Shown here in pieces: positions 1 to 64,000 of a stretch of DNA of 64,000 bases. The translations under genes and the position numbers were made by a program. The notes under the pieces were generated by a model, which saw only the letters and a list, made by a program, of their open reading frames with translations, was not told the origin of the DNA and searched no databases. This DNA comes from Fimbriiglobus ruber (GTDB taxonomy: Bacteria; Planctomycetota; Planctomycetia; Gemmatales; Gemmataceae), in assembly GCF_002197845.1 (NCBI RefSeq), contig NZ_NIDE01000004.1, positions 1,054,001 to 1,118,000 of the forward strand, read 5' to 3'. Positions within the stretch are counted from its first letter, which is position 1, and every line of letters starts with the position of its first letter.

Positions 1-351
1 CTCCACGCGGACGGCATCCACATGGGCGTCATCAACGCCCGGTTCGTGAAGCCGCTCGACCGGGAGACGATCCTGCGGGCGGTCGAATTGCTGCCCCTGG
101 TCGTGACCGTCGAGGAAGGAACACTGGAAGGCGGGTTCGGCAGCGCGGTGCTGGAAGCCGCGAACGCGGCCGGCCTGGACGCGCGGAACGTACTCCGCAA
201 GGGCATCCCGGACAAGTTCATCGAACACGGCGACCGCGCCGAACTCCTCGCCGACATCGGCCTGGATGTGGACGGCCTGGTGGCCGCCGTCCGCAAGTAC
301 CGCGAGGAGTGCGCCGACCGCGACAGCCTGAGCGGGTACGCCGTTGGGTAA
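1..351 (+). CDS. dxs: 1-deoxy-D-xylulose-5-phosphate synthase, C-terminal part (truncated by window start)
   Basis: The reading frame is open from base 1 and gives about 116 residues before the stop. The sequence (GVINARFVKPLDRE, then LVVTVEEGTLEGGFGSAV, then GIPDKFIEHGDRAELL) matches the transketolase C-terminal domain of DXS, the thiamine-diphosphate enzyme that condenses pyruvate and glyceraldehyde 3-phosphate in the first step of the MEP isoprenoid pathway. The catalytic N-terminal domains lie outside the window. A related transketolase-like enzyme cannot be fully excluded from the C-terminus alone, but the PDKFIEHG segment is typical of DXS. Confidence 0.85.
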   Translation, partial: LHADGIHMGVINARFVKPLDRETILRAVELLPLVVTVEEGTLEGGFGSAVLEAANAAGLDARNVLRKGIPDKFIEHGDRAELLADIGLDVDGLVAAVRKYREECADRDSLSGYAVG

Positions 352-380
352 GGGGATTGCCCGCTCGTGAGGACATCGAC

Positions 381-797
381 ATGCCCTGGGTATTCGATCC
401 CCATTCCGGTGGCGTCAAGATTCCCGACACCGTCCGCAAGCGGACGGCCGAACGCATCGAGCGGTACGCCGCCCAACATTACGCCGGGAAGTACACGCGG
501 CTCGACATCCGCTTCCGCGGCGTGCTCTGCTACATCGATGCGTATACCGAACCGGAAGACCCTTCGCCCGACTTCCTCAAAGTGACCGGGGAAACCAAGG
601 AAGAGTTTCTGGCACGGGTCCGGTCCTTTGCTTTCCACCTCTGCCGACTGCGGCACTTCACTGAAGACCGTTGGAGTCTTGCGTTTTATACCTATAGCAA
701 CGAACGGTATGAGCCGTGCGTCTTCGAGAACGGCACGTTCTTCGGGACTCCCGAAGAGGGGTTCGAGGTCGGGGCGACTTACCTACGGCAAGATTGA
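381..797 (+). CDS. Hypothetical protein, 138 aa
   Basis: A soluble 138-residue protein with no signal peptide or membrane segment, starting at ATG 381, 30 bases after the dxs stop. The composition is charged and aromatic (YAAQHYAGKYTRLDIRFRG, WSLAFYTYSNERYEPCVF), and codon use resembles that of its neighbours, so it looks like a real gene. I do not recognise a family. A longer reading frame from 309 overlaps dxs and adds residues with no conserved character, so ATG 381 is preferred. It may be co-transcribed with dxs. Confidence 0.6.
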   Translation: MPWVFDPHSGGVKIPDTVRKRTAERIERYAAQHYAGKYTRLDIRFRGVLCYIDAYTEPEDPSPDFLKVTGETKEEFLARVRSFAFHLCRLRHFTEDRWSLAFYTYSNERYEPCVFENGTFFGTPEEGFEVGATYLRQD

Positions 798-852
798 CCA
801 CCGGTTTTCCCCGGCCGTGATCTCCCGATCCTTTCATTAATCCACGGCCCCC

Positions 853-2061
853 ATGCTCACCGGCAAACTCGTCCGCGTCCGGCACGCCCGCAACAAACTG
901 GTGCCGCTCTACCTGGACGCCCGCAACAAGGACTGGCTCGGGATCGCCGAACAACTCCTCCTCGCGTACCGGGACAGTGCCGGACGTACCCGTGGGGAAG
1001 TCGAAGCCGAACTCGCTGATTTGGTTGGCGAAGGGCCCAATCAACTCGTCGTGCAGGGGCTCGCCAAACTGCTCGAAGACCGGTGTGAGTTCGAGGTGGC
1101 CGCGGACGTGCCGCCGGATCAGGTGCGGGAAGTCGTTTTCCGCACGGCCGCCCTCCGCCACGCCGACCGTGGCGGCGACCCGTTCGACCGCGCCGCCGTC
1201 CTCGCGGCTGCCGCGGGCGAACTCAAGATCACGCCCGAACAGGTCGATCTCGCCCTCTTCGCCGACCTGCGGGACGAGCAGCGCGTCCTCAAGTTCGAAG
1301 ACTGCACGCAAGACCAACTCCTCCACCGGTACAACGTCGCCCTCGCCCAGGCGATCTTGTTGAGGTGTACTGGTATGGAGGTCCGGGTGTGGAACGAAAC
1401 GCCGGCCCGGTTCCGGCAACTGTTCCGCGCCGTCAAGTTCCACCGCCTCATCGGGACCATCCGACCGGCCGAAGGCAACAGCTACAAAATCTTCCTCGAT
1501 GGCCCGCTGAGCCTGTTCCAGTCGACGCAGAAGTACGGCTTACAACTGGCGATGTTCCTGCCCGCCCTCTTGCACTGCAAGACGTTCGAGTTGCACGCGG
1601 AGGTCCGCTGGGGGGCGGAAAAGAAAGAGAAGGTGTTCGCCCTGACCGGGGCGGACGGGCTACGGTCGCACACGCCGGATTTCGGCGTCTACACGCCGCG
1701 CGAAGTCGAGTTCTTTGAGGAGAACTTCCGCACGTCGGTCGCCGACTGGCTGATCTCCGCCGACCCCACCCCGGTGCCGGTCGAGGGCACGACCTGGGTG
1801 CCCGACTTCACCCTCACGCACACGCCGACTGGCAAACAGGTTTACGCCGAGATCATCGGCTTTTGGCGAAAGGTCAGCATCGAGGAACACTACCAGCGGC
1901 TCAAGCGAGCCCTGCCGGGGCGGTTCGTGCTGGTCGTGTCCGAACAGAACCGCACCGACGAGGCGGACGAATTCGCCACAGGCGCGGGCGTTTATCGATA
2001 CAAGCGCACCCCGATCGCAGCCGAAGTGGCGAAAGTCGCCGCCGCAGCCGCAGGCGTGTAA
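853..2061 (+). CDS. DUF790 family protein (Bax1-like nuclease family)
   Basis: 402 residues opening with MLTGKLVRVRHARNKLVPLY, a start typical of DUF790. The C-terminal third has the conserved pattern SHTPDFGVYTPREVEFFEENF, then TWVPDFTLTHT, then VYAEIIGFWRK, which fits a PD-(D/E)xK-like nuclease core (acidic PDF plus E-I-I-G). Archaeal members (Bax1) bind the XPB helicase and act as a nuclease in nucleotide-excision-repair-type processing, and bacterial members are often beside an XPB-like helicase. None is present in this window: the neighbours are dxs upstream and a convergent acyltransferase gene. The role in DNA repair is inferred from the family. Confidence 0.8.
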   Translation: MLTGKLVRVRHARNKLVPLYLDARNKDWLGIAEQLLLAYRDSAGRTRGEVEAELADLVGEGPNQLVVQGLAKLLEDRCEFEVAADVPPDQVREVVFRTAALRHADRGGDPFDRAAVLAAAAGELKITPEQVDLALFADLRDEQRVLKFEDCTQDQLLHRYNVALAQAILLRCTGMEVRVWNETPARFRQLFRAVKFHRLIGTIRPAEGNSYKIFLDGPLSLFQSTQKYGLQLAMFLPALLHCKTFELHAEVRWGAEKKEKVFALTGADGLRSHTPDFGVYTPREVEFFEENFRTSVADWLISADPTPVPVEGTTWVPDFTLTHTPTGKQVYAEIIGFWRKVSIEEHYQRLKRALPGRFVLVVSEQNRTDEADEFATGAGVYRYKRTPIAAEVAKVAAAAAGV

Positions 2062-2109
2062 GTCCGAATCTGGTTCATCAAGGGACCAAACGGTCCGACG
2101 ACCACGAAT

Positions 2110-2898
2110 TTATGCGACCGCCCGCTCCGCCAACTGATGAATCTCGTTCTCGCTCTCGTCGACTTCTCCCCGGAGTTCGTAGAGGATCGGCCCGGTGAGT
2201 TCGTCTTCGAGCCGTGCGAGGGCGCGGGCGACGGTCGCACCGTCCATGACCCGGTGGTCGTAGATGATCCGGACATCGACCGCCCCGTCGGCCCCGACCA
2301 CGCCATAAGTTAACGTGACTGAGAGAGGCGACAGCGGGTGGAGGGACGTCGCCCCGAGGGAAGAGTACGCGGTCAGGCCGAACGTCCCGAACTGCCCGGG
2401 GCGGGTCCGCGAGATGTTCAACCCCAGCCACATACCCAACCGCCGTAGTGGCCGCGGCAGTCGCGCGAACGACAGCAACTTCCGGAATGAGGAGATGTCC
2501 TCAATCGGATCCTCGGCGAATTCCCGGATTCGGGAGTGGACTTCGGCGAGCGGGAGTTTAGCCGGATTCCAGACGCGCCCGAAAAATACGGCCGGCTCGC
2601 CCTCATATTCGCGCTCGACGGCAATGCTCGCCACGCTCGTGGGGTATTCGACCAGATGGGGCCAGGGCAGCTTCACGTACGCGCGCCGGAGAACCGGCAT
2701 GTCCGCCGCGACCCGTGCGAACGCTTTGAGAAACACCGCCGGCCACCCGGGCCGGTCCGGGCACCGCACGCGGGCGGCCGCCACGTCTCTCAAGACCATC
2801 CGACGCTGGACCGGGACCGTCGGAATCTCGGCCGCGAAGTGCAGCATGTCTTCGATGAACCGCCGTGGGGCAGACAATCGGATCCACCGACTTCGCAT
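2110..2898 (-). CDS. 2-oxoacid dehydrogenase acyltransferase-like (E2 catalytic domain) protein
   Basis: 262 residues corresponding to the catalytic domain of dihydrolipoyl acyltransferases. The C-terminal motif DVRIIYDHRVMDGA contains the DHRxxDG active-site signature (His base), preceded by a TAYSSLGATSLHPLSPLSVT segment. There is no lipoyl domain and no peripheral-subunit-binding domain, so it is unlikely to be a conventional pyruvate dehydrogenase E2. The ATG overlaps the stop of the upstream methyltransferase by one base (TGATG), so the two are translationally coupled. The acyl acceptor is unknown. Transfer of an acyl group to a small molecule or lipid is an inference. Confidence 0.75.
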   Translation of the reverse strand: MRSRWIRLSAPRRFIEDMLHFAAEIPTVPVQRRMVLRDVAAARVRCPDRPGWPAVFLKAFARVAADMPVLRRAYVKLPWPHLVEYPTSVASIAVEREYEGEPAVFFGRVWNPAKLPLAEVHSRIREFAEDPIEDISSFRKLLSFARLPRPLRRLGMWLGLNISRTRPGQFGTFGLTAYSSLGATSLHPLSPLSVTLTYGVVGADGAVDVRIIYDHRVMDGATVARALARLEDELTGPILYELRGEVDESENEIHQLAERAVA

Positions 2899-3703
2899 CA
2901 GTCCGCCCTCGTAAGGGGTTTGGTCGTTTGGAAAATGTACGCTTGATCACAGTAGCTCAGCCGGTGGGCGGTGCCGGTAAAGCCTGTGGCCGCTAACTTC
3001 CGCTCGATTTGGGCGGCGGGCAGATAATGGAATCGACCGACCCGTGCTTCCCGCTTTAACCAGCTCCCGTATTTCATCATCCGCCAGGCCCGCTTGAGGT
3101 ACCGCAAAGGCCGGTTGACCCGGACCGCCGCCCCCAACGACCGCCAGGCCACGGCCTCCCACGACGGCTCCGGCACGTTGACCGAGAACACGAACCGCCC
3201 GCCGGGGCGGAGGACGCGGAACACCTCGGCGAGAACCCGGTCGTAAGCGGCAGACGTCCACGCCCCGGTGACCGGGTCGCGCGATTCGGCGTAAGAAATC
3301 GACAGGCCGGAGACGACGTGATTGAAGGACGCGTCCGCGAACGGCCCGAGGCCGTCACTGAAGTTGTGGCAAACGAATCGCACACGGTCGCCCGTCGGCG
3401 GGGATAATTCCTGCCGGAGTCTGGCATACGCATCTTCGTTAGCGGCCGCACAATCGGTCCCGACGACTTCTTGAACGGCCCCGCCGGTTTTTTCCCAGAG
3501 AGCCCGGGAGATAGCCCCGCCGCCGCACCCCAGGTCGAGCCACCGCTCGCCGGCCCCGGGCGCGGCCCACGCGACCGTATCGGCGAGCAGTTGCTGATAC
3601 GGGGGACGTCGTGCTGGCCCCAAAATGCCTTCGCACACTTGGCGTCCGGCCAATAGTTTTTGACCTCGGTGGCGGCTACCACGGAACTCTCCAACGGGGG
3701 CAA
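2898..3703 (-). CDS. Class I SAM-dependent methyltransferase, with an apparent -1 frameshift
   Basis: The downstream frame carries the SAM-binding motif WLDLGCGGGAISRAL, then VVGTDC (motif II region) and VFRVLRPGGRFVFSVN (post-II/III region). The N-terminus lies in another frame starting at ATG 3703: KNYWPDAKCAKAFWGQHDVP, which must join PYQQLLADTVAW. The switch is at the C5 run (plus-strand G5, 3601-3605). One extra base there gives a continuous 268-residue protein. An unshifted start at 3776 gives a protein without this conserved N-terminus. The gene ends in a one-base overlap with the acyltransferase. Substrate unknown. The frameshift is either a real mutation or a consensus error. Confidence 0.7.
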
Positions 3704-3830
3704 AAATCGCGGGAGGGAAGGTGTAACACGAGACGACGAGACTGCACAATCTGAATATTCTGGGGACCGACTTCACCCGTCATCGGATCTTTCTTCATCC
3801 CGTTGTTCCGTGCGAATCACGCAAGGGAAT

Positions 3831-4065
3831 CGATCCACCCCTGCGACCTCAGACTAACCGCGGACACCGTTAGGGACGGAACCTGTCCGACCGGCCGTCG
3901 TCAGGCGGAAGGGACCACGAATCACAGGGGCCGAGGGAGTTTCTGCGCTTTTTGCGCCGTGTAGCGCGTTTTCTGACGGTGGACGGACCAGGACATCACT
4001 ACACGACAAAGTGGTTGGACCAGTAGACCGCGTTGCGTCGACGGGCACCGACTTGCACGCGCGGG
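3831..4065 (+). repeat. Dispersed intergenic repeat, copy A (about 235 bp)
   Basis: This stretch is recognisably similar, in the same orientation, to 30073-30304. Shared blocks include CCCTGCGACCTCAGACTAAC, GCGTTTTCTGACRGTGG, and GTCGACGGGCAYCGACTTG followed by CACGCGCGGG. Between them the copies differ by substitutions and small indels that change every frame, so the repeat is probably not coding. It fills most of the gap between the methyltransferase and glycosyltransferase genes. The rest of 3704-4171 shows nothing recognisable beyond the AAGGGAAGGAA ribosome-binding region of the next gene. Confidence 0.75.
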
Positions 4066-4171
4066 CCGGGGCCGGTTTCTGCGCCCACGCAGTTGGTGTT
4101 GCGTCCGAAGGACGGGGGTGTTTATAGTCCGTCGCTTCAAGCACCCGGGCCGTGCCAAGGGAAGGAACCCA

Positions 4172-5296
4172 ATGGCCGTGGCAGTCTTCCCGACGACCGA
4201 TTCGTCCGACGCACCCGCTGGGTGGGCGCACGCTTACGCACCGACCGGCCACCGCACCCTGGCCCCGCGCCTCCGCACGCGGTCGCCGGCCGGCGGGTCG
4301 GCGATCGAGACCCCGCAACTCTCCGTCGTCATTGTCAATTTCTGCCAGTGGCGGAACACCGCCCGGCTCACCCGCCAGTTGCGCCGGTCCGAGGCCGTCC
4401 GCCGCGGGGCGGCCGAAGTCGTGATCGTGGACAACCGCTCGCCCGCCGACCGCGCGGCCCGCAAACTCAGCAAACTGTCCGGCGTGTCCGTCTATCTCAA
4501 CGAAGAAAATCAGGGGTTCGCGAAAGCCGTGAACCGCGGCAGCAAGCTGAGCCGCGGGGAGTGGGTTCTGCTGTTGAATCCGGACGTGACGGTTCCGCCG
4601 GGCTTCCTGGACGACGTACTCGACGCGGCCCAGCGGTGGCCGGCGCTCGATCCGCGGGCCGGCGTGATCGGCTTCCAAATGCGGCACCGGGACGGGACCA
4701 AACAGGCGTCGTCCGGCCCGTTCCCGACGCTCGCGAGTACGCTCAGCGGCTTACTACTGCCGCGGAGCCGCCGCAAGTGCCGGCACCAGCCGCTGGTCGG
4801 CCGGCGGGCGGTCCCGTGGGTGACCGGCGGCTGCCTGCTCGTCCGCCGCGACTGCTTTGAACAACTCGGCGGGTTGGACGAGACCTTTTTCCTTTATTAC
4901 GAAGACGTCGACTTTTGCCGGCGGGTCCGGGCGGCCGGGTGGTCGGTCTGGTACGAGCCCGACCTCCAGGTTACCCACCACTGGCCGCTGCACGCCCGGC
5001 AGGTTCCGCCCCCGCTCCGGCTGGTGACCCGCCACGCGCTGCTGACGTATTCACGTAAGCACTGGCCCGCATGGCAATCGAAGGTGCTGACCGGGATGGT
5101 GTGGCTGGAGGCCGGCGTCCGGGAACTGGCGGCCAAATGGCGGGCTCAGTCGGACGCGGGGATTTGCTACGGCGAACTCCGCCGGCTCGTCGCGGACGTT
5201 TCCCGCGGGCGAACCGACGCGGCGGCCGAGCGCATCCGCCACGCGGCCCGCTTCCTCGACACAATTGCCGCAGCCCAGGACGGGCGGACGGAATAG
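4172..5296 (+). CDS. Family 2 glycosyltransferase (rhamnosyltransferase-like)
   Basis: 374 residues with a GT2 GT-A fold beginning near residue 50: LSVVIVNFCQWRNTARL, then VVIVDNRSPADRA, ENQGFAKAVNRGS, and the DxD-type nucleotide-sugar/metal site WVLLLNPDVTVPPGF. The acceptor-side motif VTGGCLLVRRDCFEQLGGLD is followed by FFLYYEDVDFCRRVRAAGW, which holds the catalytic ED pair typical of WbbL-like rhamnosyltransferases. There are no membrane segments, so it probably works at the inner face of the cytoplasmic membrane on a polysaccharide or glycolipid. ATG 4172 is chosen because AAGGGAAGGAA lies just upstream. An in-frame start at 4118 lacks such a site. No other glycan genes are adjacent. Confidence 0.88.
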   Translation: MAVAVFPTTDSSDAPAGWAHAYAPTGHRTLAPRLRTRSPAGGSAIETPQLSVVIVNFCQWRNTARLTRQLRRSEAVRRGAAEVVIVDNRSPADRAARKLSKLSGVSVYLNEENQGFAKAVNRGSKLSRGEWVLLLNPDVTVPPGFLDDVLDAAQRWPALDPRAGVIGFQMRHRDGTKQASSGPFPTLASTLSGLLLPRSRRKCRHQPLVGRRAVPWVTGGCLLVRRDCFEQLGGLDETFFLYYEDVDFCRRVRAAGWSVWYEPDLQVTHHWPLHARQVPPPLRLVTRHALLTYSRKHWPAWQSKVLTGMVWLEAGVRELAAKWRAQSDAGICYGELRRLVADVSRGRTDAAAERIRHAARFLDTIAAAQDGRTE

Positions 5297-5359
5297 CTCC
5301 CGACCAACTTCACAAGAGAATGGTCGCGATTCGATAAGCCGATCCATCCACCTCGACGG

Positions 5360-6325
5360 TCACGGCGTTTTGCCCGGCACGTGCGTGACGGATATCAACT
5401 CCCGCAAAAACGCCTCCAACAACTCGTTCGCCACCGGCGAAGTCAAACAAACCGCGTGCAGCCGGTTGGCCGGCCGGAGGGTTTCGGCCAGCGGGCGGAC
5501 TTTCACGTCCGCGCCCGCCAGGGCCGCGACCGAACGCGGAACCAGCCCGACGCCGAACCCGGCCAGCACGTAGTCCAACAACACCCGCCACCCACCGACT
5601 TCGATCGCCACCACGGGCGGCACGGCCGGCGCGTGCCGCCGCACCCGCTCGTCCCACTGTTTCCGAATCGCGGAATCGGCCATCGGCAGGACCAGCGGCC
5701 AGTCGGCCAATTCTTCGAGGCCGATCGGTTGATTCGCGCCCGCGAACGCCCGCGCCCAAGGCGACTGGATCCCGCACGCCAGAACCAGCGTATCGTCCCC
5801 CAGACTCTCGACCCGGACCTCGCACCGGGCGATTTCGTGGATCGCCACGGGCGGGTACGTGACGAGGGCCAGATCGTACGTCCCGTTCGCGATCCCTTCG
5901 ATCCGCTGCCGGCCCCGGACGACGGCGACCTTGAGGACCGCGTCCGGGTGGCGGAGCCGGAGCGCGGCCGCCGCGGCCAACACGACCCCGCCCGCCGCCC
6001 CCTGCCCGCACGCGACGGTCAGTCCCGCCGTTCGTTCGGCTGCCGCGGTCGTCGTGAACTGGTGCCACCGCTCGACCTGCTCGGTCACCGCCGGGAGCAG
6101 CGTCCGGCCTTCGTCAGTCAGGTAAAACCGCTTGCCCCGCTTCTCCAGCCACGGCCGCGGCAGGTGCGGCGGCGTGGGGCGGACCAGCGGGCGGATCCGC
6201 TTCGACACGCTCGCCTCGTTCAGCCCGAGTTCGCGGGCGGTGGCCGTGACCGACCCGTTCAACCGGACGAGGACCACAAACGTGCGGCAGAGTTCGGGCG
6301 TGAGCGGCGTCGGGGGTGGCTGCAT
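5360..6325 (-). CDS. LysR-family transcriptional regulator
   Basis: 321 residues: an N-terminal winged helix-turn-helix (TPELCRTFVVLVRLNGSVTA, then TARELGLNEASVSKRIRPL) followed by a periplasmic-binding-protein-like effector domain (LTVACGQGAAGGVVLAAAAA; YDLALVTYPP; LPMADSAIRKQW; VLAGFGVGLVPRSVAAL). ATG 6325 places the DNA-binding domain at the very N-terminus, while an in-frame ATG at 6376 would add 17 weakly conserved residues. It is transcribed divergently from the NUDIX-like gene at 6419 across a gap of about 93 bp, so it may control the island to its right as LysR regulators often do. The effector is unknown. Confidence 0.88.
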   Translation of the reverse strand: MQPPPTPLTPELCRTFVVLVRLNGSVTATARELGLNEASVSKRIRPLVRPTPPHLPRPWLEKRGKRFYLTDEGRTLLPAVTEQVERWHQFTTTAAAERTAGLTVACGQGAAGGVVLAAAAALRLRHPDAVLKVAVVRGRQRIEGIANGTYDLALVTYPPVAIHEIARCEVRVESLGDDTLVLACGIQSPWARAFAGANQPIGLEELADWPLVLPMADSAIRKQWDERVRRHAPAVPPVVAIEVGGWRVLLDYVLAGFGVGLVPRSVAALAGADVKVRPLAETLRPANRLHAVCLTSPVANELLEAFLRELISVTHVPGKTP

Positions 6326-6418
6326 GATGGTCCCGGATGTTGCCGTCCGGTTGACGAAACGCGGCCGGTCGGGCAACTGACCAGCTTTCGCGGACAGAAT
6401 ATCAGACCGTCTCGTAAC

Positions 6419-6952
6419 ATGAATGAGGAGAACGATAAATCTGGCCCCGCAACGCCTAACCCCGGACCCGCCATGTCGCTCCCGTACCCGGTCATCGAAG
6501 TCGCGGTGGTGTTGATTACCGACCCCCGCGGCGAACGGCTCCTGGCCGATTACAACCCCGATTGGGGCGGCTTCACCTTACCCATGACGAAGCGGCGCAA
6601 CCCGGGCCACGCGGACGAACCCTGGGCGCAAGAGGCGGAATCGCCGCTCGCCGCCGCGACCCGGGCGGCGGTCGAAGTCCTCGGGCGGCCGCTGCCGCCC
6701 GACCGGCTCCCGGTCCCTTTGCCGTTTGAACTGCCGCCGTGGGAAGTCAGCCTCCGGGACGGCGGCTGGAAGCGGTACACCCGGTGGCCCTTCGCGCTGG
6801 TGGCGGACGGCACCCCGCACCCGCTCCCGGGACACGTCGCGTTGTGGCTCACCCCGGCCGAGTTCGAGAAGTACGAACCGATTTCCCCGACCGTCAGCCA
6901 GATACTGGGGGCAATCCCGTTCGTAGACGTGAAGAAAGCCTTGCGGCTGTGA
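6419..6952 (+). CDS. NUDIX-like protein with degenerate Nudix box
   Basis: 177 residues (or 159 from ATG 6473). The core VIEVAVVLITDPRGERLLAD, then WGGFTLPMTKRR, then LAAATRAAVEVLGRPLPPDR follows the layout of a NUDIX hydrolase: strand, G-loop, W..F.LP, then the helix normally reading REUXEEXG. Here that helix reads RAAVEVLG, so two of the metal-binding glutamates are missing and hydrolysis is doubtful. It is first in a plus-strand run of five genes and lies 75 bp before the kinase-like gene. A ligand-binding role in a nucleotide-signalling system is an inference. No Shine-Dalgarno clearly decides between the two starts. Confidence 0.6.
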   Translation: MNEENDKSGPATPNPGPAMSLPYPVIEVAVVLITDPRGERLLADYNPDWGGFTLPMTKRRNPGHADEPWAQEAESPLAAATRAAVEVLGRPLPPDRLPVPLPFELPPWEVSLRDGGWKRYTRWPFALVADGTPHPLPGHVALWLTPAEFEKYEPISPTVSQILGAIPFVDVKKALRL

Positions 6953-7027
6953 TCGGGAGAGTCGACCCGCGTCACCCCGAATGTTACCGCGCCGTCGCCC
7001 CATCACTCGACTACCGAGGGATCGCCC

Positions 7028-9167
7028 ATGCCAGTCTATTGGTTGATCGCCGCGTCCGAGAACCTGCGGGCGGCGGTCTACGGCGACACGATCCACGACC
7101 CGAAGGCTTTCACCGCCCTGCGAACTCGCATCGACGGCGTTTTGGCCAAGGTCTTCCCCGGGCAGGTGGTGATCGTCCGCGACCGGCTGTCCGGCTACCG
7201 GCCGTTCGACGGACTCGCCATCCTGCTCGTCGAAGTCCAGCCGGACGCCACTTCGGTCCCCGTCCCCTCCGGACTGTTCCCCTCCCCCGGCACCTTCATC
7301 GTCAAGGTCGCCTTTGACGGCATGGCAGGCGAACTCCATTCGGAACTGCGGGCCTGGGACACCTCCCGCCCCGCGCACCTGCGGAGCGACAGCGTGTTCG
7401 TCTCGCTCGACCCGTATCCGTCGCGGGAGTCCGGCCGGCCGCCTGAAGCCCTGGTGTACGGGGACGCGTCGGCCGTACTCGGCCAGAAAAACCCACTGAG
7501 CCTGGAAGACGCCGTAATCCGGGCGTGCCGGTTCGGTCAGCCGCGGCCGGAATCGATCGGCCGGCTACTCCGCACCCTGTACGAGCGGTTAGAAACGCAC
7601 TTTTACCCCTGTTCGGTGCCGGTCCCGCCGACCGAATACTTGGCACCAACGGCCCGCCCGCGGTTGACGGACCTCCTCCTCCCCTGGCGGGAGCCGTCGG
7701 GCTCCGACCGGTTCGCCGCCGCGCCGCCGATCAAATCGGGGTCGCACGACGAGGATCTCCGCCAAATCCGCCGCGAGACGCTGGCATTATTGGCGGACGA
7801 CCACGCGGCCTTCGCCGACCCGTTCGACTTCCTGACCGGCGCGTGGGAGGTGCCGGGCCTCGCGCCGGTCGTCCTCCGGGGATTCTCGCACGGCGACCTC
7901 CACGGTCGCAACGTCCAGGTGGCGGTCGTGGCCGACGACGCCGACCACTGCGCGGTCTTCGACTACGAGAAAATGCGGGGGACAACTTCCTGGCGTGGGA
8001 CTTCATCAAAATGGAAGTCGAGCTGGCCGTCCGGCTGCTCGCGGCTCAGGGCGCCGCGGCCATGCCGGCGTTCGTCCGCCAGGCGCTCACGTTCTGGCAG
8101 TGCGTGGCCGCCGGGATCGACGAGTTCGACCGGCACGCGGCCGTCGACTCGTGCAACCCGGACGCCGGCCTGCTTTCCCCACTGGACCCCCAGTTGGCCG
8201 CGCGGGTGAAAGCACTGCCAGCCTCGCTCGCCCAGCTGGCGGCCAGGCTCGTCGACCTGCGGCGGATCGCCCACCGGCACCTCGGGGCCCTCCGCGAGCG
8301 CGGATTCGACTGGCTGGAGGAGTACGACTTCTTGCTCGCCTGGTACGCCGGCCGGGCGGCCCTGTACCCGAACTACGAGCCGCGGATGACGGCCGCCGCC
8401 ATCGTCGCGGCTGGGGTGAGCGCCCGGCGCCTGATCCGCCCGCCCGCCACCCCGCCGACCCCGACCCGGGCTCCAGGGGAAACGAGCTACCGCCCACGCT
8501 TCCTCCTCGCCCGCGGTCTCGCCCGCGGCGGGGACGCGGCCCGATTGGCCGACGGCCTTCGTCTCCTACAAAACCTGCGGGCGGACTACCCGCACGCCCT
8601 CGAAATCGAAGAGGAGTTGGCCCTCGGTTACATCGAGCGAGCGGACTTCCCGGCGGCCGAGGAGCTGCTCCACCAGATCGAGGCCCGCTACCGGCACACA
8701 ACGGCCGAGACGCCGGCCCGCCTCGGCGCGCTCTGGAAAAAGCGGGCGGCGGCAGTCGCGCCGGCCGACCGGGTGGCCCTGCGGCGGGCGCTCGATTGTT
8801 ACCGCCGGGCCGAGGCGATCCGCGGGGACCACTTCCCGGCGATCAACGTCGCCAGCCTGCAATACTTACTCGGGGAACGGGCGGCGGCCGTCGAGCAGGC
8901 CGAGCGCGTCCTCGGTTTGCTCGACGCGGCCGACCCGCCGCCCGACGGCTTCTGGCCCCACGCGACCCGGGGGAAGCCCTCCTGCTCACCGGCGGCGACC
9001 CGGCCGAAGCCGTGTCGTGCTACCGGCGGGCGGTCGCCGACCGGGGTTGCACCCCGCGGGACCGCGCGAGTATGCGGTGGCAGCTCGAACTGATCCGCCC
9101 GCTGTTCGACCCGCCTGTTCGCGACGCCTTGACGGACGATACATTAAATGGCCTGTTCGGAACCTGA
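7028..9167 (+). CDS. Kinase-fold (APH-like) protein with C-terminal TPR region, two apparent frameshifts
   Basis: With one base restored at each of two G5 runs (7977-7981 and 8969-8973) the gene gives a continuous 713-residue protein ending at 9167. Residues about 290-330 contain RGFSHGDLHGRNVQV and, about 25 residues later, FDYEKM, which match the catalytic loop (HGDLHxxN) and metal-binding segment of aminoglycoside phosphotransferase/protein-kinase folds. The DNFLAWDFIKMEVELA segment follows. The last third is helical and TPR-like (EIEEELALGYIERADFPAAE; ALDCYRRAEAIRGDHFPAIN). The N-terminal 280 residues are unfamiliar. The next gene follows after 15 bp, so co-transcription is likely. Similar kinase-like domains occur as accessory parts of STAND-type conflict systems. 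The substrate is unknown. Confidence 0.65.
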
Positions 9168-9182
9168 TCCGGAGGCTGAGTC

Positions 9183-9473
9183 ATGACCATATACACCCCC
9201 GCCCCGCTCGATACTTCGACCGTGATTCTTCCGCCATCACTGCACGGACTACTGGAGGAGTTGGCCAAGAACACGCACGATGTCTGGGCTGTCACCCGGA
9301 TCAAGCAGGGCTGGAGCCACGGCTCCGCCCGCGACGACGCGGCCAAGAAGCACCCCTGTCTCGTCCCCTACGCCGACCTGCCGGAGGGCGAGAAGGAGTA
9401 CGACCGGAATACGGCCGCGGAGACGCTGAAGGCCATCCTGAAACTGGGATACACCATCGGCGAACCGGCGTAA
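9183..9473 (+). CDS. Stand-alone RyR-domain protein
   Basis: 96 residues that are almost wholly one RyR domain: VWAVTRIKQGWSHGSARDDA, then KKHPCLVPYADLPEGEKEYD, then AETLKAILKLGYTIGEP. The W-x(5-8)-GW-x-G...HPCLVPY..LPE.EK..DR...TLK..L..GY pattern is the signature of the domain first described in ryanodine receptors. In bacteria the domain has been proposed from comparative genomics to recognise nucleotide-derived ligands. It starts 15 bp after the kinase-like gene and is followed by a long hairpin and the TIR gene. A second RyR domain ends the membrane protein at 13566-15605, so the two probably act in one pathway. Confidence 0.85.
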   Translation: MTIYTPAPLDTSTVILPPSLHGLLEELAKNTHDVWAVTRIKQGWSHGSARDDAAKKHPCLVPYADLPEGEKEYDRNTAAETLKAILKLGYTIGEPA

Positions 9474-9500
9474 CAGTGACCGACACGGGCCGAAGTTGCC

Positions 9501-9622
9501 CCCCCGGATTCACATCCGGGGCTACCTTGTGCCGCCCCTAGCGGGGCTTCGAACCAGTACCCGTGACGGATCTGAGCCCCGCTAGGGGCGGCACAAGGTA
9601 GCCCCGGATGTGAATCCGGGGG
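9501..9622. repeat. 122-bp near-perfect hairpin (48-bp inverted repeat)
   Basis: The left arm 9501-9548 and right arm 9575-9622 are exact reverse complements over 48 bases, separated by a 26-base loop. The arms contain GGATTCACATCCGGGGCTAC and a CCGCCCCTAGCGGGG core. The element fills the gap between the RyR gene and the TIR gene. No obvious target duplication is visible. It could be a small non-autonomous palindromic element (MITE- or REP-like), and as RNA it would form a very stable stem that could end or reduce transcription before the TIR gene. Confidence 0.9.
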
Positions 9623-9751
9623 CAGCTCGGGCAAGCGTGAAAACCGTATTCCGAAGCAGACAAGTCTTTTTGAATGCGCCCGGGCCAAATAATCAGTAAA
9701 GTGTCAGCACCTTCGACAGTTCCGTCGGCATCTTGTCTGAGGGATTCGCCC

Positions 9752-12700
9752 GTGAGCCTGGATCAGACCGAATACGAACTCTTCGTCTCCTACGCCCGGA
9801 AGGACAACCGGCCCATACCGGAAACGTTCCCGCACGGCTGGGTGGTGGCGCTCAAGGATTTCATCCTGGCCGACCACCGGCAGTATTCGCCCGCCCCACT
9901 TCGCGTCTTCTTCGACACGGACGAAATCCGCGACATGGACGACTGGCGGAACCGCATCCTGGGGGCGCTGCGGCGGTCCAAGGTGATGCTGATCTGCCTG
10001 TCGCCGAATTATTTCGCCAGCCAGCCCTGCCGCTGGGAGTGGGAGGAATACCAGGCGCGGCAGCACCACAAGCTGATGGGGTCCGATTCGCACGCGACCG
10101 TCTATTTCGTCGAGGTGCCCGGAACGAACGAGCAGGAGAACGCCCGCCGGCTCGACGCGTTGATGGAAAAGAACTTTACCGACCTCCGGCCGTGGTTCCC
10201 GGCCGGCGCGGCGGCCATGCAGGAGGAGGCCGTCCGCCAGCGACTGGCGGTACTGGGCCAGAGTCTCTGGGAGCGGATCGACCGCGCCCGCCGCGCCCTC
10301 ACCGTACCCGGCAACGTGCGGGGCATGACGCCGTACTTCGTCGGCCGGAACCGCGAACTCGCCGACCTGCACCGGCTCGTGGGTGTCGGCAAGATCGGTC
10401 TCGTCACTGCGGTCCACGGCCTCGGGGGACAGGGGAAGACCGAACTCGCCGTCGCCTACGCACGGAGCTACGCCGATAGTTACAACGTGGGCTTGTGGTG
10501 GCTGCCGGCGGAAGGAAAGAAGGATCTGCTGCCGCTGCTTGGCGAACTCGCCTGGGTGCCCGAGTTCGGCTACACGCCTTCCGAGGCCGAACGGAACGAC
10601 GGGGAGAAACTCGGCCGCGCCGTCCTGCTCGAACTTCATCGGCGAGCCGAGGCCGCCCGGGAAAGAGACCCCGCGAAGGCGCCGGCCGCTTTAATTTTGC
10701 TGGACAACGTCTCCGAACCCACACTCCTCGCATCAACACAACTTTCGCGGTTGCGGAAGGCGGACTGGCTCCGTGTCATCGCCACCACCCGCCTCGACCC
10801 CCGACCACTCGACCCTGTCGGCAAAGCCCTCGGTCAAGTGCTGGTCGATTCGCTCGACCCGGACACTGCTCTGTGGCTCATCCGGGAACACCTGCCCGGC
10901 GAATCGTTCCGGACACCCCGGGACGAGGCCGACGCCCGCGAGATCGTCCGCGAACTCGGCGGGTTCACTCTGGCCGTCGAGCAGGTGGCGGTCTTTCTCG
11001 GGGTCAATCCGGAAGTGACACCGGGCGATTACCTCGCCCGGTTGCGTGCCGAGGGTCTGCCCAGCACTGACGCCCTGGTGAATGCTGACACTGCGGGGCA
11101 GATCGAACACCAGCAGAAGCAGCTGCGTCCGATTCTGGAATCGATGCTGGCGCAGCTGCCGGCCGCCGGGCGAACGCTCCTGGGTTTTGCGTCCTTCCTC
11201 CCCCCGGACCTGGTCCCCTGGCCGTGGCTGCGGGAACTTACCTGTCAGCGACACCCCGAGATTGCGGAGACAAAGCCCGGCTATCCCGATCCGTGGGTGA
11301 CGCTGCGCCGCCAGGTCGAGGGACTTCGCTTCCTCACCGGCTCGATCGAAAGCGAATTCGCCCGGATGCACCGACTCATCGGCGCCCACCTACGAGATGA
11401 AATCGACGAAACCCTTGACAGCGAACTCCGCGCGTTCGTGGCCCGACGATCAGACCAGATTTACCAGGAGCCCTACGCTCCCGCGGAATGGGAGTTGAGT
11501 GCCATCCTCGTAGCGGTTCCCCATCTTCTGCAAGCGCGAGCAGATCGTGGGCTAGCCATAGACGCGATGTTCCTCTCAGACAAGGTTCTCGCTTACCGTG
11601 ACATCCCAGCGGCTTTTGCCCTTTTGCGTACGACCCGTTCGACAATCGAACAACTGGCCCAGGCCGACCCGACCAACGCCCAGATGCAGCGGGACCTGTC
11701 GATCTCGTTCGAACGGCTGGGGGACGTGAGCGTGGCGGCCGGGACCTGGCCGCCGCCCGCGGGTACTTCGCCGACGGACTCCGGATTCGCAACAACTGGC
11801 CCAGGCCGACCCGACCAACGCCCAGATGCAGCGGGACCTGTCGATCTCGTTCGACCGCTTGGGGGCGTGAGCGTGGCGGCCGGGACCTGGCCGCCGCCCG
11901 CGGGTACTTCGCCGACGGACTCCGGATTCGTCAACAACTGGCCCAGGCCGACCCGACCAACGCCCAGATGCAGCGGGACCTGTCGATCTCGTTCGACAAG
12001 TTGGGGGACGTGAGCGTGGCGGCCGGCGACCTGTCCGCCGCCCGCGGGTACTTCGCCGACGGACTCCGGATCGCCCGGCAACTGGCCCAGGCCGACCCGA
12101 CCAACGCCCAGATGCAGCGGGACCTGTCGATCTCGTTCAACAAGCTGGGGGACGTGAGCGTGGCGGGCGGCGACCTGTCCGCCGCCCGCGGGTACTTCGC
12201 CGACGGACTCCGGATCGCCCGGCAACTGGCCCAGGCCGACCCGACCAACGCCCAGATGCAGCGGGACCTGTCGATCTCGTTCAACAAGCTGGGGGACGTG
12301 AGCGTGGCGGCCGGCGACCTGTCCGCCGCCCGCGGGTACTTCGCCGACGGACTCCGGATTCGGCAACAACTGGCCCAGGCCGACCCGACCAACGCCCAGA
12401 TGCAGCGGGACCTGTCGATCTCGTTCGACCGCTTGGGGGGCGTGAGCGTGGCGGCCGGGGACCTGGCCGCCGCCCGCGGGTACTTCGCCGACGGACTCCG
12501 GATTCGGCAACAACTGGCCCAGGCCGACCCGACCAACGCCCAGATGCAGCGGGACCTGTCGATCTCGTACGAACGACTGGGGGACGTGAGCGTGGCGGGC
12601 GGCGACCTGTCCGCCGCCCGCGGGTACTTCGCCGACGGACTCCGGATCGCCCGCCAACTGGCCCAGGCCGACCCGACCAACGCCCAGATGCAGCGGGATC

Positions 12701-13452
12701 TGTCGATCTCGTTCGACCGCTTGGGGGGCGTGAGCGTGGCGGCCGGGGACCTGGCCGCCGCCCGCGGGTACTTCGCCGACGGACTCCGGATTCGTCAACA
12801 ACTGGCCCAGGCCGACCCGACCAACGCCCAGATGCAGCGGGACCTGTCGATCTCGTTCGACAAGTTGGGGGACGTGAGCGTGGCGGCCGGCGACCTGTCC
12901 GCCGCCCGCGGGTACTTCGCCGACGGACTCCGGATCGCCCGGCAACTGGCCCAGGCCGACCCGACCAACGCCCAGATGCAGCGGGACCTGTCGATCTCGT
13001 TCAACAAGCTGGGGGACGTGAGCGTGGCGGCCGGCGACCTGTCCGCCGCCCGCGGGTACTTCGCCGACGGACTCCGGATTCGTCAACAACTGGCCCAGGC
13101 CGACCCGACCAACGCCCAGATGCAGCGGGACCTGTCGATCTCGTACGAACGACTGGGGGACGTGAGCGTGGCGGGCGGCGACCTGTCCGCCGCCCGCGGG
13201 TACTTCGCCGACGGACTCCGGATCGCCCGCCAACTGGCCCAGGCCGACCCGACCAACGCCCAGATGCAGCGGGACATCGCGGTTTCCTATTCCAAACTGG
13301 CGAACCTTTGCGAAAAAGCTGGCGAACCCGAGGCGAACGAGCACTGGCGAGCTTGCCTGGCGGTGTTCGACCGGATGATCGCGGCCGGTTTGCACGTATC
13401 GCCGCAAGACCTTGGCGTTATCGACTGGCTCCGCCGCAAACTCGGTGGTTAG
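9752..13452 (+). CDS. TIR - NB-ARC - TPR (NLR-like STAND) protein, frameshifted within its repeats
   Basis: N-terminal TIR (residues about 5-140): YELFVSYARKD, LRVFFDTDEIRDMDDW, MLICLSPNYFASQPCRWEWE with a glutamate where TIR NADases carry the catalytic one. Then an NB-ARC ATPase (about 190-480): TPYFVGRNREL, Walker A GLGGQGKTELAVAYA, Walker B AALILLDNV, sensor-like RVIATTRLDP, GGFTLAVEQVA. From about residue 633 the TPR part holds twelve 48-residue units (QLAQADPTNAQMQRDLSISF type). Units 1 and 2 contain four one-base losses relative to sister units (11741-11743, 11788-11790, 11861-11865, 11882-11884). Restoring them gives 1234 residues. GTG 9752 is chosen because GAGGG precedes it; an upstream ATG at 9674 has no such site. 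The probable role is regulated NAD-consuming defence. Confidence 0.85.
11651..13290 (+). repeat. Tandem 144-nt repeats (48-residue TPR units)
   Basis: The conserved block ATGCAGCGGGA recurs exactly every 144 bases at 11968, 12112, 12256, 12400, 12544, 12688, 12832, 12976, 13120 and 13264, with two more units before that whose spacing is disturbed by small deletions. The units are almost identical in DNA apart from a few alternating positions (DRLGGV, DKLGDV, NKLGDV or ERLGDV; IAR or IRQ). The order DRLGGV-DKLGDV-NKLGDV appears twice (units 2-4 and 8-10), which indicates higher-order duplication. Such identity implies recent expansion or gene conversion. Confidence 0.95.
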
Positions 13453-13565
13453 TGTTGAACGAAAAGGCCGACTACCCAACCCCGGCGATTAACCGCGTGG
13501 TATCGAACGTGTCGGCTAACGACCTGCGATGATCGTACTTCCCGTTATCTCTTCGAGGTGCCCGA

Positions 13566-15605
13566 ATGAAATCCGTTTCCGAGCGACCGGCTCAGGCCGA
13601 ACCCAACCGGCGCGCCGCAATCAAAAAGTGGGTCTCTCGCCACCTGACGGGGATCACGTTGGTGCTGACGATCGTGACGGTATTGCTGTTGGGCGGAGGC
13701 ATCATTTGGGATGACAAGCTATCCACCGATTGCCAGTGTCTTATTTGGCCGAAGTTCGACCAGTTGAGTAGTGCAATCTACGAGACAACCCAGGTGTTTC
13801 TTTTGAACATGGCGCCACGAGCCGGGGCCAATTACGCGATCACTCTGGGGCGATTGTGTGCGGTGGTTTTGTTCGGGCTCCTCAGTTATCAGATCATTCA
13901 AAAATACTTCGGCGAGTGGCTGGATTACCTGAAGCTACGCATACTGTCCAGGCGGGGCGGACACCACATCGTCTGCGGACTGGGCCGCGTCGGTTGGCCG
14001 ATCGTGAAACAATTGCGCGAGGCGGGGGAACGGGTTGTGGTCATCGAACGCAGCCCGTTCAACGAACAGATCGACGACGCCAAGCGCCTCGGGGCTATCG
14101 TCCTTCACGGCGACGCGACCGAGGAAGAACGACTCCACGCCGCGATGCTGCCGAAAGCCCGCGCCCTCTATGTCGTCACGGGCAGTGACGAGGAAAACAT
14201 CGAAACCGTGGTCGACGCCCAGACGATCCTCGAAAAGGACGGGAACAAGGACGCCGAATTCAAGTGTTACATCCACCTCCTCAACCCGGCACTCGGGGAC
14301 GTTCTGAGTGACACCCTGAAAGAGCCGGGGCGGGCCGGCCACCCGTTCGACATCCAGACGTTCAACGTCGCCCGGAATTCCACCCGGCAGATCATCGTCG
14401 AGGAACTGTCTCGGGTCCGCCCGAGGAAGCCGGACGAGGTCGCGCTCTACGTCCTGATCGGCGCCGGTCCGATGGTCCGGGTGATCGCGTCCCACCTGGC
14501 CGAACTCGCCCACTTCGAGAACGACAAGCGCTCCCGCTTGCTCATCGTCACGGAAAAACCCAAAAAGGCGGCGGACGCCCTCCTCAGCCGGCACGGGCAA
14601 TTCTCCCCCCGCCGCGTAGTCAAGTCCTGGGCGGACATCCGGTTCGACCCGGATGCCGATCACTGGGGGTCCAAGAAACTCCGCCCCGAGCCGAACTATC
14701 AGGTCGACGCCCCGGAGGGCATCGAGTTCGCCTGTCAGGCGGTCTTCACGCCCGCCCCGCACGCGATGAACGACCGGGAGTTTCTGCACGCCCTTGACCG
14801 CCTGACGACGGAACCGGGGGTCCGGCCGGCGATCATTTTCTGCACGGAAGCCGACCAAGACAACTACGGCCAAGCCGAGCAACTGAACACGAACTTGCGG
14901 CTCCACTGCGGCGTCAAGGACAAGGACAAGGACAAGGACAAGGACAAGGACAAGGACAAGGACAAGGACAAGGACAAGGACAAAGACGACCTGCCCATCT
15001 TCGTCTGGCTCCCCCGGCAGGAGCCGCTCAAGCGTTTGCTGAACAAGCGAAAGAAAAACATCCGCCCGTTCGGCTCCTGTCACGACGAACTGATTTTGGA
15101 AAAGCTTCTCGACCCGGTCGAGGACCGGATCGCCGAAGAGATCATGGTCGATCACTACAAACGAGCCAACCCGGCCAAGAGCGAGCAAGAGGCCCGCGAC
15201 GCGTGGAAATTGCAGAAGGAAGGTGAGCGGTATTCCAACCGCATGGCGGCCATCCATTTCCAGGTCAAGCTCGCCTGCTGTGATTTGGAACTGGTGCCCA
15301 AGGAAAAAGGCTCGAACGATTTCAGCCCGATCCTTGCGAAGATCGGAACGCTCGCCCGCATGGAGCACAACCGTTGGATCGCCGAGCGCCTCATGGCGAA
15401 CTGGAGTTACGGCCCCCGCAGCGATTCGCCGCCCCGCCGGACCCAACTTTGTACCTGGGACATATTGAAGGGCAACAATGATCTGAAAGAGGAATTGAAC
15501 AAAGACTTTGATCAAATCCAAACCATACTCAAGCACCTCGATGATCTCGGATACCGCGTCAGAAAAATCGACCCCACCCGGCCGCGCTGTCAGGATGACG
15601 CGTGA
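13566..15605 (+). CDS. Membrane protein with TrkA-N (RCK-like) domain and C-terminal RyR domain
   Basis: 679 residues. Two membrane helices lie near the N-terminus (LVLTIVTVLLLGGGIIW about 30-46; ITLGRLCAVVLFGLLSYQII about 93-112). A Rossmann TrkA-N/RCK domain follows (HHIVCGLGRVGWPIVKQL, ERVVVIERSP, LGAIVLHGDATEEERL, ALYVVTGSDEENI), with a second Rossmann-like half (ALYVLIGAGPMVRVIASHLA). The segment between the helices lacks the TxGYG selectivity filter of potassium channels. The C-terminus is a RyR domain (LARMEHNRWIAERLMANWSY ... LDDLGYRV). A Lys-Asp repeat of 12 pairs sits around residue 451. The gene starts 113 bp after the TIR gene. Nucleotide- or dinucleotide-gated membrane effector is an inference. 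Confidence 0.85.
   Translation: MKSVSERPAQAEPNRRAAIKKWVSRHLTGITLVLTIVTVLLLGGGIIWDDKLSTDCQCLIWPKFDQLSSAIYETTQVFLLNMAPRAGANYAITLGRLCAVVLFGLLSYQIIQKYFGEWLDYLKLRILSRRGGHHIVCGLGRVGWPIVKQLREAGERVVVIERSPFNEQIDDAKRLGAIVLHGDATEEERLHAAMLPKARALYVVTGSDEENIETVVDAQTILEKDGNKDAEFKCYIHLLNPALGDVLSDTLKEPGRAGHPFDIQTFNVARNSTRQIIVEELSRVRPRKPDEVALYVLIGAGPMVRVIASHLAELAHFENDKRSRLLIVTEKPKKAADALLSRHGQFSPRRVVKSWADIRFDPDADHWGSKKLRPEPNYQVDAPEGIEFACQAVFTPAPHAMNDREFLHALDRLTTEPGVRPAIIFCTEADQDNYGQAEQLNTNLRLHCGVKDKDKDKDKDKDKDKDKDKDKDKDDLPIFVWLPRQEPLKRLLNKRKKNIRPFGSCHDELILEKLLDPVEDRIAEEIMVDHYKRANPAKSEQEARDAWKLQKEGERYSNRMAAIHFQVKLACCDLELVPKEKGSNDFSPILAKIGTLARMEHNRWIAERLMANWSYGPRSDSPPRRTQLCTWDILKGNNDLKEELNKDFDQIQTILKHLDDLGYRVRKIDPTRPRCQDDA
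14916..14987 (+). repeat. Hexanucleotide (AAGGAC) microsatellite encoding (Lys-Asp)12
   Basis: Eleven perfect AAGGAC units (14916-14981) followed by one AAAGAC encode twelve Lys-Asp pairs inside the TrkA-N/RyR protein. Because the unit is six bases, slippage changes linker length without shifting the frame. It lies between the second Rossmann-like half and the RyR-containing C-terminal part, so it could tune the distance between them. Confidence 0.97.
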
Positions 15606-15641
15606 GCAAAGACCGTATTACAGGATTTGCGAATACCACTT

Positions 15642-15681
15642 CGCCCATTGGCCGGTGCGTTGATGCACCGGCCAATGGGCG
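15642..15681. terminator. Bidirectional hairpin terminator between convergent genes
   Basis: A 17-bp perfect stem (CGCCCATTGGCCGGTGC paired with its complement) with a 6-base loop sits between the stops of the TrkA-N/RyR gene (15605) and the WD40 gene (15689). There is no long U-tract on either side, so it may act only as a barrier or a weak intrinsic terminator. Confidence 0.7.
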
Positions 15682-15688
15682 CCGGGGG

Positions 15689-18600
15689 CTACTTCACCGG
15701 AAGCGGGATGACCACCGCTTCGGACTCGGACTGGAACCGGGTCTTCGGGCCGCACCCGAGCAGCACGGCGCCGCTCGGCAGCAGGTCGAGCGAGTAAATT
15801 GGGCCGAACGGCAGTTCCTGGGCGGCCAACAGCTTGCCGTCTGCGACCGCCCACTCGGCGAGATAGCCCGCCCCGCGCGGGGCCGTGCCCACGGTGATGA
15901 GTTTGCTGCCGTCCGCGGTGAACTTCAGCGCGTGGACGAAGCCCGGGTGCGACGGTGCTGGCTGGCCCGGCGGCGGCGGGGGCAGGGTCGGGTTCGGGAA
16001 CTCGTGGACGAGGCGGCCGGTCGCCACATCCCACAACTTGACCAGCCGGTCGCTCGACCCGGACGCGAGATACTTGCCGTCCTTGTCGAACGCGAGACAG
16101 AAGACCTGGTCGCGGTGGCCGGGTTCTGGCGGCGCGTTCAGCCACCCGGCGCCGAGACTCCCGGCCAACGGACCCGCTTTCTGGATGACGAGTGGATCGG
16201 GCGGGATGCGGTCGGTGCCCGGCTTGATCTCGCGGACCATCTTCCCGTCGCCCGCGTCCCAGAATTTGATCGTCTTGTCGAAGCTACTGGTCACGATCTG
16301 CTTGCCGTCCAAAGTCCACGCGACGGCGTAAATCGGATTCGGTTGGGGCAGGATGTGGGCGTTGATCGTTTTCGTCGCCGTCCCCTTCGCCACGTCCCAG
16401 ACGCGGAGAATCCCGTCGTGGCAGCCGGTCGCGAGCAACCCGCCGGTCTTGTCGAACGCGACGGCGTCGACCAGATTCGGGTGCTGCAAGGTCTTCGCCG
16501 GCTGGTCGGCCGCGAACTTCCAGACACGGACTTGCTTGTCGTCGGCGCCGGTGACGATCGTCGTGCCGTCCGAGTTAAACGTGCCCGCGCGGACCGGGCC
16601 GGGGTGTGGGAAGTCTTGAACCGGCTTGCCGAATTCGGCCGGCAGCGGCTGCCCAGCCTCGAAGGCGATGCCCCACGCGACCACGCTGTTATTCGCGAGT
16701 ACGGTCGCCAGGGTCGGGTTGGTCGGGTGGAACGACAGATCCGTTACTTTGGCGCCCGTCTTGAACTTCCCGACGACCGAGCCGTCATTGAAGTTGAATA
16801 GTGTTACGCCCGGGTCGGCCCCGTGTGCAACGGCTACGAGTTGGCCGTTCTTGGATACGGCCACGGCTGTCACCGGCGCGTCGGCTTCGAGGGTCCGGTC
16901 CTTCGCATAGCTCCCCGCGTTCCAGAGCGTGACGCCCTTCCCGGTGCCGGCGGTGAGAACGTGCGACCCGCTCTGCACAACCGCGAGGGCGGCGCCGATG
17001 ACGGCCGGGTCGGTGATCGATTTGACGACCAACAGCGGGCTCGCGGTCACGGTCTTGTCCGCGCTCGCGGTGTAAAAGACCGGCTGTGCAGGGTGGAAAG
17101 CGACAGCCGTGACCGGCGCGGTGTGGGCGGCGAACTGGAGCGGTTGGCCTGTCGCGACGTCGTACACCCACGCCCGGTTGTCGGCCTGCCCGACGAGGAG
17201 CTTGGTCTTGTCGGGGCTGAACGACAGCGCGGTCACGTCGGTTGCGGTTGCAGGGAAGGGGACTTCCTTGCCGTCCGCCACGGTCCAGACTCTCACGACC
17301 TTGCCGGACGCCGCGGCGACGGCCGTCCCGTCGCGGCTGGCGGCCAACGCCGTCGCCGGTGCGGGGAGTGGGGCGAACGCCTTGACTTCCTTACCCTGGG
17401 TCGCGTCCCACACGCGGACGGTCTTGTCCGCGCCGGCGGTGATGAGATGGCCGGTCGCCGGGTTGATCGCGAGGCCGGTGACGCCAGCCGGATCCGCGAG
17501 GAGGGCCGAGGTAACAGCCAGATCGAACAGGCCGAGTTGCTTGTCGTCCCCGCCGACGGCAATCGTCTTGTTATCAGCGAGGATCGCCAGGCCGTGTACG
17601 GGAGCCGTCGGCTCGGCGACGGTTTGCAGGGTGCGGCCAGTGATCGCGTCGAGTACGCGCACCGAGCGGCCCGTCTTCCCGGCCACCGCGACAGCGATTC
17701 GCGCAGCCGTCGGCGACAGCGCCAGGGCTTCCGGCTCGCCAGCGAGCCCTGCCTCGAACACCGGCTTCGCGCCGGCGGTCAGGGGTGTGAGGAGCAGCTT
17801 CGCGCCCGCGGCCTCCGCCACGACCAGGGCGAGTTTCGTGCGATCAGCAGTGAAAGCCGCGAGCTTGATGGCCGCGGGAGTCAGAGCGATGGGCGCGTCC
17901 GCCTTTGCGGTGTCGATGGCCCACGTTCGTAATGACTTGTCCGCGCAAACGGTCAGGAGCTTTTTGCCGTCAGTGGTGAATGCTGCCGCCAGGACCGCTG
18001 CCGGGTGCGCGAGAACCTTGGGCTCCTGGGTCTTTTCCTTCTCCTTCGCGACCGCGACCGGGCGGAACTGGACCTCGCCCGTCGAGTAGACCACCGCGAA
18101 GCCGGCCCCGCCCGGTTGAGGGACGACGGCCGTCACGCCGACTTTCGGCCCGGCCGGGACGACGACGGTTTTCTTCCCGGACGCAACTTCCCAGACCAGC
18201 AGGCCGCCGGCGGCGTCGCCTGTGATGAGGTTGGCCCCAGCTTCCGCGATCGCCGTAACGGCTGCCTCGTGGCCGGGGAACTGTTTCGCGACAGCCCCGT
18301 CCTTGCAAATGCGGACGATCTTGTCCGCGCCGCCGGTGGCGATCTGCTTGCCGTCCGCGAGCGGAACCGCGACGAGTACACGGTCCGGGTGGACGGTCGG
18401 TTTGAGCGGGGCGACATTTGGCGTGGGTAGTGTCCAGTTCCGCACGTACCCGTCCGCGCCGGCGGTCACGACCTGTTGCGGTCCGGTCAGGATGAGTCCG
18501 GTTACTGCGCCGTCGTGCGCCGGCAGCGGGTCGCGGGGTTTGCCGTCCGCGCCCCAGAGAGTGAGCTTATCGTCCACCGTTCCCGCGGCGAAGCCCTGCC

Positions 18601-19531
18601 CGTTCGCCGCGGCCGCGACCACGCGCGGGTCGGCGGCGACCTTGCCTTCTTGCACTTTCGCGCCGGTGGCCGTGTTCGCGAGCCGGACAACTTTGTCCGC
18701 CCCGCCGGTCACGGCAAACCCGCCATCAGGTGACAGGCCGAGAGCGGTCACGCTCGCGGTATGCGGAGCCAATGGCTTGGGCGCGGCCGGTGCTTGCGCG
18801 GGCCAGAATTTGAGACTTCCGTCCGCCGACGCGGTCACAACAACGCCGCTCGCGGGGTTCACGGCGAGTCCGGTGATGTCGGCGGCCGACGCGCCGACGA
18901 CCGCCTGGGCCTCGCCCGTGGTCGCGTTCCAGTAGCGCAGGGTTTTGTCCGCCCCAGTCGTATAAACCGTGGCACCGTTGGGCGCGAACCCCAGCCCGAC
19001 GACGGCCCCCGAGTGTCCGGTGAGGTCCGGTCGGGCTTTCTTGTCGGCGACGGTCCAGAGCTTGACCACGCCGTTCGCCCCGCCCGCTGCGACGACGGTG
19101 CCGTCGGCCGAGACCCGCGTGGCCGTGACGCCAGCGGGGAAGTCCAGGGCGAACGAGGGTTTGCTCGACGGCACGTCCCAGAGCTTGACCACGTTGTCCG
19201 ACCCGCCGGACGCGAGTGTGTCGCCGGCCGGCGAGAAGGCGAGGCAGAGTACCTGATTTTGGTGGCCGTTCTTGCCGGCGAGAGTGCGGAGTTCTTTGCC
19301 GGTGGTCGGGTCCCAGAGCTTGATCGTCTTGTCGAAGCTGCCGGTGGCCGCGAATTTCCCGTCCGGGCTGACGGCGACGGTGTAAATCGGGTCGGTGTGG
19401 CCCTTCAAAATCACCAGCGGCTGGGGCGGTTGCGGGGGCTGGGCGGCGAGCCACCCGCAGCCGACCGCGAGCGCGATCGTGGCAAGTGTGGTCCGGCGGG
19501 GTATGCGCGGCATAAAATGTGAAGGTGTCAT
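15689..19531 (-). CDS. Large secreted WD40-repeat protein
   Basis: 1280 residues. A signal-like N-terminus (MPRIPRRTTLATIALAVGCG, then WLAAQPPQPP) is followed by many WD40 units from start to end, for example VVILKGHTDPIYTVAVSPDG-type blades and recurring GADKTVRVWD, GSFDKTIKLWD and GSSDRLVKLWD strands. The number of blades is enough for two or three beta-propellers. Gemmataceae encode many such proteins, some fused to kinases, but no catalytic domain is visible here. ATG 19531 is chosen because GGGAG lies upstream; an in-frame ATG at 19513 is also possible. A scaffold role in the periplasm or cell envelope is inferred. It ends against the hairpin at 15642-15681. Confidence 0.85.
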   Translation of the reverse strand: MTPSHFMPRIPRRTTLATIALAVGCGWLAAQPPQPPQPLVILKGHTDPIYTVAVSPDGKFAATGSFDKTIKLWDPTTGKELRTLAGKNGHQNQVLCLAFSPAGDTLASGGSDNVVKLWDVPSSKPSFALDFPAGVTATRVSADGTVVAAGGANGVVKLWTVADKKARPDLTGHSGAVVGLGFAPNGATVYTTGADKTLRYWNATTGEAQAVVGASAADITGLAVNPASGVVVTASADGSLKFWPAQAPAAPKPLAPHTASVTALGLSPDGGFAVTGGADKVVRLANTATGAKVQEGKVAADPRVVAAAANGQGFAAGTVDDKLTLWGADGKPRDPLPAHDGAVTGLILTGPQQVVTAGADGYVRNWTLPTPNVAPLKPTVHPDRVLVAVPLADGKQIATGGADKIVRICKDGAVAKQFPGHEAAVTAIAEAGANLITGDAAGGLLVWEVASGKKTVVVPAGPKVGVTAVVPQPGGAGFAVVYSTGEVQFRPVAVAKEKEKTQEPKVLAHPAAVLAAAFTTDGKKLLTVCADKSLRTWAIDTAKADAPIALTPAAIKLAAFTADRTKLALVVAEAAGAKLLLTPLTAGAKPVFEAGLAGEPEALALSPTAARIAVAVAGKTGRSVRVLDAITGRTLQTVAEPTAPVHGLAILADNKTIAVGGDDKQLGLFDLAVTSALLADPAGVTGLAINPATGHLITAGADKTVRVWDATQGKEVKAFAPLPAPATALAASRDGTAVAAASGKVVRVWTVADGKEVPFPATATDVTALSFSPDKTKLLVGQADNRAWVYDVATGQPLQFAAHTAPVTAVAFHPAQPVFYTASADKTVTASPLLVVKSITDPAVIGAALAVVQSGSHVLTAGTGKGVTLWNAGSYAKDRTLEADAPVTAVAVSKNGQLVAVAHGADPGVTLFNFNDGSVVGKFKTGAKVTDLSFHPTNPTLATVLANNSVVAWGIAFEAGQPLPAEFGKPVQDFPHPGPVRAGTFNSDGTTIVTGADDKQVRVWKFAADQPAKTLQHPNLVDAVAFDKTGGLLATGCHDGILRVWDVAKGTATKTINAHILPQPNPIYAVAWTLDGKQIVTSSFDKTIKFWDAGDGKMVREIKPGTDRIPPDPLVIQKAGPLAGSLGAGWLNAPPEPGHRDQVFCLAFDKDGKYLASGSSDRLVKLWDVATGRLVHEFPNPTLPPPPPGQPAPSHPGFVHALKFTADGSKLITVGTAPRGAGYLAEWAVADGKLLAAQELPFGPIYSLDLLPSGAVLLGCGPKTRFQSESEAVVIPLPVK

Positions 19532-19663
19532 TCGGTGATGCTCCCGGTGGGCGGGGAGTGGAATAGGTCGGGGTGGTGGGACGATCGTCGGCAGGTGTGG
19601 GCAGTTTCGCACGCCGGACCGGGTCCGTCAACGACGCAATGCTTCTTGGGAAGGTATCAAACG

Positions 19664-20440
19664 GTGCTGGATTTTCACGACCCGGTCAGTTCCCTCTCGC
19701 ATCTTATCATGGCCGCGTGGGCGGTGGTCGCCGCCCTGATCCTGACCCGCCTGACGCTCGGCCAGAGCCCCGGGCGCCGCCTGGCCATCGCGGGGTACGG
19801 GGCCAGTATGGTATTCCTGTATCTGGCGAGCGGCCTGTTTCACGGGCTCAATTACGAGAATCTCCAAACACTCCCGGTGTTTCACGGCTACGACCAGAAA
19901 GAGCTTTTCTACCTCTTCCGAAACATCGACCGGTCGGCGATCTTCCTGCTCATCGACGGGTCGTTCGCGCCGCCGTTCGTGTACCTGCTACTGGGCCGAA
20001 CGCGGGTGGCGTGTTTTGCCGCAATGGGCACGCTCACAGTGGTCGGTTTGGCAGCACTCTGGTTGCTCCCCGACCTGCCGCACGCGGCGACCGTCGGCGT
20101 TTACTTCGGGTTGGGGCTGGTCGGCATGATCCCGGTGCGGTCGTACCTTCGCAAACTCGGATGGCCCGGGGCGAAATGGATTCTGGCGTTGGCGGTGGCG
20201 TTCACGATCGGGGCCGTGTGCGAGGCGGCCAACTGGCCCGTGATCGTGCCGGGCTGGTTCGGGTCTCACGAAATCCTGCACATCTCCGACATGGCCGGGA
20301 CGCTCATCCACTTCATCTTCGTCGTGCGGTTTCTGGTGGCCCCGAACATGAAACGGGCGGAACCCGAGAGCGATCATCAGTCGGCCACGAAGTGGGCGGA
20401 CGCGCACTCCTCCAGCGAACGCGAGGGCGTGCGGTCCTGA
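19664..20440 (+). CDS. Hemolysin III / PAQR-family membrane protein
   Basis: 258 residues with about seven membrane helices. Family landmarks are FHDPVSSLSHL at the N-terminus, YLASGLFHGLNYE, FRNIDRSAIFLLIDGSFAPP, and HEILHISDMAGTLIHFIFVV. These hold the conserved histidines and aspartate that bind zinc in PAQR/HlyIII proteins, some of which are membrane hydrolases. The start is set at GTG 19664, which has AAGG upstream and puts the conserved DPVSSLSH motif near the N-terminus. An open frame back to 19535 overlaps the WD40 start region and encodes non-conserved residues. The physiological role is unknown. Confidence 0.72.
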   Translation: MLDFHDPVSSLSHLIMAAWAVVAALILTRLTLGQSPGRRLAIAGYGASMVFLYLASGLFHGLNYENLQTLPVFHGYDQKELFYLFRNIDRSAIFLLIDGSFAPPFVYLLLGRTRVACFAAMGTLTVVGLAALWLLPDLPHAATVGVYFGLGLVGMIPVRSYLRKLGWPGAKWILALAVAFTIGAVCEAANWPVIVPGWFGSHEILHISDMAGTLIHFIFVVRFLVAPNMKRAEPESDHQSATKWADAHSSSEREGVRS

Positions 20441-20453
20441 CGCCGGCCCTCGC
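20421..20453. terminator. Possible hairpin at convergent gene ends
   Basis: GCGAGGGC (20421-20428) pairs with GCCCTCGC (20446-20453) across the end of the HlyIII gene and just before the stop of the convergent aldo/keto reductase gene. The stem is only 8 bp and has no U-tract, so this is a weak call. Confidence 0.35.
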
Positions 20454-20464
20454 GCACGCGGGCA

Positions 20465-21421
20465 TCAATTGGCTTTCAAGAACTGCTCGATCTCGCCCAC
20501 TTCGGCGGCCGAGAGCCGCCAGTCGGCGGCGCCGACCAACTCTTTGAGCTGACCCGGCTTCCGCGCCCCGACGATCGCGGCCGTGACGGCCGGTTGCCGG
20601 AGCGTCCACGCGATCGCCACCTCGCCGGGCGTCTTCCCGCGCTTGCCGCCGATCGCCCGGAGGAGGTCAACGAGCCGCAGGTTGCGAGAGAATTGAGGCT
20701 CCTGAAATTGCTTGTTCTTCTCGCGGCGCCAGTCGTCCGGCGGGAGGGTTGCGAGGCGTTCCTTCGACCACGCGCCGGTGAGTAGGCCGGACTGCATCGG
20801 GGAATAGACAAGGACGCCGATGTTATGCGACCCGCAGTACGGCAGGATCGATTCCTCAATGTCCCGTCGGAGCATCGAATACGGCGGTTGCAGGGACGTG
20901 ATCGGGCCGAACCTGGCGATGCGACCCATCTGGGCGGCGTCGAAGTTCGAGACGCCGGCCCAGCGGATTTTCCCTTCCTCTTTCAGCTTGAGAACGGTCT
21001 GCCAGCCTTCTTCAATGTCCTCGTCCGGTTCCGGCCAGTGGATCTGGTAGAGGTCGATCACGTCGACCTTGAGCCGGCGCAAACTGGCTTCGCACTCGCG
21101 GCGGATGCTCTCGGCCTTGAGACTTTTCCCGATCTGCCGCTTCTCGTCCCACACCCGGGCGCATTTGGTGAAGACGTACGGCCGGTTCTTGACACCCGCG
21201 AGGGCCGCGGCCACGACCTCTTCCGAGTGCCCCAGGCCGTAGACGGCGGCCGTGTCGATCCAGTTGATGCCAAGGTCAATGGCCTCGTGGATCGCGGCCA
21301 CCGAGTCGTTGTCGTCCTGGGCGCCCCACGCGAACGCCCACCCGCCTCCACCGATCGCCCAAGCGCCGAAGCCGATTGGGGTGATGTGCAAATCCGAATT
21401 GCCGAACTGCCGCGTCTGCAT
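20465..21421 (-). CDS. Aldo/keto reductase
   Basis: 318 residues with the aldo/keto reductase (TIM barrel) pattern: ITPIGFGAWAIGGGGWAF, LGINWIDTAAVYGLGHSEE with the catalytic Asp and Tyr, a Lys in RPYVFTKCARVW, DVIDLYQIHWPEP with the catalytic His, GVSNFDAAQM, and LVYSPMQSGLLTGAW. These enzymes reduce carbonyls with NADPH. The C-terminal TPGEVAIAWTLRQPAVTAAI, then VGARKPGQL, is the cofactor-binding part. ATG 21421 is preferred over the upstream 21493 because it gives the standard family N-terminus (MQTRQFGNSDL). Substrate unknown; no pathway partners are adjacent. Confidence 0.9.
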   Translation of the reverse strand: MQTRQFGNSDLHITPIGFGAWAIGGGGWAFAWGAQDDNDSVAAIHEAIDLGINWIDTAAVYGLGHSEEVVAAALAGVKNRPYVFTKCARVWDEKRQIGKSLKAESIRRECEASLRRLKVDVIDLYQIHWPEPDEDIEEGWQTVLKLKEEGKIRWAGVSNFDAAQMGRIARFGPITSLQPPYSMLRRDIEESILPYCGSHNIGVLVYSPMQSGLLTGAWSKERLATLPPDDWRREKNKQFQEPQFSRNLRLVDLLRAIGGKRGKTPGEVAIAWTLRQPAVTAAIVGARKPGQLKELVGAADWRLSAAEVGEIEQFLKAN

Positions 21422-21742
21422 GGTGTTGTTCCGGTAGGAAGCGGGGTGCCGCGATCTCGTGGTGCCGAATTTCGTTAGCTTATTGATAAGCACCGAGTAC
21501 CCGGGCGTGGCAACATGGGGGGCCGCAACTTTCAGCTGTCTTCGTGATCGACAGTTTGATTCAAGGAACGTGTTATCAGCCCCAGAGTTGGGTGCCTCTC
21601 GACTTGATGACTTGACGACCTGATGACGGCGGTACGGAGGTTCCCCTTCCGTACAACACCCGATTTCATTAGGCTATCCCGAACTCCGGGGCGCCCCGCC
21701 GCGGACGGTTTTCTTTTCCCGACTCCAGGGGACCGAGCCGCG

Positions 21743-22486
21743 ATGGAAGAAACGCTCCAGCAAGTGTGGGCCATTCTGACCACGATTTTCACGAACTTGA
21801 TGAACCCGGACGCGTGGCAGGAAGTGCTGCGCCGGCCCGGGGTGTTCTGGGCGGTGTTCATCGCGACGACCCTGATTATCTTCACCGAAACCGGTCTGCT
21901 CGTCGGCTTCTTCCTGCCCGGCGACTCGCTCCTCGTCACCCTCGGGATCGTGGCCGCGGCGGCCGACGACTGGCCCGTCGCCGTCCTCGTGGCCAGCCTG
22001 TGTGTGGCGGCCGTGGTCGGGGACTCGGTCGGCTACCTTATCGGCTACAAGGCCGGGCCGCGGCTGTTCCAGCGCGAGAAGTCCTTCTTCTTCCGCAAGG
22101 ACTACCTCCTGATGGCGCAGGACTTTTACACGCGGCACGGCGGCAAGACGATCATCATCGCCCGGTTCATGCCGATCATCCGGACGTTCGCTCCGGTCGT
22201 CGCCGGGATCGGGAAAATGGACTACAAGCGGTTCCTGTTCTTCAACGTGATCGGCGGGGTTGCGTGGATTGCGAGCATGTTCTTCCTCGGGTACACCCTG
22301 CACCTGTGGCTCGAACCGATGCTCAAACCGATTCTCGGCGAAAACTTCAAGGTGGCCAAGGCGATCGACAAGATCGTCATCGTGATCGTGCTGCTGTCCG
22401 TCGCCCCGATGGGGTACAAGGCTCTGACTAGCTGGCTCAGCAAACGAAAGGCGGCCCGCTCGTCGATCCAGACGCCGGTGGCGTAA
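21743..22486 (+). CDS. DedA / SNARE-associated (VTT) family membrane protein
   Basis: 247 residues with the DedA signature: FTETGLLVGFFLPGDSLLVT, then DSVGYLIGYKAGPRLF, then FYTRHGGKTIIIARFMPIIR, TFAPVVAGIGKMDYKRF and FNVIGGVAW. Four to five membrane helices are visible. Members are thought to flip phospholipids or undecaprenyl phosphate and to support proton-motive force and drug tolerance. ATG 21743 was chosen because it starts just before the first family motif; the open frame extends to 21623 without conservation. A strong terminator follows at 22513. Confidence 0.9.
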   Translation: MEETLQQVWAILTTIFTNLMNPDAWQEVLRRPGVFWAVFIATTLIIFTETGLLVGFFLPGDSLLVTLGIVAAAADDWPVAVLVASLCVAAVVGDSVGYLIGYKAGPRLFQREKSFFFRKDYLLMAQDFYTRHGGKTIIIARFMPIIRTFAPVVAGIGKMDYKRFLFFNVIGGVAWIASMFFLGYTLHLWLEPMLKPILGENFKVAKAIDKIVIVIVLLSVAPMGYKALTSWLSKRKAARSSIQTPVA

Positions 22487-22512
22487 GGTCTGCGAACGTG
22501 CTTCTTGTATAA

Positions 22513-22551
22513 GCGTGCGGCCGACCGTTTCCGGTCGGCCGCACGCGTTTT
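22513..22551 (+). terminator. Rho-independent terminator of the DedA gene
   Basis: A 15-bp perfect stem (GCGTGCGGCCGACCG and its complement, 22513-22527 and 22532-22546) with a TTTC loop is followed by GTTTT. It lies 27 bp after the DedA stop. Confidence 0.85.
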
Positions 22552-22648
22552 AGGTCGCTAAAATCAGACGGGCTTGCGGTCCGCCGTTTGGTACTGGCTG
22601 CCCGAAATGCGTTCGAACTCTTTGCCCGGTATCCGGAGAAATCATCCC

Positions 22649-23119
22649 ATGAAACCTGTGATTCGAACCCCCGGTCAGGGCCGCACGATTGCGGTGGTTG
22701 GCGACGTATACCGCTTTCTCGCGACGGGCGAAGACACCAACGGGACGTACGCGATTTGGGAAGCGCTCGTGCCGCCCGGCGGTGGTCCGCCGCCTCACGT
22801 CCACAGCCGGGAGGAAGAAGGCTTCTACATCCTGGAAGGCGAGATCACCGTGCGTGTCGGGGGAGAAACAATCGTGGCGACCGCGGGGGCGTTCGTGAAC
22901 TTGCCCGTCGGCTCGCTGCACTCGTTTAAAAACGAAAGCAGTCAGTCGGCGAAGATGTTGATTTCGGTCGCTCCGGCTGGATTGGAGCGGATGTTCTTCG
23001 AGGTCGGTGTGCCGCTCGACGACGGTTCGACGACCGCGCTGCCGCCGACGAAAGCCGAAATCGACAAGATGATGGAAGCCGCCCCGCGATACGGGGTCGA
23101 AATCCATTTGCCGGGGTGA
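22649..23119 (+). CDS. Cupin-domain protein
   Basis: 156 residues forming one cupin barrel. Motif 1 reads PPHVHSREEEGFYILEGEI with the two His and Glu of the usual metal site, and motif 2 reads VNLPVGSLHSFKN with the last His. Such proteins range from dioxygenases and isomerases to small-molecule binders, and the sequence does not decide between them. ATG 22649 is preceded by GGAGAA, while the open frame from 22574 runs through the terminator side of the previous gene. It is probably monocistronic. Confidence 0.85.
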   Translation: MKPVIRTPGQGRTIAVVGDVYRFLATGEDTNGTYAIWEALVPPGGGPPPHVHSREEEGFYILEGEITVRVGGETIVATAGAFVNLPVGSLHSFKNESSQSAKMLISVAPAGLERMFFEVGVPLDDGSTTALPPTKAEIDKMMEAAPRYGVEIHLPG

Positions 23120-23156
23120 AAATAAGCGGACAGTTCTCAATGAATCGCGACGCGAA

Positions 23157-23759
23157 TTAAACCCGAGCGATGGAAGCAGTGCAGCCGGAGCCAACTGCCT
23201 TTAGCATAGACGCCGACGAGTGGCGGCCGAACCGCTTTTGCATGCGGCGAACGACGGGATAACCGATCCGGGTCAAAATGTGGTTCGGCTGCGAGAACGC
23301 CAGGATGTCGTACCAGACGGCATCCGTACCGCGGTCCCACTCGATCAAGAACCGCTCCTCTCCCCGTTCGACGTGACCGGGCAACGTGCCGTAGGCAAAT
23401 CCGAAGCGGGCGACCGGTCCCATCTCGTCAACGACGTATACGATCCGGCAGGCGTTGAGCCACCACAAGCCGATCGCACGTGCCAACACGCCCACGACCG
23501 CGCCGGGTTCCAACGGCGTGTTCGTCGGCAGTGCCTCGACCCAGCCGAGTTGGAACTGCGCCCACCGCCGAAGGGCGGCCGTCGCCGCATGAAAGACCCG
23601 CTCGCCCTGGCCGAGATGGACGCGGGTGTGATCCACGTCGAACCCCGCGGGCGGCGTTCCCGCGGTCGCGCCGACGGCCGAATAGGTGAAGTGAAAACCG
23701 GCCTGGCTGTCCAGGAATCGGCGGATGGCGTCGGCAGACGGCTTTCGCAGTGACAGCAT
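23157..23759 (-). CDS. DUF1990 family protein
   Basis: 200 residues with DUF1990 features: FTYSAVGATAG near the N-terminus, HTRVHLGQGERVFHAATAAL, then RWAQFQLGWVE, RIVYVVDEMGPVARFGFAYG, TLPGHVERGEERFLIEW and FSQPNHILTRIGYPVVRRMQ. The function is not established; plant members are often called UPF0548. ATG 23759 is chosen because GAGGGCGGGAA lies just upstream; the frame stays open to 24275 but that part overlaps the divergent gene at 23877. The gene is divergent from the NAD-binding protein with a gap of about 117 bp. Confidence 0.82.
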   Translation of the reverse strand: MLSLRKPSADAIRRFLDSQAGFHFTYSAVGATAGTPPAGFDVDHTRVHLGQGERVFHAATAALRRWAQFQLGWVEALPTNTPLEPGAVVGVLARAIGLWWLNACRIVYVVDEMGPVARFGFAYGTLPGHVERGEERFLIEWDRGTDAVWYDILAFSQPNHILTRIGYPVVRRMQKRFGRHSSASMLKAVGSGCTASIARV

Positions 23760-23876
23760 TTCCCGCCCTCGATTCCGCCGACCCGTGCCGACTTGTGGTC
23801 CACGCGGGAGATCGATCCCTATGAATGAGTACCCGCAAAGGAACCCGGACTTTAACTCGACAAGCACCAAAAGACG

Positions 23877-24812
23877 ATGCCGGACTCGAACAACAGTGGA
23901 ATACAGGACGGTCCCCTCGTGCTGGTCGCGGGCGCGTCCGGGTACGTTGGCGGCCGGTTCGTCCCGCGACTCGAAGGGGTATCGGTCAGGGTGCGCTGTC
24001 TGGCCCGCACGCCGGACAAACTCCGGCCGCTCGTCAAGGTATCGACCCAGGTCGTGCCGGGAGACGTTCTCGATCCGGCATCGCTCGCCGATGCCGCCCG
24101 GGGTGTCCACACGGCTTATTACCTCGTTCACTTGATGTCCGATTCGAAGGATTTCGAGGCGGAGGACCGGCAGGCGGCGACCAATTTCGCCCGGGCCGCG
24201 AAGGAGGCCGGGGTCCGGCGGATCGTTTACCTCGGCGGGTTGGGCGACGACGCGGACCAGAACCTTTCGCCCCACCTACGTAGCCGACACGAGGTCGGCC
24301 AAATTTTCCGCGATTCGGGTGTCGAAACGATCGAGTTCCGGGCCGGAACGGTCATCGGGGCGGGGAGTCTGTCGTACCAGTTGATCGAGTCGCTGACGAA
24401 TCGCCTGCCGGTGATGCTCTGCCCACGCTGGCTCTCCACGCCCACGCAGCCGATCGCCGTGGACGACGTGTTGGCTTACCTGTCGGCCGCCCGCGAGCTA
24501 CACGCGGGCGGGAGCCGCACCTTCGAGATCGGTGGCGCGGACGTCGTGGCCTATGCCGACCTGATTCGAGAATACGCCCGTCAAAAAGGTCTGCGGCGCT
24601 GGCTGATTTCCGTCCCCGTTTTGACCCCGTACCTGTCCGGGCTGTGGCTGGCACTCGTGACGCCGGCGACGTACTCGATCGGCCGACACCTGATCGAGGG
24701 GCTGAAGAACCCCACCGTGGTCCGGGACGCGAAGGCCCGAGACGTGTTCCCGATCCGGCCGATGGGGGTGAAGGAAGCCGTTCGAAAAGCCGTTGCCGAA
24801 AGTAAAGCATGA
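23877..24812 (+). CDS. NAD(P)-binding SDR-like (NmrA/atypical SDR) protein
   Basis: 311 residues with an N-terminal Rossmann fold: LVLVAGASGYVGGRFVPRL holds the GASGYVGG dinucleotide motif, followed by VRVRCLARTPDKL, VVPGDVLDPASLADAARGVH, YYLVHLMSD and RRIVYLGGLGDD. The usual YxxxK pair is not obvious, as in atypical SDRs; SRHEVGQIFRDSGVETIEFR occupies that region. Close homologues often sit with DUF2867-type or DUF1990 genes, and here DUF1990 is the divergent neighbour. Substrate unknown. It ends 10 bp before the convergent uvsE stop. Confidence 0.85.
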   Translation: MPDSNNSGIQDGPLVLVAGASGYVGGRFVPRLEGVSVRVRCLARTPDKLRPLVKVSTQVVPGDVLDPASLADAARGVHTAYYLVHLMSDSKDFEAEDRQAATNFARAAKEAGVRRIVYLGGLGDDADQNLSPHLRSRHEVGQIFRDSGVETIEFRAGTVIGAGSLSYQLIESLTNRLPVMLCPRWLSTPTQPIAVDDVLAYLSAARELHAGGSRTFEIGGADVVAYADLIREYARQKGLRRWLISVPVLTPYLSGLWLALVTPATYSIGRHLIEGLKNPTVVRDAKARDVFPIRPMGVKEAVRKAVAESKA

Positions 24813-24822
24813 AATGGATGAC

Positions 24823-25749
24823 TCAAGAGCCCCGGCGGACCTTTCTCGACCGCGGAGACGAAGCCAGTTCTTTCTTCAACTTCAGTACCGCCACCTCCTT
24901 GGCTTTCGCTTCGACTTCCACTGTCAGAGTGCGGTCGCGCCAGGCGGCAGGGAAGTCGTCGACGTCAATGAAGTCATGATGTCGGTCGGGGCGCGGGCCG
25001 TTCCACCCTTCCAGCGGGCTGGAAATGTGGAACATCGGCTCCCGGTTCCAGGTCGCGGTCGCCTCGTCGGTCGCCTCGTCAACAGAGAGGGCATCCGGTA
25101 AGCAGCGATGGTGGTGGGCGTCATAAACCAGCGGGACACCGGTCGCCCGACAAACCGGGAGCAGATCCAGAGGCGTAAACACCTTGTCGTCGTTCTCGAC
25201 GGTGAGGCGGACTCTCGCCGGGGCCGAAAGTCGGTCGAGGCTGCGAGCAAAGTCGTCCAGCGACCGCGTCTTGTCGCCGAAGCCGCCGCCGCCGTGAACA
25301 TTGATGACGTCGGCCCCGACCCACTCGGCGACCTCAGCCTGGTATTCCAGTTCACGCAGCGACGCCTCAACCACTTCGGGCCGCCGCGAGTTGAGGACCA
25401 CGAACTGGTCGGGGTGGAAGCACGTTCGCAGCCCGTGGTCGCGGACGAACATGCCGCACGCTCGGAAGCGCCGGACGATGGCGTCTGCGTCCGGGAGTTC
25501 GTCGACGGCGTAGCCGAGCAGGGGGTGAGTTTTGAGAGGGAGGATTTGGCTGTTCACCCGGAAGCAGCCGATGCCGTGGTCCTCACAAAAGCGAAGGGCC
25601 GCCAGCAATGCGTCGGCGTTCGCCAGGCAGAGGGCAGACACCTTCGCCAAACCGGCCGGCCGCGTCATCCGACCGACGGCGGCCGCCGTCGTGTTGCCGA
25701 ACTTGATCGGCGCGTCGCGGAACGTGCAACAGAGGCCGAATCGGACCAA
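24823..25749 (-). CDS. uvsE: UV DNA damage endonuclease
   Basis: 308 residues of the UVDE TIM-barrel nuclease that nicks 5' of UV photoproducts. Family landmarks: VRFGLCCTFRDAPIKFGNTT at the N-terminus, RVNSQILPLKTHPLLGY, LRTCFHPDQFVVLNS, DVINVHGGGGFGDKTRSLDD, RLTVENDDKVF, VYDAHHHRC, FHISSPLEGW, HHDFIDVDDFP and LTVEVEAKAKEVAVLKL, which give the metal-binding His, Glu and Asp residues. The start is TTG 25749 with AGGAG six bases upstream, because VRFGLCC is the conserved beginning and the longer open frame would overlap tspO. It is 8 bp after tspO, so the two form an operon. Confidence 0.93.
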   Translation of the reverse strand: MVRFGLCCTFRDAPIKFGNTTAAAVGRMTRPAGLAKVSALCLANADALLAALRFCEDHGIGCFRVNSQILPLKTHPLLGYAVDELPDADAIVRRFRACGMFVRDHGLRTCFHPDQFVVLNSRRPEVVEASLRELEYQAEVAEWVGADVINVHGGGGFGDKTRSLDDFARSLDRLSAPARVRLTVENDDKVFTPLDLLPVCRATGVPLVYDAHHHRCLPDALSVDEATDEATATWNREPMFHISSPLEGWNGPRPDRHHDFIDVDDFPAAWRDRTLTVEVEAKAKEVAVLKLKKELASSPRSRKVRRGS

Positions 25750-25757
25750 GGGCGCTC

Positions 25758-26150
25758 CTAATTCGCGACCGCGATCGAGAGTTGCACGACGGTCGCCGTC
25801 GACACCCACCCGAAATACGGCACCTGGGCGAAAGCCACCCAGCGGGCGTGCCGCCACACCGCGACCGCACACCACACGATAGTCGCCCACACGACCAGAA
25901 TGTCCATCGTCGCCAGTGGAATGTTGTGGAGCCCGGCGAAGAGCGGCATGAACAGCAGGTTGGCAACGAGATTGACGGCGAACGGGATGGCGACGGGGCG
26001 CGGGAACCGCCGGCGATAAACCTGCACGAAGGCGTAGCCGAAGCTGACCAGGATGATCGGGTACAGGATCTGCCAGATCAGCGCGATGGTCGACGGAGCC
26101 GGCGTCCAGTCGGGTTTGGCCAGGCCGTTGTACCATTCGATCCAGTTCAT
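25758..26150 (-). CDS. tspO: TspO/MBR-family membrane protein (short)
   Basis: 130 residues with four or five membrane helices. The segment WYNGLAKPDWTPAPSTIALI followed by WQILYPIILVSFGYAFV matches the TspO/translocator-protein N-terminal consensus (KP.W.PP...F...W..LY). LVANLLFMPLFAGLHNIPLA and DILVVWATIVWCAV match the middle helices. TspO proteins bind porphyrins and affect tetrapyrrole and oxidative-stress responses. It is somewhat shorter than the usual 155-160 residues. ATG 26150 starts it; the frame is open further upstream without similarity. It lies directly upstream of uvsE, a pairing that suggests light or UV stress. Confidence 0.75.
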   Translation of the reverse strand: MNWIEWYNGLAKPDWTPAPSTIALIWQILYPIILVSFGYAFVQVYRRRFPRPVAIPFAVNLVANLLFMPLFAGLHNIPLATMDILVVWATIVWCAVAVWRHARWVAFAQVPYFGWVSTATVVQLSIAVAN

Positions 26151-26222
26151 GGGGAAACGTCCGAAGGGAAGAGGAGCTTGTCCGTGTTGAAATCCGGCGG
26201 CCGGTAACCACAGTAGTAGTTC

Positions 26223-26393
26223 ATGGCGACCGAAAAAGGACATTTGCCGAGCAAGACCTGCGCCGCCTGTGGTCGGCCCTTTTCGTGGCGCAAGAAATGG
26301 AAACAGTGCTGGGAACAGGTTCGATATTGCAGTGCAGCTTGCAGGTCTGGGAAAGGACCAACCTGCCTGGAACCCGGCGACCGGCCGCGGTAG
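26223..26393 (+). CDS. DUF2256 small zinc-ribbon-like protein, 56 aa
   Basis: A 56-residue protein translated from ATG 26223. It begins [20 protein letters not shown], followed by [20 protein letters not shown] and RSGKGPT. The CxxC ... YCS..CR cysteines and the RPFSWRKKW.. CW..V.YCS core are the DUF2256 signature. Members often sit beside photolyase or cryptochrome genes; here the neighbours are tspO-uvsE (divergent) and nfo (downstream on the same strand, 77 bp away). The function is unknown. A metal-binding helper in light or DNA-damage response is an inference. Confidence 0.85.
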
Positions 26394-26470
26394 CATTTGG
26401 TCCCCTCGCGTGCGACGGGTGAGGGCGGACGAGCCGGGCCGTTACCCGGCGTTCAGGAAGCGAGTATCCG

Positions 26471-27331
26471 ATGCCGCTGTTCGGCGCACACCTGTCGGTC
26501 GCGGGCGGGTTACACCGGGCTATTGAAGCAGCGGTCGATTTCCAATGCGAAACCGTCCAGATCTTCACCAAGAACGCGAGCCAGTGGGCGGGTAAGCCGC
26601 TCATCGAGAGCGAGATCGACACGTTCCGGACGGCGGTACGGAAAGCCAAGCTCAAATTCCCGACCGCCCACGACTCGTACCTCATCAATCTCGCGGCCCC
26701 GGGCGACGAACTCTACCAAAAGTCGATCGCCGCGCTCGCGGACGAACTCGTCCGGGCCGAGGCGCTCGGCTTGACGTACCTCGTGACACACCCCGGCGCG
26801 CACGTCGGGTCCGGCGAAGAGGCGGGGCTCGCGCGAGTGGCAGCCGGGTTGGACGAGGCGCACCGCCGGTGCGAAGGGTTTAAGGTTAAGATCCTGCTCG
26901 AAACGACGGCCGGGCAAGGAAGCACCCTCGGCCACCGGTTTGAACACCTCGCGCGACTTCTGGACGCCGTCGCGGCTCCCGAACGCCTCGGCGTCTGTCT
27001 CGACACCTGCCACGTTTTCGCCGCCGGGTACGACCTGACGACTGACGAGGGTTACGACGCGGTGTTTCAAGAATTTGACCACGTCATCGGGTTGAAGTGG
27101 CTGAAATTGTTCCACTTGAACGACAGCGTGAAGCCGTTCGGCAGCCGGGTCGATCGACACGCCGGGTTGGGGCTGGGTCACATCGGTGAAAACGCCTTCC
27201 GCAAACTGGTGACGGATTTGCGATTCCGCACGAAGCCGATGATTCTGGAAACGCCGAAAGAGGGCGAAAACGGTGAGCCGATGGACCCGGTCAATTTGGG
27301 CAAGCTGAGGATGTTTCTGGAAGAAGGCTGA
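26471..27331 (+). CDS. nfo: Endonuclease IV (deoxyribonuclease IV, AP endonuclease)
   Basis: 286 residues with the complete AP endonuclease family 2 pattern: FGAHLSVAGGLHRAIEAA, QIFTKNASQW, HDSYLINLAAPGDELYQKS, THPGAHVGSGEEAGL, ILLETTAGQGSTLGHRFEHL, GVCLDTCHVFAAGYDL, LFHLNDSVKPFGSRVDRH with GLGLGHIGE, and PMILETPKEG. These supply the three-zinc site (His, Glu, Asp). The enzyme cuts 5' of abasic sites in base-excision repair. ATG 26471 gives the standard N-terminus. It forms a small DNA-repair neighbourhood with uvsE and the DUF2256 gene. Confidence 0.95.
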   Translation: MPLFGAHLSVAGGLHRAIEAAVDFQCETVQIFTKNASQWAGKPLIESEIDTFRTAVRKAKLKFPTAHDSYLINLAAPGDELYQKSIAALADELVRAEALGLTYLVTHPGAHVGSGEEAGLARVAAGLDEAHRRCEGFKVKILLETTAGQGSTLGHRFEHLARLLDAVAAPERLGVCLDTCHVFAAGYDLTTDEGYDAVFQEFDHVIGLKWLKLFHLNDSVKPFGSRVDRHAGLGLGHIGENAFRKLVTDLRFRTKPMILETPKEGENGEPMDPVNLGKLRMFLEEG

Positions 27332-27600
27332 CGAACCGTAGAAAGACAACCGCGCGACCGCGGGGCGCTTTATCTCGCCCGCGATCGCGCAGCTCATCTG
27401 TGGCAGTTTCATGGTTATCTTGTGCGAGTATGGCATTTCGCGCAGCAGAGTAGCAAGGCTAGCCGGCTTCCTGGGCACGACTCAGTTTTTGGGTGAACCT
27501 TTTCACCCGCACTACGTGCTATGGGCTACAATGCACGAAAACCCGACAGGGTAGTGTTCAGTCCGGCTCTCTTTCGGGTCGGTGGCTCGGGGCGTTGAAT

Positions 27601-28422
27601 ATGTGGCTCGTTTACCCGATCGACGAGGACGACATCCGCGACACCAAGCGGGGCATCCTGGTTCTTTTGTCCGCGTCCGCACTCTGGTATTCGACCCTCG
27701 CCGTTGCCCTCATGCTGTGGGACAACGTGCTGTTGATGAAGGTCCGCAACAAGTTCACGATGGTTTCCGAAGGGGAGAAGAACTGGACGCCGTTCATCGT
27801 GTTGCTCGGCGCGTTCGTGGCCGCCGGCTTACTCCGCATGCTGGGCTACCGACTGACCCGAAACGTGGGCGGGGCGTGCGCGGCCGGTGACGGGGTCCAC
27901 ATAGCGATCCTCGGCGCGGGTCTGTGGCTCGCCGCCTCCGGCACCGTGTATATCGGCTTCACCGGATTGCTGGCGGTCGTCACGGCGTTGGGGACGGTGA
28001 TGGAATTGAGATTCCTTCGCTTCCCCGCGTCGCTGTTCGGAATGGTCGTGTCGCAGGAGGCCGTCCGCCGGGTGGGCTGGTACTTCTACGCCCGCATGGC
28101 GTGGCTGATCGTGGTGATTTTGGCCGCCCTCGTCCTACTCGGCGCGCACGTGGCGATGGACATCCCCCGAAAAGCGGATGGCCCGGTCGAGCAATCGGTG
28201 GCGCGGGTCACGGCCGTCCTCAAGCCTGTCTTCAACATCCTCGCCGGCCTCGCCGTTATCACCCTGCCACTGCTTACGGCCGCTTATTGGGCGATCCTGT
28301 ACGGCATCCACCAGACCGTCGGCCGACTCCGCGACCCGAACGGCCCAGTGGTCACACCGGAAGCGCCGGTGAAAGCGGGCTTCGACCAGCTCAAATCGGT
28401 ATTGAAGCAGCCGGAGTGGTAG
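27601..28422 (+). CDS. Hypothetical multi-pass membrane protein
   Basis: 273 residues with about six hydrophobic helices, for example LVLLSASALWYSTLAVALML, FIVLLGAFVAAGLLRMLGY, HIAILGAGLWLAASGTVYIG, FTGLLAVVTALGTVM, WLIVVILAALVLLGAHV and ILAGLAVITLPLLTAAYWAI. No catalytic motif or known family was recognised. ATG 27601 begins just before a conserved-looking cytoplasmic segment (MWLVYPIDEDDIRDTKRG); an in-frame start at 27493 adds a polar stretch of doubtful value. The gene stands alone between nfo and a convergent TPR gene. Confidence 0.65.
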   Translation: MWLVYPIDEDDIRDTKRGILVLLSASALWYSTLAVALMLWDNVLLMKVRNKFTMVSEGEKNWTPFIVLLGAFVAAGLLRMLGYRLTRNVGGACAAGDGVHIAILGAGLWLAASGTVYIGFTGLLAVVTALGTVMELRFLRFPASLFGMVVSQEAVRRVGWYFYARMAWLIVVILAALVLLGAHVAMDIPRKADGPVEQSVARVTAVLKPVFNILAGLAVITLPLLTAAYWAILYGIHQTVGRLRDPNGPVVTPEAPVKAGFDQLKSVLKQPEW

Positions 28423-28567
28423 TCGCAGCAGTTGTTCGAGCCTTCTGCCCGGTTCGTGTACTCGAGGTTCTTATCGCCCGCTCCGAAAAACTGGGGCCGT
28501 ATGCGCCAGGCCGAGCTGACGCTCGGGCTCGGTCCGTGATCGACCGCACGAGACGGGTCATCGAATC

Positions 28568-29812
28568 TCACTCGCCTGACACACTGCGGTACGGCTTGCC
28601 TTGCTCGTAAAGCGCGGACCGAGCCGCGTAAGCGTCTTCCGTTTCCGACGAAGTTGCGGCGGCGGCTTTCTGCTGCCACCGGACCGCGTCGTCGAACTCG
28701 CCGCACTCGGCACAGGCGGCCGCGAGCGTGTCCAGGAAGCCGGGTTCCTGCCACTCCGTCAACTCGCACGCGCGGGTGGCGCATTCTTTGGCCTGGCGGC
28801 CGTTGCGGACGTCCGGGTCCGGGGCGGTCGCCCAGATCCAGCCGAGTTGGTTGAACGTGGCCGCGTCACGGGGCGACCGCTTGAGGGCGTCCAGGTAGTC
28901 TTGAACCGCTTCGGCGTACCGGCCGGCCCGGTAGTGGACGCCGGCGCGGAGGCCGTACCCGCTCGTCGCGTCCGGGGCGAGGCGGATCGCGGTCGTGAAG
29001 TCGCTCGCCGCGCCGTCGGCGTCGCCGAGGTGTGTCCGGCAGAGGCCGCGGAGCGTGTACGCCCGGGCCGTCTTCGGCACCCGGTCAATCACCTCGTCGC
29101 AATCGGTGGTCGCCTCGGTGTAGCGCCTCTGGTCCGACCGGACGGTCGCCCGGGCCAATCGCGCGAGGGCGGAGTCGGGCTCGATCCGCAGAGCCTCGGT
29201 TAGATCGGCGTCGGCCGTCTCAAGGTCGCCGAGTTCTCGGTTCGCGAGCCCGCGGGTGCGGAACGCGGCCGCGTTTTCCGGCTCGGCCCGGAGGGCGGTG
29301 GCGCAGTCGGCCGCACACGCGGCGTAGTTCTCGCAATCCAGGTGAAGGTTCGCCCGCGCGAGGAGGTACTGGGCCGCGTGCCCGGGGTCGGCTTCGATGG
29401 CGGCGGCGAAGTCGACCAGCGCCAGCGCGGTATCCCCCTTGGCCGCGTGGCACTCCCCCCGCAGCCCGCGAACTGGTGCCCAGCCGGGGTCGAGCGTCAG
29501 CACCTTGTCGCAATCGGCGAGGGCGGCGTCGTAGGCTTTCTGCCGGAACAGCACGTCCGCCCGGTCGGCGTGGAGGCCCGGGTCGTCGGGCTTGAGGTGA
29601 ATCGCCCGGTCGAGGTCGTTGAGTGCTTCAGTGCGCTGGCCGAGTTCGAGGTAGGCGAGTGCCCGGAACCGATACCCCGCCGCCACGTCCGGCCGCAAGG
29701 CTACCGCCCGGGTGAAGCACTCGACGGCTTCGCGGAAGTCGTGCGCCTGAAAGTTCTGCTGCCCCCGCTCGAACAAGGCTTGGGCGTCGATCGTGGACCG
29801 GTCTTTGGGCAT
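28568..29812 (-). CDS. TPR-repeat protein
   Basis: 414 residues made almost wholly of tetratricopeptide repeats of 34 residues from residue 10 on, for example AVECFTRAVALRPDVAAGYR, RALAYLELGQRTEALNDLDR, AIHLKPDDPGLHADRADVLF and AAIEADPGHAAQYLLARANL. About ten or eleven repeats are visible, with the canonical W/L/G/Y-A/F/A/P pattern. No signal peptide is seen, so it is probably a cytoplasmic protein-protein interaction scaffold. Partner unknown. It is unrelated in unit length to the 48-residue repeats of the TIR protein. Confidence 0.85.
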   Translation of the reverse strand: MPKDRSTIDAQALFERGQQNFQAHDFREAVECFTRAVALRPDVAAGYRFRALAYLELGQRTEALNDLDRAIHLKPDDPGLHADRADVLFRQKAYDAALADCDKVLTLDPGWAPVRGLRGECHAAKGDTALALVDFAAAIEADPGHAAQYLLARANLHLDCENYAACAADCATALRAEPENAAAFRTRGLANRELGDLETADADLTEALRIEPDSALARLARATVRSDQRRYTEATTDCDEVIDRVPKTARAYTLRGLCRTHLGDADGAASDFTTAIRLAPDATSGYGLRAGVHYRAGRYAEAVQDYLDALKRSPRDAATFNQLGWIWATAPDPDVRNGRQAKECATRACELTEWQEPGFLDTLAAACAECGEFDDAVRWQQKAAAATSSETEDAYAARSALYEQGKPYRSVSGE

Positions 29813-30738
29813 AACGGATGATCGGGCAATGGTAGCAGGGGCGGAAACGATTCTGAAATCGTAGTGCGTGACGTGGTCCGGAAACAGGAATGTACGTGAA
29901 AAGTTGAGAATCCATTGCGGGCGGTCCGAATGTCAGAGCGGCCGCTCGCGAGGATCGGCCGAAAGATAAGTTCCCGGAAATCGCGGTCGGAGAACATTCG
30001 GGATCGCTCTCTCCCGTCCGGAACGGGGCCGTGACCGGCCGATGCGGTCCAGACACGCGGATCCCCGAGCGGATCGAACCGTCCCTGCGACCTCAGACTA
30101 ACCTCGGACACCGGTGGGATGAGATCCGGGGCCGACCGCCCGTCGTGACGGGGGGCCTCGAAACCTGGGCCCGAGGGGGTTTTTGCGCTTTTCGCGCCTT
30201 GCAGCGTGTTTTCTGACAGTGGGCGGACAACGATATCACTGCCGGGAAAAATGTCGGCTCCGTGGACCGCGTTTCGTCGACGGGCATCGACTTGCACGCG
30301 CGGGTTGTTGCGCGGTCGTGCGGTCGGATCGACCGCACGAGACGTTCCCCAGAAGCGAGGCCGAAGAATGTTCCCGACAGGTCTTCCACTCCCGGAATCG
30401 GGATGTGATCCGTCGAGTCATCCTTAAAACTGTCCTCATGGCCCATTCCGCCGCTCTTCCAGTTTGCGCGTCAATTCCGGCATCCCGTCCCGTGTACCGC
30501 TTGTGCTTTCGCGGTTCCCGGCTAGTGACGGCGTAAACCGATGGGAGCGGTAGGGCGACGGGCAAGTCGACGTAACAAGTCACGGTCTCGCGGAGTTTTT
30601 TCCGCAACCGGGCGGTCGGCACCTCGTATCGGCGAGCCTTTTTGGGTGTGGAAAAGTCGGTGGCCGGTCGAACAACGACCGGCGCGACCTGCATTTCTTG
30701 ACCGCAACGATATTTGAAAGGGAGAGTTTTCGCTCTAT
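29813..30738. other. Gene-free interval with dispersed repeat B
   Basis: About 0.9 kb without a convincing gene. The open frames here overlap one another and show no family similarity. The interval contains repeat copy B (30073-30304) and an 18-bp sequence, GATCGACCGCACGAGACG, at 30327-30344 that also occurs at 28538-28555 on the other side of the TPR gene. Nothing else is recognised. Confidence 0.6.
30073..30304 (+). repeat. Dispersed intergenic repeat, copy B (about 232 bp)
   Basis: Second copy of the sequence at 3831-4065, same orientation. It shares the CCCTGCGACCTCAGACTAAC block, a TGCGCTTTT...GCGCC stretch, GCGTTTTCTGACAGTGG, and GTCGACGGGCATCGACTTG followed by CACGCGCGGG. Overall similarity is moderate with small indels, which argues for an old non-coding family rather than a conserved gene. 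Confidence 0.75.
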
Positions 30739-32502
30739 TTAGGGCTTGGTTTGCGGCAGAACGGGTAATGCTGGTAGATTCTGAGGGACCGGTAGATTCT
30801 GAGGAGCCGGCTGACCCGGAGGGACGGGTTGGTTCTGAGGGACGGGTTGGTTCTGAGGAGCCGGTTGGTTCTGAGGGACCGGTTGGTTCTGAGGGACCGG
30901 TTGGTTCTGAGGGACCGGCTGACCCGGAAGAACCGGCTGACCCGGAAGAACCGGCTGACCCGGAAGAACCGGCTGACCCGGAAGAACCGGCTGACCCTGA
31001 GACATCAAGTAGCCGCCGCCGAGGGCTTGGTAGGTATTGACGACGGCAGTCAGTTGCTGCTTTTTGGTTTCGATCAAGGTCACTCTCGCGTCCAGGAGGT
31101 CACGCTGGGCGAATAGCACTTCGATGTATTCGGCGCGAGCACTCTGGAAAAGTTGGCTGGCGCTTTCGACCGATGCCACGAGCGCTTCCAATTGTTGTCT
31201 CTTGAGTACGATGCTCTTGCGGTAGTTCTCCACCATGGACACGCGGTTGATCACCTCGGTGAAGGCGTTCAGGATCACGCGCTGGTAGCTGTAGATAGCC
31301 TGCAATTGTCTGGCGTTCGCGCTGAGGTAGTCGGCCTCGATCGCTCTCTTGTTGATCAGCGGCGCGGCCAGGTTGCCGGCGACGTTGGCCGCCATGGATT
31401 CCGGGGTCAGGAGCAAATATCTCGGGTTAAAGGCCTCCAACCCGATGCCGGCGGAGAGGGACAACGAAGGATAGAAGCGAGCCCGGGCGACCTTCACGTC
31501 GAGTCCGGCGGCCTCGATCTCACGCTCGGCCTGCCGAATGTCGGGGCGATTCTGAAGCAGTTGCGCGGGCACCCCTATACTCAGAGCATGAATGTTTGTG
31601 TCGTAGAAATCGGCAGACGAACGTTCGACATGTTGCGGGTATCGATTCAGGGTGAAGTTGATGCGGTTTTCGGTCTCGACGATTTCCTGAGCAACGATCA
31701 GCTTTTCGCTCTGGTTCTTGCGAACCTCGGCCTGGAAACGCTGGACGGCCAGCTGGGTGCCGCGGCCCGCGGCCATCTTGGCCACGGCGATCTCGTAGCT
31801 ATTCTGCTGCAGCGTGATGGTTCTATCCAGCATTTCCATCCGCTTATCGAGTGCCATCAGTGAGTAATAATTCTCGGCAGTATCAGCGACCAGTCGGGTT
31901 ACGAGCGCATTCCGCTTCTCGATGGCGGCAAATTGTCGCTGCGCGGCCGCGTCCCTGGCATTCCGCAGCATCCTCCAGATGTCCAGCTGCCAGAGAAAGT
32001 TGATACCACCTGCGTAATTTGGATACGGATTGGGGATGAGCTGGCCGGGCGTAATGAAGGTTTGATCATCGACAGCCCCGTCACGCGTGTATCGGGGTGT
32101 TTTCTCCAGCCCCACACCGGCTCCGAGACTCATCATTGGTAGATAAGCCCCCGACCGCGCCCGAATCTCGTTGTTGGCGATCCGGATTTCCTGCTCCAGG
32201 TTCTTCAACTCCCGGTTGCCGCCCAGTGCCTGGTGGATCAAGCCGGTCAACGCGGGATCACTGTAAAATTCGTCGATCCCGAGTTGACCTGAGTTTTCCG
32301 AGCTGGTCGCCCCGTTGGCGGCTTCGGTGGTCGCCCCGTTAGTCGCTCCCTGGAAGCCAGCCGGCAACCCGGGGCCCGCCTCCACGGGTTGGAGATCGGG
32401 CGTTCGACAGGACGGCAGAACCAGTAGCATGGAGCACGCGATCGCTCTCGCAATCACTTGCTTTTTATGCCCTGGGTTTGAAAATCTCACTGAGGGGTTC
32501 AT
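30739..32502 (-). CDS. Outer-membrane factor of an RND efflux system (NodT-type lipoprotein)
   Basis: 587 residues. The N-terminal lipoprotein signal (ACSMLLVLPSCRTP) is followed by two outer-membrane-efflux-protein domains typical of TolC/OprM proteins: FYSDPALTGLIHQALGGNRE, EIRARSGAYLPMMSLGAGVG, and in the second half LQNRPDIRQAEREIEAAGLD, VKVARARFYPSLSLSAGIG and YQRVILNAFTEVINRV. It forms the trimeric exit duct across the outer membrane. Residues from about 505 carry a proline/glutamine-rich tail of QPVLPG/QPVPQN units, which is unusual. ATG 32502 overlaps the end of an RND gene fossil. It works with the RND pump and adaptor upstream. Confidence 0.9.
   Translation of the reverse strand: MNPSVRFSNPGHKKQVIARAIACSMLLVLPSCRTPDLQPVEAGPGLPAGFQGATNGATTEAANGATSSENSGQLGIDEFYSDPALTGLIHQALGGNRELKNLEQEIRIANNEIRARSGAYLPMMSLGAGVGLEKTPRYTRDGAVDDQTFITPGQLIPNPYPNYAGGINFLWQLDIWRMLRNARDAAAQRQFAAIEKRNALVTRLVADTAENYYSLMALDKRMEMLDRTITLQQNSYEIAVAKMAAGRGTQLAVQRFQAEVRKNQSEKLIVAQEIVETENRINFTLNRYPQHVERSSADFYDTNIHALSIGVPAQLLQNRPDIRQAEREIEAAGLDVKVARARFYPSLSLSAGIGLEAFNPRYLLLTPESMAANVAGNLAAPLINKRAIEADYLSANARQLQAIYSYQRVILNAFTEVINRVSMVENYRKSIVLKRQQLEALVASVESASQLFQSARAEYIEVLFAQRDLLDARVTLIETKKQQLTAVVNTYQALGGGYLMSQGQPVLPGQPVLPGQPVLPGQPVLPGQPVPQNQPVPQNQPVPQNQPAPQNQPVPQNQPVPPGQPAPQNLPVPQNLPALPVLPQTKP
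30785..31000 (-). repeat. 18-nt tandem repeats encoding QPVLPG/QPVPQN tail
   Basis: The 3' end of the outer-membrane factor gene consists of about twelve 18-base units (such as CCGGCTGACCCGGAAGAA on the plus strand), identical in one block (QPVLPG x4) and alternating with QPVPQN or QPAPQN in another. In-frame slippage would change tail length only. Confidence 0.9.
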
Positions 32503-32580
32503 CCGCCTCGTCCTTGAGAAGTTTGCGCTTGTCGGCAATCCCGCCGAATAAGTATCGGTAATCCCGCCAAACAAGTAACA
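32465..32580 (-). pseudogene. Fossil of an RND pump gene 3' end
   Basis: Read on the minus strand the sequence gives YLFGGIADKRKLLKDEADEP followed by LSEIFKPRA and a stop. This matches the end of the intact pump at 33151-36726 (YLFAKISDGRKLLQDEVDEP, LSEIFEH). Only the last 30 or so codons remain, with a short internal duplication of the TACTTRTTYGGCGGGATT segment. The stop overlaps the start of the outer-membrane factor gene, reproducing the pump/outer-membrane-factor junction. Confidence 0.85.
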
Positions 32581-33069
32581 GGCGATTCGGTGCGCCTCTC
32601 CCGATTTTGACGATTTTGTTGCCTTCCCAGAACCCCCCGTCATTCCGGCCCGTTTACCAACGCACCAAATCCGACAAACGGTCCGAACCGTGCAACTGCC
32701 TTCCGCGCCTGGTATGCTTCAATCACATGTCCAACAGCCACCGGCGCCCGACCAGACCACCCCTTATTACTCGACCGCGCCGCAATCGCAAGTCGTAGTT
32801 CGGGCGGTTCCGATGACCCACCGAAGTCGTTCCGTTCGGCGCCCGGCGAGACCCCATCGCTACCCGCGACTGTCCCAGTGAGGCTCCGAATCTGTTCGCT
32901 TCCCACGGCCGCGGTCGTCCCAGACCCACGCTGCCATCCCTCCCGAGGCGTTCGGCCGCGTGCCAGAAATCCAACAGTCGGTGGCCCGACGGAGGTGCCG
33001 GTCGACACGGCCTCGGCGATCGCGTCGGCAAAACGGCGACGGCCGCCCGGATGGTCCAGGCGGCCGTCG
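32581..33069. other. Gene-free interval inside the efflux cluster
   Basis: About 490 bp between two efflux gene fossils. Several overlapping open frames exist on both strands but none has a recognisable domain or convincing start. The interval is probably remnant sequence left by the deletion of a second pump gene, though no further pump similarity was found by eye. Confidence 0.5.
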
Positions 33070-33317
33070 TGATGCAGGATCTTCAGCTACCGATTGCCGA
33101 CCAGTGCCCGGCGGATCAATCGCGTAAGCATCGGATCATTAAAAAACTCTTTATCCCGGGCTGGTCGATCCATGTCCCGGGCTGGTCGGTCCATGTTCCG
33201 GGTTGGTCGCTCCGCGTTCCGGATGGGCCGCTCCGTTTTCCGGGTGAGCCGCTCCGTTTCCCGGGCTGGCTGCGCCGTGATCCGATGTGTGTTCAAAGAT
33301 CTCGCTGAGGGGTTCAT
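33070..33317 (-). pseudogene. Truncated outer-membrane factor gene (first copy)
   Basis: Starting at ATG 33317 the minus strand reads MNPSARSLNTH, matching MNPSVRFSNPGH of the intact gene at 30739-32502. After a stretch of 21-nt repeats it reads EFFNDPMLTRLIRRALVGNR, matching EFYSDPALTGLIHQALGGNR. The next codon, Glu in the intact gene, is TAG here and is followed by LKIL (intact: LKNL), after which similarity is lost. The start lies inside the 3' end of the pump gene in another frame, as at the other junction. Confidence 0.85.
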
Positions 33318-36300
33318 CCACCTCGTCCTGGAGAAGTTTGCGCCCGTCAGAAATCTTCGCGAACAAGTAATATAGGCCGGGTATGACCAGCACCCCGATC
33401 ACGGTGCCCACGAGCATCCCGCCCGCCGCGGTGGTGCCAATGGTGCGGTTCCCGAGCGCCCCGGCACCGGTGGCAAAGACCAGCGGAAGGAGGCCCGCGA
33501 TGAAGGCGAAGGAGGTCATCTGAATCGGCCGGAATCGCAGCTTACCCCCTTCGATGGCCGCCTGCTTGAGCGGGATACCCTCCTGGCGCCGCTGCACCGC
33601 GAATTCGACGATCAGGATCGCGTTCTTACCGAGCAAGCCAACCAGCATGATCAGACCAATCTGCGCGTACACGTCGTTGGCCAATCCCATCACTTGCAGG
33701 CAGAAGAAGGACCCGAAGATCCCGACCGGCAGGGAGATGATCACCGCCAGCGGCAGGATAAAACTCTCGTACTGTCCGACCAGAACCAGGTAGACGAAGG
33801 CGACCACGATCAAGAAGATGAGAATAGCTTGACTCACCTCGGTCTGGAATAGTCCCGGGACGGTGATCTCGACACCCTTTTTCGACTCGTCGTACGAGAG
33901 ACCCGCCCAGCCGATGCCGTAACCTTTGTCTAACGTCTGTTCGGCGACTTCCTGGATCGCCTTGATGGCCTGACCGCTGCTGTAACCGGGAGCCGGGGCA
34001 CATTGAATGTTGGAGCAGGGGTACAGGTTGTACCGCGTGATTTCGTTCAGGCCCTGCTTCTTCTTCCTCTCCATAAACGAGGAGTAGGGGACCATTTCCC
34101 CGTGATCGTTCTTGACGAACAGGTCGTCCAAATCGGTCGGGAGTTTCCGGGCCTCCGGTATCGCCTGGACGTAAACCTTGTAGAACTGGTTGAAAAGAAC
34201 GAAGCCTTGCTCGTAAGTGCTGCCGATGAGGATGTTGAGGCTGTCCAGCGCCTTCCCGATCGACACGCCCTTCTGCATGGCCACGTCGTTGTTGATGACC
34301 AGCTCGTACTGCGGGTAGTCGGCGGCGAAGAAGGTGAATGTGTTCTGCAATTCCTTGCGTTTTTTCAAGCCGGCCATGAACTTGTCGTTCTGTTCTCCGA
34401 GCTTCGCGTAGTCGGACGTATTCGTCTTGTCGAGGAGGACCACGGAGACCCCCCCGGCCGCGCCGAAGCCGGGAACTGCGGGGGGTTCAAAGAACTCAAG
34501 TCTGACGTCGGTCATCTCCTTGGCTTTTTCTTCGAGATCTTGAATGATCTCGCGCGAAGTCCGCTTACGGTCCGACCAGTTTTTCAGGTTGATAATACAG
34601 GTTCCCGCGTTCGAACCGCGGCCCTCGGTCAGAACCTCATAACCGGCCAACGAGGTGACGGAGGTGACTTCTTCGATCTTCTTGGCGATCTCCTCGAGTT
34701 CGTGGGACTTGTGGTTGGTGTACTCGAGTGTCGAACCCGGTTGCGTCTGGATGACCGCGTAGATGATGCCCTGGTCCTCGCCGGGGATGAAACCGGACGG
34801 GAGTTTCAGGTTGACGGCAACAACGCCCGCGGTAAAGCCCCCGACGACGAGCATGCTCATCAGGCGGAGCGTGACGGTCCGGTTCAGGATCGCGGCGTAA
34901 CCGTTCGTGACCTTCTCGACGGCGATGTCGAACGGCTTCCGCACGAAGGGCAGAACGACGAAGAAGAAGCCGAGCCACCCCCACAGTTCGTACGCCAGGT
35001 AGGTGACCCCGGCCAGAACCAGAGCCCCCCCAACATACTGCAGAATGGTCCACGCCACCCGCCTCGCTTTCCCGGACCTCCCGGGGTTCGCGTGGGCTCC
35101 GTGGGTTCCGTTTCCGTGGGCGTGGGCGTGAGGCTTGAGAATCATCGCACAGAGTACGGGCGTCAGCGTCAGGGCCACCAAACCGGAGAGAATAATGGAC
35201 GTGGCCATCGTGAGGCCGAACTGGCGGTAGAACTGCCCGACCGGCCCGGGGATGAACGTCACCGGGACGAAGACGGACGTCATCACCAGGGTGATGGCGA
35301 TGATCGCGCCGCTGATCTCGTGGAGCACCTCCATGGTCGCCCGGTAGGGCGAAAGGTGTTTATCGGCCATCTTGGCGTGGACCGCTTCGACCACCACGAT
35401 GGCGTCGTCCACCACGACCCCGATCGCGAGGACCATCGCGAAGAGGGTGATCAGGTTGATCGAAAGACCCAACAACTGCAAGACGAAGAAGGTGCCGACC
35501 AGGGACACCGGAACCGCGAGGACCGGGATCAGCGTGGACCGCAAGTCCCCGAGGAACATGTAGACCACCAGCGACACCAAAATGAACGCCTCGATCAGGG
35601 TGTGCAGCACTTTTTCGATGGAGGCGTCCAGGAAGCGGGAGACGTCGTAGGCGAGTTCGTAGTCCATGCCGGGGGGGAACGTATCCTTCTTGATCTGTTC
35701 GAGCTGCTTCTTGATTTCCTCAATGACCACGGCGGCGTTGGAGCCGGGGCTCTGCTTGAGAATGATGGACGCCGCGGGGTGGCCGTCGATGTCCGAGTAA
35801 ATGTCGAAGAACTCGGACCCCAGTTCGATGCCGGGATTTGGCGGCTTGGGGTTCTCGAACCCGATCGGCCCGACGAGGCCCGCCAGCGCCGTCCTTATGG
35901 GAAGCTTAAACTTGTCTTGAATGCCGCAGATGTCCTTGAGTTTGAGGTTCTCGCCGTTGGGGTTGGCCCTCAAAATGATGTTCCCGTACTGCTCGGCTTT
36001 GTTGAAACGGCCGATGTAGGTCAGGACGTATTCTTTTGTTTGGGACGTCTGGCCCGTGGCCTGGCCGATCCGGCCGGGCGAACCGATCACGCTTTGCTCC
36101 GCCAGAGCCTTCATCACGTCTTCGGTGGAGATGCTGTAAGCCCGCATGCGCTCGGGGTTCAACCAGATCCGCATCGCGAACGTGCGGTTGCCGAGGTTCT
36201 TGGGGATACCCATGCCCTGGATCCGTTTGAGTACGGGCATGACGTTGACGTTGGCGAAGTTGAAAAGCTCCTTCTGGTCGGCGTTCGGGTCCGTACTGTA

Positions 36301-36726
36301 AATGTTCACGTACATCAACATGCTGGGCACGACCTGGCTGACGAGGATCCCTTCCCGCACGACGAGGGGAGGGAGCCGGCTCAGCATGATGTTAACCCGG
36401 TTTTGCACGTTCACGACGTTGATGTCCGGGTCCGTGCCCGGTTCGAAGTAGATCAGGATCGTCGCCTCCCCGGCACTGGTGGCGGAGGAGACCATGTACC
36501 GCATGTTCTGGACGCCGTTGATCGATTGTTCCAACGGAATCAGGACCGAATCGACCAAAACGTTGGCGCTGGCGCCGGGGTATGCAATGGCGACCTGAAC
36601 GGTCGGCGGCGCGACGTTGGGGAATTGTGCGATCGGGAGGGTCTTAATTCCCAGTACGCCCAGGAACAATAGGAGGATAGATATGACGATCGCGAATGCC
36701 GGCCGATAAAGAATTTTCGTGAACAT
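33151..36726 (-). CDS. RND efflux transporter, inner-membrane pump (HAE1/AcrB type)
   Basis: 1191 residues. Starts MFTKILYRPAFAIVISILLL, the first transmembrane helix, followed by PIAQFPNVAPPTVQVAIAYP and GASANVLVDSVLIPLEQSIN typical of AcrB-type porter domains. The proton-relay helix 4 reads FAMVLAIGVVVDDAIVVVEA with the paired aspartates. The second half repeats the plan (FFVVLPFVRKPFDIAVEKVT ... IGLIMLVGLLGKNAILIVEF). It pumps hydrophobic compounds using the proton gradient, with the adaptor upstream and outer-membrane factor downstream. The C-terminus continues into a repeat tail (AAHPENG-type heptads) that overlaps the truncated outer-membrane factor gene. Confidence 0.95.
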   Translation of the reverse strand: MFTKILYRPAFAIVISILLLFLGVLGIKTLPIAQFPNVAPPTVQVAIAYPGASANVLVDSVLIPLEQSINGVQNMRYMVSSATSAGEATILIYFEPGTDPDINVVNVQNRVNIMLSRLPPLVVREGILVSQVVPSMLMYVNIYSTDPNADQKELFNFANVNVMPVLKRIQGMGIPKNLGNRTFAMRIWLNPERMRAYSISTEDVMKALAEQSVIGSPGRIGQATGQTSQTKEYVLTYIGRFNKAEQYGNIILRANPNGENLKLKDICGIQDKFKLPIRTALAGLVGPIGFENPKPPNPGIELGSEFFDIYSDIDGHPAASIILKQSPGSNAAVVIEEIKKQLEQIKKDTFPPGMDYELAYDVSRFLDASIEKVLHTLIEAFILVSLVVYMFLGDLRSTLIPVLAVPVSLVGTFFVLQLLGLSINLITLFAMVLAIGVVVDDAIVVVEAVHAKMADKHLSPYRATMEVLHEISGAIIAITLVMTSVFVPVTFIPGPVGQFYRQFGLTMATSIILSGLVALTLTPVLCAMILKPHAHAHGNGTHGAHANPGRSGKARRVAWTILQYVGGALVLAGVTYLAYELWGWLGFFFVVLPFVRKPFDIAVEKVTNGYAAILNRTVTLRLMSMLVVGGFTAGVVAVNLKLPSGFIPGEDQGIIYAVIQTQPGSTLEYTNHKSHELEEIAKKIEEVTSVTSLAGYEVLTEGRGSNAGTCIINLKNWSDRKRTSREIIQDLEEKAKEMTDVRLEFFEPPAVPGFGAAGGVSVVLLDKTNTSDYAKLGEQNDKFMAGLKKRKELQNTFTFFAADYPQYELVINNDVAMQKGVSIGKALDSLNILIGSTYEQGFVLFNQFYKVYVQAIPEARKLPTDLDDLFVKNDHGEMVPYSSFMERKKKQGLNEITRYNLYPCSNIQCAPAPGYSSGQAIKAIQEVAEQTLDKGYGIGWAGLSYDESKKGVEITVPGLFQTEVSQAILIFLIVVAFVYLVLVGQYESFILPLAVIISLPVGIFGSFFCLQVMGLANDVYAQIGLIMLVGLLGKNAILIVEFAVQRRQEGIPLKQAAIEGGKLRFRPIQMTSFAFIAGLLPLVFATGAGALGNRTIGTTAAGGMLVGTVIGVLVIPGLYYLFAKISDGRKLLQDEVDEPLSEIFEHTSDHGAASPGNGAAHPENGAAHPERGATNPEHGPTSPGHGSTSPG
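33160..33265 (-). repeat. Degenerate 21-nt tandem repeats at the pump gene 3' end
   Basis: Five 21-base units of the type CCGGGCTGGTCGATCCATGTC on the plus strand encode, in the pump frame, seven-residue units (NPEHGPT, SPGHGST and similar), and in the overlapping fossil frame the NMDRPAR/DMDRPAR units. The unit is a multiple of three, so both frames stay open through the array. Confidence 0.8.
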
Positions 36727-36945
36727 TATTCGGAGATAACCTCGCGTGGTCCCGCATCGGGAGCGGTTGCTTTTACGGAGAGTTTGGCAATGAAAGTGCG
36801 AATTTGGGACGACGCCGCCCCCTGATTCCGTTCAGGGGGCAGGGCGAAACCAAACCGTCTCATTGGCGGAAATCCAGTCCGGTTGACGTGGAACGCAACC
36901 GCGCCGGGTTACGCTACGCCACACATTTAACTAAGGGAATCCTTC

Positions 36946-38061
36946 TTATTCTGCGTGAAATTTTTGGCCCGATAGTGCCTCTTCCGGTTTTCGAAACTCG
37001 CTATTCTCCAGCACCGATCCGTCGTGGACCTGTCGGACCCCTTCAAGAACGATCTTGTCGTTCGCGTCGAGTCCCTTCTTGATGACGAAGATGTCATCCA
37101 TTTCGTGGTCGACGACGATCGGCCGCGAATGCACCTTGTTATCTTTGCCGACCACGTAGACGTACCGCTTGTCGAGGATTTCGTACGTCGCCCGTTGGGG
37201 GATGACGATGGCGTCCTTCAACGTTCGGTGGATCAAGACGTTGCCGGTCTGGCCGTGCCGCAACAGCCGGTCCGGGTTCGGAAAATCCGCGCGAAAGGGG
37301 ATGTTACCGGTCTCGTTGTTGAACTTGCCCTCGACGGTAACGACCTTGCTGGGGGCATTCTTGAACTCGCTGCCGTCTGCCAGAACGAGTTCGATACGCT
37401 GGTCCTCGTGATGCTGGCTCATGTTGGCCATGTATTCGAGGTAGCGGGCCTCGGGCACGTTGTAATAAACCCACATCACGCTGTTATCGGACAGGGTCGT
37501 GAGGACGTCCTTCTTCTCGACCAGGCTGCCTTGCATCTGTTGCAGGCGGTCGATGATGCCGTCGAAAGGTGCTTTGACAATGGTGAAGGCCAATTCGGCC
37601 GCCGCCAGATCCGCCTTGGCATTCGCTTTATCCAGTTTGGCCTGTGCCAGCAACACCTCCCGGTACGAGATCACAGGGGGTACGCTGTTGAACAACTTCT
37701 CGGCATTTTGGAACTCTAGTAGCGCGAGCGTGGCCTCGGCCCTTTCGGCGTTCAGCCGCGCCTCGTAAAGAATTGGCTTGATCTTGAATATCACATCGCC
37801 TTGTTTCACCGCCTGGCCTTCTTTGACCGTGATCGCTTCGAGATACCCGTCCTGCAGCGCACGGATTTCGATGTAACGCTGCGATCGGATCTGGCAGACG
37901 TATTTTTGGGTGATGGTGACGTCCTTTTCCAGAGGGCTGGTGAGGACGATCTTTTGTTGTTCCTCGTGGGACTCCTTCTCCTGAGCGTGCGTGTTGCCGC
38001 AGGCGGGCAGCGAGAGGGAAATCAGTGCCACGGTGATGGCCAGAATCGGTGAGACCTTCAT
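36946..38061 (-). CDS. RND efflux periplasmic adaptor (membrane fusion protein)
   Basis: 371 residues. A lipoprotein-type signal (LAITVALISLSLPACGNTHA) is followed by the adaptor plan: YIEIRALQDGYLEAITVKEG and QAVKQGDVIFKIKP (lipoyl/barrel-sandwich half), a helical hairpin (ARLNAERAEATLALLEFQNA through QAKLDKANAKADLAAAELAF), TIVKAPFDGIIDRLQ (second lipoyl half), and a beta-barrel part ending NPDRLLRHGQTGNVLIHRTL and DAIVIPQRATYEILDKRYVY. It bridges the pump and the outer-membrane factor. ATG 38061 begins the signal; the open frame to 38184 adds no signal-like residues. It precedes the pump by 219 bp. Confidence 0.92.
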   Translation of the reverse strand: MKVSPILAITVALISLSLPACGNTHAQEKESHEEQQKIVLTSPLEKDVTITQKYVCQIRSQRYIEIRALQDGYLEAITVKEGQAVKQGDVIFKIKPILYEARLNAERAEATLALLEFQNAEKLFNSVPPVISYREVLLAQAKLDKANAKADLAAAELAFTIVKAPFDGIIDRLQQMQGSLVEKKDVLTTLSDNSVMWVYYNVPEARYLEYMANMSQHHEDQRIELVLADGSEFKNAPSKVVTVEGKFNNETGNIPFRADFPNPDRLLRHGQTGNVLIHRTLKDAIVIPQRATYEILDKRYVYVVGKDNKVHSRPIVVDHEMDDIFVIKKGLDANDKIVLEGVRQVHDGSVLENSEFRKPEEALSGQKFHAE

Positions 38062-39135
38062 AGAAATTTTCGCTCGATGCCTACTTCGCGCGGATTTAAC
38101 GCCCTGGCAGGGTGTTAAACCCGAACGGATTCGGAAATCACAATTCAGCCTGAATCGTTGAGAGCATTGCAATCTTCGGGCCAATGCGATTTATTGCCGC
38201 CCGCTTCGACGCCACGAGCCGCCTGCTTCTGAACCCGGCATCACGGTCGAGCAGTTTGGCAGACACTCCGTTTAAGTAGCTCGTTCCGCGTAACAGATCA
38301 GAAGACGTTGACAACACTGGATCATACCAGTTTTTCGGAACGAGCTGCGGCTGACAACTCGCGTCCCGTTTCGCGCGGTCGACGCAGCGCGGGCATCTTG
38401 TTTCGTGCAATTCGCCGGAATTTCGTGCAAAAAGAGACCCGTTCGAGTCAAGAGTACGATTTGCTCTTTCCGACCGTTCCACTCGCGCAGATGTGTTGCG
38501 CACAGAATTTGCTAAGTCATGAAAAATGAGCTTCAGAATCCAGAAAACGTGTCGCGATGTCTTTCACTCCAGCCCATACGAAACAAAGGATCCCGTTTTT
38601 GACCTGATCTGATTGCTCAATCTGTGGGCATTTTTCCAGGCATGTTGCACGGTTTTTAATCATAAAACCACGGTGCGAACACTCGTTCAGCGCGTACGCG
38701 ATCTATTGTGAGCCAGGGACAACTGGCTGCCAGACGACCAGACTGGCACAACCGCGATCTCCAAGCCGATGTGCCGGCGGGCTCCGATCCGCTTTCGTAG
38801 CGGTTCAATTCAGCGGGAGAGTGCCGGGGAGCTTTTGCGATGTGGAAGACGGCCCGAGATCGGCCGCTCGTCGCGCCACGAGTGCATCGAAATGGAACGG
38901 ACCGAGATGATTTCGCCCATCGGGACTCACCTCCGAAACCCCTCGCACACCAGATCGTCAAGTAACGAGAATCGTAAGCAGGAGGCGAAAAAAAACGCCC
39001 TCATGAGAATTACTTCATTTCTGGCGACGAATTCCCTAACCTGAATCCCATCGACACGGTCTCTCGCAAGCCGTGCCCGATTCGCCCGCATTCTCGGACT
39101 CGCCCCTCATTTAACTTCTCCGGAGTCTCTTAGTG
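38062..39135. other. Gene-free interval (about 1.07 kb)
   Basis: Between the divergent efflux operon and the DUF1559 gene. Three open frames of 70-120 residues occur but have arginine/serine-rich composition with no domain, signal or ribosome-binding support. Promoters for both flanking transcription units must lie here, but no boxes are clear enough to mark. Confidence 0.55.
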
Positions 39136-40068
39136 ATGCCTCACGGCACCTCCCGTAGGTCGGCGTTTACGCTGATCGAGTTGTTGGTGGTCATTGCCAT
39201 CATCGCGATCCTGATCGGTCTCCTCCTGCCCGCGGTCCAAAAAGTTCGCGAAGCCGCCGCCCGCTCCCAGTGCACGAACAACCTGAAGCAGTGGGCGCTC
39301 GCGATGCACAACTACCACGACGTCAACCAGAAACTGCCGCTCGCCGAGAACCGCACGCCCCGGGTCACGTTTTACGTGAGCCTCTGGCCGTACATCGAAC
39401 AGACGGCGCTATACAACCAGTACAATTTGACGCTCGGCTTTTACCAGGCCCCGAACGCGGTCGCTAACAGCACCACCGGCCTGATCGCCACCCCGGTCAA
39501 GACGTACTACTGCCCGAGCGACCGCCCGGGCGCGATCTGGACCGCGGACCAGTACTACCGGGCTCGCGGGAATTACGTCGTCAACTTCGGGTCCGAACTG
39601 CTGTTCACCCCGACCCCGCCGGCCGACGGCCCGTTCGGGTGGACTTCGAGCGGCGGGTACGGGGGTTACGTCCCGTACCAGAAGACCCTCGTGGGCATCA
39701 CCGACGGGACGTCGAACACGCTCATGATGTCGGAACTCCGGCTCCCGCAAACCGACAACGCGCCCGACGTCCGCGGGGACGTGTTCAACGACCAGGGGAT
39801 GCACTGGTTCATGGCCGTGAACACCCCGAACGCCGGGGTGGACCAGTCGTCGGTCGACTGCCCGGCGACCGCCGCCGCCAACCCGGACCCGACGATGATC
39901 TGCACCAAGGGCGGGGCCAACTGGGCGTCGGCCCGCAGCCGGCACACGGGCGGGGTGAACGCCGCGCTCTGCGACGGATCGATCCAGTTCTTCAGCAACT
40001 CCATCGCGTTATCCACCTGGCAGGCTCTGAGTACCGCGACCACCGGGGAGGTGATCGGTGCTTACTAA
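39136..40068 (+). CDS. DUF1559 domain protein with prepilin-type N-terminus
   Basis: 310 residues. The N-terminus [20 protein letters not shown], then [20 protein letters not shown], is the prepilin/pseudopilin cleavage site and helix that defines these planctomycete proteins. The remainder matches DUF1559 ([60 protein letters not shown]). They are exported by a type II/IV-pilus-like route and are greatly multiplied in Planctomycetota; their role is unknown, perhaps surface fibres. A GTG directly before the ATG could also serve as start. The stop overlaps the next gene by 11 bases. Confidence 0.95.
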
Positions 40069-40492
40069 CCTCAAAAGCCGCTCCCGACTCGGGGCCGCGA
40101 TCGCACTCGGGCTCTGTCTCGCCGTGATGCTGGGCGGGTGTGGCGGACAGCCCAAGGCTCAAGTCGCCGGGACGGTCACGCTCGACGGCAAGCCGCTCCA
40201 GGACGGCGTCATCTCGTTCTACCCGGAAGCCGGGGTCGGGCCGTCCGCGGGTACGGGCATCAAGGACGGGAAGTACACGATGGAGACGCCCGTCGCCAAG
40301 ATGAAGGTCGTGATCAACGCCACCGAAGTGATCGGCAAGCGGAAGAAGTACGACACGCCGGACAGCCCCGTCACCGAAGACGTCCGGGAACTGCTCCCGG
40401 CCGAGTACAACACGAAGTCGAAACTGACGGCCACGCTGCAGCCCGGCCCGAACACGGTCGATTTCGATTTGAAGAGTGCTGCCAAGAAGTAG
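40058..40492 (+). CDS. Small lipoprotein with carboxypeptidase-regulatory-like (transthyretin-like) fold
   Basis: 144 residues. A lipobox signal ([20 protein letters not shown]) is followed by [40 protein letters not shown] and [16 protein letters not shown], a pattern frequent in planctomycete lipoproteins encoded right after DUF1559 genes. The start is GTG 40058 with GGGGAGGTGATCG upstream, overlapping the DUF1559 gene by 11 bases, so translational coupling is likely. It may anchor or fold the partner at the outer membrane; that is an inference. Confidence 0.85.
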
Positions 40493-40518
40493 TCTCTGCC
40501 CGGCGCCACGCGCCCGGC

Positions 40519-40552
40519 GGAACGGGCCGCGCCTACGAGCGCGGCCCGTTCC
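40519..40552 (+). terminator. Hairpin terminator after the DUF1559-lipoprotein pair
   Basis: GGAACGGGCCGCGC (40519-40532) pairs perfectly with GCGCGGCCCGTTCC (40539-40552) around a six-base loop, 27 bp after the lipoprotein stop. Only a short GTT follows, so it is a strong stem with a weak U-tract. Confidence 0.7.
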
Positions 40553-40815
40553 GTTGGCGGCCTTGAAATTATGTGACCGCTTGATTGGATGAGGCGAAAA
40601 GAGGAGTCCGGCGTTGTCGGCACCGGCGGGACACGTGAGCCGCTTGTGCCCGGCGGCGAGCCCGCGGACGGCTGGTATTGACGGGAAGACAGAGCCCGCA
40701 CGATCCACGTTGTTTTATTTAACCGTCCGAGTGTATCTTTTGCGTGGCCGAAGCGGCCGGTAGAACTCCCCGGCCGCCACCGCTCCCATATCCGTTGCCG
40801 TTCGGAGCCCAAGCG

Positions 40816-43746
40816 ATGTCGAAGCCCCGCCACTTCTCCCCACCCCGTCGGCTGCGCCTGGAATCGCTCGAAGACCGTTGCACGCCGGCCGTTTACACGG
40901 TGACGAGTGCGGCCGACAGTGGCGCCGGGTCGCTGCGGAACGCCATCGCCCTGGCGAACGCGGCCCCGGACGCGGACACGATCACGTTCGACCCGTCGCT
41001 GATCGGCCAGACGATTTCGCTCGCGACCATCGGCGACACGTCCGCCGGGCCGGCCGATCTTGCGATCACGAGCCCGGTCACGATCCAGGGGAGCGGGCAA
41101 ATCCTCACCCGGTCCGGCTCCGCCGCCCGGTTGTTCACGGTCACGTCGACCGGCATTCTGACCCTCTCGAACGTGACCCTTTCGAACGGCCTGGCGCAGG
41201 GCGGCGCGGGCGGGACCGGCGGCGGCGGGGCCGGCCTCGGCGGCGCGATTTACGTCAACCAGGGCACCGTCAACCTGTTCAACGACACCCTGACCGGGAA
41301 CCAGGCCGTCGGCGGCTCCGGCGGGGCCGGGGCGTCCGTGAGCCGCGGCGGCGGCGGCCTGAATGGGGCCGGGGACGCTTCCGGAGACGGCGGCGGGCCG
41401 AACGGCGGAGCCAGCGGCACCGGGAATGGTGCGACCGGACTCAACGGCGGGTTCGGTGGCGGCGGCGGCGGGGGAACGGACGGGGTCGTCGGCAACGGCG
41501 CGAACATGTCCGGTGGCGGTGGTGGCTTCGGCGGGTTCGGCGGCGGCGGCGGGGCCGGCGGGAGCGGCAGTGGGACCGGAGCCGCGGGCGGCGCGGGCGG
41601 GTTCGGTGGGTTCGGCGGCGGTGGTGCGGGCGGCGGACTCGGCGGGCCCGGCGGCGGCCAGGGCTCGGGCGGCCAAGGCGGGTTCGGCGGCGGGTTCGGG
41701 GAGAACGGCGCGACCGCGACCGGCGGCGGGGGCGGCGGCGCGGGCCTCGGGGGCGCCATCTTCAACCTGGGCGGCACCGTCGTCGCCGCGAACACCACCA
41801 TCTCCGGGAACACGGCCAAGGGCGGGGACGCGGCGGCCCCGGGCGCCGGGGCCGGGAGCGGATACGGCGGCGGGATCTTCAACCTGAACGGCGCGGTCAC
41901 CCTGACGAACGTCACCGACGCCGCCAACACGGTCAGTGCTGGGGCCGGAGCCGGGGCCGGCCAGGCGGCCGCCGGCGCCCTCTACAACCTCTCCCTCAAC
42001 GTCGGAACGGCGACCGCCGGACAGACCGCCGCAGTCACCCTCGCGAACTCCATCCTGGCGAATTCCACGGGCGGCGCGAGCATCGACCTCTTCAACGACC
42101 AGGAGAACGGGACGGCCGCGATCAACGTCACCGCGCCGACGCTCGTCTCGGTTTCGATCGGGAACGCGAACACGTCCGGAACGATTTCCGGCCAGACCCT
42201 CGTTTTGGTTGCCAACCCGCTACTCGGCCCGCTGCAAAATAACGGCGGCGCGACGCAGACGATGGCCCTCCTCTCCGGAAGCCCCGCCATCGACGCCGGG
42301 AACAACGCGGCCCTCACCACCACGTCACTCGGGACCAGCCCGCCGTTCTACGACCAGCGCGGCCTCGGGTTCAACCGCGTTTCAAACGGCAAGGTCGACC
42401 TCGGCGCGTTCGAGGTTCAGGTTCCGGTGACCGTCGGCCCGACCGGGCTGCCGGCCGCGTCCGTCGGCGTCGGCTACAGCCAGGCGCTGACCGCCAGCGG
42501 CCCGGTCGGCCCGTACACCTTCGCAGTCACGACCGGGGCGCTCCCGGCCGGCCTGACACTCAACAGCAGCGGTGTCCTGAGCGGAACGCCGACCGCCGCC
42601 GGGACGTTCAGCTTCACCGTGACCGCGACCAACGCGACCTCGGAATCGGGCACCGTCGCTTATACCTTCACGGTCGCGCCCGCGAGCGCGACGGGCGGCC
42701 CGGCCGCCGCGCTCGTCGGCGGGACGCCCGACGGTACGGCCAAGGTCTTCACGCTGAACAACGGCCAACTGACCCCCGGGAACGTCATCACGTTCTTTCC
42801 GAACACGACCGCCGTCGTCCGCACCGCCCTCGCGGACGTCAACGGCGACGGCGTCCCGGACTACATCGGGGTGACCGGCCCGGGCGTCCAAAACCAGGTC
42901 GTGATAATCGACGGGAAGACCCAACAGATCCTCGCCTCCTTCTCCCCGTTCGAGGCGACGTTCACCGGCGGACTGTATGTGGCCGCGGCGGACCTGAACG
43001 GGGACGGCAAGGCGGACGTGATCATTACCCCCGACCAGACCGGCGGCCCGGTGGTCGCGGTGTACGACGGGGCCAAACTCGCCTCGGGGATCGCTAACAA
43101 CACGGCGCTCGGTCAGCCGGCCCAGATCGACCGCTTCCTGGGAATCAACGACCCGAACTTCCGCGGCGGCGCGCGGGTGGCGGCCGGCGACATCAACGGC
43201 GACGGCACCCCGGACCTGGTCGTCTCGGCCGGGTTCGGCGGCGGCCCGCGGGTGGCGATTTACAACGGCAAGAGCGTGGCCGCCGGAACGGCCGCGCCCG
43301 CCGAACTGGTGCCCGACTTCTTTGCGTTCGAGAGTTTGCTCCGCAACGGCGTTTACGTCGCCGTGGGCGACGTGAACGGTGACGGGAAGGCCGACCTGAT
43401 CGTCGGCGGCGGTCCGGGCGGCGCCCCCCGCGTCCGGGTGGTGAGCGGCGCGGCCCTCATGTCCACCGTGGGCCTTTCGTCGCTCGATACCGCCGGCACA
43501 CCCGGCCTGGAATTGGCCGACTTCTTCGCCGGCGACCCGACGACGCGGGGCGGCGTGACGGTGGCGGCCAAGAGCCTGACGACGCCCGACCAGACCGACC
43601 TGATTACCGGCAGCGGCCAGGGGTTGCCGTCCAGCCTGCTGGTCTACAAAGCCACGAACCTGCTCGCCAACGTCAGCCCGACCCCGGACCAGACGGTCGA
43701 CCCGTTCGCGTCCGCCATCCTCGCCAGCGGCGTGTCCGTGGGGTAA
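40816..43746 (+). CDS. Large secreted protein: LEDR motif, glycine-rich right-handed repeat region, Ig-like and FG-GAP repeats
   Basis: 976 residues. Starts with the planctomycete motif [20 protein letters not shown] and a choice-of-anchor-Q-type region ([36 protein letters not shown]). Residues about 140-330 are extremely glycine-rich ([27 protein letters not shown]), as in parallel beta-helix surface proteins. A putative Ig domain follows ([40 protein letters not shown]), then FG-GAP/VCBS repeats ([60 protein letters not shown]) with calcium-type DxNxDG loops. It is probably a surface adhesin or matrix protein. ATG 40816 precedes the LEDR motif. Confidence 0.85.
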
Positions 43747-43766
43747 GGTGTTCGGTGATCCGATCC

Positions 43767-44156
43767 TTACGACCGGCCGTGCCCGGGAAACCGCGGGAGT
43801 TCTGAGAAGGCGGCTTCTCGCGTCAAAGCTGCGTTATTGGTGCTTGGGGGCCGACGTGTGAACAGGCTGACCGTCAAAGCCAACAATAGCAAGAAGTGAA
43901 CAGAGCCGAAAACGGCCGTCACGCACACCCACTCGACCGCGTACCCGATTGCGTCGACTTCATCGGTGGCCGGCGCGATCGTCAAGTATCGAACCGGGGC
44001 GTATCCGACCAGGAAAATACCCCCGGCGAGTACCAATAAACAAAAGCCACGGTGCCGCCCCATAGCCAGAGCCCACAGGGCGACTGCCGTGGACGCCATG
44101 GCGTAGATGGGCAGACCGATTATGAGTGTATTGATCACGAAAACTCCCGGTTCCAC
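43767..44156 (-). CDS. Hypothetical small membrane protein
   Basis: 129 residues with three or four hydrophobic helices (INTLIIGLPIYAMASTAVAL, GFCLLVLAGGIFLVGYAPVR, WVCVTAVFGSVHFLLLLALT). The start is probably GTG 44156. No family was recognised. It is convergent with the large FG-GAP gene and lies 30 bp after the disrupted portal gene on the same strand. The composition fits a real membrane protein but support is limited to hydrophobicity. Confidence 0.5.
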   Translation of the reverse strand: MEPGVFVINTLIIGLPIYAMASTAVALWALAMGRHRGFCLLVLAGGIFLVGYAPVRYLTIAPATDEVDAIGYAVEWVCVTAVFGSVHFLLLLALTVSLFTRRPPSTNNAALTREAAFSELPRFPGHGRS

Positions 44157-44763
44157 CCCGCGCTCTTCGGACCGGCGGTCCCGAGGTCAGTTCCTCTCCG
44201 AGTACCGCTCGTGTTCCTTTTTCAACCAAAGATCCAGGCTCTCAGGAATTTTACCCGACTTGCGGGATCTTTTCTCGTATTCATCGTAAGCTGGCAAAAT
44301 CAGCGATTTAAAATAGTCAATACTCGTAGCGCTATTATCATAGATCTTGGATTTCGTTTTGTTCAGCCCATTAGTGTTCATTCCGCCGTAATATTCGATT
44401 GTTGAAATCGCATTCGGCTTGATTGTGTACGTACCATCGTGATAGAGACTACTATATCGCTTGACGCGTCCTTAATCGCATCGTGTTTGAATGCGTCCTT
44501 GAGTATTTGTTCGACTTCCGTCTGCGATGGCTCCTTGCCGCCTTTCCAACTTGGGAGTTCCTTGATTTTGTCGGCCATTGCTGCCCCGACCCGAATGCCG
44601 CCAAGTTGTCGGCACGCGGGAGTCCCGAGTATTCGCCAAAGTTCCTGGCGTGAGGGTGTGAAGGATCATACTCGTGTACGCCGCCCGATCCGTGATAATA
44701 CGCGGTTTCAATCGCCCCATCTCCACTAAAGCTGATCGGCGGCAGGAGTTTGCCTATTAAACC

Positions 44764-45210
44764 AGCAATTCCCGGCCTCGACGTAAACCGTTGCGGGACA
44801 TCAAACTTCCGAATAGTGGACATCGCGCCAGTAGTGTTCTTCCGTTTGAACTCCTGCCTCTCTTAATGGAAGCCCAGAGGGCACAATACTTTACGATTTT
44901 CCACGACAACAGAAATTGGCTCATGAGGCCGCAGAGGTGGAGACCAGCCATAACTTGTTGGCTGTGTTAACAATCCACCCCAGCTACCACCTCTGCGGCC
45001 TCATGAGCCCAGAAATTTATGCTTGACATCGTGGAAAACGCGCATCAATTTAACTATTAATGCATTGTTCACTAGTTATATGATTGCAAGTCAAAGCCCC
45101 GCAATGGTTTGCAACTTATAGTGATCGTGCGTTCACAGAATGCTATTACGAAATGTAGAATATAGAATCCTTTACGCGGCAACGGTTTACGTCGAGGCCG
45201 GGAATTGCTG
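44764..45210. mobile_element. 447-bp MITE-like element inserted in the portal gene
   Basis: The ends are a 31-bp perfect inverted repeat (44764-44794 and 45179-45209) beginning AGCAATTCCCGGCCTCGACG. They are flanked by an exact 10-bp direct repeat CTATTAAACC (44754-44763 and 45211-45220), the probable target duplication. Excision with loss of one copy rejoins the portal frame ...GNIEFGLI with GKLLPPISFS.... No transposase gene fits inside, so it is non-autonomous. The first inverted repeat is read through by the portal frame, which then stops at 45146. Confidence 0.92.
44918..45009. repeat. Inner palindrome of the MITE-like element
   Basis: GGCTCATGAGGCCGCAGAGG (continuing TGG) at 44918-44940 is the exact reverse complement of 44987-45009, separated by 46 bases. 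Weaker matching continues outward (TTTTCCACGA on both sides), giving a partial palindrome of about 150 bp from 44893 to 45042. It may be a second small element nested in the first or a functional part of it. Confidence 0.85.
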
Positions 45211-47644
45211 CTATTAAACCGAATTCGATATTCCCCAGAATATTTCTTCTCAGTACCTGTCCGTGGACAACGACCGTATTGACTCCTTTGCCTTCCTGGG
45301 GTGATCCGAAATCCATCCACTTTGGGGCAGCCAGGTACATGAATCCCGGTTCGCGGAGAAACGGAGCGAAAGGAACGGAGTCGGTAGTGAAGTTACCGAT
45401 CCTATCGCCCAGAATTTGGCCTGCCACTTCACCCGGCTTGCCATCCGACGAAGAACTGAAAGAATTCTCAAGTTGTTTATATGTTTCCTTGTCGCTTGCT
45501 ATTCGCGCGTCAACGACCGCCTTGCGGTATTTGATATGAGCGATAATATCTTTGGCGAACCACGCCGTCACATCCGGGCCTGCCGGGTCGGGTAGACTTC
45601 GCGGGGCAATTCCGGCCGCCAATCGTTCGATGTTACGCTGTTTGATGGCCTCAAGTCGTCGTTTCTCAGCTTCTGCTTTGGCCATCCGCTCTTCCGGCGT
45701 GGTCACATCTCCGAACGGTTTTAGCCTCTCGCGAGTTGCCGGGAAGGCGGGCGTGTGTCTCGGGTTATCATCTACCCCGTGAATGAATGCTCCAGGATAG
45801 AGCTGGCGAATCATCGCGATCGGATCCTCCCAGCCGGCCTGGATTTTGACTTGTCGGACGGTTGTGCCTGGCATCAACACCTGAACGACATCGCCAGGCT
45901 TGAAAGCGATTTGCGGTCTTGGGTCAGTTTCCGGGGGGGCACCAACTGGTGCCACGATGGGGACAGTGGCCCCCTGGCCGCGGGGGATGTACTGGCCGCC
46001 GAGGAAGTGTTTCCCCGTCAGATCGATCCCGCCCCGCGGGGCGTGGGGCGAATCCTGCGCGTATCCAACCGGGTCGCCAGTGGCAGCGCGTTGTGGCTCC
46101 TCTTCGCCGACGATCTCGTCCCCCGACCCAGGCTTGGTCAGCCCCACCAGCGCCCGAACCTCGTCGGCCCTGAACGTCAGCTTGTCGCCGGGCAGATTGG
46201 CCGCCTTCACCGGCGCGTCCAACTTGGCCTTGGCGTCCGCATCGGGGAGCCGGAAGGCCCACCGATACCGCCAGCGGACGTCGCGGAAATTCAGACGATG
46301 AAGGATGCCGACCAGATCCCGGGTCAGGGTGTCGGCTAGGTTGTCGGCGTCCCACGCGAGCAGATTGAACTTGGTGTCCGCGTGGAGGGCCGCGATGCCG
46401 GACCCACCGACCCCGCTTCCCTCGGAGCGGGACGACGGGGACTGGCCGACGTACAGCCGTTCAATGTGCCGCTCGAAGTACCGGTCGACCATGTCGACCA
46501 GAAATTGCGCGCCGGCTGTCTGGGCCGCGATTAGCTCGACCTTGGCGGTGTTTTTGTCTCGACCCCGCGGTACGGGCACCGCCAATGCGCTTTTGCCGCG
46601 GGCATCCGCCGCGGCTTGCTTGGCCGCGGCCTCCGCCGTTGGGTTCCCGTCCTCGTAGTAGAACAGCAGCAAACCCATGCTGCCAACTTTCTCCATGTAG
46701 TCGGTCAGCCACGACAGCATTTCGTCGCGGAGCCACCAGGCCCAATAGACGTAGTCGCGGAGTCCGATGCCGTGGGATCGACCGGCCATCTCGGGCCGCC
46801 AGTAATCGGCCGCCTCACGCTTGTGGGAATGGAGAATAAATCGCTGGCGGAGGTGGGGCCGACGGAGCATGGCCAGGAGGGTGCCGCCATCCCACTGCTT
46901 CACGTCCTCGCGCGGAAAGGCGCCGGTATCGCCGGGCCGAATGGTGATACCCGGGGTGCCATCCCAGGCATATTGGATGGCGTCAGGGTGGACGGGCTCC
47001 CATGCCCGGATGACCCACCGGGGTTCGCCCGCGACCACGTCCTGAGTCCACGCGAGTTGGGCACCGGACCGTCCGAAGAAGACAGCCGACCCAAGGGTGG
47101 TCAGGAGTTGGGACGGACTGGGAGTACGTCGGACAAGAACCTGGAGGAGTCGACGGACTTGCTCACGGTCGTTGGCGTATGGATCTTTGGGGTTGGACAG
47201 GTCAACATCGTCGGGGTCCGTTTCGACCTTCCACGGCCAGCGCGTCAGAGGGAGAACGCGCTCTTGCTCCAACGCGGCCAGGTAGGCGTCCCGACGCATC
47301 GCTTGCGCGTTGGCCCGGCCGGCCCGGCCGGCCTCGTCCCACCGGTACGAGTACGTCCGGGAGAACAGGTTGTAGAGGGCCGAGAAGGAACGAACGGGCG
47401 GGATGAGGAACCCGCGGGCGTCGGTCGCCTGGGCGTCGATAGCGGAGCGGTCGGTGTGGGGCATGAGAACTTCCAACGAAGTCGATCACGACAAACAAAG
47501 GGACGCTAACTACAGGCTAACCCCGCGCGATCCGAGTCCCAGAAAATGGGTCAGGATCCCGTTCGAGACGGGCTTACAGCAATCACTGCGGTGCTTTTGA
47601 TAACGACAGGGGGCGTCGGGAGACCTGCGGTCCGAAGATCGGCG

Positions 47645-47710
47645 GGGGCGGAGACCCACGCCGAGAGCGATGGGATGAGCCGAACGGCTGGGGCGGAGAC
47701 CCACGCCGAG
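47645..47710 (+). repeat. Two 21-bp direct repeats in the intergenic region
   Basis: GGGGCGGAGACCCACGCCGA (plus G) occurs at 47645-47665 and 47690-47710, 45 bp apart, upstream of the portal gene and just after the stop of the gene at 47727-49664 (both on the minus strand). No gene is evident in 47465-47726. Confidence 0.8.
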
Positions 47711-47726
47711 CGAGGTCGGACTAGCG

Positions 47727-49664
47727 TTATTCAGTGTGTATGCTTCTTGGCACCCCCGGCGGGTTGTTGGCGTTCGCTCGTGCTTCGATCCACCAGTCCA
47801 AGAACCGCTCGATGGCAGCGGCGACGGGCTTGCCCGTCGCGGGAATGCGAAACTTAGCCCGAACCACGTCGTTCGTTCGCGTGACGGTGACCGTCGCGGG
47901 CGGAAGTAGCCGCGCCGCCCGGGCGAGGCCGATGAACAATGCCTCGGACGGCATCTGGACGGTGTTCAACTCGTCGCTAATCGGCGGCGGGGCGAACGGC
48001 CCCTGCGGTGGTGGCGGAGGAGGGGGGACGGCAGGTGGTTTCACGTCGTTCGCGACTTTCGGCGGCGGTGGGATGAGCGGTTCCATCCATCGCGCGATGT
48101 CGAACGAGCCGATGGCGAGCGGTCCGCCCGTGGCCCTCGGTCCCGTGGGAGCTTGACCCTTGCAGGCGGCCGCGACCAGCTTGCGGTCCTGACCGAAGGC
48201 GATCGTCGTGCCGGACCGGGCGTAGTGGATGGGGCCGTTCCCGGGTAAGCCCGGGCCGATGATGGTCAGTACGGTCACGCCATCGACCAACTCGGACGAC
48301 GGGGCGGCCGGGACACGTTCCTCTCTCGAAAGCGCCCCCAGCAGCCGGCCCGCGTGTTTCTCCCACAGAGCCGCACTCTCGCTCGTCTCGGCGTGCAGCA
48401 CGAGCATGGGGAGGGGTGCGATTTTTGGCGGGAGAACCATTTTGGTCGGCGCAAACAGGCTGACGGCCGTGACCCCGGCGAGCAACTCGTCGAAGACGTC
48501 CGGCCCGACGCCACGCTCGGCACTTCGGGCCTTCGCGACGACGGACATCCCGAGTTCGCCGTCGGTGACCGCCAGCGCGTCGGCCAGTGCGACCAGCGCT
48601 TTCGCGCGGTCCTTCGCTGGCGGGAGCGCGACCGAGAACGCCCACAACGCCTTGCCCGCCGCGCTCGGCAGATACTCCTTCGGGACGGCTCCGCCGGTCA
48701 GGACGCCCGCCAATGGGCTCGTCACCGTCGGATTAAAATCCGCGGCAACCGACACCGCGACCGTCTCCGGCCCGACGGCAATCGATCCGGCTACCGTGCG
48801 GATCGCCTTCGGGTTCGTGAGGAACTTGAACCCGGCATAGAGATCGTCTTCGACGTCCCGGTGAGTCGCCTTGTTCGCCGCGTCGACTCGCGCGATCAGC
48901 GACTGCGGGACTGCGTAGTAGAACAGGCCCGGCCGGTCGCGCGTCTCCTGGTGCCGGCGGAATCCCTCGGCCCGCGCGAGGGTCTTCGTTGGCGCCCCCT
49001 CGGCGTAACGTTTTAGCACATCGCCCATGGCCGTTTTGTCCGACCCGACCACGAACAACCCGGGTACGTAAGCGAACGTCGGTTCGCCCGTATTCGGCTT
49101 CGGTGCTGGTAGGGGGGCTTCCGCCTGGGCCGGCTTCCCGTCTTGCACCATGAGGTTCGGAAAGACCGTCTCGCGCAACTGGTAAATCGGCACCTCGTTC
49201 ACGACGCCCACCCGTCGGACCGACCCGCCCGTGAGGAACGCACGCGCTGCGAACCCGGCAGCGTTACTGTCGCCGAGGAGAAATACCGCCGCCCCGCGGG
49301 GTTCGAGTTGGTCCGACAGTCCGGTGACTCCAACGGCCACCGCGCGGACCCGCCGAAGTTCCGCCGCGAACTCCGGCGCGATCAACAGAGGCACCATCCC
49401 CGCGGCGCGGACGTCTTCAATGATCGCGGGGTTTTTGAGTTTGTCGAGCTTGTCGTGAGTCGATTTCAATGTGTCGGCGAGAGAGGTGCCCTTCGCCAAC
49501 GCCGCCAGTGCGTCGATCGTGTCGCCCGGCCGCCCGATCTCGGCGTAAACGAGCGTGTCGGCGGGAAAAAGGTCGGCCGGATCGGTGCCGGCGGCGGTGA
49601 CCGCGGGCGCCGTGACGGTCGCCACGACAAGAGCCAGGGCGACAGCGCGAGTAAATAGGGGCAC
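47727..49664 (-). CDS. Secreted hypothetical protein, 645 aa
   Basis: A signal peptide (LFTRAVALALVVATVTAPAV, TAAGTDPADLFPADTLVYAE) opens a 645-residue protein without membrane anchors. Features are a DTLVYAEIGRPGDTIDALAA start similar in style to DUF3352-type secreted proteins, repeated GLFVVGSDKTAMGDVLKRYA and GTTIAFGQDRKLVAAACKGQ segments, and a proline-rich hinge near residue 555 ([19 protein letters not shown]). No enzyme motif was found. The start is GTG 49664 because GGGAGG lies six bases upstream; a longer frame to 49712 would start inside an AT-rich inverted repeat. It probably acts in the periplasm; function unknown. Confidence 0.7.
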   Translation of the reverse strand: MPLFTRAVALALVVATVTAPAVTAAGTDPADLFPADTLVYAEIGRPGDTIDALAALAKGTSLADTLKSTHDKLDKLKNPAIIEDVRAAGMVPLLIAPEFAAELRRVRAVAVGVTGLSDQLEPRGAAVFLLGDSNAAGFAARAFLTGGSVRRVGVVNEVPIYQLRETVFPNLMVQDGKPAQAEAPLPAPKPNTGEPTFAYVPGLFVVGSDKTAMGDVLKRYAEGAPTKTLARAEGFRRHQETRDRPGLFYYAVPQSLIARVDAANKATHRDVEDDLYAGFKFLTNPKAIRTVAGSIAVGPETVAVSVAADFNPTVTSPLAGVLTGGAVPKEYLPSAAGKALWAFSVALPPAKDRAKALVALADALAVTDGELGMSVVAKARSAERGVGPDVFDELLAGVTAVSLFAPTKMVLPPKIAPLPMLVLHAETSESAALWEKHAGRLLGALSREERVPAAPSSELVDGVTVLTIIGPGLPGNGPIHYARSGTTIAFGQDRKLVAAACKGQAPTGPRATGGPLAIGSFDIARWMEPLIPPPPKVANDVKPPAVPPPPPPPQGPFAPPPISDELNTVQMPSEALFIGLARAARLLPPATVTVTRTNDVVRAKFRIPATGKPVAAAIERFLDWWIEARANANNPPGVPRSIHTE

Positions 49665-49690
49665 GCGGCCTCCCGGGATAACGTAAGAAG

Positions 49691-49807
49691 CAATGGCCAC
49701 AAAAAAGCACAATAATTAAGAATCAGAGCCGCAAGGCAATCAAATGGATTTTATCTGGTCTGCTTCTCTTAATTATTGTGCTTTTTTGTGCCTTTTTGTG
49801 GCCATCG
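49691..49807. repeat. AT-rich imperfect palindrome between two genes
   Basis: CAATGGCCACAAAA...AAGCACAATAATTAAG (49691-49720) is repeated in inverse orientation at 49768-49807, where eleven extra bases interrupt it. The palindrome is markedly richer in A and T than its surroundings and lies between the haem-domain protein stop and the start region of the downstream secreted-protein gene. It may act as a terminator for 49809-53528 (minus strand) or be a small repetitive element. Confidence 0.8.
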
Positions 49808-49808
49808 C

Positions 49809-52800
49809 TTAATGGTTTGCGGCGGGCCACTCGGACTTCGTCGCCCAGGCGAGGCCGTTCACCAGGAGCCGGGTGAAGTTCGGGTTCTTGAAGTCGTCCG
49901 GGTGGCCGAGCGACGTGTAGAAGACCCGCTGCTTGACCCCGTTGACTTCCCGTTCGCGGACCCAGGCGACCGGCTCCGCGTGTTCGGGAATCGTCCCGGT
50001 GAGCAACACAGTGACATCCTTCGCGACGCCCGTGTTTTTGTAAAGGCCGCCCGATGTTGTAAATGGTTTGACGCCCTTCAAGACCGGGTGGTCCTTACCC
50101 GTCTCGGCCAGCTTTACTTCACACATCAGGTTCTGGCCGTAGTGGTTTTTGTAGTTACCGCCGTAGACCAGGGCGTCCATTTCCAGCCATTTTTGGAACC
50201 CGTGGCTCGCGGTACGGATGCCGATCACCGGCTTGCCCGATGCGGCGTATTTCTTCACCCGCTCCAGTTGCTCGCCGTCGATCGTCAGTCGGCGGGTAAA
50301 GAAGATCGCCGCGTCGCAGGTCTCCAACTGGTCGAGCCCGGGGAGGTCGGTGTCCGTCTTGCGAAACGCGCGGACGCACTCGACCGGGTAGTTCGCTTCG
50401 AGATACGTCTGGAAAGCGGCCAGCGTCTCGTCCGACTTGTATTCGAGCGACCCGGAGACCAGGCACAGTTTCAACTTCTTGCCGCCCGCGGCGTTGGCGC
50501 CGGCGGCCGGTTTGGCTGCGGGCTGCGGGGCCGAGGTCTTCGTCACGTCGGCCGTCAGAAAGGCGAAGAGGTCGCGGATCTCGGCGTCGGTCATTGTGTC
50601 GAGCAGCTTTTCCGGCATTAGTGACACTGGCGACGCCGCCATCTTGTCGATGTCCGTCTGGGCCACCACCGTTTTCACCGGCTTGTTGTCGACTACGTTC
50701 AGGAGCGTCACCGCGCCGCTAGCCGTCTCGGCCACGATGCCAGTGAGGGCGCGGCCGTCGACCGTGTCGACCTTGTACGTCACGAATTCGGGCCGGATGT
50801 AGCCGGACGGGTCGATGATCTGGGTGAGCATATAGCCGCGGTTCTTGCGGTCGGCCGTGGTCAGGTCCGGGCCGACCTTGCCACCCTCGCCGAACAACGT
50901 ATGGCACGTCGCGCAATTCTTGGTGAAGACGGCCTTCCCCCGAGCCGCGTCACCCGGCCCCTCCCGCCCGAGGATGACGCCGAGCCACGAGATCCGCGCC
51001 TGTTTTTCCCCGGGCGTCGCGGGGCCGATCTTGCCGTAATGCTTCTCGACCAGCTTGGCGACGGCCGGTTCCGTCAGCCCGGCCCCGGTCTTGAGTTGAT
51101 CGTAAGACACAGCGGTCTTGGGGAACTTACCCGCGTCAATCGCCGCGAGCAGAGCCTGCGCCCAAGTGGGTCGGGAGAGCAACACGCCGACGGCCTTGGA
51201 CTTCATCGCCGGCGACCACGACGGGTAGAGTTGAAACAATGTGTCGACGGCCTTCGGGTGGTTCCCGGCGGCGACCGCGGTGAGCAACCCGGCTCGCATG
51301 GTATCCGTCCTGGCCGCCGCGAGCAGGTCCACGAACAGGCTGGGGAATTCGTCGCCCTTCGCCCGGGTCACGACGGCTGTCCACTTCAGCCGATCGGCTT
51401 CCGGCCGTTTCTCGTCGAGAATGCGGGCGCGGACTTCCTTGAGTGCGATGTCGTCGCCCAGCCGGGCAAGGACGCGGAGGGCCGCGTCGCTGTCTACCGC
51501 GCCTTCGGACCGCAGCCAGGCCAGTAACTTCGCCAACTCTTGCGGTGAAACGCCCGTCCCAGCGTCCATCGCGGCTTCCGTGCCCCGTAGCAGAGCGGCC
51601 CATGCCGGTTTGACGCCCGCTTCTTTCATGGTGCCGACGAGCCGCCAGAAGGCCGCCTCGGACCCGGGCCGGTTATCGGACAATGTCCGGCGGACGTAAC
51701 GCTCCAGTTGCTTCAACACGGCGTCCCGGTGGTCGGCCGACCAGACGAGGTCGCTGACGATCGCTGGGTCCGAATCGATCTTCGATTCCAGCGCCCACCA
51801 GACCAGGAGCGGGACGAACGGGTCGGCGTCCACGTCGGCCCGGCGGAGTAGCGGCGTCAGGATCTCGCGGGCGGCCGCGGTCGGGAGCCGCTTCGTGGTA
51901 CACGCGAGTTGCGCGAGGACGACCGGGCTCTTGTCCTCGGCCGCCATACGGCCCAGCCGGGCGGCGATTTGCGTACTCACGTCGGCCGCCTGGTGGTCGC
52001 CCAGCAGGCGCACGAACCACGCGCGGGCGTGCGGATTCGGGTGGTCGGGCAGGTGGGCCAGTGCATAATCGTCGGTCCAGCCACCGGAGACGTACAGCGC
52101 CCAGATCGCTTCCAGGGCTATCACGCCCTTATCGTTTTCGATGAGGCTCTTGAGGTCCGGGTAAGTGGCCGCGTCCTGCCGCTCGGCGAGCAACCGCCGG
52201 GCTTCCGTCCGCCACCACTTGTTAGGGTGCTTGAGCAGGTCAACTAGTTCGCGGCTCGTCAGCTTCCGCAGGTCGAACGGGGCAGGCTGTTTCGTCCCCT
52301 GGTATTCGATCTTGTAAATGCGGCCGTTGGTCTTGTCCCAGGTGTCGATCGGGTCGAGGTGGGCGGCCCGCTTGTCGTACCAGTCGGCCACGTGGACCGA
52401 ACCGTCCGGTCCCAGGAAACAGTCGACGGGGCGGAACCACGTGTCGTTGGCGACGAGCAGGTCGCCGCCGTGCCGGGCGGTGAAGGTCGAGCCGTTGGGT
52501 TCGAGCTTGTGCCAGTAGATCGCGTTCGAGAGCAAGTTCCCGGCGATGTACTGGTCGCGGTACTGCTCGGGGTAGGCGTCCGCCTGGTAGACGACGCCGC
52601 CGCAGGTGACGTGGCCGCCCTTGAAATCTTTGTACGGGACGTGTTCGAAGTACCCGTAAGTGTGCGGGTTGTGCAGGGGGCCGTGTTTGCTGAAGCCCTT
52701 GACGTAGTAGGCGCCTTGAACCTGATGGAGCATGGCGAAGCCGCCGTAGTTGGTCCCGGCGATCACCTGCCCGTTCTTGTCGAAATCGAGGCCGTAGGTG

Positions 52801-53528
52801 TTGCCGCCGCCCTCGGAGAAGAGTTCGAATTCCTTGGTCTTTGGGTGATACCGCCAGACGCCTTGTTGGAATTCGAGCGGCGGGTCGTTCGGCCGGGCGG
52901 GGTTCTTGATCTTCGCGGAGACGGTGCTGCCGTGAGCCCCGTAGAGCCAGCCGTCCGGCCCCCACTGGAGCGAGTTCGCGTAGGAGTGTGTATCTTCCAT
53001 GCCGAAGCCACTGGCGACCACTTCCGGATCGCCGTCCGGCACGTCGTCGTGGTCTTTGTCCGGATAGAAGAGGAGGTAGGGCGGTTGGACCACGTACACG
53101 CCACCGCCGCCGATACAGAAGCCGGTGGCGAGGTTCAATCCACTCACGAAGTCCTTGCTCTTGTGGTAGACGCCGTGTTCGTCCGGGTCATAGCAAATGG
53201 TGATCCGGTCGGCACCCTTTGGCCCGCGCGGCGGCGGCTCGGGAATCCGGTCCCAAACCGTTCGTAGGTACTGGTCCTGCTTGACCGGCTTGAGGCCGGC
53301 CGGGTTCGGGTATTGCAGGTATTGCAGCACCCACATTCGCCCGCGCTCGTCGAAGCTGATGCTGAGCGGCTGCCGGATCATCGGCTCGGTGGCGACGGCC
53401 CGGGCGGTGAATCCGTCCGGAAGCTTCATCCGCCGGACGGCGTCCTCCGGCGAGAAGCCTTGACCCCACGCGGAGGCCGGAGCGAACGCGAGCAGTCCGA
53501 GCAGAACGGGAAGTGTGTGACGCATCAT
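49809..53528 (-). CDS. PVC-type membrane-bound dehydrogenase with haem-c domain and fused ThuA domain
   Basis: 1239 residues. Signal peptide (HTLPVLLGLLAFAPASAWGQ), then an N-terminal beta-propeller of the TIGR02604 type (MKLPDGFTARAVATEPMIRQ, SFDERGRMWVLQYLQYPNP, NTYGLDFDKNGQVIAGTNYG, VADWYDKR), a HEAT-like helical middle, and a cytochrome-c haem site NCATCHTLFGEGGKVGPDLT (CxxCH near residue 873) of the PVC family. From about residue 1015 a ThuA-like class I glutamine-amidotransferase-fold domain is fused (KLCLVSGSLEYKSDETLAAF, PVIGIRTASHGFQKWLEM, RVFYTSLGHPDDFKNPNFTR). These families are linked to periplasmic sugar oxidation in planctomycetes; the substrate is unknown. ATG 53528 (or 53525) starts the signal. 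Confidence 0.92.
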   Translation of the reverse strand: MMRHTLPVLLGLLAFAPASAWGQGFSPEDAVRRMKLPDGFTARAVATEPMIRQPLSISFDERGRMWVLQYLQYPNPAGLKPVKQDQYLRTVWDRIPEPPPRGPKGADRITICYDPDEHGVYHKSKDFVSGLNLATGFCIGGGGVYVVQPPYLLFYPDKDHDDVPDGDPEVVASGFGMEDTHSYANSLQWGPDGWLYGAHGSTVSAKIKNPARPNDPPLEFQQGVWRYHPKTKEFELFSEGGGNTYGLDFDKNGQVIAGTNYGGFAMLHQVQGAYYVKGFSKHGPLHNPHTYGYFEHVPYKDFKGGHVTCGGVVYQADAYPEQYRDQYIAGNLLSNAIYWHKLEPNGSTFTARHGGDLLVANDTWFRPVDCFLGPDGSVHVADWYDKRAAHLDPIDTWDKTNGRIYKIEYQGTKQPAPFDLRKLTSRELVDLLKHPNKWWRTEARRLLAERQDAATYPDLKSLIENDKGVIALEAIWALYVSGGWTDDYALAHLPDHPNPHARAWFVRLLGDHQAADVSTQIAARLGRMAAEDKSPVVLAQLACTTKRLPTAAAREILTPLLRRADVDADPFVPLLVWWALESKIDSDPAIVSDLVWSADHRDAVLKQLERYVRRTLSDNRPGSEAAFWRLVGTMKEAGVKPAWAALLRGTEAAMDAGTGVSPQELAKLLAWLRSEGAVDSDAALRVLARLGDDIALKEVRARILDEKRPEADRLKWTAVVTRAKGDEFPSLFVDLLAAARTDTMRAGLLTAVAAGNHPKAVDTLFQLYPSWSPAMKSKAVGVLLSRPTWAQALLAAIDAGKFPKTAVSYDQLKTGAGLTEPAVAKLVEKHYGKIGPATPGEKQARISWLGVILGREGPGDAARGKAVFTKNCATCHTLFGEGGKVGPDLTTADRKNRGYMLTQIIDPSGYIRPEFVTYKVDTVDGRALTGIVAETASGAVTLLNVVDNKPVKTVVAQTDIDKMAASPVSLMPEKLLDTMTDAEIRDLFAFLTADVTKTSAPQPAAKPAAGANAAGGKKLKLCLVSGSLEYKSDETLAAFQTYLEANYPVECVRAFRKTDTDLPGLDQLETCDAAIFFTRRLTIDGEQLERVKKYAASGKPVIGIRTASHGFQKWLEMDALVYGGNYKNHYGQNLMCEVKLAETGKDHPVLKGVKPFTTSGGLYKNTGVAKDVTVLLTGTIPEHAEPVAWVREREVNGVKQRVFYTSLGHPDDFKNPNFTRLLVNGLAWATKSEWPAANH

Positions 53529-53974
53529 GGAAAAGACCGCGAGCGGCGGGTGGTGGGATTCAACTGGGAGGCACCGCCAATGGTAAGCGCTCGCGACGGG
53601 GGCATCAACTTTCTGGTGCGAGGAATTGGCGAGCAGCGGGTGACGTCCATCGGAGGCGAACTGGCGAGGCCGCCTGCCGGAGCACATTGACTCACCTGAC
53701 TTATCCGGCGAACCACGTACCTGTCGAGATTTCGGGCGCGCTGGAAACCGAAAATATTAAGTCACTTGTGTCGGTCTGTCGAAAATGTAACATGACGAAT
53801 TAGTGGCCCAAGCCCACTGCCCAATTCTGGCCACTGTGTTCTTCTCTCGCCCGTTGCTCTCCCATCAGGTCGACTGCATCAACTCGGAGACGTGTTCTCC
53901 GAGTGCGGAGTTGTACACCGATAACGCTGCAAAGTGTCGCCCGATTTCAGCGTGAAACCCACGAGGAGTTCGGC
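53529..53974. other. Gene-free interval (about 450 bp)
   Basis: Divergent intergenic region between the PVC dehydrogenase and a small secreted protein. No gene is convincing. A short stem CTCGGAGA/TCTCCGAG is visible near 53884-53905. Promoters for both directions are expected here but were not defined. Confidence 0.5.
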
Positions 53975-54574
53975 ATGCGCGGCTGGAGACAAGCCTGGGT
54001 GACACTCTTGGCCCTCGCTGCGTTGGTTGCAATGGGGGCGACCAACAAGCCCGATTTTCTGGTCCGCGATCCGGTGAATGGGGACGGTAGCCCCAAATGC
54101 TTGCCTACCAAGGCTCACCAGGCGAATTTGGGGCATCTTCGTGCCCTGATAAAAGGCGATATCACGCGGGACGTGATTGCCGGACGTCGTTCTCTATTAG
54201 AGGCGGCGGCCTTCTTTCGATCGCTGAATGCACTTCCCGGGACGCTGAAAACGCATTTGCCGGAACCGCCATCAGGACTCTTTTCGGGGACGGACGAAGG
54301 GCGCATTTGTTGGCACGTCATCCTGGCGGTCCGGGGCCTTCTCATTCACCACCCCAATGAATCGCCCGATTTTGAAGAAACCGTCGTGGCTCGCCTGGTT
54401 GCCGAGTTCGAGGACGAGATGTGCTACCGAGGTGAGGTGAATTTGACGGACCCGCCGCCGGTCGCCGTGCAGCGATTATTGGATCAGGCGTGGCACGATT
54501 GGGCGGCCGAGCGCCGCATCGGGTGGTACAGCGAGTCGTCCGCCAGTGAGTCGTTCGCGAAGCATGGTCATTAA
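53975..54574 (+). CDS. Hypothetical secreted protein, 199 aa
   Basis: Starts MRGWRQAWVTLLALAALVAM, a signal peptide, followed by a mature soluble part of about 175 residues with one clear hydrophobic helix (GRICWHVILAVRGLLIH) and acidic helices (FEETVVARLVAEFEDEMCYR). ATG 53975 has GAGGAG ten bases upstream, which decides the start over the longer frame at 53903. No known family was recognised. It converges with the TIGR03067 gene 58 bp further on. Confidence 0.65.
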   Translation: MRGWRQAWVTLLALAALVAMGATNKPDFLVRDPVNGDGSPKCLPTKAHQANLGHLRALIKGDITRDVIAGRRSLLEAAAFFRSLNALPGTLKTHLPEPPSGLFSGTDEGRICWHVILAVRGLLIHHPNESPDFEETVVARLVAEFEDEMCYRGEVNLTDPPPVAVQRLLDQAWHDWAAERRIGWYSESSASESFAKHGH

Positions 54575-54632
54575 TCGCACGCGCTACGCAATTTCACGCC
54601 GAAACGAGCCAGCCGCAGACCGCGGCTGGTTC

Positions 54633-55085
54633 TTATTCTTTGGCCCGCTTCCAGACCTGAAGAATGTGGCCGCTACCGGGCTTCGACGAGAATGTCGTCG
54701 GCCGGGGTTTGCCCGGCGGCGCGAAGCAAACTTTGTAATCGTCGCCGTCGAGAGCGTAGAGGCCCAGGGAGAGGCTGTCTTTGCCCGTCTCGGTCGTGTC
54801 CGTGGAGTCCATCCACTTGGGCGTTTTGTCCGGGTAAACCTTGATGATGCCCTTGTGACTCGTGCCGATCTCCTTCGCGTCGGGGAACACGAACGCATCT
54901 TTCTCGAAGGAGATTTTGGTCTTCTTCACCTCGTCCTCGGGCAATTTCTTTCCGTCGCGCTCCGCGGAAACCAAAAGCCAGGTTCCCCGAAGCTTCTCCA
55001 GATCCTTCGCGGCGTCATCCGCCGGGGCGTTCGCGGAGACCAGCAGCAGGCCGACGGTCCCGACGAATAATCCGTGCAGTTTCAT
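54633..55085 (-). CDS. TIGR03067-domain secreted protein
   Basis: 150 residues: signal peptide (LFVGTVGLLLVSANAPADDA) and one TIGR03067 domain (KDLEKLRGTWLLVSAERDGK, KLPEDEVKKTKISFEKDAFV, TPKWMDSTDTTETGKDS, LGLYALDGDDYKVCFAPPGK with RPTTFSSKPGSGHILQVWKR). The domain is a lipocalin-like fold found in large numbers in Gemmataceae, with unknown ligands. It ends against the convergent hypothetical gene and has no obvious operon partner. Confidence 0.9.
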   Translation of the reverse strand: MKLHGLFVGTVGLLLVSANAPADDAAKDLEKLRGTWLLVSAERDGKKLPEDEVKKTKISFEKDAFVFPDAKEIGTSHKGIIKVYPDKTPKWMDSTDTTETGKDSLSLGLYALDGDDYKVCFAPPGKPRPTTFSSKPGSGHILQVWKRAKE

Positions 55086-55347
55086 GGCAGAGTCCAGAAA
55101 GAAGAAGGTGTTCGTGTGATCCGTCCCACGTTCCGAAGCTTCCGCGGATACATCTGATCTAGCACACGCGCCGGCTTGCCGGAAAAGTCGGTGACGTGTC
55201 CGCCCGGTGGGATAAGATGTCCTTCCCTCCCTGTACCACCCCGCCAGCCTTTGCGTTCGTCTGACCAGGCAAAGTCAAATCGGGTAACGAATCACCCGAT
55301 TCCCTACCCACCGAAAGCGGCCGGTGACTTGCCCGGAGGGTTCTTTC

Positions 55348-56247
55348 GTGAAGCGCATTTGCATGTTATTTCCCGCCCTGCTTCTCGTCGCGTTGATCGG
55401 CTGCGCGGATGTCGCACGGAAGCCCGACGAGGGGTGCTTCCGGGACGACTCCGGGCCCGTACCGAACCGCCCCAAGGTGCCGGGAACACTCCGCCTGGCC
55501 GGTCGTTCGCGGGTCGAGACGGCCCCCGGCAGCAAGCAATTCAAGCCGGTCGAGAAGACGCTGGAGTGGAAGGCGGCCGAGACGGCGGTGATCGTGTGCG
55601 ACATGTGGGACGATCACTACTGCAAGAGTGCCGCCCAGCGCGTCGGGGCGATGGTGCCGCGGATGAACGAGGTGCTGACCGCGGCCCGCGGGCACGGCGT
55701 TCAGATCGTCCACGCGCCGAGCGACACGATCTACATTTACGCCGACACGCCGTACCGCAAGCGGGTGTTGGAAGCGAAACCCGCGAAGCCGCCGGTGCCG
55801 ATCCTCGGCTTGTGCGATTGCGATCTGGGCAAGGAGCCGTCCCTCCCGGTCGACGTCTCGAAGTGCGCGTGCGACGACCCGATCGTCGGCTCGTACGTCC
55901 GCCGGTACAGCCGGCAGCACGCGGGGTTGGACATCACCGGGTACGACGCGGTTAGCGACAGCGGGCAGGAGCTGTACAACTTCTTCACACAGGAAGGCGT
56001 GAAGAACGTGGCGATCATGGGCGTACATACCAACATGTGCGTCCTGGCCCGGTCGTTCGGCATTCGCCAACTGGTTCGCCTGGGGTTCAACGTGGTACTG
56101 GTCCGCGACCTGACGGACGCGATGTACGACCCGCGGCAGCCGCCTTACGTGTCTCACGCCCGCGGCACCGAGCTCGTGGTCGAGCACATCGAATCGTACT
56201 GGTGCCCCTCGATTCTCGGCAAAGACCTGACGACCGCGCAGCCGTGA
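55348..56247 (+). CDS. Isochorismatase-like cysteine hydrolase, lipoprotein
   Basis: 299 residues. A lipobox signal (RICMLFPALLLVALIGCADV) precedes an isochorismatase/nicotinamidase-fold domain: TAVIVCDMWDDHYCKSAAQR with the catalytic Asp, a long insert with CDCDLGKEPS and CACDDP cysteines, and GVKNVAIMGVHTNMCVLARS with the catalytic Cys, followed by FGIRQLVRLGFNVVLVRDLT. The fold hydrolyses amides or vinyl ethers; the periplasmic substrate is unknown. The start is GTG 55348, seven bases after GGAGGG, rather than a GTG at 55324. The RidA gene follows 58 bp later on the same strand. Confidence 0.88.
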   Translation: MKRICMLFPALLLVALIGCADVARKPDEGCFRDDSGPVPNRPKVPGTLRLAGRSRVETAPGSKQFKPVEKTLEWKAAETAVIVCDMWDDHYCKSAAQRVGAMVPRMNEVLTAARGHGVQIVHAPSDTIYIYADTPYRKRVLEAKPAKPPVPILGLCDCDLGKEPSLPVDVSKCACDDPIVGSYVRRYSRQHAGLDITGYDAVSDSGQELYNFFTQEGVKNVAIMGVHTNMCVLARSFGIRQLVRLGFNVVLVRDLTDAMYDPRQPPYVSHARGTELVVEHIESYWCPSILGKDLTTAQP

Positions 56248-56305
56248 GTCGGGTGGTTCGTGAACGGATCGTTTGAAACCGCGTGATTTCAAGGAGCAGA
56301 CGGGC

Positions 56306-56773
56306 ATGGGCGATCGCGAAAAGAAACTCGAAGCCGCCGGCTATCCACTCGACCGCGGACCGAAGGAGGGTCCGGTGATCGATCTGGTATCGGTCCTCGG
56401 CGATACCCTCTACGCATCCGGCCAGGTGCCCTACGACGCCGGGGTGCTGACCAGCAAGGGCAAGGTGCCGTCGCAAGTGTCCGTCGAAGACGCGACGAAA
56501 GCGGCGGCCCTCTGTGCGGCCAACATCCTGCGGGCGATCGTCCTGAAGCTCGGTTCCCTCGACAAGATCGAGCGGGTCGTCCGCGTCACGGGATACGTAA
56601 ACACGGACCCCGATTTCACCGACTGCCACCTCGTTATTAACGGGGCGACGAACCTGCTCAAAGAAGTGTTCGGCCCAGAACTCGGGAAGCACGCCCGGAC
56701 GGCACTCGGCATGGGTCAGCTTCCGCTCGGAACGAGCGTGGAAGTGGAAGCGATCTTCCAGCTCAAGAAATAA
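56306..56773 (+). CDS. RidA/YjgF-family protein
   Basis: 155 residues of the YjgF-YER057c-UK114 fold: VSVLGDTLYASGQVPYDAG, AAALCAANILRAIVLKLGSL, DKIERVVRVTGYVNTDPDFT and HARTALGMGQLPLGTSVEVE, with the terminal EVEAIFQLKK strand. Members hydrolyse reactive enamines and imines made by PLP enzymes; the classical Arg residue is not at the usual place in the last motif (TALGMGQLP), so it may belong to another subgroup. ATG 56306 has AAGGAG upstream. A long hairpin follows at 56777. Confidence 0.88.
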   Translation: MGDREKKLEAAGYPLDRGPKEGPVIDLVSVLGDTLYASGQVPYDAGVLTSKGKVPSQVSVEDATKAAALCAANILRAIVLKLGSLDKIERVVRVTGYVNTDPDFTDCHLVINGATNLLKEVFGPELGKHARTALGMGQLPLGTSVEVEAIFQLKK

Positions 56774-56776
56774 CCA

Positions 56777-56812
56777 GGCGGGCCGGGAGGTGTCACAACC
56801 GCCCGGCCCGCC
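56777..56812 (+). terminator. Hairpin terminator after the RidA gene
   Basis: GGCGGGCCGGG (56777-56787) pairs with CCCGGCCCGCC (56802-56812) through a 14-base loop, directly after the RidA stop. The following bases are TTCGTTC, so the U-tract is weak. Confidence 0.7.
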
Positions 56813-56985
56813 TTCGTTCACATCCCCGAAGTTCTTCCGTTCCATACCGAGCCTGTCGCGCGTACCGCTTCGCCGTTGCCTAAAATTCCCTTGCCCCGCC
56901 CGCTGCTGCTCACGCAAGCGGGAGCTTCGGCGTTTATGATGGTGGTGTCTCGCTTCGGTGGTCCGCGCCGCGGAGGTCTTGCCGC

Positions 56986-59451
56986 ATGTTTCGTTCGATC
57001 ATTGCCCTTGCCTTGCCCGTCGGGTTGGGCGGGCTACTGTTCGCGCTCTCCCCGACCGTAGTGTCGGCCGCTGGTCCTCCGGTCAACGAAGAGCGAGAAC
57101 AAGTCGACCGGGTGAATAAGGCGATCAGCCGTGGGGTTCAGTACCTCCGGGCGAGTTACAACAAAAACACGCAGTGGGACCAGACCTGGCTGAACATGCT
57201 CGCCGACATGGACGGCGGCGTGACGGCCCTCGCCACGCTCGCCCTCCTGAACAGCGGGGCGAAGCCGACCGACCCCGAAGTGGCCGAAGCGCTGAAATAC
57301 CTCCGCCGGCAGCCCCTGAAGAAAACCTACGTCGTCGCCCTGAGCACGATGGCGTATGCCGAGGCTCGCGACCCGATTGATAAGCCGCGGGTCGCCGAGA
57401 ACGCCAAGTGGCTGATCCAGACCGCGATCCGGGGAGACAAAGGAAAAATCACCGGCTGGAGCTACCCCTTCGGTCCGGGCGGGCGGCCGGACGGCTCGAA
57501 CACGCAGTACGCCCTCCTCGGTCTCTACGCGGCCAAGCAATACGGCGCGGAAAACATCGACGACGAAACCTGGCGGCAGATCCGCCAACTCTACGTCGAC
57601 ACCCAAGTCAAAATCGGGGCGGACAGCGGGTACTGGCGGTACGTGACGAGTGGCGAAATGTCCGAGCCGCGGTTCACCATGACCGTGGCCGGCGTCTGCG
57701 GGCTCATCATCGCCGGGATGGGCTTGAACGAAAGCCAGCAGCAACTTAACCCGCTCACGGGCGTCGCGGCCAAATGCGGACTTTACGGCACGACCGAGCC
57801 GGTCGACCGCGGGATGAACTGGATCGGCCAGCATTTCTCGTACGGCAAGGGCCGGGCGGGCGAGTCCGACTTTTACAACATTTACGGCATCGAGCGCGTT
57901 GGCCGCCTGTCCGGCCAGCGGTTTCTCGGCAAAACCGACTGGTATCGGGACGGGTGCAAAATCCTCGTCGACAAGCAACTGGACGACGGGTCGTGGGGCA
58001 GTAGTCGGGGCGGGGGCGGCGTCGATTCGGGCGTGATCGCGACCAGTTTCGCGCTCCTGTTCCTCTCGAAGGGTCGCAGCCCGGTCCTCATCAGCAAGCT
58101 CGCCTACGGGGACTTCTTGATGAGCGCGGACGACCGCGTGCTGACGGAGCGCGGGGACGACCCGGGCGTGGTCGGGTGGAACCGCAAGCACAGCGACGCC
58201 CGCCACCTGACCGAGTTCGCGAGCAAGCAACTGTTCAACGGCCTCCCGCTCAGCTGGCAGGTCTACGACCCGCGCCGCCGGGAGTACAAGAAGGACGAAG
58301 ACATCCTCGCCGAAGTGGGCGTTCTGGTGCAGTCCCCGATCGTCTACTTCAACGGCCACAAGCGGCCGGTGCTGAAAGGGCAACACAAGGAGATTTTGAA
58401 GAAGTACGTCGAGGAAGGCGGCTTCATCCTGGCAGAAGCGTGCTGCGGGTCGGAGGAGTTCGCGGCCGGGTTCCGCGACCTGATGCGCGACCTGTTCCCG
58501 GACACGCCGCTCCGCACAATGCCGCCGGAGCACGCGATCTGGACATCCTTCTTCGCCGTCCCGCCGACCGAATTCCGCAAACTCGAATGCATGGACCGCG
58601 GCTGTCGGACCGTCGTCGTCTTCAGCCCCGAGCCGCTGGCCGGGTATTGGGAGGAAACGAAATACATGCCCGTGAAGGGCAAGCCGGACACCAACCGCGG
58701 CGAGACGGCCTTCCGCCTCGGGGCGAACGTCATCGCGTACGCGACGGGGATGGAGCCGCCGCAGCAACGGCTCACGATGCGGAAAATCCTCGACCCCAAC
58801 AAGATCGACCGCAGCCCGCCGAAGGGCTACGTCAAGCCGGCCCAACTGATCATCCCCGGCGAATCCCCGCCGGCTCCGAATGCGATGCGGACCCTGATGG
58901 CCCACCTCCAGTCGGCCGCCCGAATGGACGTGGTCCTCGATAAAGAGGCTCTCGACGCCCGTTCGGAAGATTTGTTCAAGTACAAGTTCGTCTACATGCA
59001 CGGCCGCAAACGGTTCACATTTTCGGACGACGAAATCGCCAACCTCAAGGCCCACGTATTGTCCGGCGGCTTACTGTTCGCCGACGCCTGTTGCGGGAAG
59101 CCGGAGTTCGACGAGGCGTTCCGGGCGATGGTCGGGAAGATGTTCCCAGACCAGAAGCTGCGGCTGATCGAGTCGAACGACGAACTCTACTCCGACAAGC
59201 TGAACGGTACCGCGATCACGACCGTGAAGCGGCGGGAGAAAACGGACGGAGCCGGCGCGGACGGCGGCTTCAAGGAGCTGCCGCCGTACCTCGAAGGGAT
59301 CATGGTCGACGGCCGCTGGGCGATCATTTACAGCAAATACGACATCGGCTGTTCGCTCGAAGGGCACCGCTCGACGGACTGCCTGGGCCACACCCGCGAG
59401 AGCGCGCTCAAGCTCGCGACGGCCGCCATGTTGTACGCCCTGAAGCGATAA
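56986..59451 (+). CDS. Secreted prenyltransferase/squalene-cyclase-like repeat protein with two DUF4159 domains
   Basis: 821 residues. Signal peptide (IIALALPVGLGGLLFALSPT), then an alpha/alpha-barrel like terpene-cyclase and prenyltransferase beta-subunits (AISRGVQYLRASYNKNTQWD, LDDGSWGSSRGGGGVDSGVI, ATSFALLFLSKGRSP). The second half carries two DUF4159 domains (FNGHKRPVLKGQHKEILKKY, VEEGGFILAEACCGSEEF; then MHGRKRFTFSDDEIANLKAH, VLSGGLLFADACCGKPEFDE), each with a GG.L/FxEACCG motif. No DxDD or DDxxD cyclase site was seen, so catalysis of cyclisation is doubtful. The family is widespread in planctomycetes; role unknown. ATG 56986 begins the signal. Confidence 0.85.
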   Translation: MFRSIIALALPVGLGGLLFALSPTVVSAAGPPVNEEREQVDRVNKAISRGVQYLRASYNKNTQWDQTWLNMLADMDGGVTALATLALLNSGAKPTDPEVAEALKYLRRQPLKKTYVVALSTMAYAEARDPIDKPRVAENAKWLIQTAIRGDKGKITGWSYPFGPGGRPDGSNTQYALLGLYAAKQYGAENIDDETWRQIRQLYVDTQVKIGADSGYWRYVTSGEMSEPRFTMTVAGVCGLIIAGMGLNESQQQLNPLTGVAAKCGLYGTTEPVDRGMNWIGQHFSYGKGRAGESDFYNIYGIERVGRLSGQRFLGKTDWYRDGCKILVDKQLDDGSWGSSRGGGGVDSGVIATSFALLFLSKGRSPVLISKLAYGDFLMSADDRVLTERGDDPGVVGWNRKHSDARHLTEFASKQLFNGLPLSWQVYDPRRREYKKDEDILAEVGVLVQSPIVYFNGHKRPVLKGQHKEILKKYVEEGGFILAEACCGSEEFAAGFRDLMRDLFPDTPLRTMPPEHAIWTSFFAVPPTEFRKLECMDRGCRTVVVFSPEPLAGYWEETKYMPVKGKPDTNRGETAFRLGANVIAYATGMEPPQQRLTMRKILDPNKIDRSPPKGYVKPAQLIIPGESPPAPNAMRTLMAHLQSAARMDVVLDKEALDARSEDLFKYKFVYMHGRKRFTFSDDEIANLKAHVLSGGLLFADACCGKPEFDEAFRAMVGKMFPDQKLRLIESNDELYSDKLNGTAITTVKRREKTDGAGADGGFKELPPYLEGIMVDGRWAIIYSKYDIGCSLEGHRSTDCLGHTRESALKLATAAMLYALKR

Positions 59452-59453
59452 TA

Positions 59454-59495
59454 AAACGGCGGGGGCGGGGAGAAACCCCGTCCCCGCCGTTTTTA
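59454..59495. terminator. Bidirectional rho-independent terminator
   Basis: An AAACGGCGGGGGCGGGG stem pairs, with one G-T mismatch, with CCCCGTCCCCGCCGTTTTT around an AGAAA loop. It lies between the DUF4159 gene stop (59451) and the stop of the convergent gene (59498) and has A and T tracts on both sides, so it suits both directions. Confidence 0.88.
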
Positions 59496-59497
59496 CG

Positions 59498-59932
59498 TTA
59501 CGTCATGAAGCCGCGAACCCACTCGGTGAGCGCCGAGGCGTTCAACCCGTGCGGCAAGCCAAGATAGTGCAGCGCAGTGAGGGCGATGGCGACGTCGGCG
59601 ACCCCGAACAGGTACGGGACGAGCCGCCCCTTCCACCCGGCGAGCCGGGCCTGGAGCTTCGCCGCCCGGTCCGCCCGGGCCTGCCAGCCGTGGTACGCGA
59701 CCTCGAGCGCGTCCCGCAGGAGGACGAGCCGACCGAGTTCATACTGCCGCTTGGCGACGGTGAGTGTGTCACCGGCCGCCGCGTTACCCGGCTTCACCTG
59801 AAAGAGCCGGGACACTTCTTCGACGCGGAGCGCCCCATCGGTGTACGCCCGCTCGGCCCGCGCCGCCCGCCCGGCGAGCAGCCACTTGAGCCCGCCCAAA
59901 GACGTAAGAAACAACGTGTACAGAGGAACCAT
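59498..59932 (-). CDS. Hypothetical membrane-associated protein
   Basis: 144 residues with a hydrophobic N-terminus (VPLYTLFLTSLGGLKWLLAG), a long helical middle (RQYELGRLVLLRDALEVAYH) and a C-terminal hydrophobic stretch (LVPYLFGVADVAIALTALHY). No family was recognised. Two ATGs are possible; ATG 59932 is chosen because AGGTAGG lies at the right distance, while the one at 59941 directly abuts that site. It shares a terminator with the DUF4159 gene. Confidence 0.6.
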   Translation of the reverse strand: MVPLYTLFLTSLGGLKWLLAGRAARAERAYTDGALRVEEVSRLFQVKPGNAAAGDTLTVAKRQYELGRLVLLRDALEVAYHGWQARADRAAKLQARLAGWKGRLVPYLFGVADVAIALTALHYLGLPHGLNASALTEWVRGFMT

Positions 59933-60410
59933 GTGTATCATCCTACCTGGGGTGCGAACCGGAAATCCGTCCGAAGCACACTAACCATGCAGACCCCGCA
60001 CCCGCCCTGTCCGACATGATCGCGTAGCATGGGTAAGGGATGTATGGGCTGGGAAAGAGGTTCACGGAATGTGCAGATTTTGACGTAGACCAATCGAAGA
60101 TCCCTGTAGAAATATGGTCAATCGGAGAGGTGCTAACGGCGTATTACTTCGGGAGAGCAGATGGACTTGGGCGACCGGAGTATCGGTCGAACGACAGCGG
60201 GTGGAGTTCGGCGCCAGATACGGTCGCGAGCCGAAGTTCAGCGACCGCCTGTTATGGCCGGAGGGTATATGAGCGGGGAATCGGGAACCGAATCACTGGC
60301 GCGTAAGTGGAATTCTGCCGCCTCCTGCCTCTTACTGCTAAGCAATCATTATATAGAATGTGACAGATTATCATTGAAGCATCAGCAGATTGGCAATCAA
60401 CCCCGAAACC
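59933..60410. other. Gene-free interval next to a disrupted gene
   Basis: About 480 bp between the membrane-associated protein and the end of the disrupted TPR gene. One 88-residue plus-strand frame at 60040 and others show no family similarity or start support. The GC content drops toward 60400. Confidence 0.5.
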
Positions 60411-60928
60411 TCATTTCGCGCCAACGAGTAACATCCCTTGCAAGCTACTTTCTTGCTCAAACGTAGCCGTCCATTCTTCCTCCCATTCCAAGGAATCCGG
60501 CTCGACGGTTCGCTGATCAATTCGCGACGGCCACTGAGCAGCGTATCTTTCAGGAATTTTACGACTTCCTTCGTTGTATAATTTAAAGAGTTCTGCAACG
60601 TGTTGGTTCTCCGAATCAAGCTCAAAAGCTTTTCTAAATATTCCTTCAACTTCTTCCCTAGAAGTGCCCATGCAATCCCGACAGATTGCGAGCCACCCGT
60701 GTATCTGAGCGCGTATCGTTTGTCCTGGTCGATGTTTTAGCGCTTCTAGAAACATCCGCTCGGATTCTTGAAATTGGCCGTTTTGAAACGAGTGATGGGC
60801 CAAATAATAGAAGGGCGCGTATCCGACTCCAGAAAGTTCAATTGCCGCGCGGAAATCAAGCACCGCATGGTCGCCCGGATAACTTAATATCCCTCGCACG
60901 ACCAACGGAAGAGGATCAGAAGGACTAA

Positions 60929-61879
60929 GAGGCTGTCCGAAAAGTGACCTTGCTGTAAGTTGTGCGTCTCTTGTAAGTTAGTCGCTCCTTCGTACTCGAG
61001 GAGCGAAGTCATGGATGCGACCGTTCGCAAACCGTATCCGACCGATTTGACCGACCTCCAATGGGAGATCATCCAGGTCGTCCTGCCGGCCGCCCGACCC
61101 GGAGGACGCCCCCGGTCGGTGGACCTCCGGGAGGTGCTGAACGCGATCGTGTACGTGAACCGGTCGGGGTGTCAGTGGTCGATGCTCCCGCACGACTTCC
61201 CGGCCAAGAGTACGGTGTACGAATACTTCGCCCAGTGGCGGGACGATGGCACCTGGCAAGAACTCCTGGATGTCCTCCGGGAGGGGTATCGGGAAGTCCA
61301 CGCCCCGAGTCACGAGCGGACCCCGAGTGCCGCGAGCATCGACAGCCAGTCGGTCAAAGGGACCGAACACGCGGGCGGGAACGGGTACGATGCGGGCAAG
61401 AAAATCCAGGGCCGGAAGCGGTCGATCGTGGTCGATACGCTGGGCCTGCTGATGGTCGTGGCGGTGACCGCCGGGCACGTCGACGACGCGGCCGCGGCCC
61501 CGACCGTACTCGAAGGGTTGGACCGTGACGCGTACCCGCGATTGAAGGTCGTGTGGGCCGACGGGAAGTACCACAACCATGCCCTGAACGGGTGGAAAGA
61601 CGGCCACCCGGAACTCGGATGGGAACTCGTCATCGTCCGCCGACCGGACGGGGTAAAGGGGTTCACCCTGTTACCCAAGCGGTGGGTCGTCGAGCGGACG
61701 TTCGGGTGGCTCGGGCGGGCCCGGCGGTTAAGTCGTAATTATGAGCGACTGAATAGTTCCAGCGAATCCATGATTCGTGTGCGGTCAATCCAGCTGATCC
61801 TCAATCGCATGGATCCACAAGAGCGTTATCCCCCGTTTAAATATAGAGTTGCATCAAAATAGTCTTCCCGGACAGGCTC
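60929..61879 (+). mobile_element. IS5-family insertion sequence (951 bp)
   Basis: The ends match as imperfect inverted repeats: GAGGCTGTCCGAAAAGT at the left and, read inward from the right, GAGCCTGTCCGGGAAGA. A 3-bp direct repeat TAA flanks them (60926-60928 and 61880-61882), as expected for the TNA targets of this family. One transposase gene fills the inside. It interrupts the TPR gene. Confidence 0.9.
61011..61862 (+). CDS. IS5-family transposase
   Basis: 283 residues with the IS5-type N-terminal DUF4096 part (YPTDLTDLQWEIIQVVLPAA, NAIVYVNRSGCQWSMLPHDF, PAKSTVYEYFAQWRDDGTWQ) and a DDE catalytic core: AASIDSQSVKGTEHAGGNGY with the first Asp, VVWADGKYHNHAL with the second, and PKRWVVERTFGWLGRARRLS, then RNYERL, with the Glu. 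ATG 61011 has GAGGAG upstream. The gene looks intact, so the element may still be active. Confidence 0.93.
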   Translation: MDATVRKPYPTDLTDLQWEIIQVVLPAARPGGRPRSVDLREVLNAIVYVNRSGCQWSMLPHDFPAKSTVYEYFAQWRDDGTWQELLDVLREGYREVHAPSHERTPSAASIDSQSVKGTEHAGGNGYDAGKKIQGRKRSIVVDTLGLLMVVAVTAGHVDDAAAAPTVLEGLDRDAYPRLKVVWADGKYHNHALNGWKDGHPELGWELVIVRRPDGVKGFTLLPKRWVVERTFGWLGRARRLSRNYERLNSSSESMIRVRSIQLILNRMDPQERYPPFKYRVASK

Positions 61880-62065
61880 TAAACTGGATTGCATCTTTTG
61901 CCAATTCTGCCGCCCGAGAACTCTCTCCTATATACATGAGCGCGAGCAAGGCTCGGTCGAAGCAGCGAGCCATGAACACACGTAGTTTTTGGCTCCTGTT
62001 GCTCTTGCGCTGGTAATTCGCTATAGGCTTTCCATGCTCTGTCAAAATACTGTACCTGCTCAAGG

Positions 62066-63781
62066 GGTGAAGTCTCTCTGATGCTGTGAAATGCCGGGGT
62101 TTTTGGCGTTCGGGCCGGGAAACACGCTGCGAGTCCCTTTTCGCCCTCCATGCCATTCGCCGTTTGTGCTTGAAAAAGTGCGGCGTTCCGACTCTCTTTG
62201 GGTTTACTACGACTCATCGAGCGAAGGAACGCCGCATGACCCTTTCTATCCCCCTGACCCTCGTCATGGCCACGTGTACGGCCCCCTGCGAATCGGACAC
62301 GCCCAGCCCTCGGGACCGCTCCCTCGACGATCTGTGTACCGCGTCCCGGGACCAACTCCAGGCGCTCGTCGACGCCTTCCGGTCGGAGCCCATCACCCCG
62401 GCACGGACCCAGCAATTCGAGCACGACGTTCAGAACGCTCTCCGCGGGCTCGGCCGGCACGTCGTCCAGTACACCTACAACCACGTCGAACCGGCGGCCA
62501 TCGCCGAGCAACCCCGGCACGCCCAGTTCGCGTGCGAGAGGTACACGCGGGTCGGCGCAAAGACCCCGCAGAACGTGTGGACGGTGTTCGGCCAACTGGT
62601 CGTCCGGCGGATCGGCTACCGGCCATCCCAGGCGGGCGAACCGATGCTCTTCCCGCTGGCCCACCGGCTGGGATTGATCCACGGGGCGAGTCCGGCTCTG
62701 GCCGCCCGGGCGTGCCAGTTCCTGGCCGAGGCCGGATCCAACCAGCAGCGGGTTCTGGCCCGCCTGCGGACGGACCACGGGGTCGGTTGGGGGGTCAAGA
62801 AGTTGCGCCAGGTGAGTCGGGCCGTGTCGGACGAGATGGCCGAATACCGGCACGACGCCCAGGTCGACCAACTCGTGGCCTGGCTGGTCGCGGCCGGGGC
62901 ATCGACCGGCCGACACAAGCCGGTCGTGTGTGTCGGTCGGGACGGGATCACGCTCCGTCTGCGGATGACACGCGGGAGTCTGTACGAGGTGGCCAGCACG
63001 GGCACGGTCAGCGTGTACGACCGCCGGGGGACGCGGTTGGGGACCGTGTACCTGGCGTACGCGCCCGCATCCGGCCAGCCCGCGATGCGTGGGGCGTTGA
63101 CGGCCATCATCCGCGACGTGTTGACCCGGTGGGAGGGTCCGTTACCCCGGTGGTGCTACGTGACGGACGCCGGGGACAACGAGACCGGGTACTACGACGA
63201 CGTGCTCAAGGGGATGACGCACCCGCGGACCCAGCAGGTCTTAGAGTGGGTCCGGGTGGTCGATTACTACCACGCGAGCGAGCGGGTGTGGACGTTGGCG
63301 AACGTGTTGTTCGGTGGCGACCGGGGGGCCGTGGGGTGGGCGAAGAAGATGCTGAAGTGGATGCTCCAACCGGGCGGGGTGAACCGGGTGCTGCACTCGG
63401 CCGCGGCGTTCCGGGTGGCCCGGACGCTGACCCGGACCCAGAAGAAGGAGTACGACCGGGCGTACGCGTACCTGCGAAACCGGATGGGTCACATGGACTA
63501 CGCGAGATACCGACGGGTGGGTGTTCCGTTGGGCAGTGGAGTAACCGAGGCGGCGTGCAAGACGGTGTTCACTCAGCGGTTGAAGCTCAGCGGCATGCGG
63601 TGGACGAAAGAGGGGGCGCAAGTGATCTTGAACCTGCGGGTGATCCTCCTGAGCGGGGTCTGGGACGTCGTGTATGGGCGGGTCTTGGCCGCACGGCCGC
63701 AGCCCATCATGAGGGGTCACGTCGCTTCGGAGCCAAACGAGCTGGGAATCGCCGCATAATCAGCGAGTTAGAGAGACTTCA
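62066..63781 (+). mobile_element. ISKra4-like insertion sequence (about 1716 bp)
   Basis: Terminal inverted repeats share TGAAGTCTCTCT (62068-62079 at the left; reverse complement at 63770-63781). A 12-bp direct repeat ACCTGCTCAAGG flanks the element (62054-62065 and 63782-63793), and removing the element plus one copy restores the TPR reading frame. One intact transposase gene is inside. Confidence 0.88.
62236..63759 (+). CDS. ISKra4-family-like transposase
   Basis: 507 residues. The catalytic region reads CVGRDGITLRL (first Asp), then RWCYVTDAGDN, then VRVVDYYHASERVWTLANVL (YHASE), and near the C-terminus VPLGSGVTEAACKTVFTQRL and LSGMRWTKEGAQVILNLRVI, a pattern typical of ISKra4-type DDE transposases. 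ATG 62236 has GAAGGAA upstream; the frame continues to 62086 without conservation. It overlaps only the disrupted TPR gene. Confidence 0.8.
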   Translation: MTLSIPLTLVMATCTAPCESDTPSPRDRSLDDLCTASRDQLQALVDAFRSEPITPARTQQFEHDVQNALRGLGRHVVQYTYNHVEPAAIAEQPRHAQFACERYTRVGAKTPQNVWTVFGQLVVRRIGYRPSQAGEPMLFPLAHRLGLIHGASPALAARACQFLAEAGSNQQRVLARLRTDHGVGWGVKKLRQVSRAVSDEMAEYRHDAQVDQLVAWLVAAGASTGRHKPVVCVGRDGITLRLRMTRGSLYEVASTGTVSVYDRRGTRLGTVYLAYAPASGQPAMRGALTAIIRDVLTRWEGPLPRWCYVTDAGDNETGYYDDVLKGMTHPRTQQVLEWVRVVDYYHASERVWTLANVLFGGDRGAVGWAKKMLKWMLQPGGVNRVLHSAAAFRVARTLTRTQKKEYDRAYAYLRNRMGHMDYARYRRVGVPLGSGVTEAACKTVFTQRLKLSGMRWTKEGAQVILNLRVILLSGVWDVVYGRVLAARPQPIMRGHVASEPNELGIAA

Positions 63782-64000
63782 ACCTGCTCAAGGTGTAATT
63801 TTCGCTGTGTTTCCCCTGTTGCGGCTACCCCACGTGAGAAACACAGGATCGATGCCACCATATACAAAATTGCAACTGGCAACAAATCAAGTAGACATGT
63901 AATATAGCTCCATGCCTCGTCCAGTCGTCCTGCTGTTCGAAGCTTAAGTGGGTAGGCAGCAGCAATTCTCACCACATCCTTGCCATCTGGCAATTCTCGT

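Follow-up and report, generated by a model that had tools for sequence, protein, structure and literature searches.

Gene content of the locus

We analyzed a tandem repeat array and its surroundings in the window, a 64,000-nt stretch of the Fimbriiglobus ruber genome. The genes at the locus are, in order, a LysR-type regulator on the minus strand, a NUDIX-like gene, a TCAD9-TPR-S gene, a gene for a stand-alone RyR domain, a TIR-NB-ARC-TPR gene whose sensor part is the array, and a gene for a membrane protein with two hydrophobic segments (2TM), a TrkA_N domain and an RyR-like domain (Table 1). An earlier reading from sequence alone had described the array but had neither the frame break in its first two units nor the RyR, TCAD9 and NUDIX-like surroundings. 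Next door, on the minus strand, lies a gene for a large WD40-repeat protein (15689-19612) whose repeats gave no Tandem Repeats Finder match and are not near-identical in DNA sequence, a local contrast to the array.

Table 1. Features of the receptor locus, with positions counted from the first nucleotide of the window
Feature	Position	Strand	Basis
LysR-type regulator	5360..6376	-	Gene and position shared with G053
NUDIX-like small protein, without Pfam match	6473..6952	+	By eye only
TCAD9 and TPR-S gene, frame-broken as deposited	7028..9167	+	Pfam, frame analysis
Stand-alone RyR-domain protein, 96 aa	9183..9473	+	Pfam RyR, RyR1 alignment
TIR-NB-ARC ORF, 779 aa in the deposited sequence, ending in repeat sequence read out of frame	9674..12013	+	ORF call, Pfam
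U1 and U2, 142 nt each, frame broken	11654..11937	+	Unit cutting at shared anchor
U3-U11, nine intact 144-nt (48-aa) TPR units	11938..13233	+	Tandem Repeats Finder and unit alignment
ORF with U3-U11 and C-terminal cap, 494 aa	11968..13452	+	ORF call, AlphaFold2
Partial twelfth unit (42 nt), after which the sequence diverges abruptly into the C-terminal cap	13234..13275	+	Unit alignment
Membrane protein with two hydrophobic segments, TrkA_N (RCK) and C-terminal RyR-like domain	13566..15605	+	Pfam

An array of near-identical TPR units

Tandem Repeats Finder placed the array at 11649-13275 with a period of 144, 11.3 copies, 93% matches and a score of 2760. Cutting at a shared anchor, we obtained 11 near-identical units starting from 11654 to 13090 and the beginning of another (11654-13275 in total). 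Pairs among U1-U11 differ by 0 to 14 nt, whereas the sequence immediately upstream differs from them by about 75 nt, and the unit matches nowhere else in the 12.36-Mb genome. The sequence-only reading had counted twelve nearly identical 144-nt units; the near-identity stands, but the count is too strong, because the twelfth unit matches over 42 nt only. U1 and U2 are 142 nt long against the full 144 nt of the nine others.

The unit types follow the order A B C D E B F B C E F, with U3 identical to U9, U7 identical to U11, and U5 differing from U10 by 1 nt. An exact 285-nt repeat with copies 864 nt apart corresponds to the B-C pair, which occurs twice and explains the former impression that units 2-4 resemble units 8-10 as a larger duplicated block; U4 and U10 differ by 6 nt. 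Since 41% of random unit orders give at least one repeated adjacency, we rejected a larger block duplication as not established, and a search of the unit order in the array gave no significant periodicity. The number of 11 could itself be an artifact of repeat collapse or expansion: a 1.6-kb near-identical array is longer than short reads, and short-read misassembly has been reported for such NLR arrays (PMC12222747). The assembly consists of only 20 contigs, however, the array is internal to one of 1.43 Mb, and its unit variants can be told apart; we consider a wrong count possible but rather unlikely.

The identification of the unit as a TPR was borne out by Pfam matches to TPR_10 and TPR_12 and by structural modeling, which had been proposed as a check. 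AlphaFold2 predicted the 494-aa ORF to form an all-helical TPR superhelix (pLDDT 94.3, pTM 0.82) with regular helix pairs of 20-21 residues, and the best Foldseek matches of the model were OGT, LGN/Pins and consensus TPR. Sequence searches of the PDB with the array and with the TIR-NB-ARC part gave zero matches. The 48-residue unit does exceed the usual 34-residue TPR, as had been pointed out, but it is an established variant, since we found it in Methylobacterium and Thauera plasmids, in a planctomycete (G139), and in TIR proteins of three loci or genomes (L022, L024 and G296), with a 47-residue form in a fourth (L023). As far as the citing article describes them, the TPR-like repeats of Marold et al. 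2015 (cited in PMC12222747) likewise combine a unit longer than 34 residues with high internal identity, their unit having 42 residues rather than 48.

Homogenization by recombination

The nine intact units have the same DNA sequence at 36 of their 48 codons, and variation at fourfold sites is restricted to 2 of 27; such silent-site identity points to recent shared origin or conversion beyond protein constraint alone. Segments have been shuffled between units, as shown by variable-site pairs that violate the four-gamete test (21 in one phase, 21-35 in the other phases). Homogenization of the array by recombination, through recent unequal recombination or gene conversion, is well supported by these patterns and agrees with the recent expansion previously proposed. 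With near-identity extending to silent sites and few variable positions, the array has the properties of NLRs with high internal conservation.

Long arrays more than 90% alike were found at only two of the sampled TIR loci, the array at 11654-13275 and an array in the same genome that we call C2. In the other sampled TIR-gene regions of this genome and its relatives, the repeats were 70-76% alike, apart from a 217-nt repeat (L124) and a 77-nt repeat (L110), each of 1.9 copies. C2 (L122:6705-8275) belongs to a second TIR-NB-ARC NLR and has 13 near-identical 120-nt TPR units (92%). Differences in G-run length put part of this array out of frame, and its ORF remains open because the total loss is six bases.

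Variation is limited to eight residues per unit (positions 8, 9, 10, 13, 18, 22, 35 and 36, with QRD as 1). Positions 9, 10, 35 and 36 vary also in two independent 48-aa arrays, one on a Methylobacterium plasmid (L089) and one in the planctomycete G139 (L064), and position 13 varies in one of the two. By standard TPR numbering, we equate positions 9 and 13 with positions 5 and 9 of helix A, which point to the concave side. It is possible that the variation diversifies ligand recognition. Positive selection on the units was unsupported (pN/pS among units 0.53). The absence of an excess of replacement changes would also fit an array that is homogenized yet frozen, its near-identity coming from one recent expansion and playing no part in diversifying recognition. 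The shuffled combinations of variant segments and the recurrence of four variable positions in the independent arrays argue against such an array, which we regard as plausible, if somewhat short of probable. We looked for the receptor gene in two same-genus genomes (86-87% complete, in 510-960 contigs) and found no copy; a search of viral contigs for the exact unit found none.

Frame break in the first two units

In the deposited sequence, the TIR-NB-ARC ORF and the repeat ORF are in different frames. U1 and U2 have each lost two single bases in comparison with the other units, and because of these losses the TIR-NB-ARC ORF stops within U3 and U3-U11 fall in another ORF. G runs account for three of the four losses, with G4 shortened to G3 in U1 as well as in U2 and G6 shortened to G5 in U2; the fourth is at G2 or T. 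The neighboring TCAD9-TPR-S gene has frame breaks at two G5 runs, one near 7975 and one near 8968, and in the relatives G027 and G053 the gene reads in a single frame across the first of these sites.

Such lesions could mark the receptor and TCAD9 genes as true pseudogenes, in which slippage in G runs cut the receptor short behind its first TPR and left the repeats to decay. Two adjacent genes carrying six 1-nt losses within 4 kb would be consistent with this, as would the losses of U1 and U2 at one common site, as if the unit had been copied after the mutation. Lesions of other kinds are absent, however, and the TIR-NB-ARC frame, the RyR gene and the TrkA_N gene are intact. In the C2 array, moreover, a shared G-run site is short by one or two bases in five units of the first half, and the last units have full length. 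As this array and the TCAD9 gene show similar G-run losses, sequencing or assembly error is likelier than pseudogenization. A codon-usage scan of sampled regions gave, in small numbers, 2.5 unexplained frame switches per 100 kb of coding sequence (including two copies of one repeated element) versus 0.8 and 0 in two related genomes, which again speaks against pseudogenization. Of the seven switches here, the two in the repeated element share a T6A4 site, and the other sampled ones sit near G5 runs; about 10% of 60-nt windows contain a G or C run of at least five. The two copies of the element (L035:1981 and L039:15205) possibly encode a transposase with programmed frameshifting.

A third explanation takes the G runs as contingency tracts whose slippage flips the receptor on and off between cells. 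The units do contain G4-G6 tracts, and unit lengths differ in two arrays of one genome, but the tracts are short for contingency loci, there is a single consensus sequence, and sequencing error would look alike; we consider phase variation very improbable. Pseudogenization is unlikely in our judgment, and G-run undercalling in the assembly is the probable cause of the break in U1-U2.

The TIR-NB-ARC receptor and its homologs

The TIR-NB-ARC ORF matched the Pfam domain TIR_2 with an E value of 9e-12, while NB-ARC (E value 0.0015) and AAA_16 remained below their cutoffs; in the relatives L022 and L023, the NB-ARC score exceeds the Pfam cutoff. Translation may actually begin downstream, at a GTG near 9752. 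In the TIR domain, the catalytic-type Glu 122 in SPNYFASQPCRWEW has the C-x-x-E context of TIR NADases, and a P-loop, GLGGQGKT, lies at residue 249; both motifs are common to the relatives. The P-loop NTPase lies between effector and repeat sensor, the arrangement of STAND/NLR proteins of the AP-ATPase clade. In a single polypeptide this order is interrupted by the deposited frame breaks in U1-U2 and uninterrupted in the closest complete relative (L023), which is one ORF. By its motifs and domain order, the protein is a predicted bacterial STAND/NLR immune receptor of the TIR-NB-ARC-TPR type, in line with its initial description as NLR-type.

Among the 95 family genomes searched, 5 gave matches to the TIR-NB-ARC part. 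Homologs with 47-48-residue TPRs are present in metagenome-assembled genomes (MAGs) of Deltaproteobacteria (56% identity; the contig ends within the repeat array), Actinomycetota (47%) and Thermoguttaceae (27%). A plasmid search with the receptor and TrkA_N proteins gave no match. In the Actinomycetota MAG (L023:6243-13346), two tandem TIR-NB-ARC-TPR genes flank a gene of the SLATT 2TM class, whose members are predicted signal-gated pores (PMC7159879).

RyR-domain genes around the receptor

The stand-alone RyR protein scored 123.5 bits against Pfam RyR (PF02026; gathering cutoff 27.4) and is clearly homologous to animal RyR1, with whose RyR repeat domains it aligns over its full length. Phage-encoded RyR proteins of the RyDEP type bind or cleave the TIR-made signal 2'/3'cADPR, and conserved RyDEP homologs may bind without cleaving (PMC13232231). 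Residues H32, W35, H57 and D74 of the stand-alone protein correspond, at exactly the same spacing, to the ligand-contacting and catalytic residues H75, W78, H100 and D117 of RyDEP, and six other Gemmataceae RyR proteins have all four residues at that spacing. Unlike RyDEP, the protein, a candidate cADPR binder, is host-encoded and lies beside a TIR receptor. The RyR-like domain of the TrkA_N protein scored 21 bits, below the PF02026 cutoff, and two of the four RyDEP residues are missing at those spacings. The protein is a candidate membrane effector; around its planctomycete homolog (G292), no TIR gene was seen in the flanks. Its gene contains a (CAAGGA)12 hexamer repeat at 14915-14987 that codes for a Lys-Asp tract, a possible length-variable linker.

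Parts of the neighborhood recur in relatives. In G053, the LysR, NUDIX-like, RyR and TCAD9-TPR-S genes occur together, with TIR-NB-ARC genes about 8 kb off on the same contig, and the NUDIX-like gene is kept near RyR in both G053 and G094. Among evaluable planctomycete RyR loci, a TIR domain lies within 10 kb in 4 of 10 against an expected 0.21 (P = 3e-5), and in 3 of 9 without the locus in the window (P = 7e-4), under a null that ignores the clustering of conflict genes; the other 6 of the 10 lack a TIR within that distance. RyR genes also adjoin cyclase, CHAT and TPR-S genes: in planctomycete G403 (L138:6483-8915), for example, a stand-alone RyR gene is immediately preceded by a CHAT-domain gene. 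In G296 (L136:7008-12168), an RyR-TPR-S-cyclase gene directly precedes a TIR gene with 48-residue TPRs at a distance of 73 nt, possibly a two-signal conflict system.

Proposed signaling

The gene context suggests an NLR with cADPR-to-RyR signaling. The TPR superhelix of the receptor would bind an invader-derived ligand, upon which the NB-ARC domain would, as in its family, exchange nucleotide and the receptor oligomerize. The TIR domain, with its catalytic motif, would then cleave NAD+ and so release a signal of the ADP-ribose type, perhaps a cADPR isomer, to be bound by the neighboring RyR domains. The stand-alone RyR protein may be a co-receptor, a brake or a sink, and the membrane effector that stops the infected cell may be the 2TM-TrkA_N-RyR-like protein. 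The specific proposal that the TIR makes a cADPR-type alarm read by both the stand-alone RyR and the 2TM-RCK RyR protein, as a prokaryotic counterpart of cADPR-to-RyR channel signaling, is tentative and less likely than not.

Many TIR effectors act through NAD+ depletion. The receptor may do the same, with the RyR genes as unrelated neighbors, part of a TPR-S/TCAD9 conflict cassette or acting as a signal sponge; RyR genes do adjoin genes for TPR-S proteins with no TIR present in G027 and in G020 (the latter on a short contig). That TIR-RyR proximity is above expectation even without the window, together with the adjacency in G296 and the full set of RyDEP residues, argues against mere neighborhood, which we see as a serious contender that falls a little short of being probable. 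Against the combined reading we counted the sub-cutoff scores of NB-ARC and of the RyR-like domain, the 6 of 10 RyR loci without TIR, the clustering of defense genes and the receptor gene broken as deposited. On balance, we lean slightly toward that combined reading: an NLR with a homogenized sensor, a TIR signal bound by RyR neighbors, and a frame break that is more likely a G-run undercall.

Relation to known systems

Several known systems share parts of this architecture. Bacterial AP-ATPase/NB-ARC-TPR proteins with an N-terminal TIR combine the same TIR, STAND NTPase and TPR, and the TCAD9 domain beside the receptor belongs to the same broad set of conflict systems (Kaur et al. 2020, PMC7159879). 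The present locus differs in having a near-identical array and RyR neighbors and no adjoining vWA-MoxR-VMAP partner. With Thoeris it shares a TIR enzyme and a neighbor protein that could respond to an ADPR-type signal; here, however, the TIR is fused to an NLR, the candidate receptor of the signal is an RyR domain, and there is no ThsA. Assignment to Thoeris proper (a SIR2/Macro-type ThsA effector with a ThsB TIR) was rejected, the three PADLOC-scanned proteins giving no Thoeris match. A weak match to the NCBIfam model ThcB4 was below cutoff, and the FxSxx-COOH system TPR protein (NF040586) was discarded at 91.7 bits against a curated cutoff of 300 bits.

The array also resembles the sensors of the fungal HNWD NLRs het-d and het-e, whose C-terminal sensors of about 11 near-identical repeats undergo concerted evolution with few variable codons and are error-prone in assembly (PMC12222747). 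The fungal sensors are WD40 beta-propellers for which allelic variation and diversifying selection have been demonstrated, whereas the present receptor is bacterial, carries a TIR and has a predicted TPR superhelix. The array gives fungal NLRs with homogenized sensor repeats a bacterial counterpart, and the evolution of such sensors by recombination can thus be studied in a bacterium.

The neighborhood matters more than the array. Direct action of cADPR on RyR domains has long been debated in animals. By pairing a TIR receptor with RyR proteins that have known cADPR-contacting residues, the locus would make this question testable with small soluble proteins.
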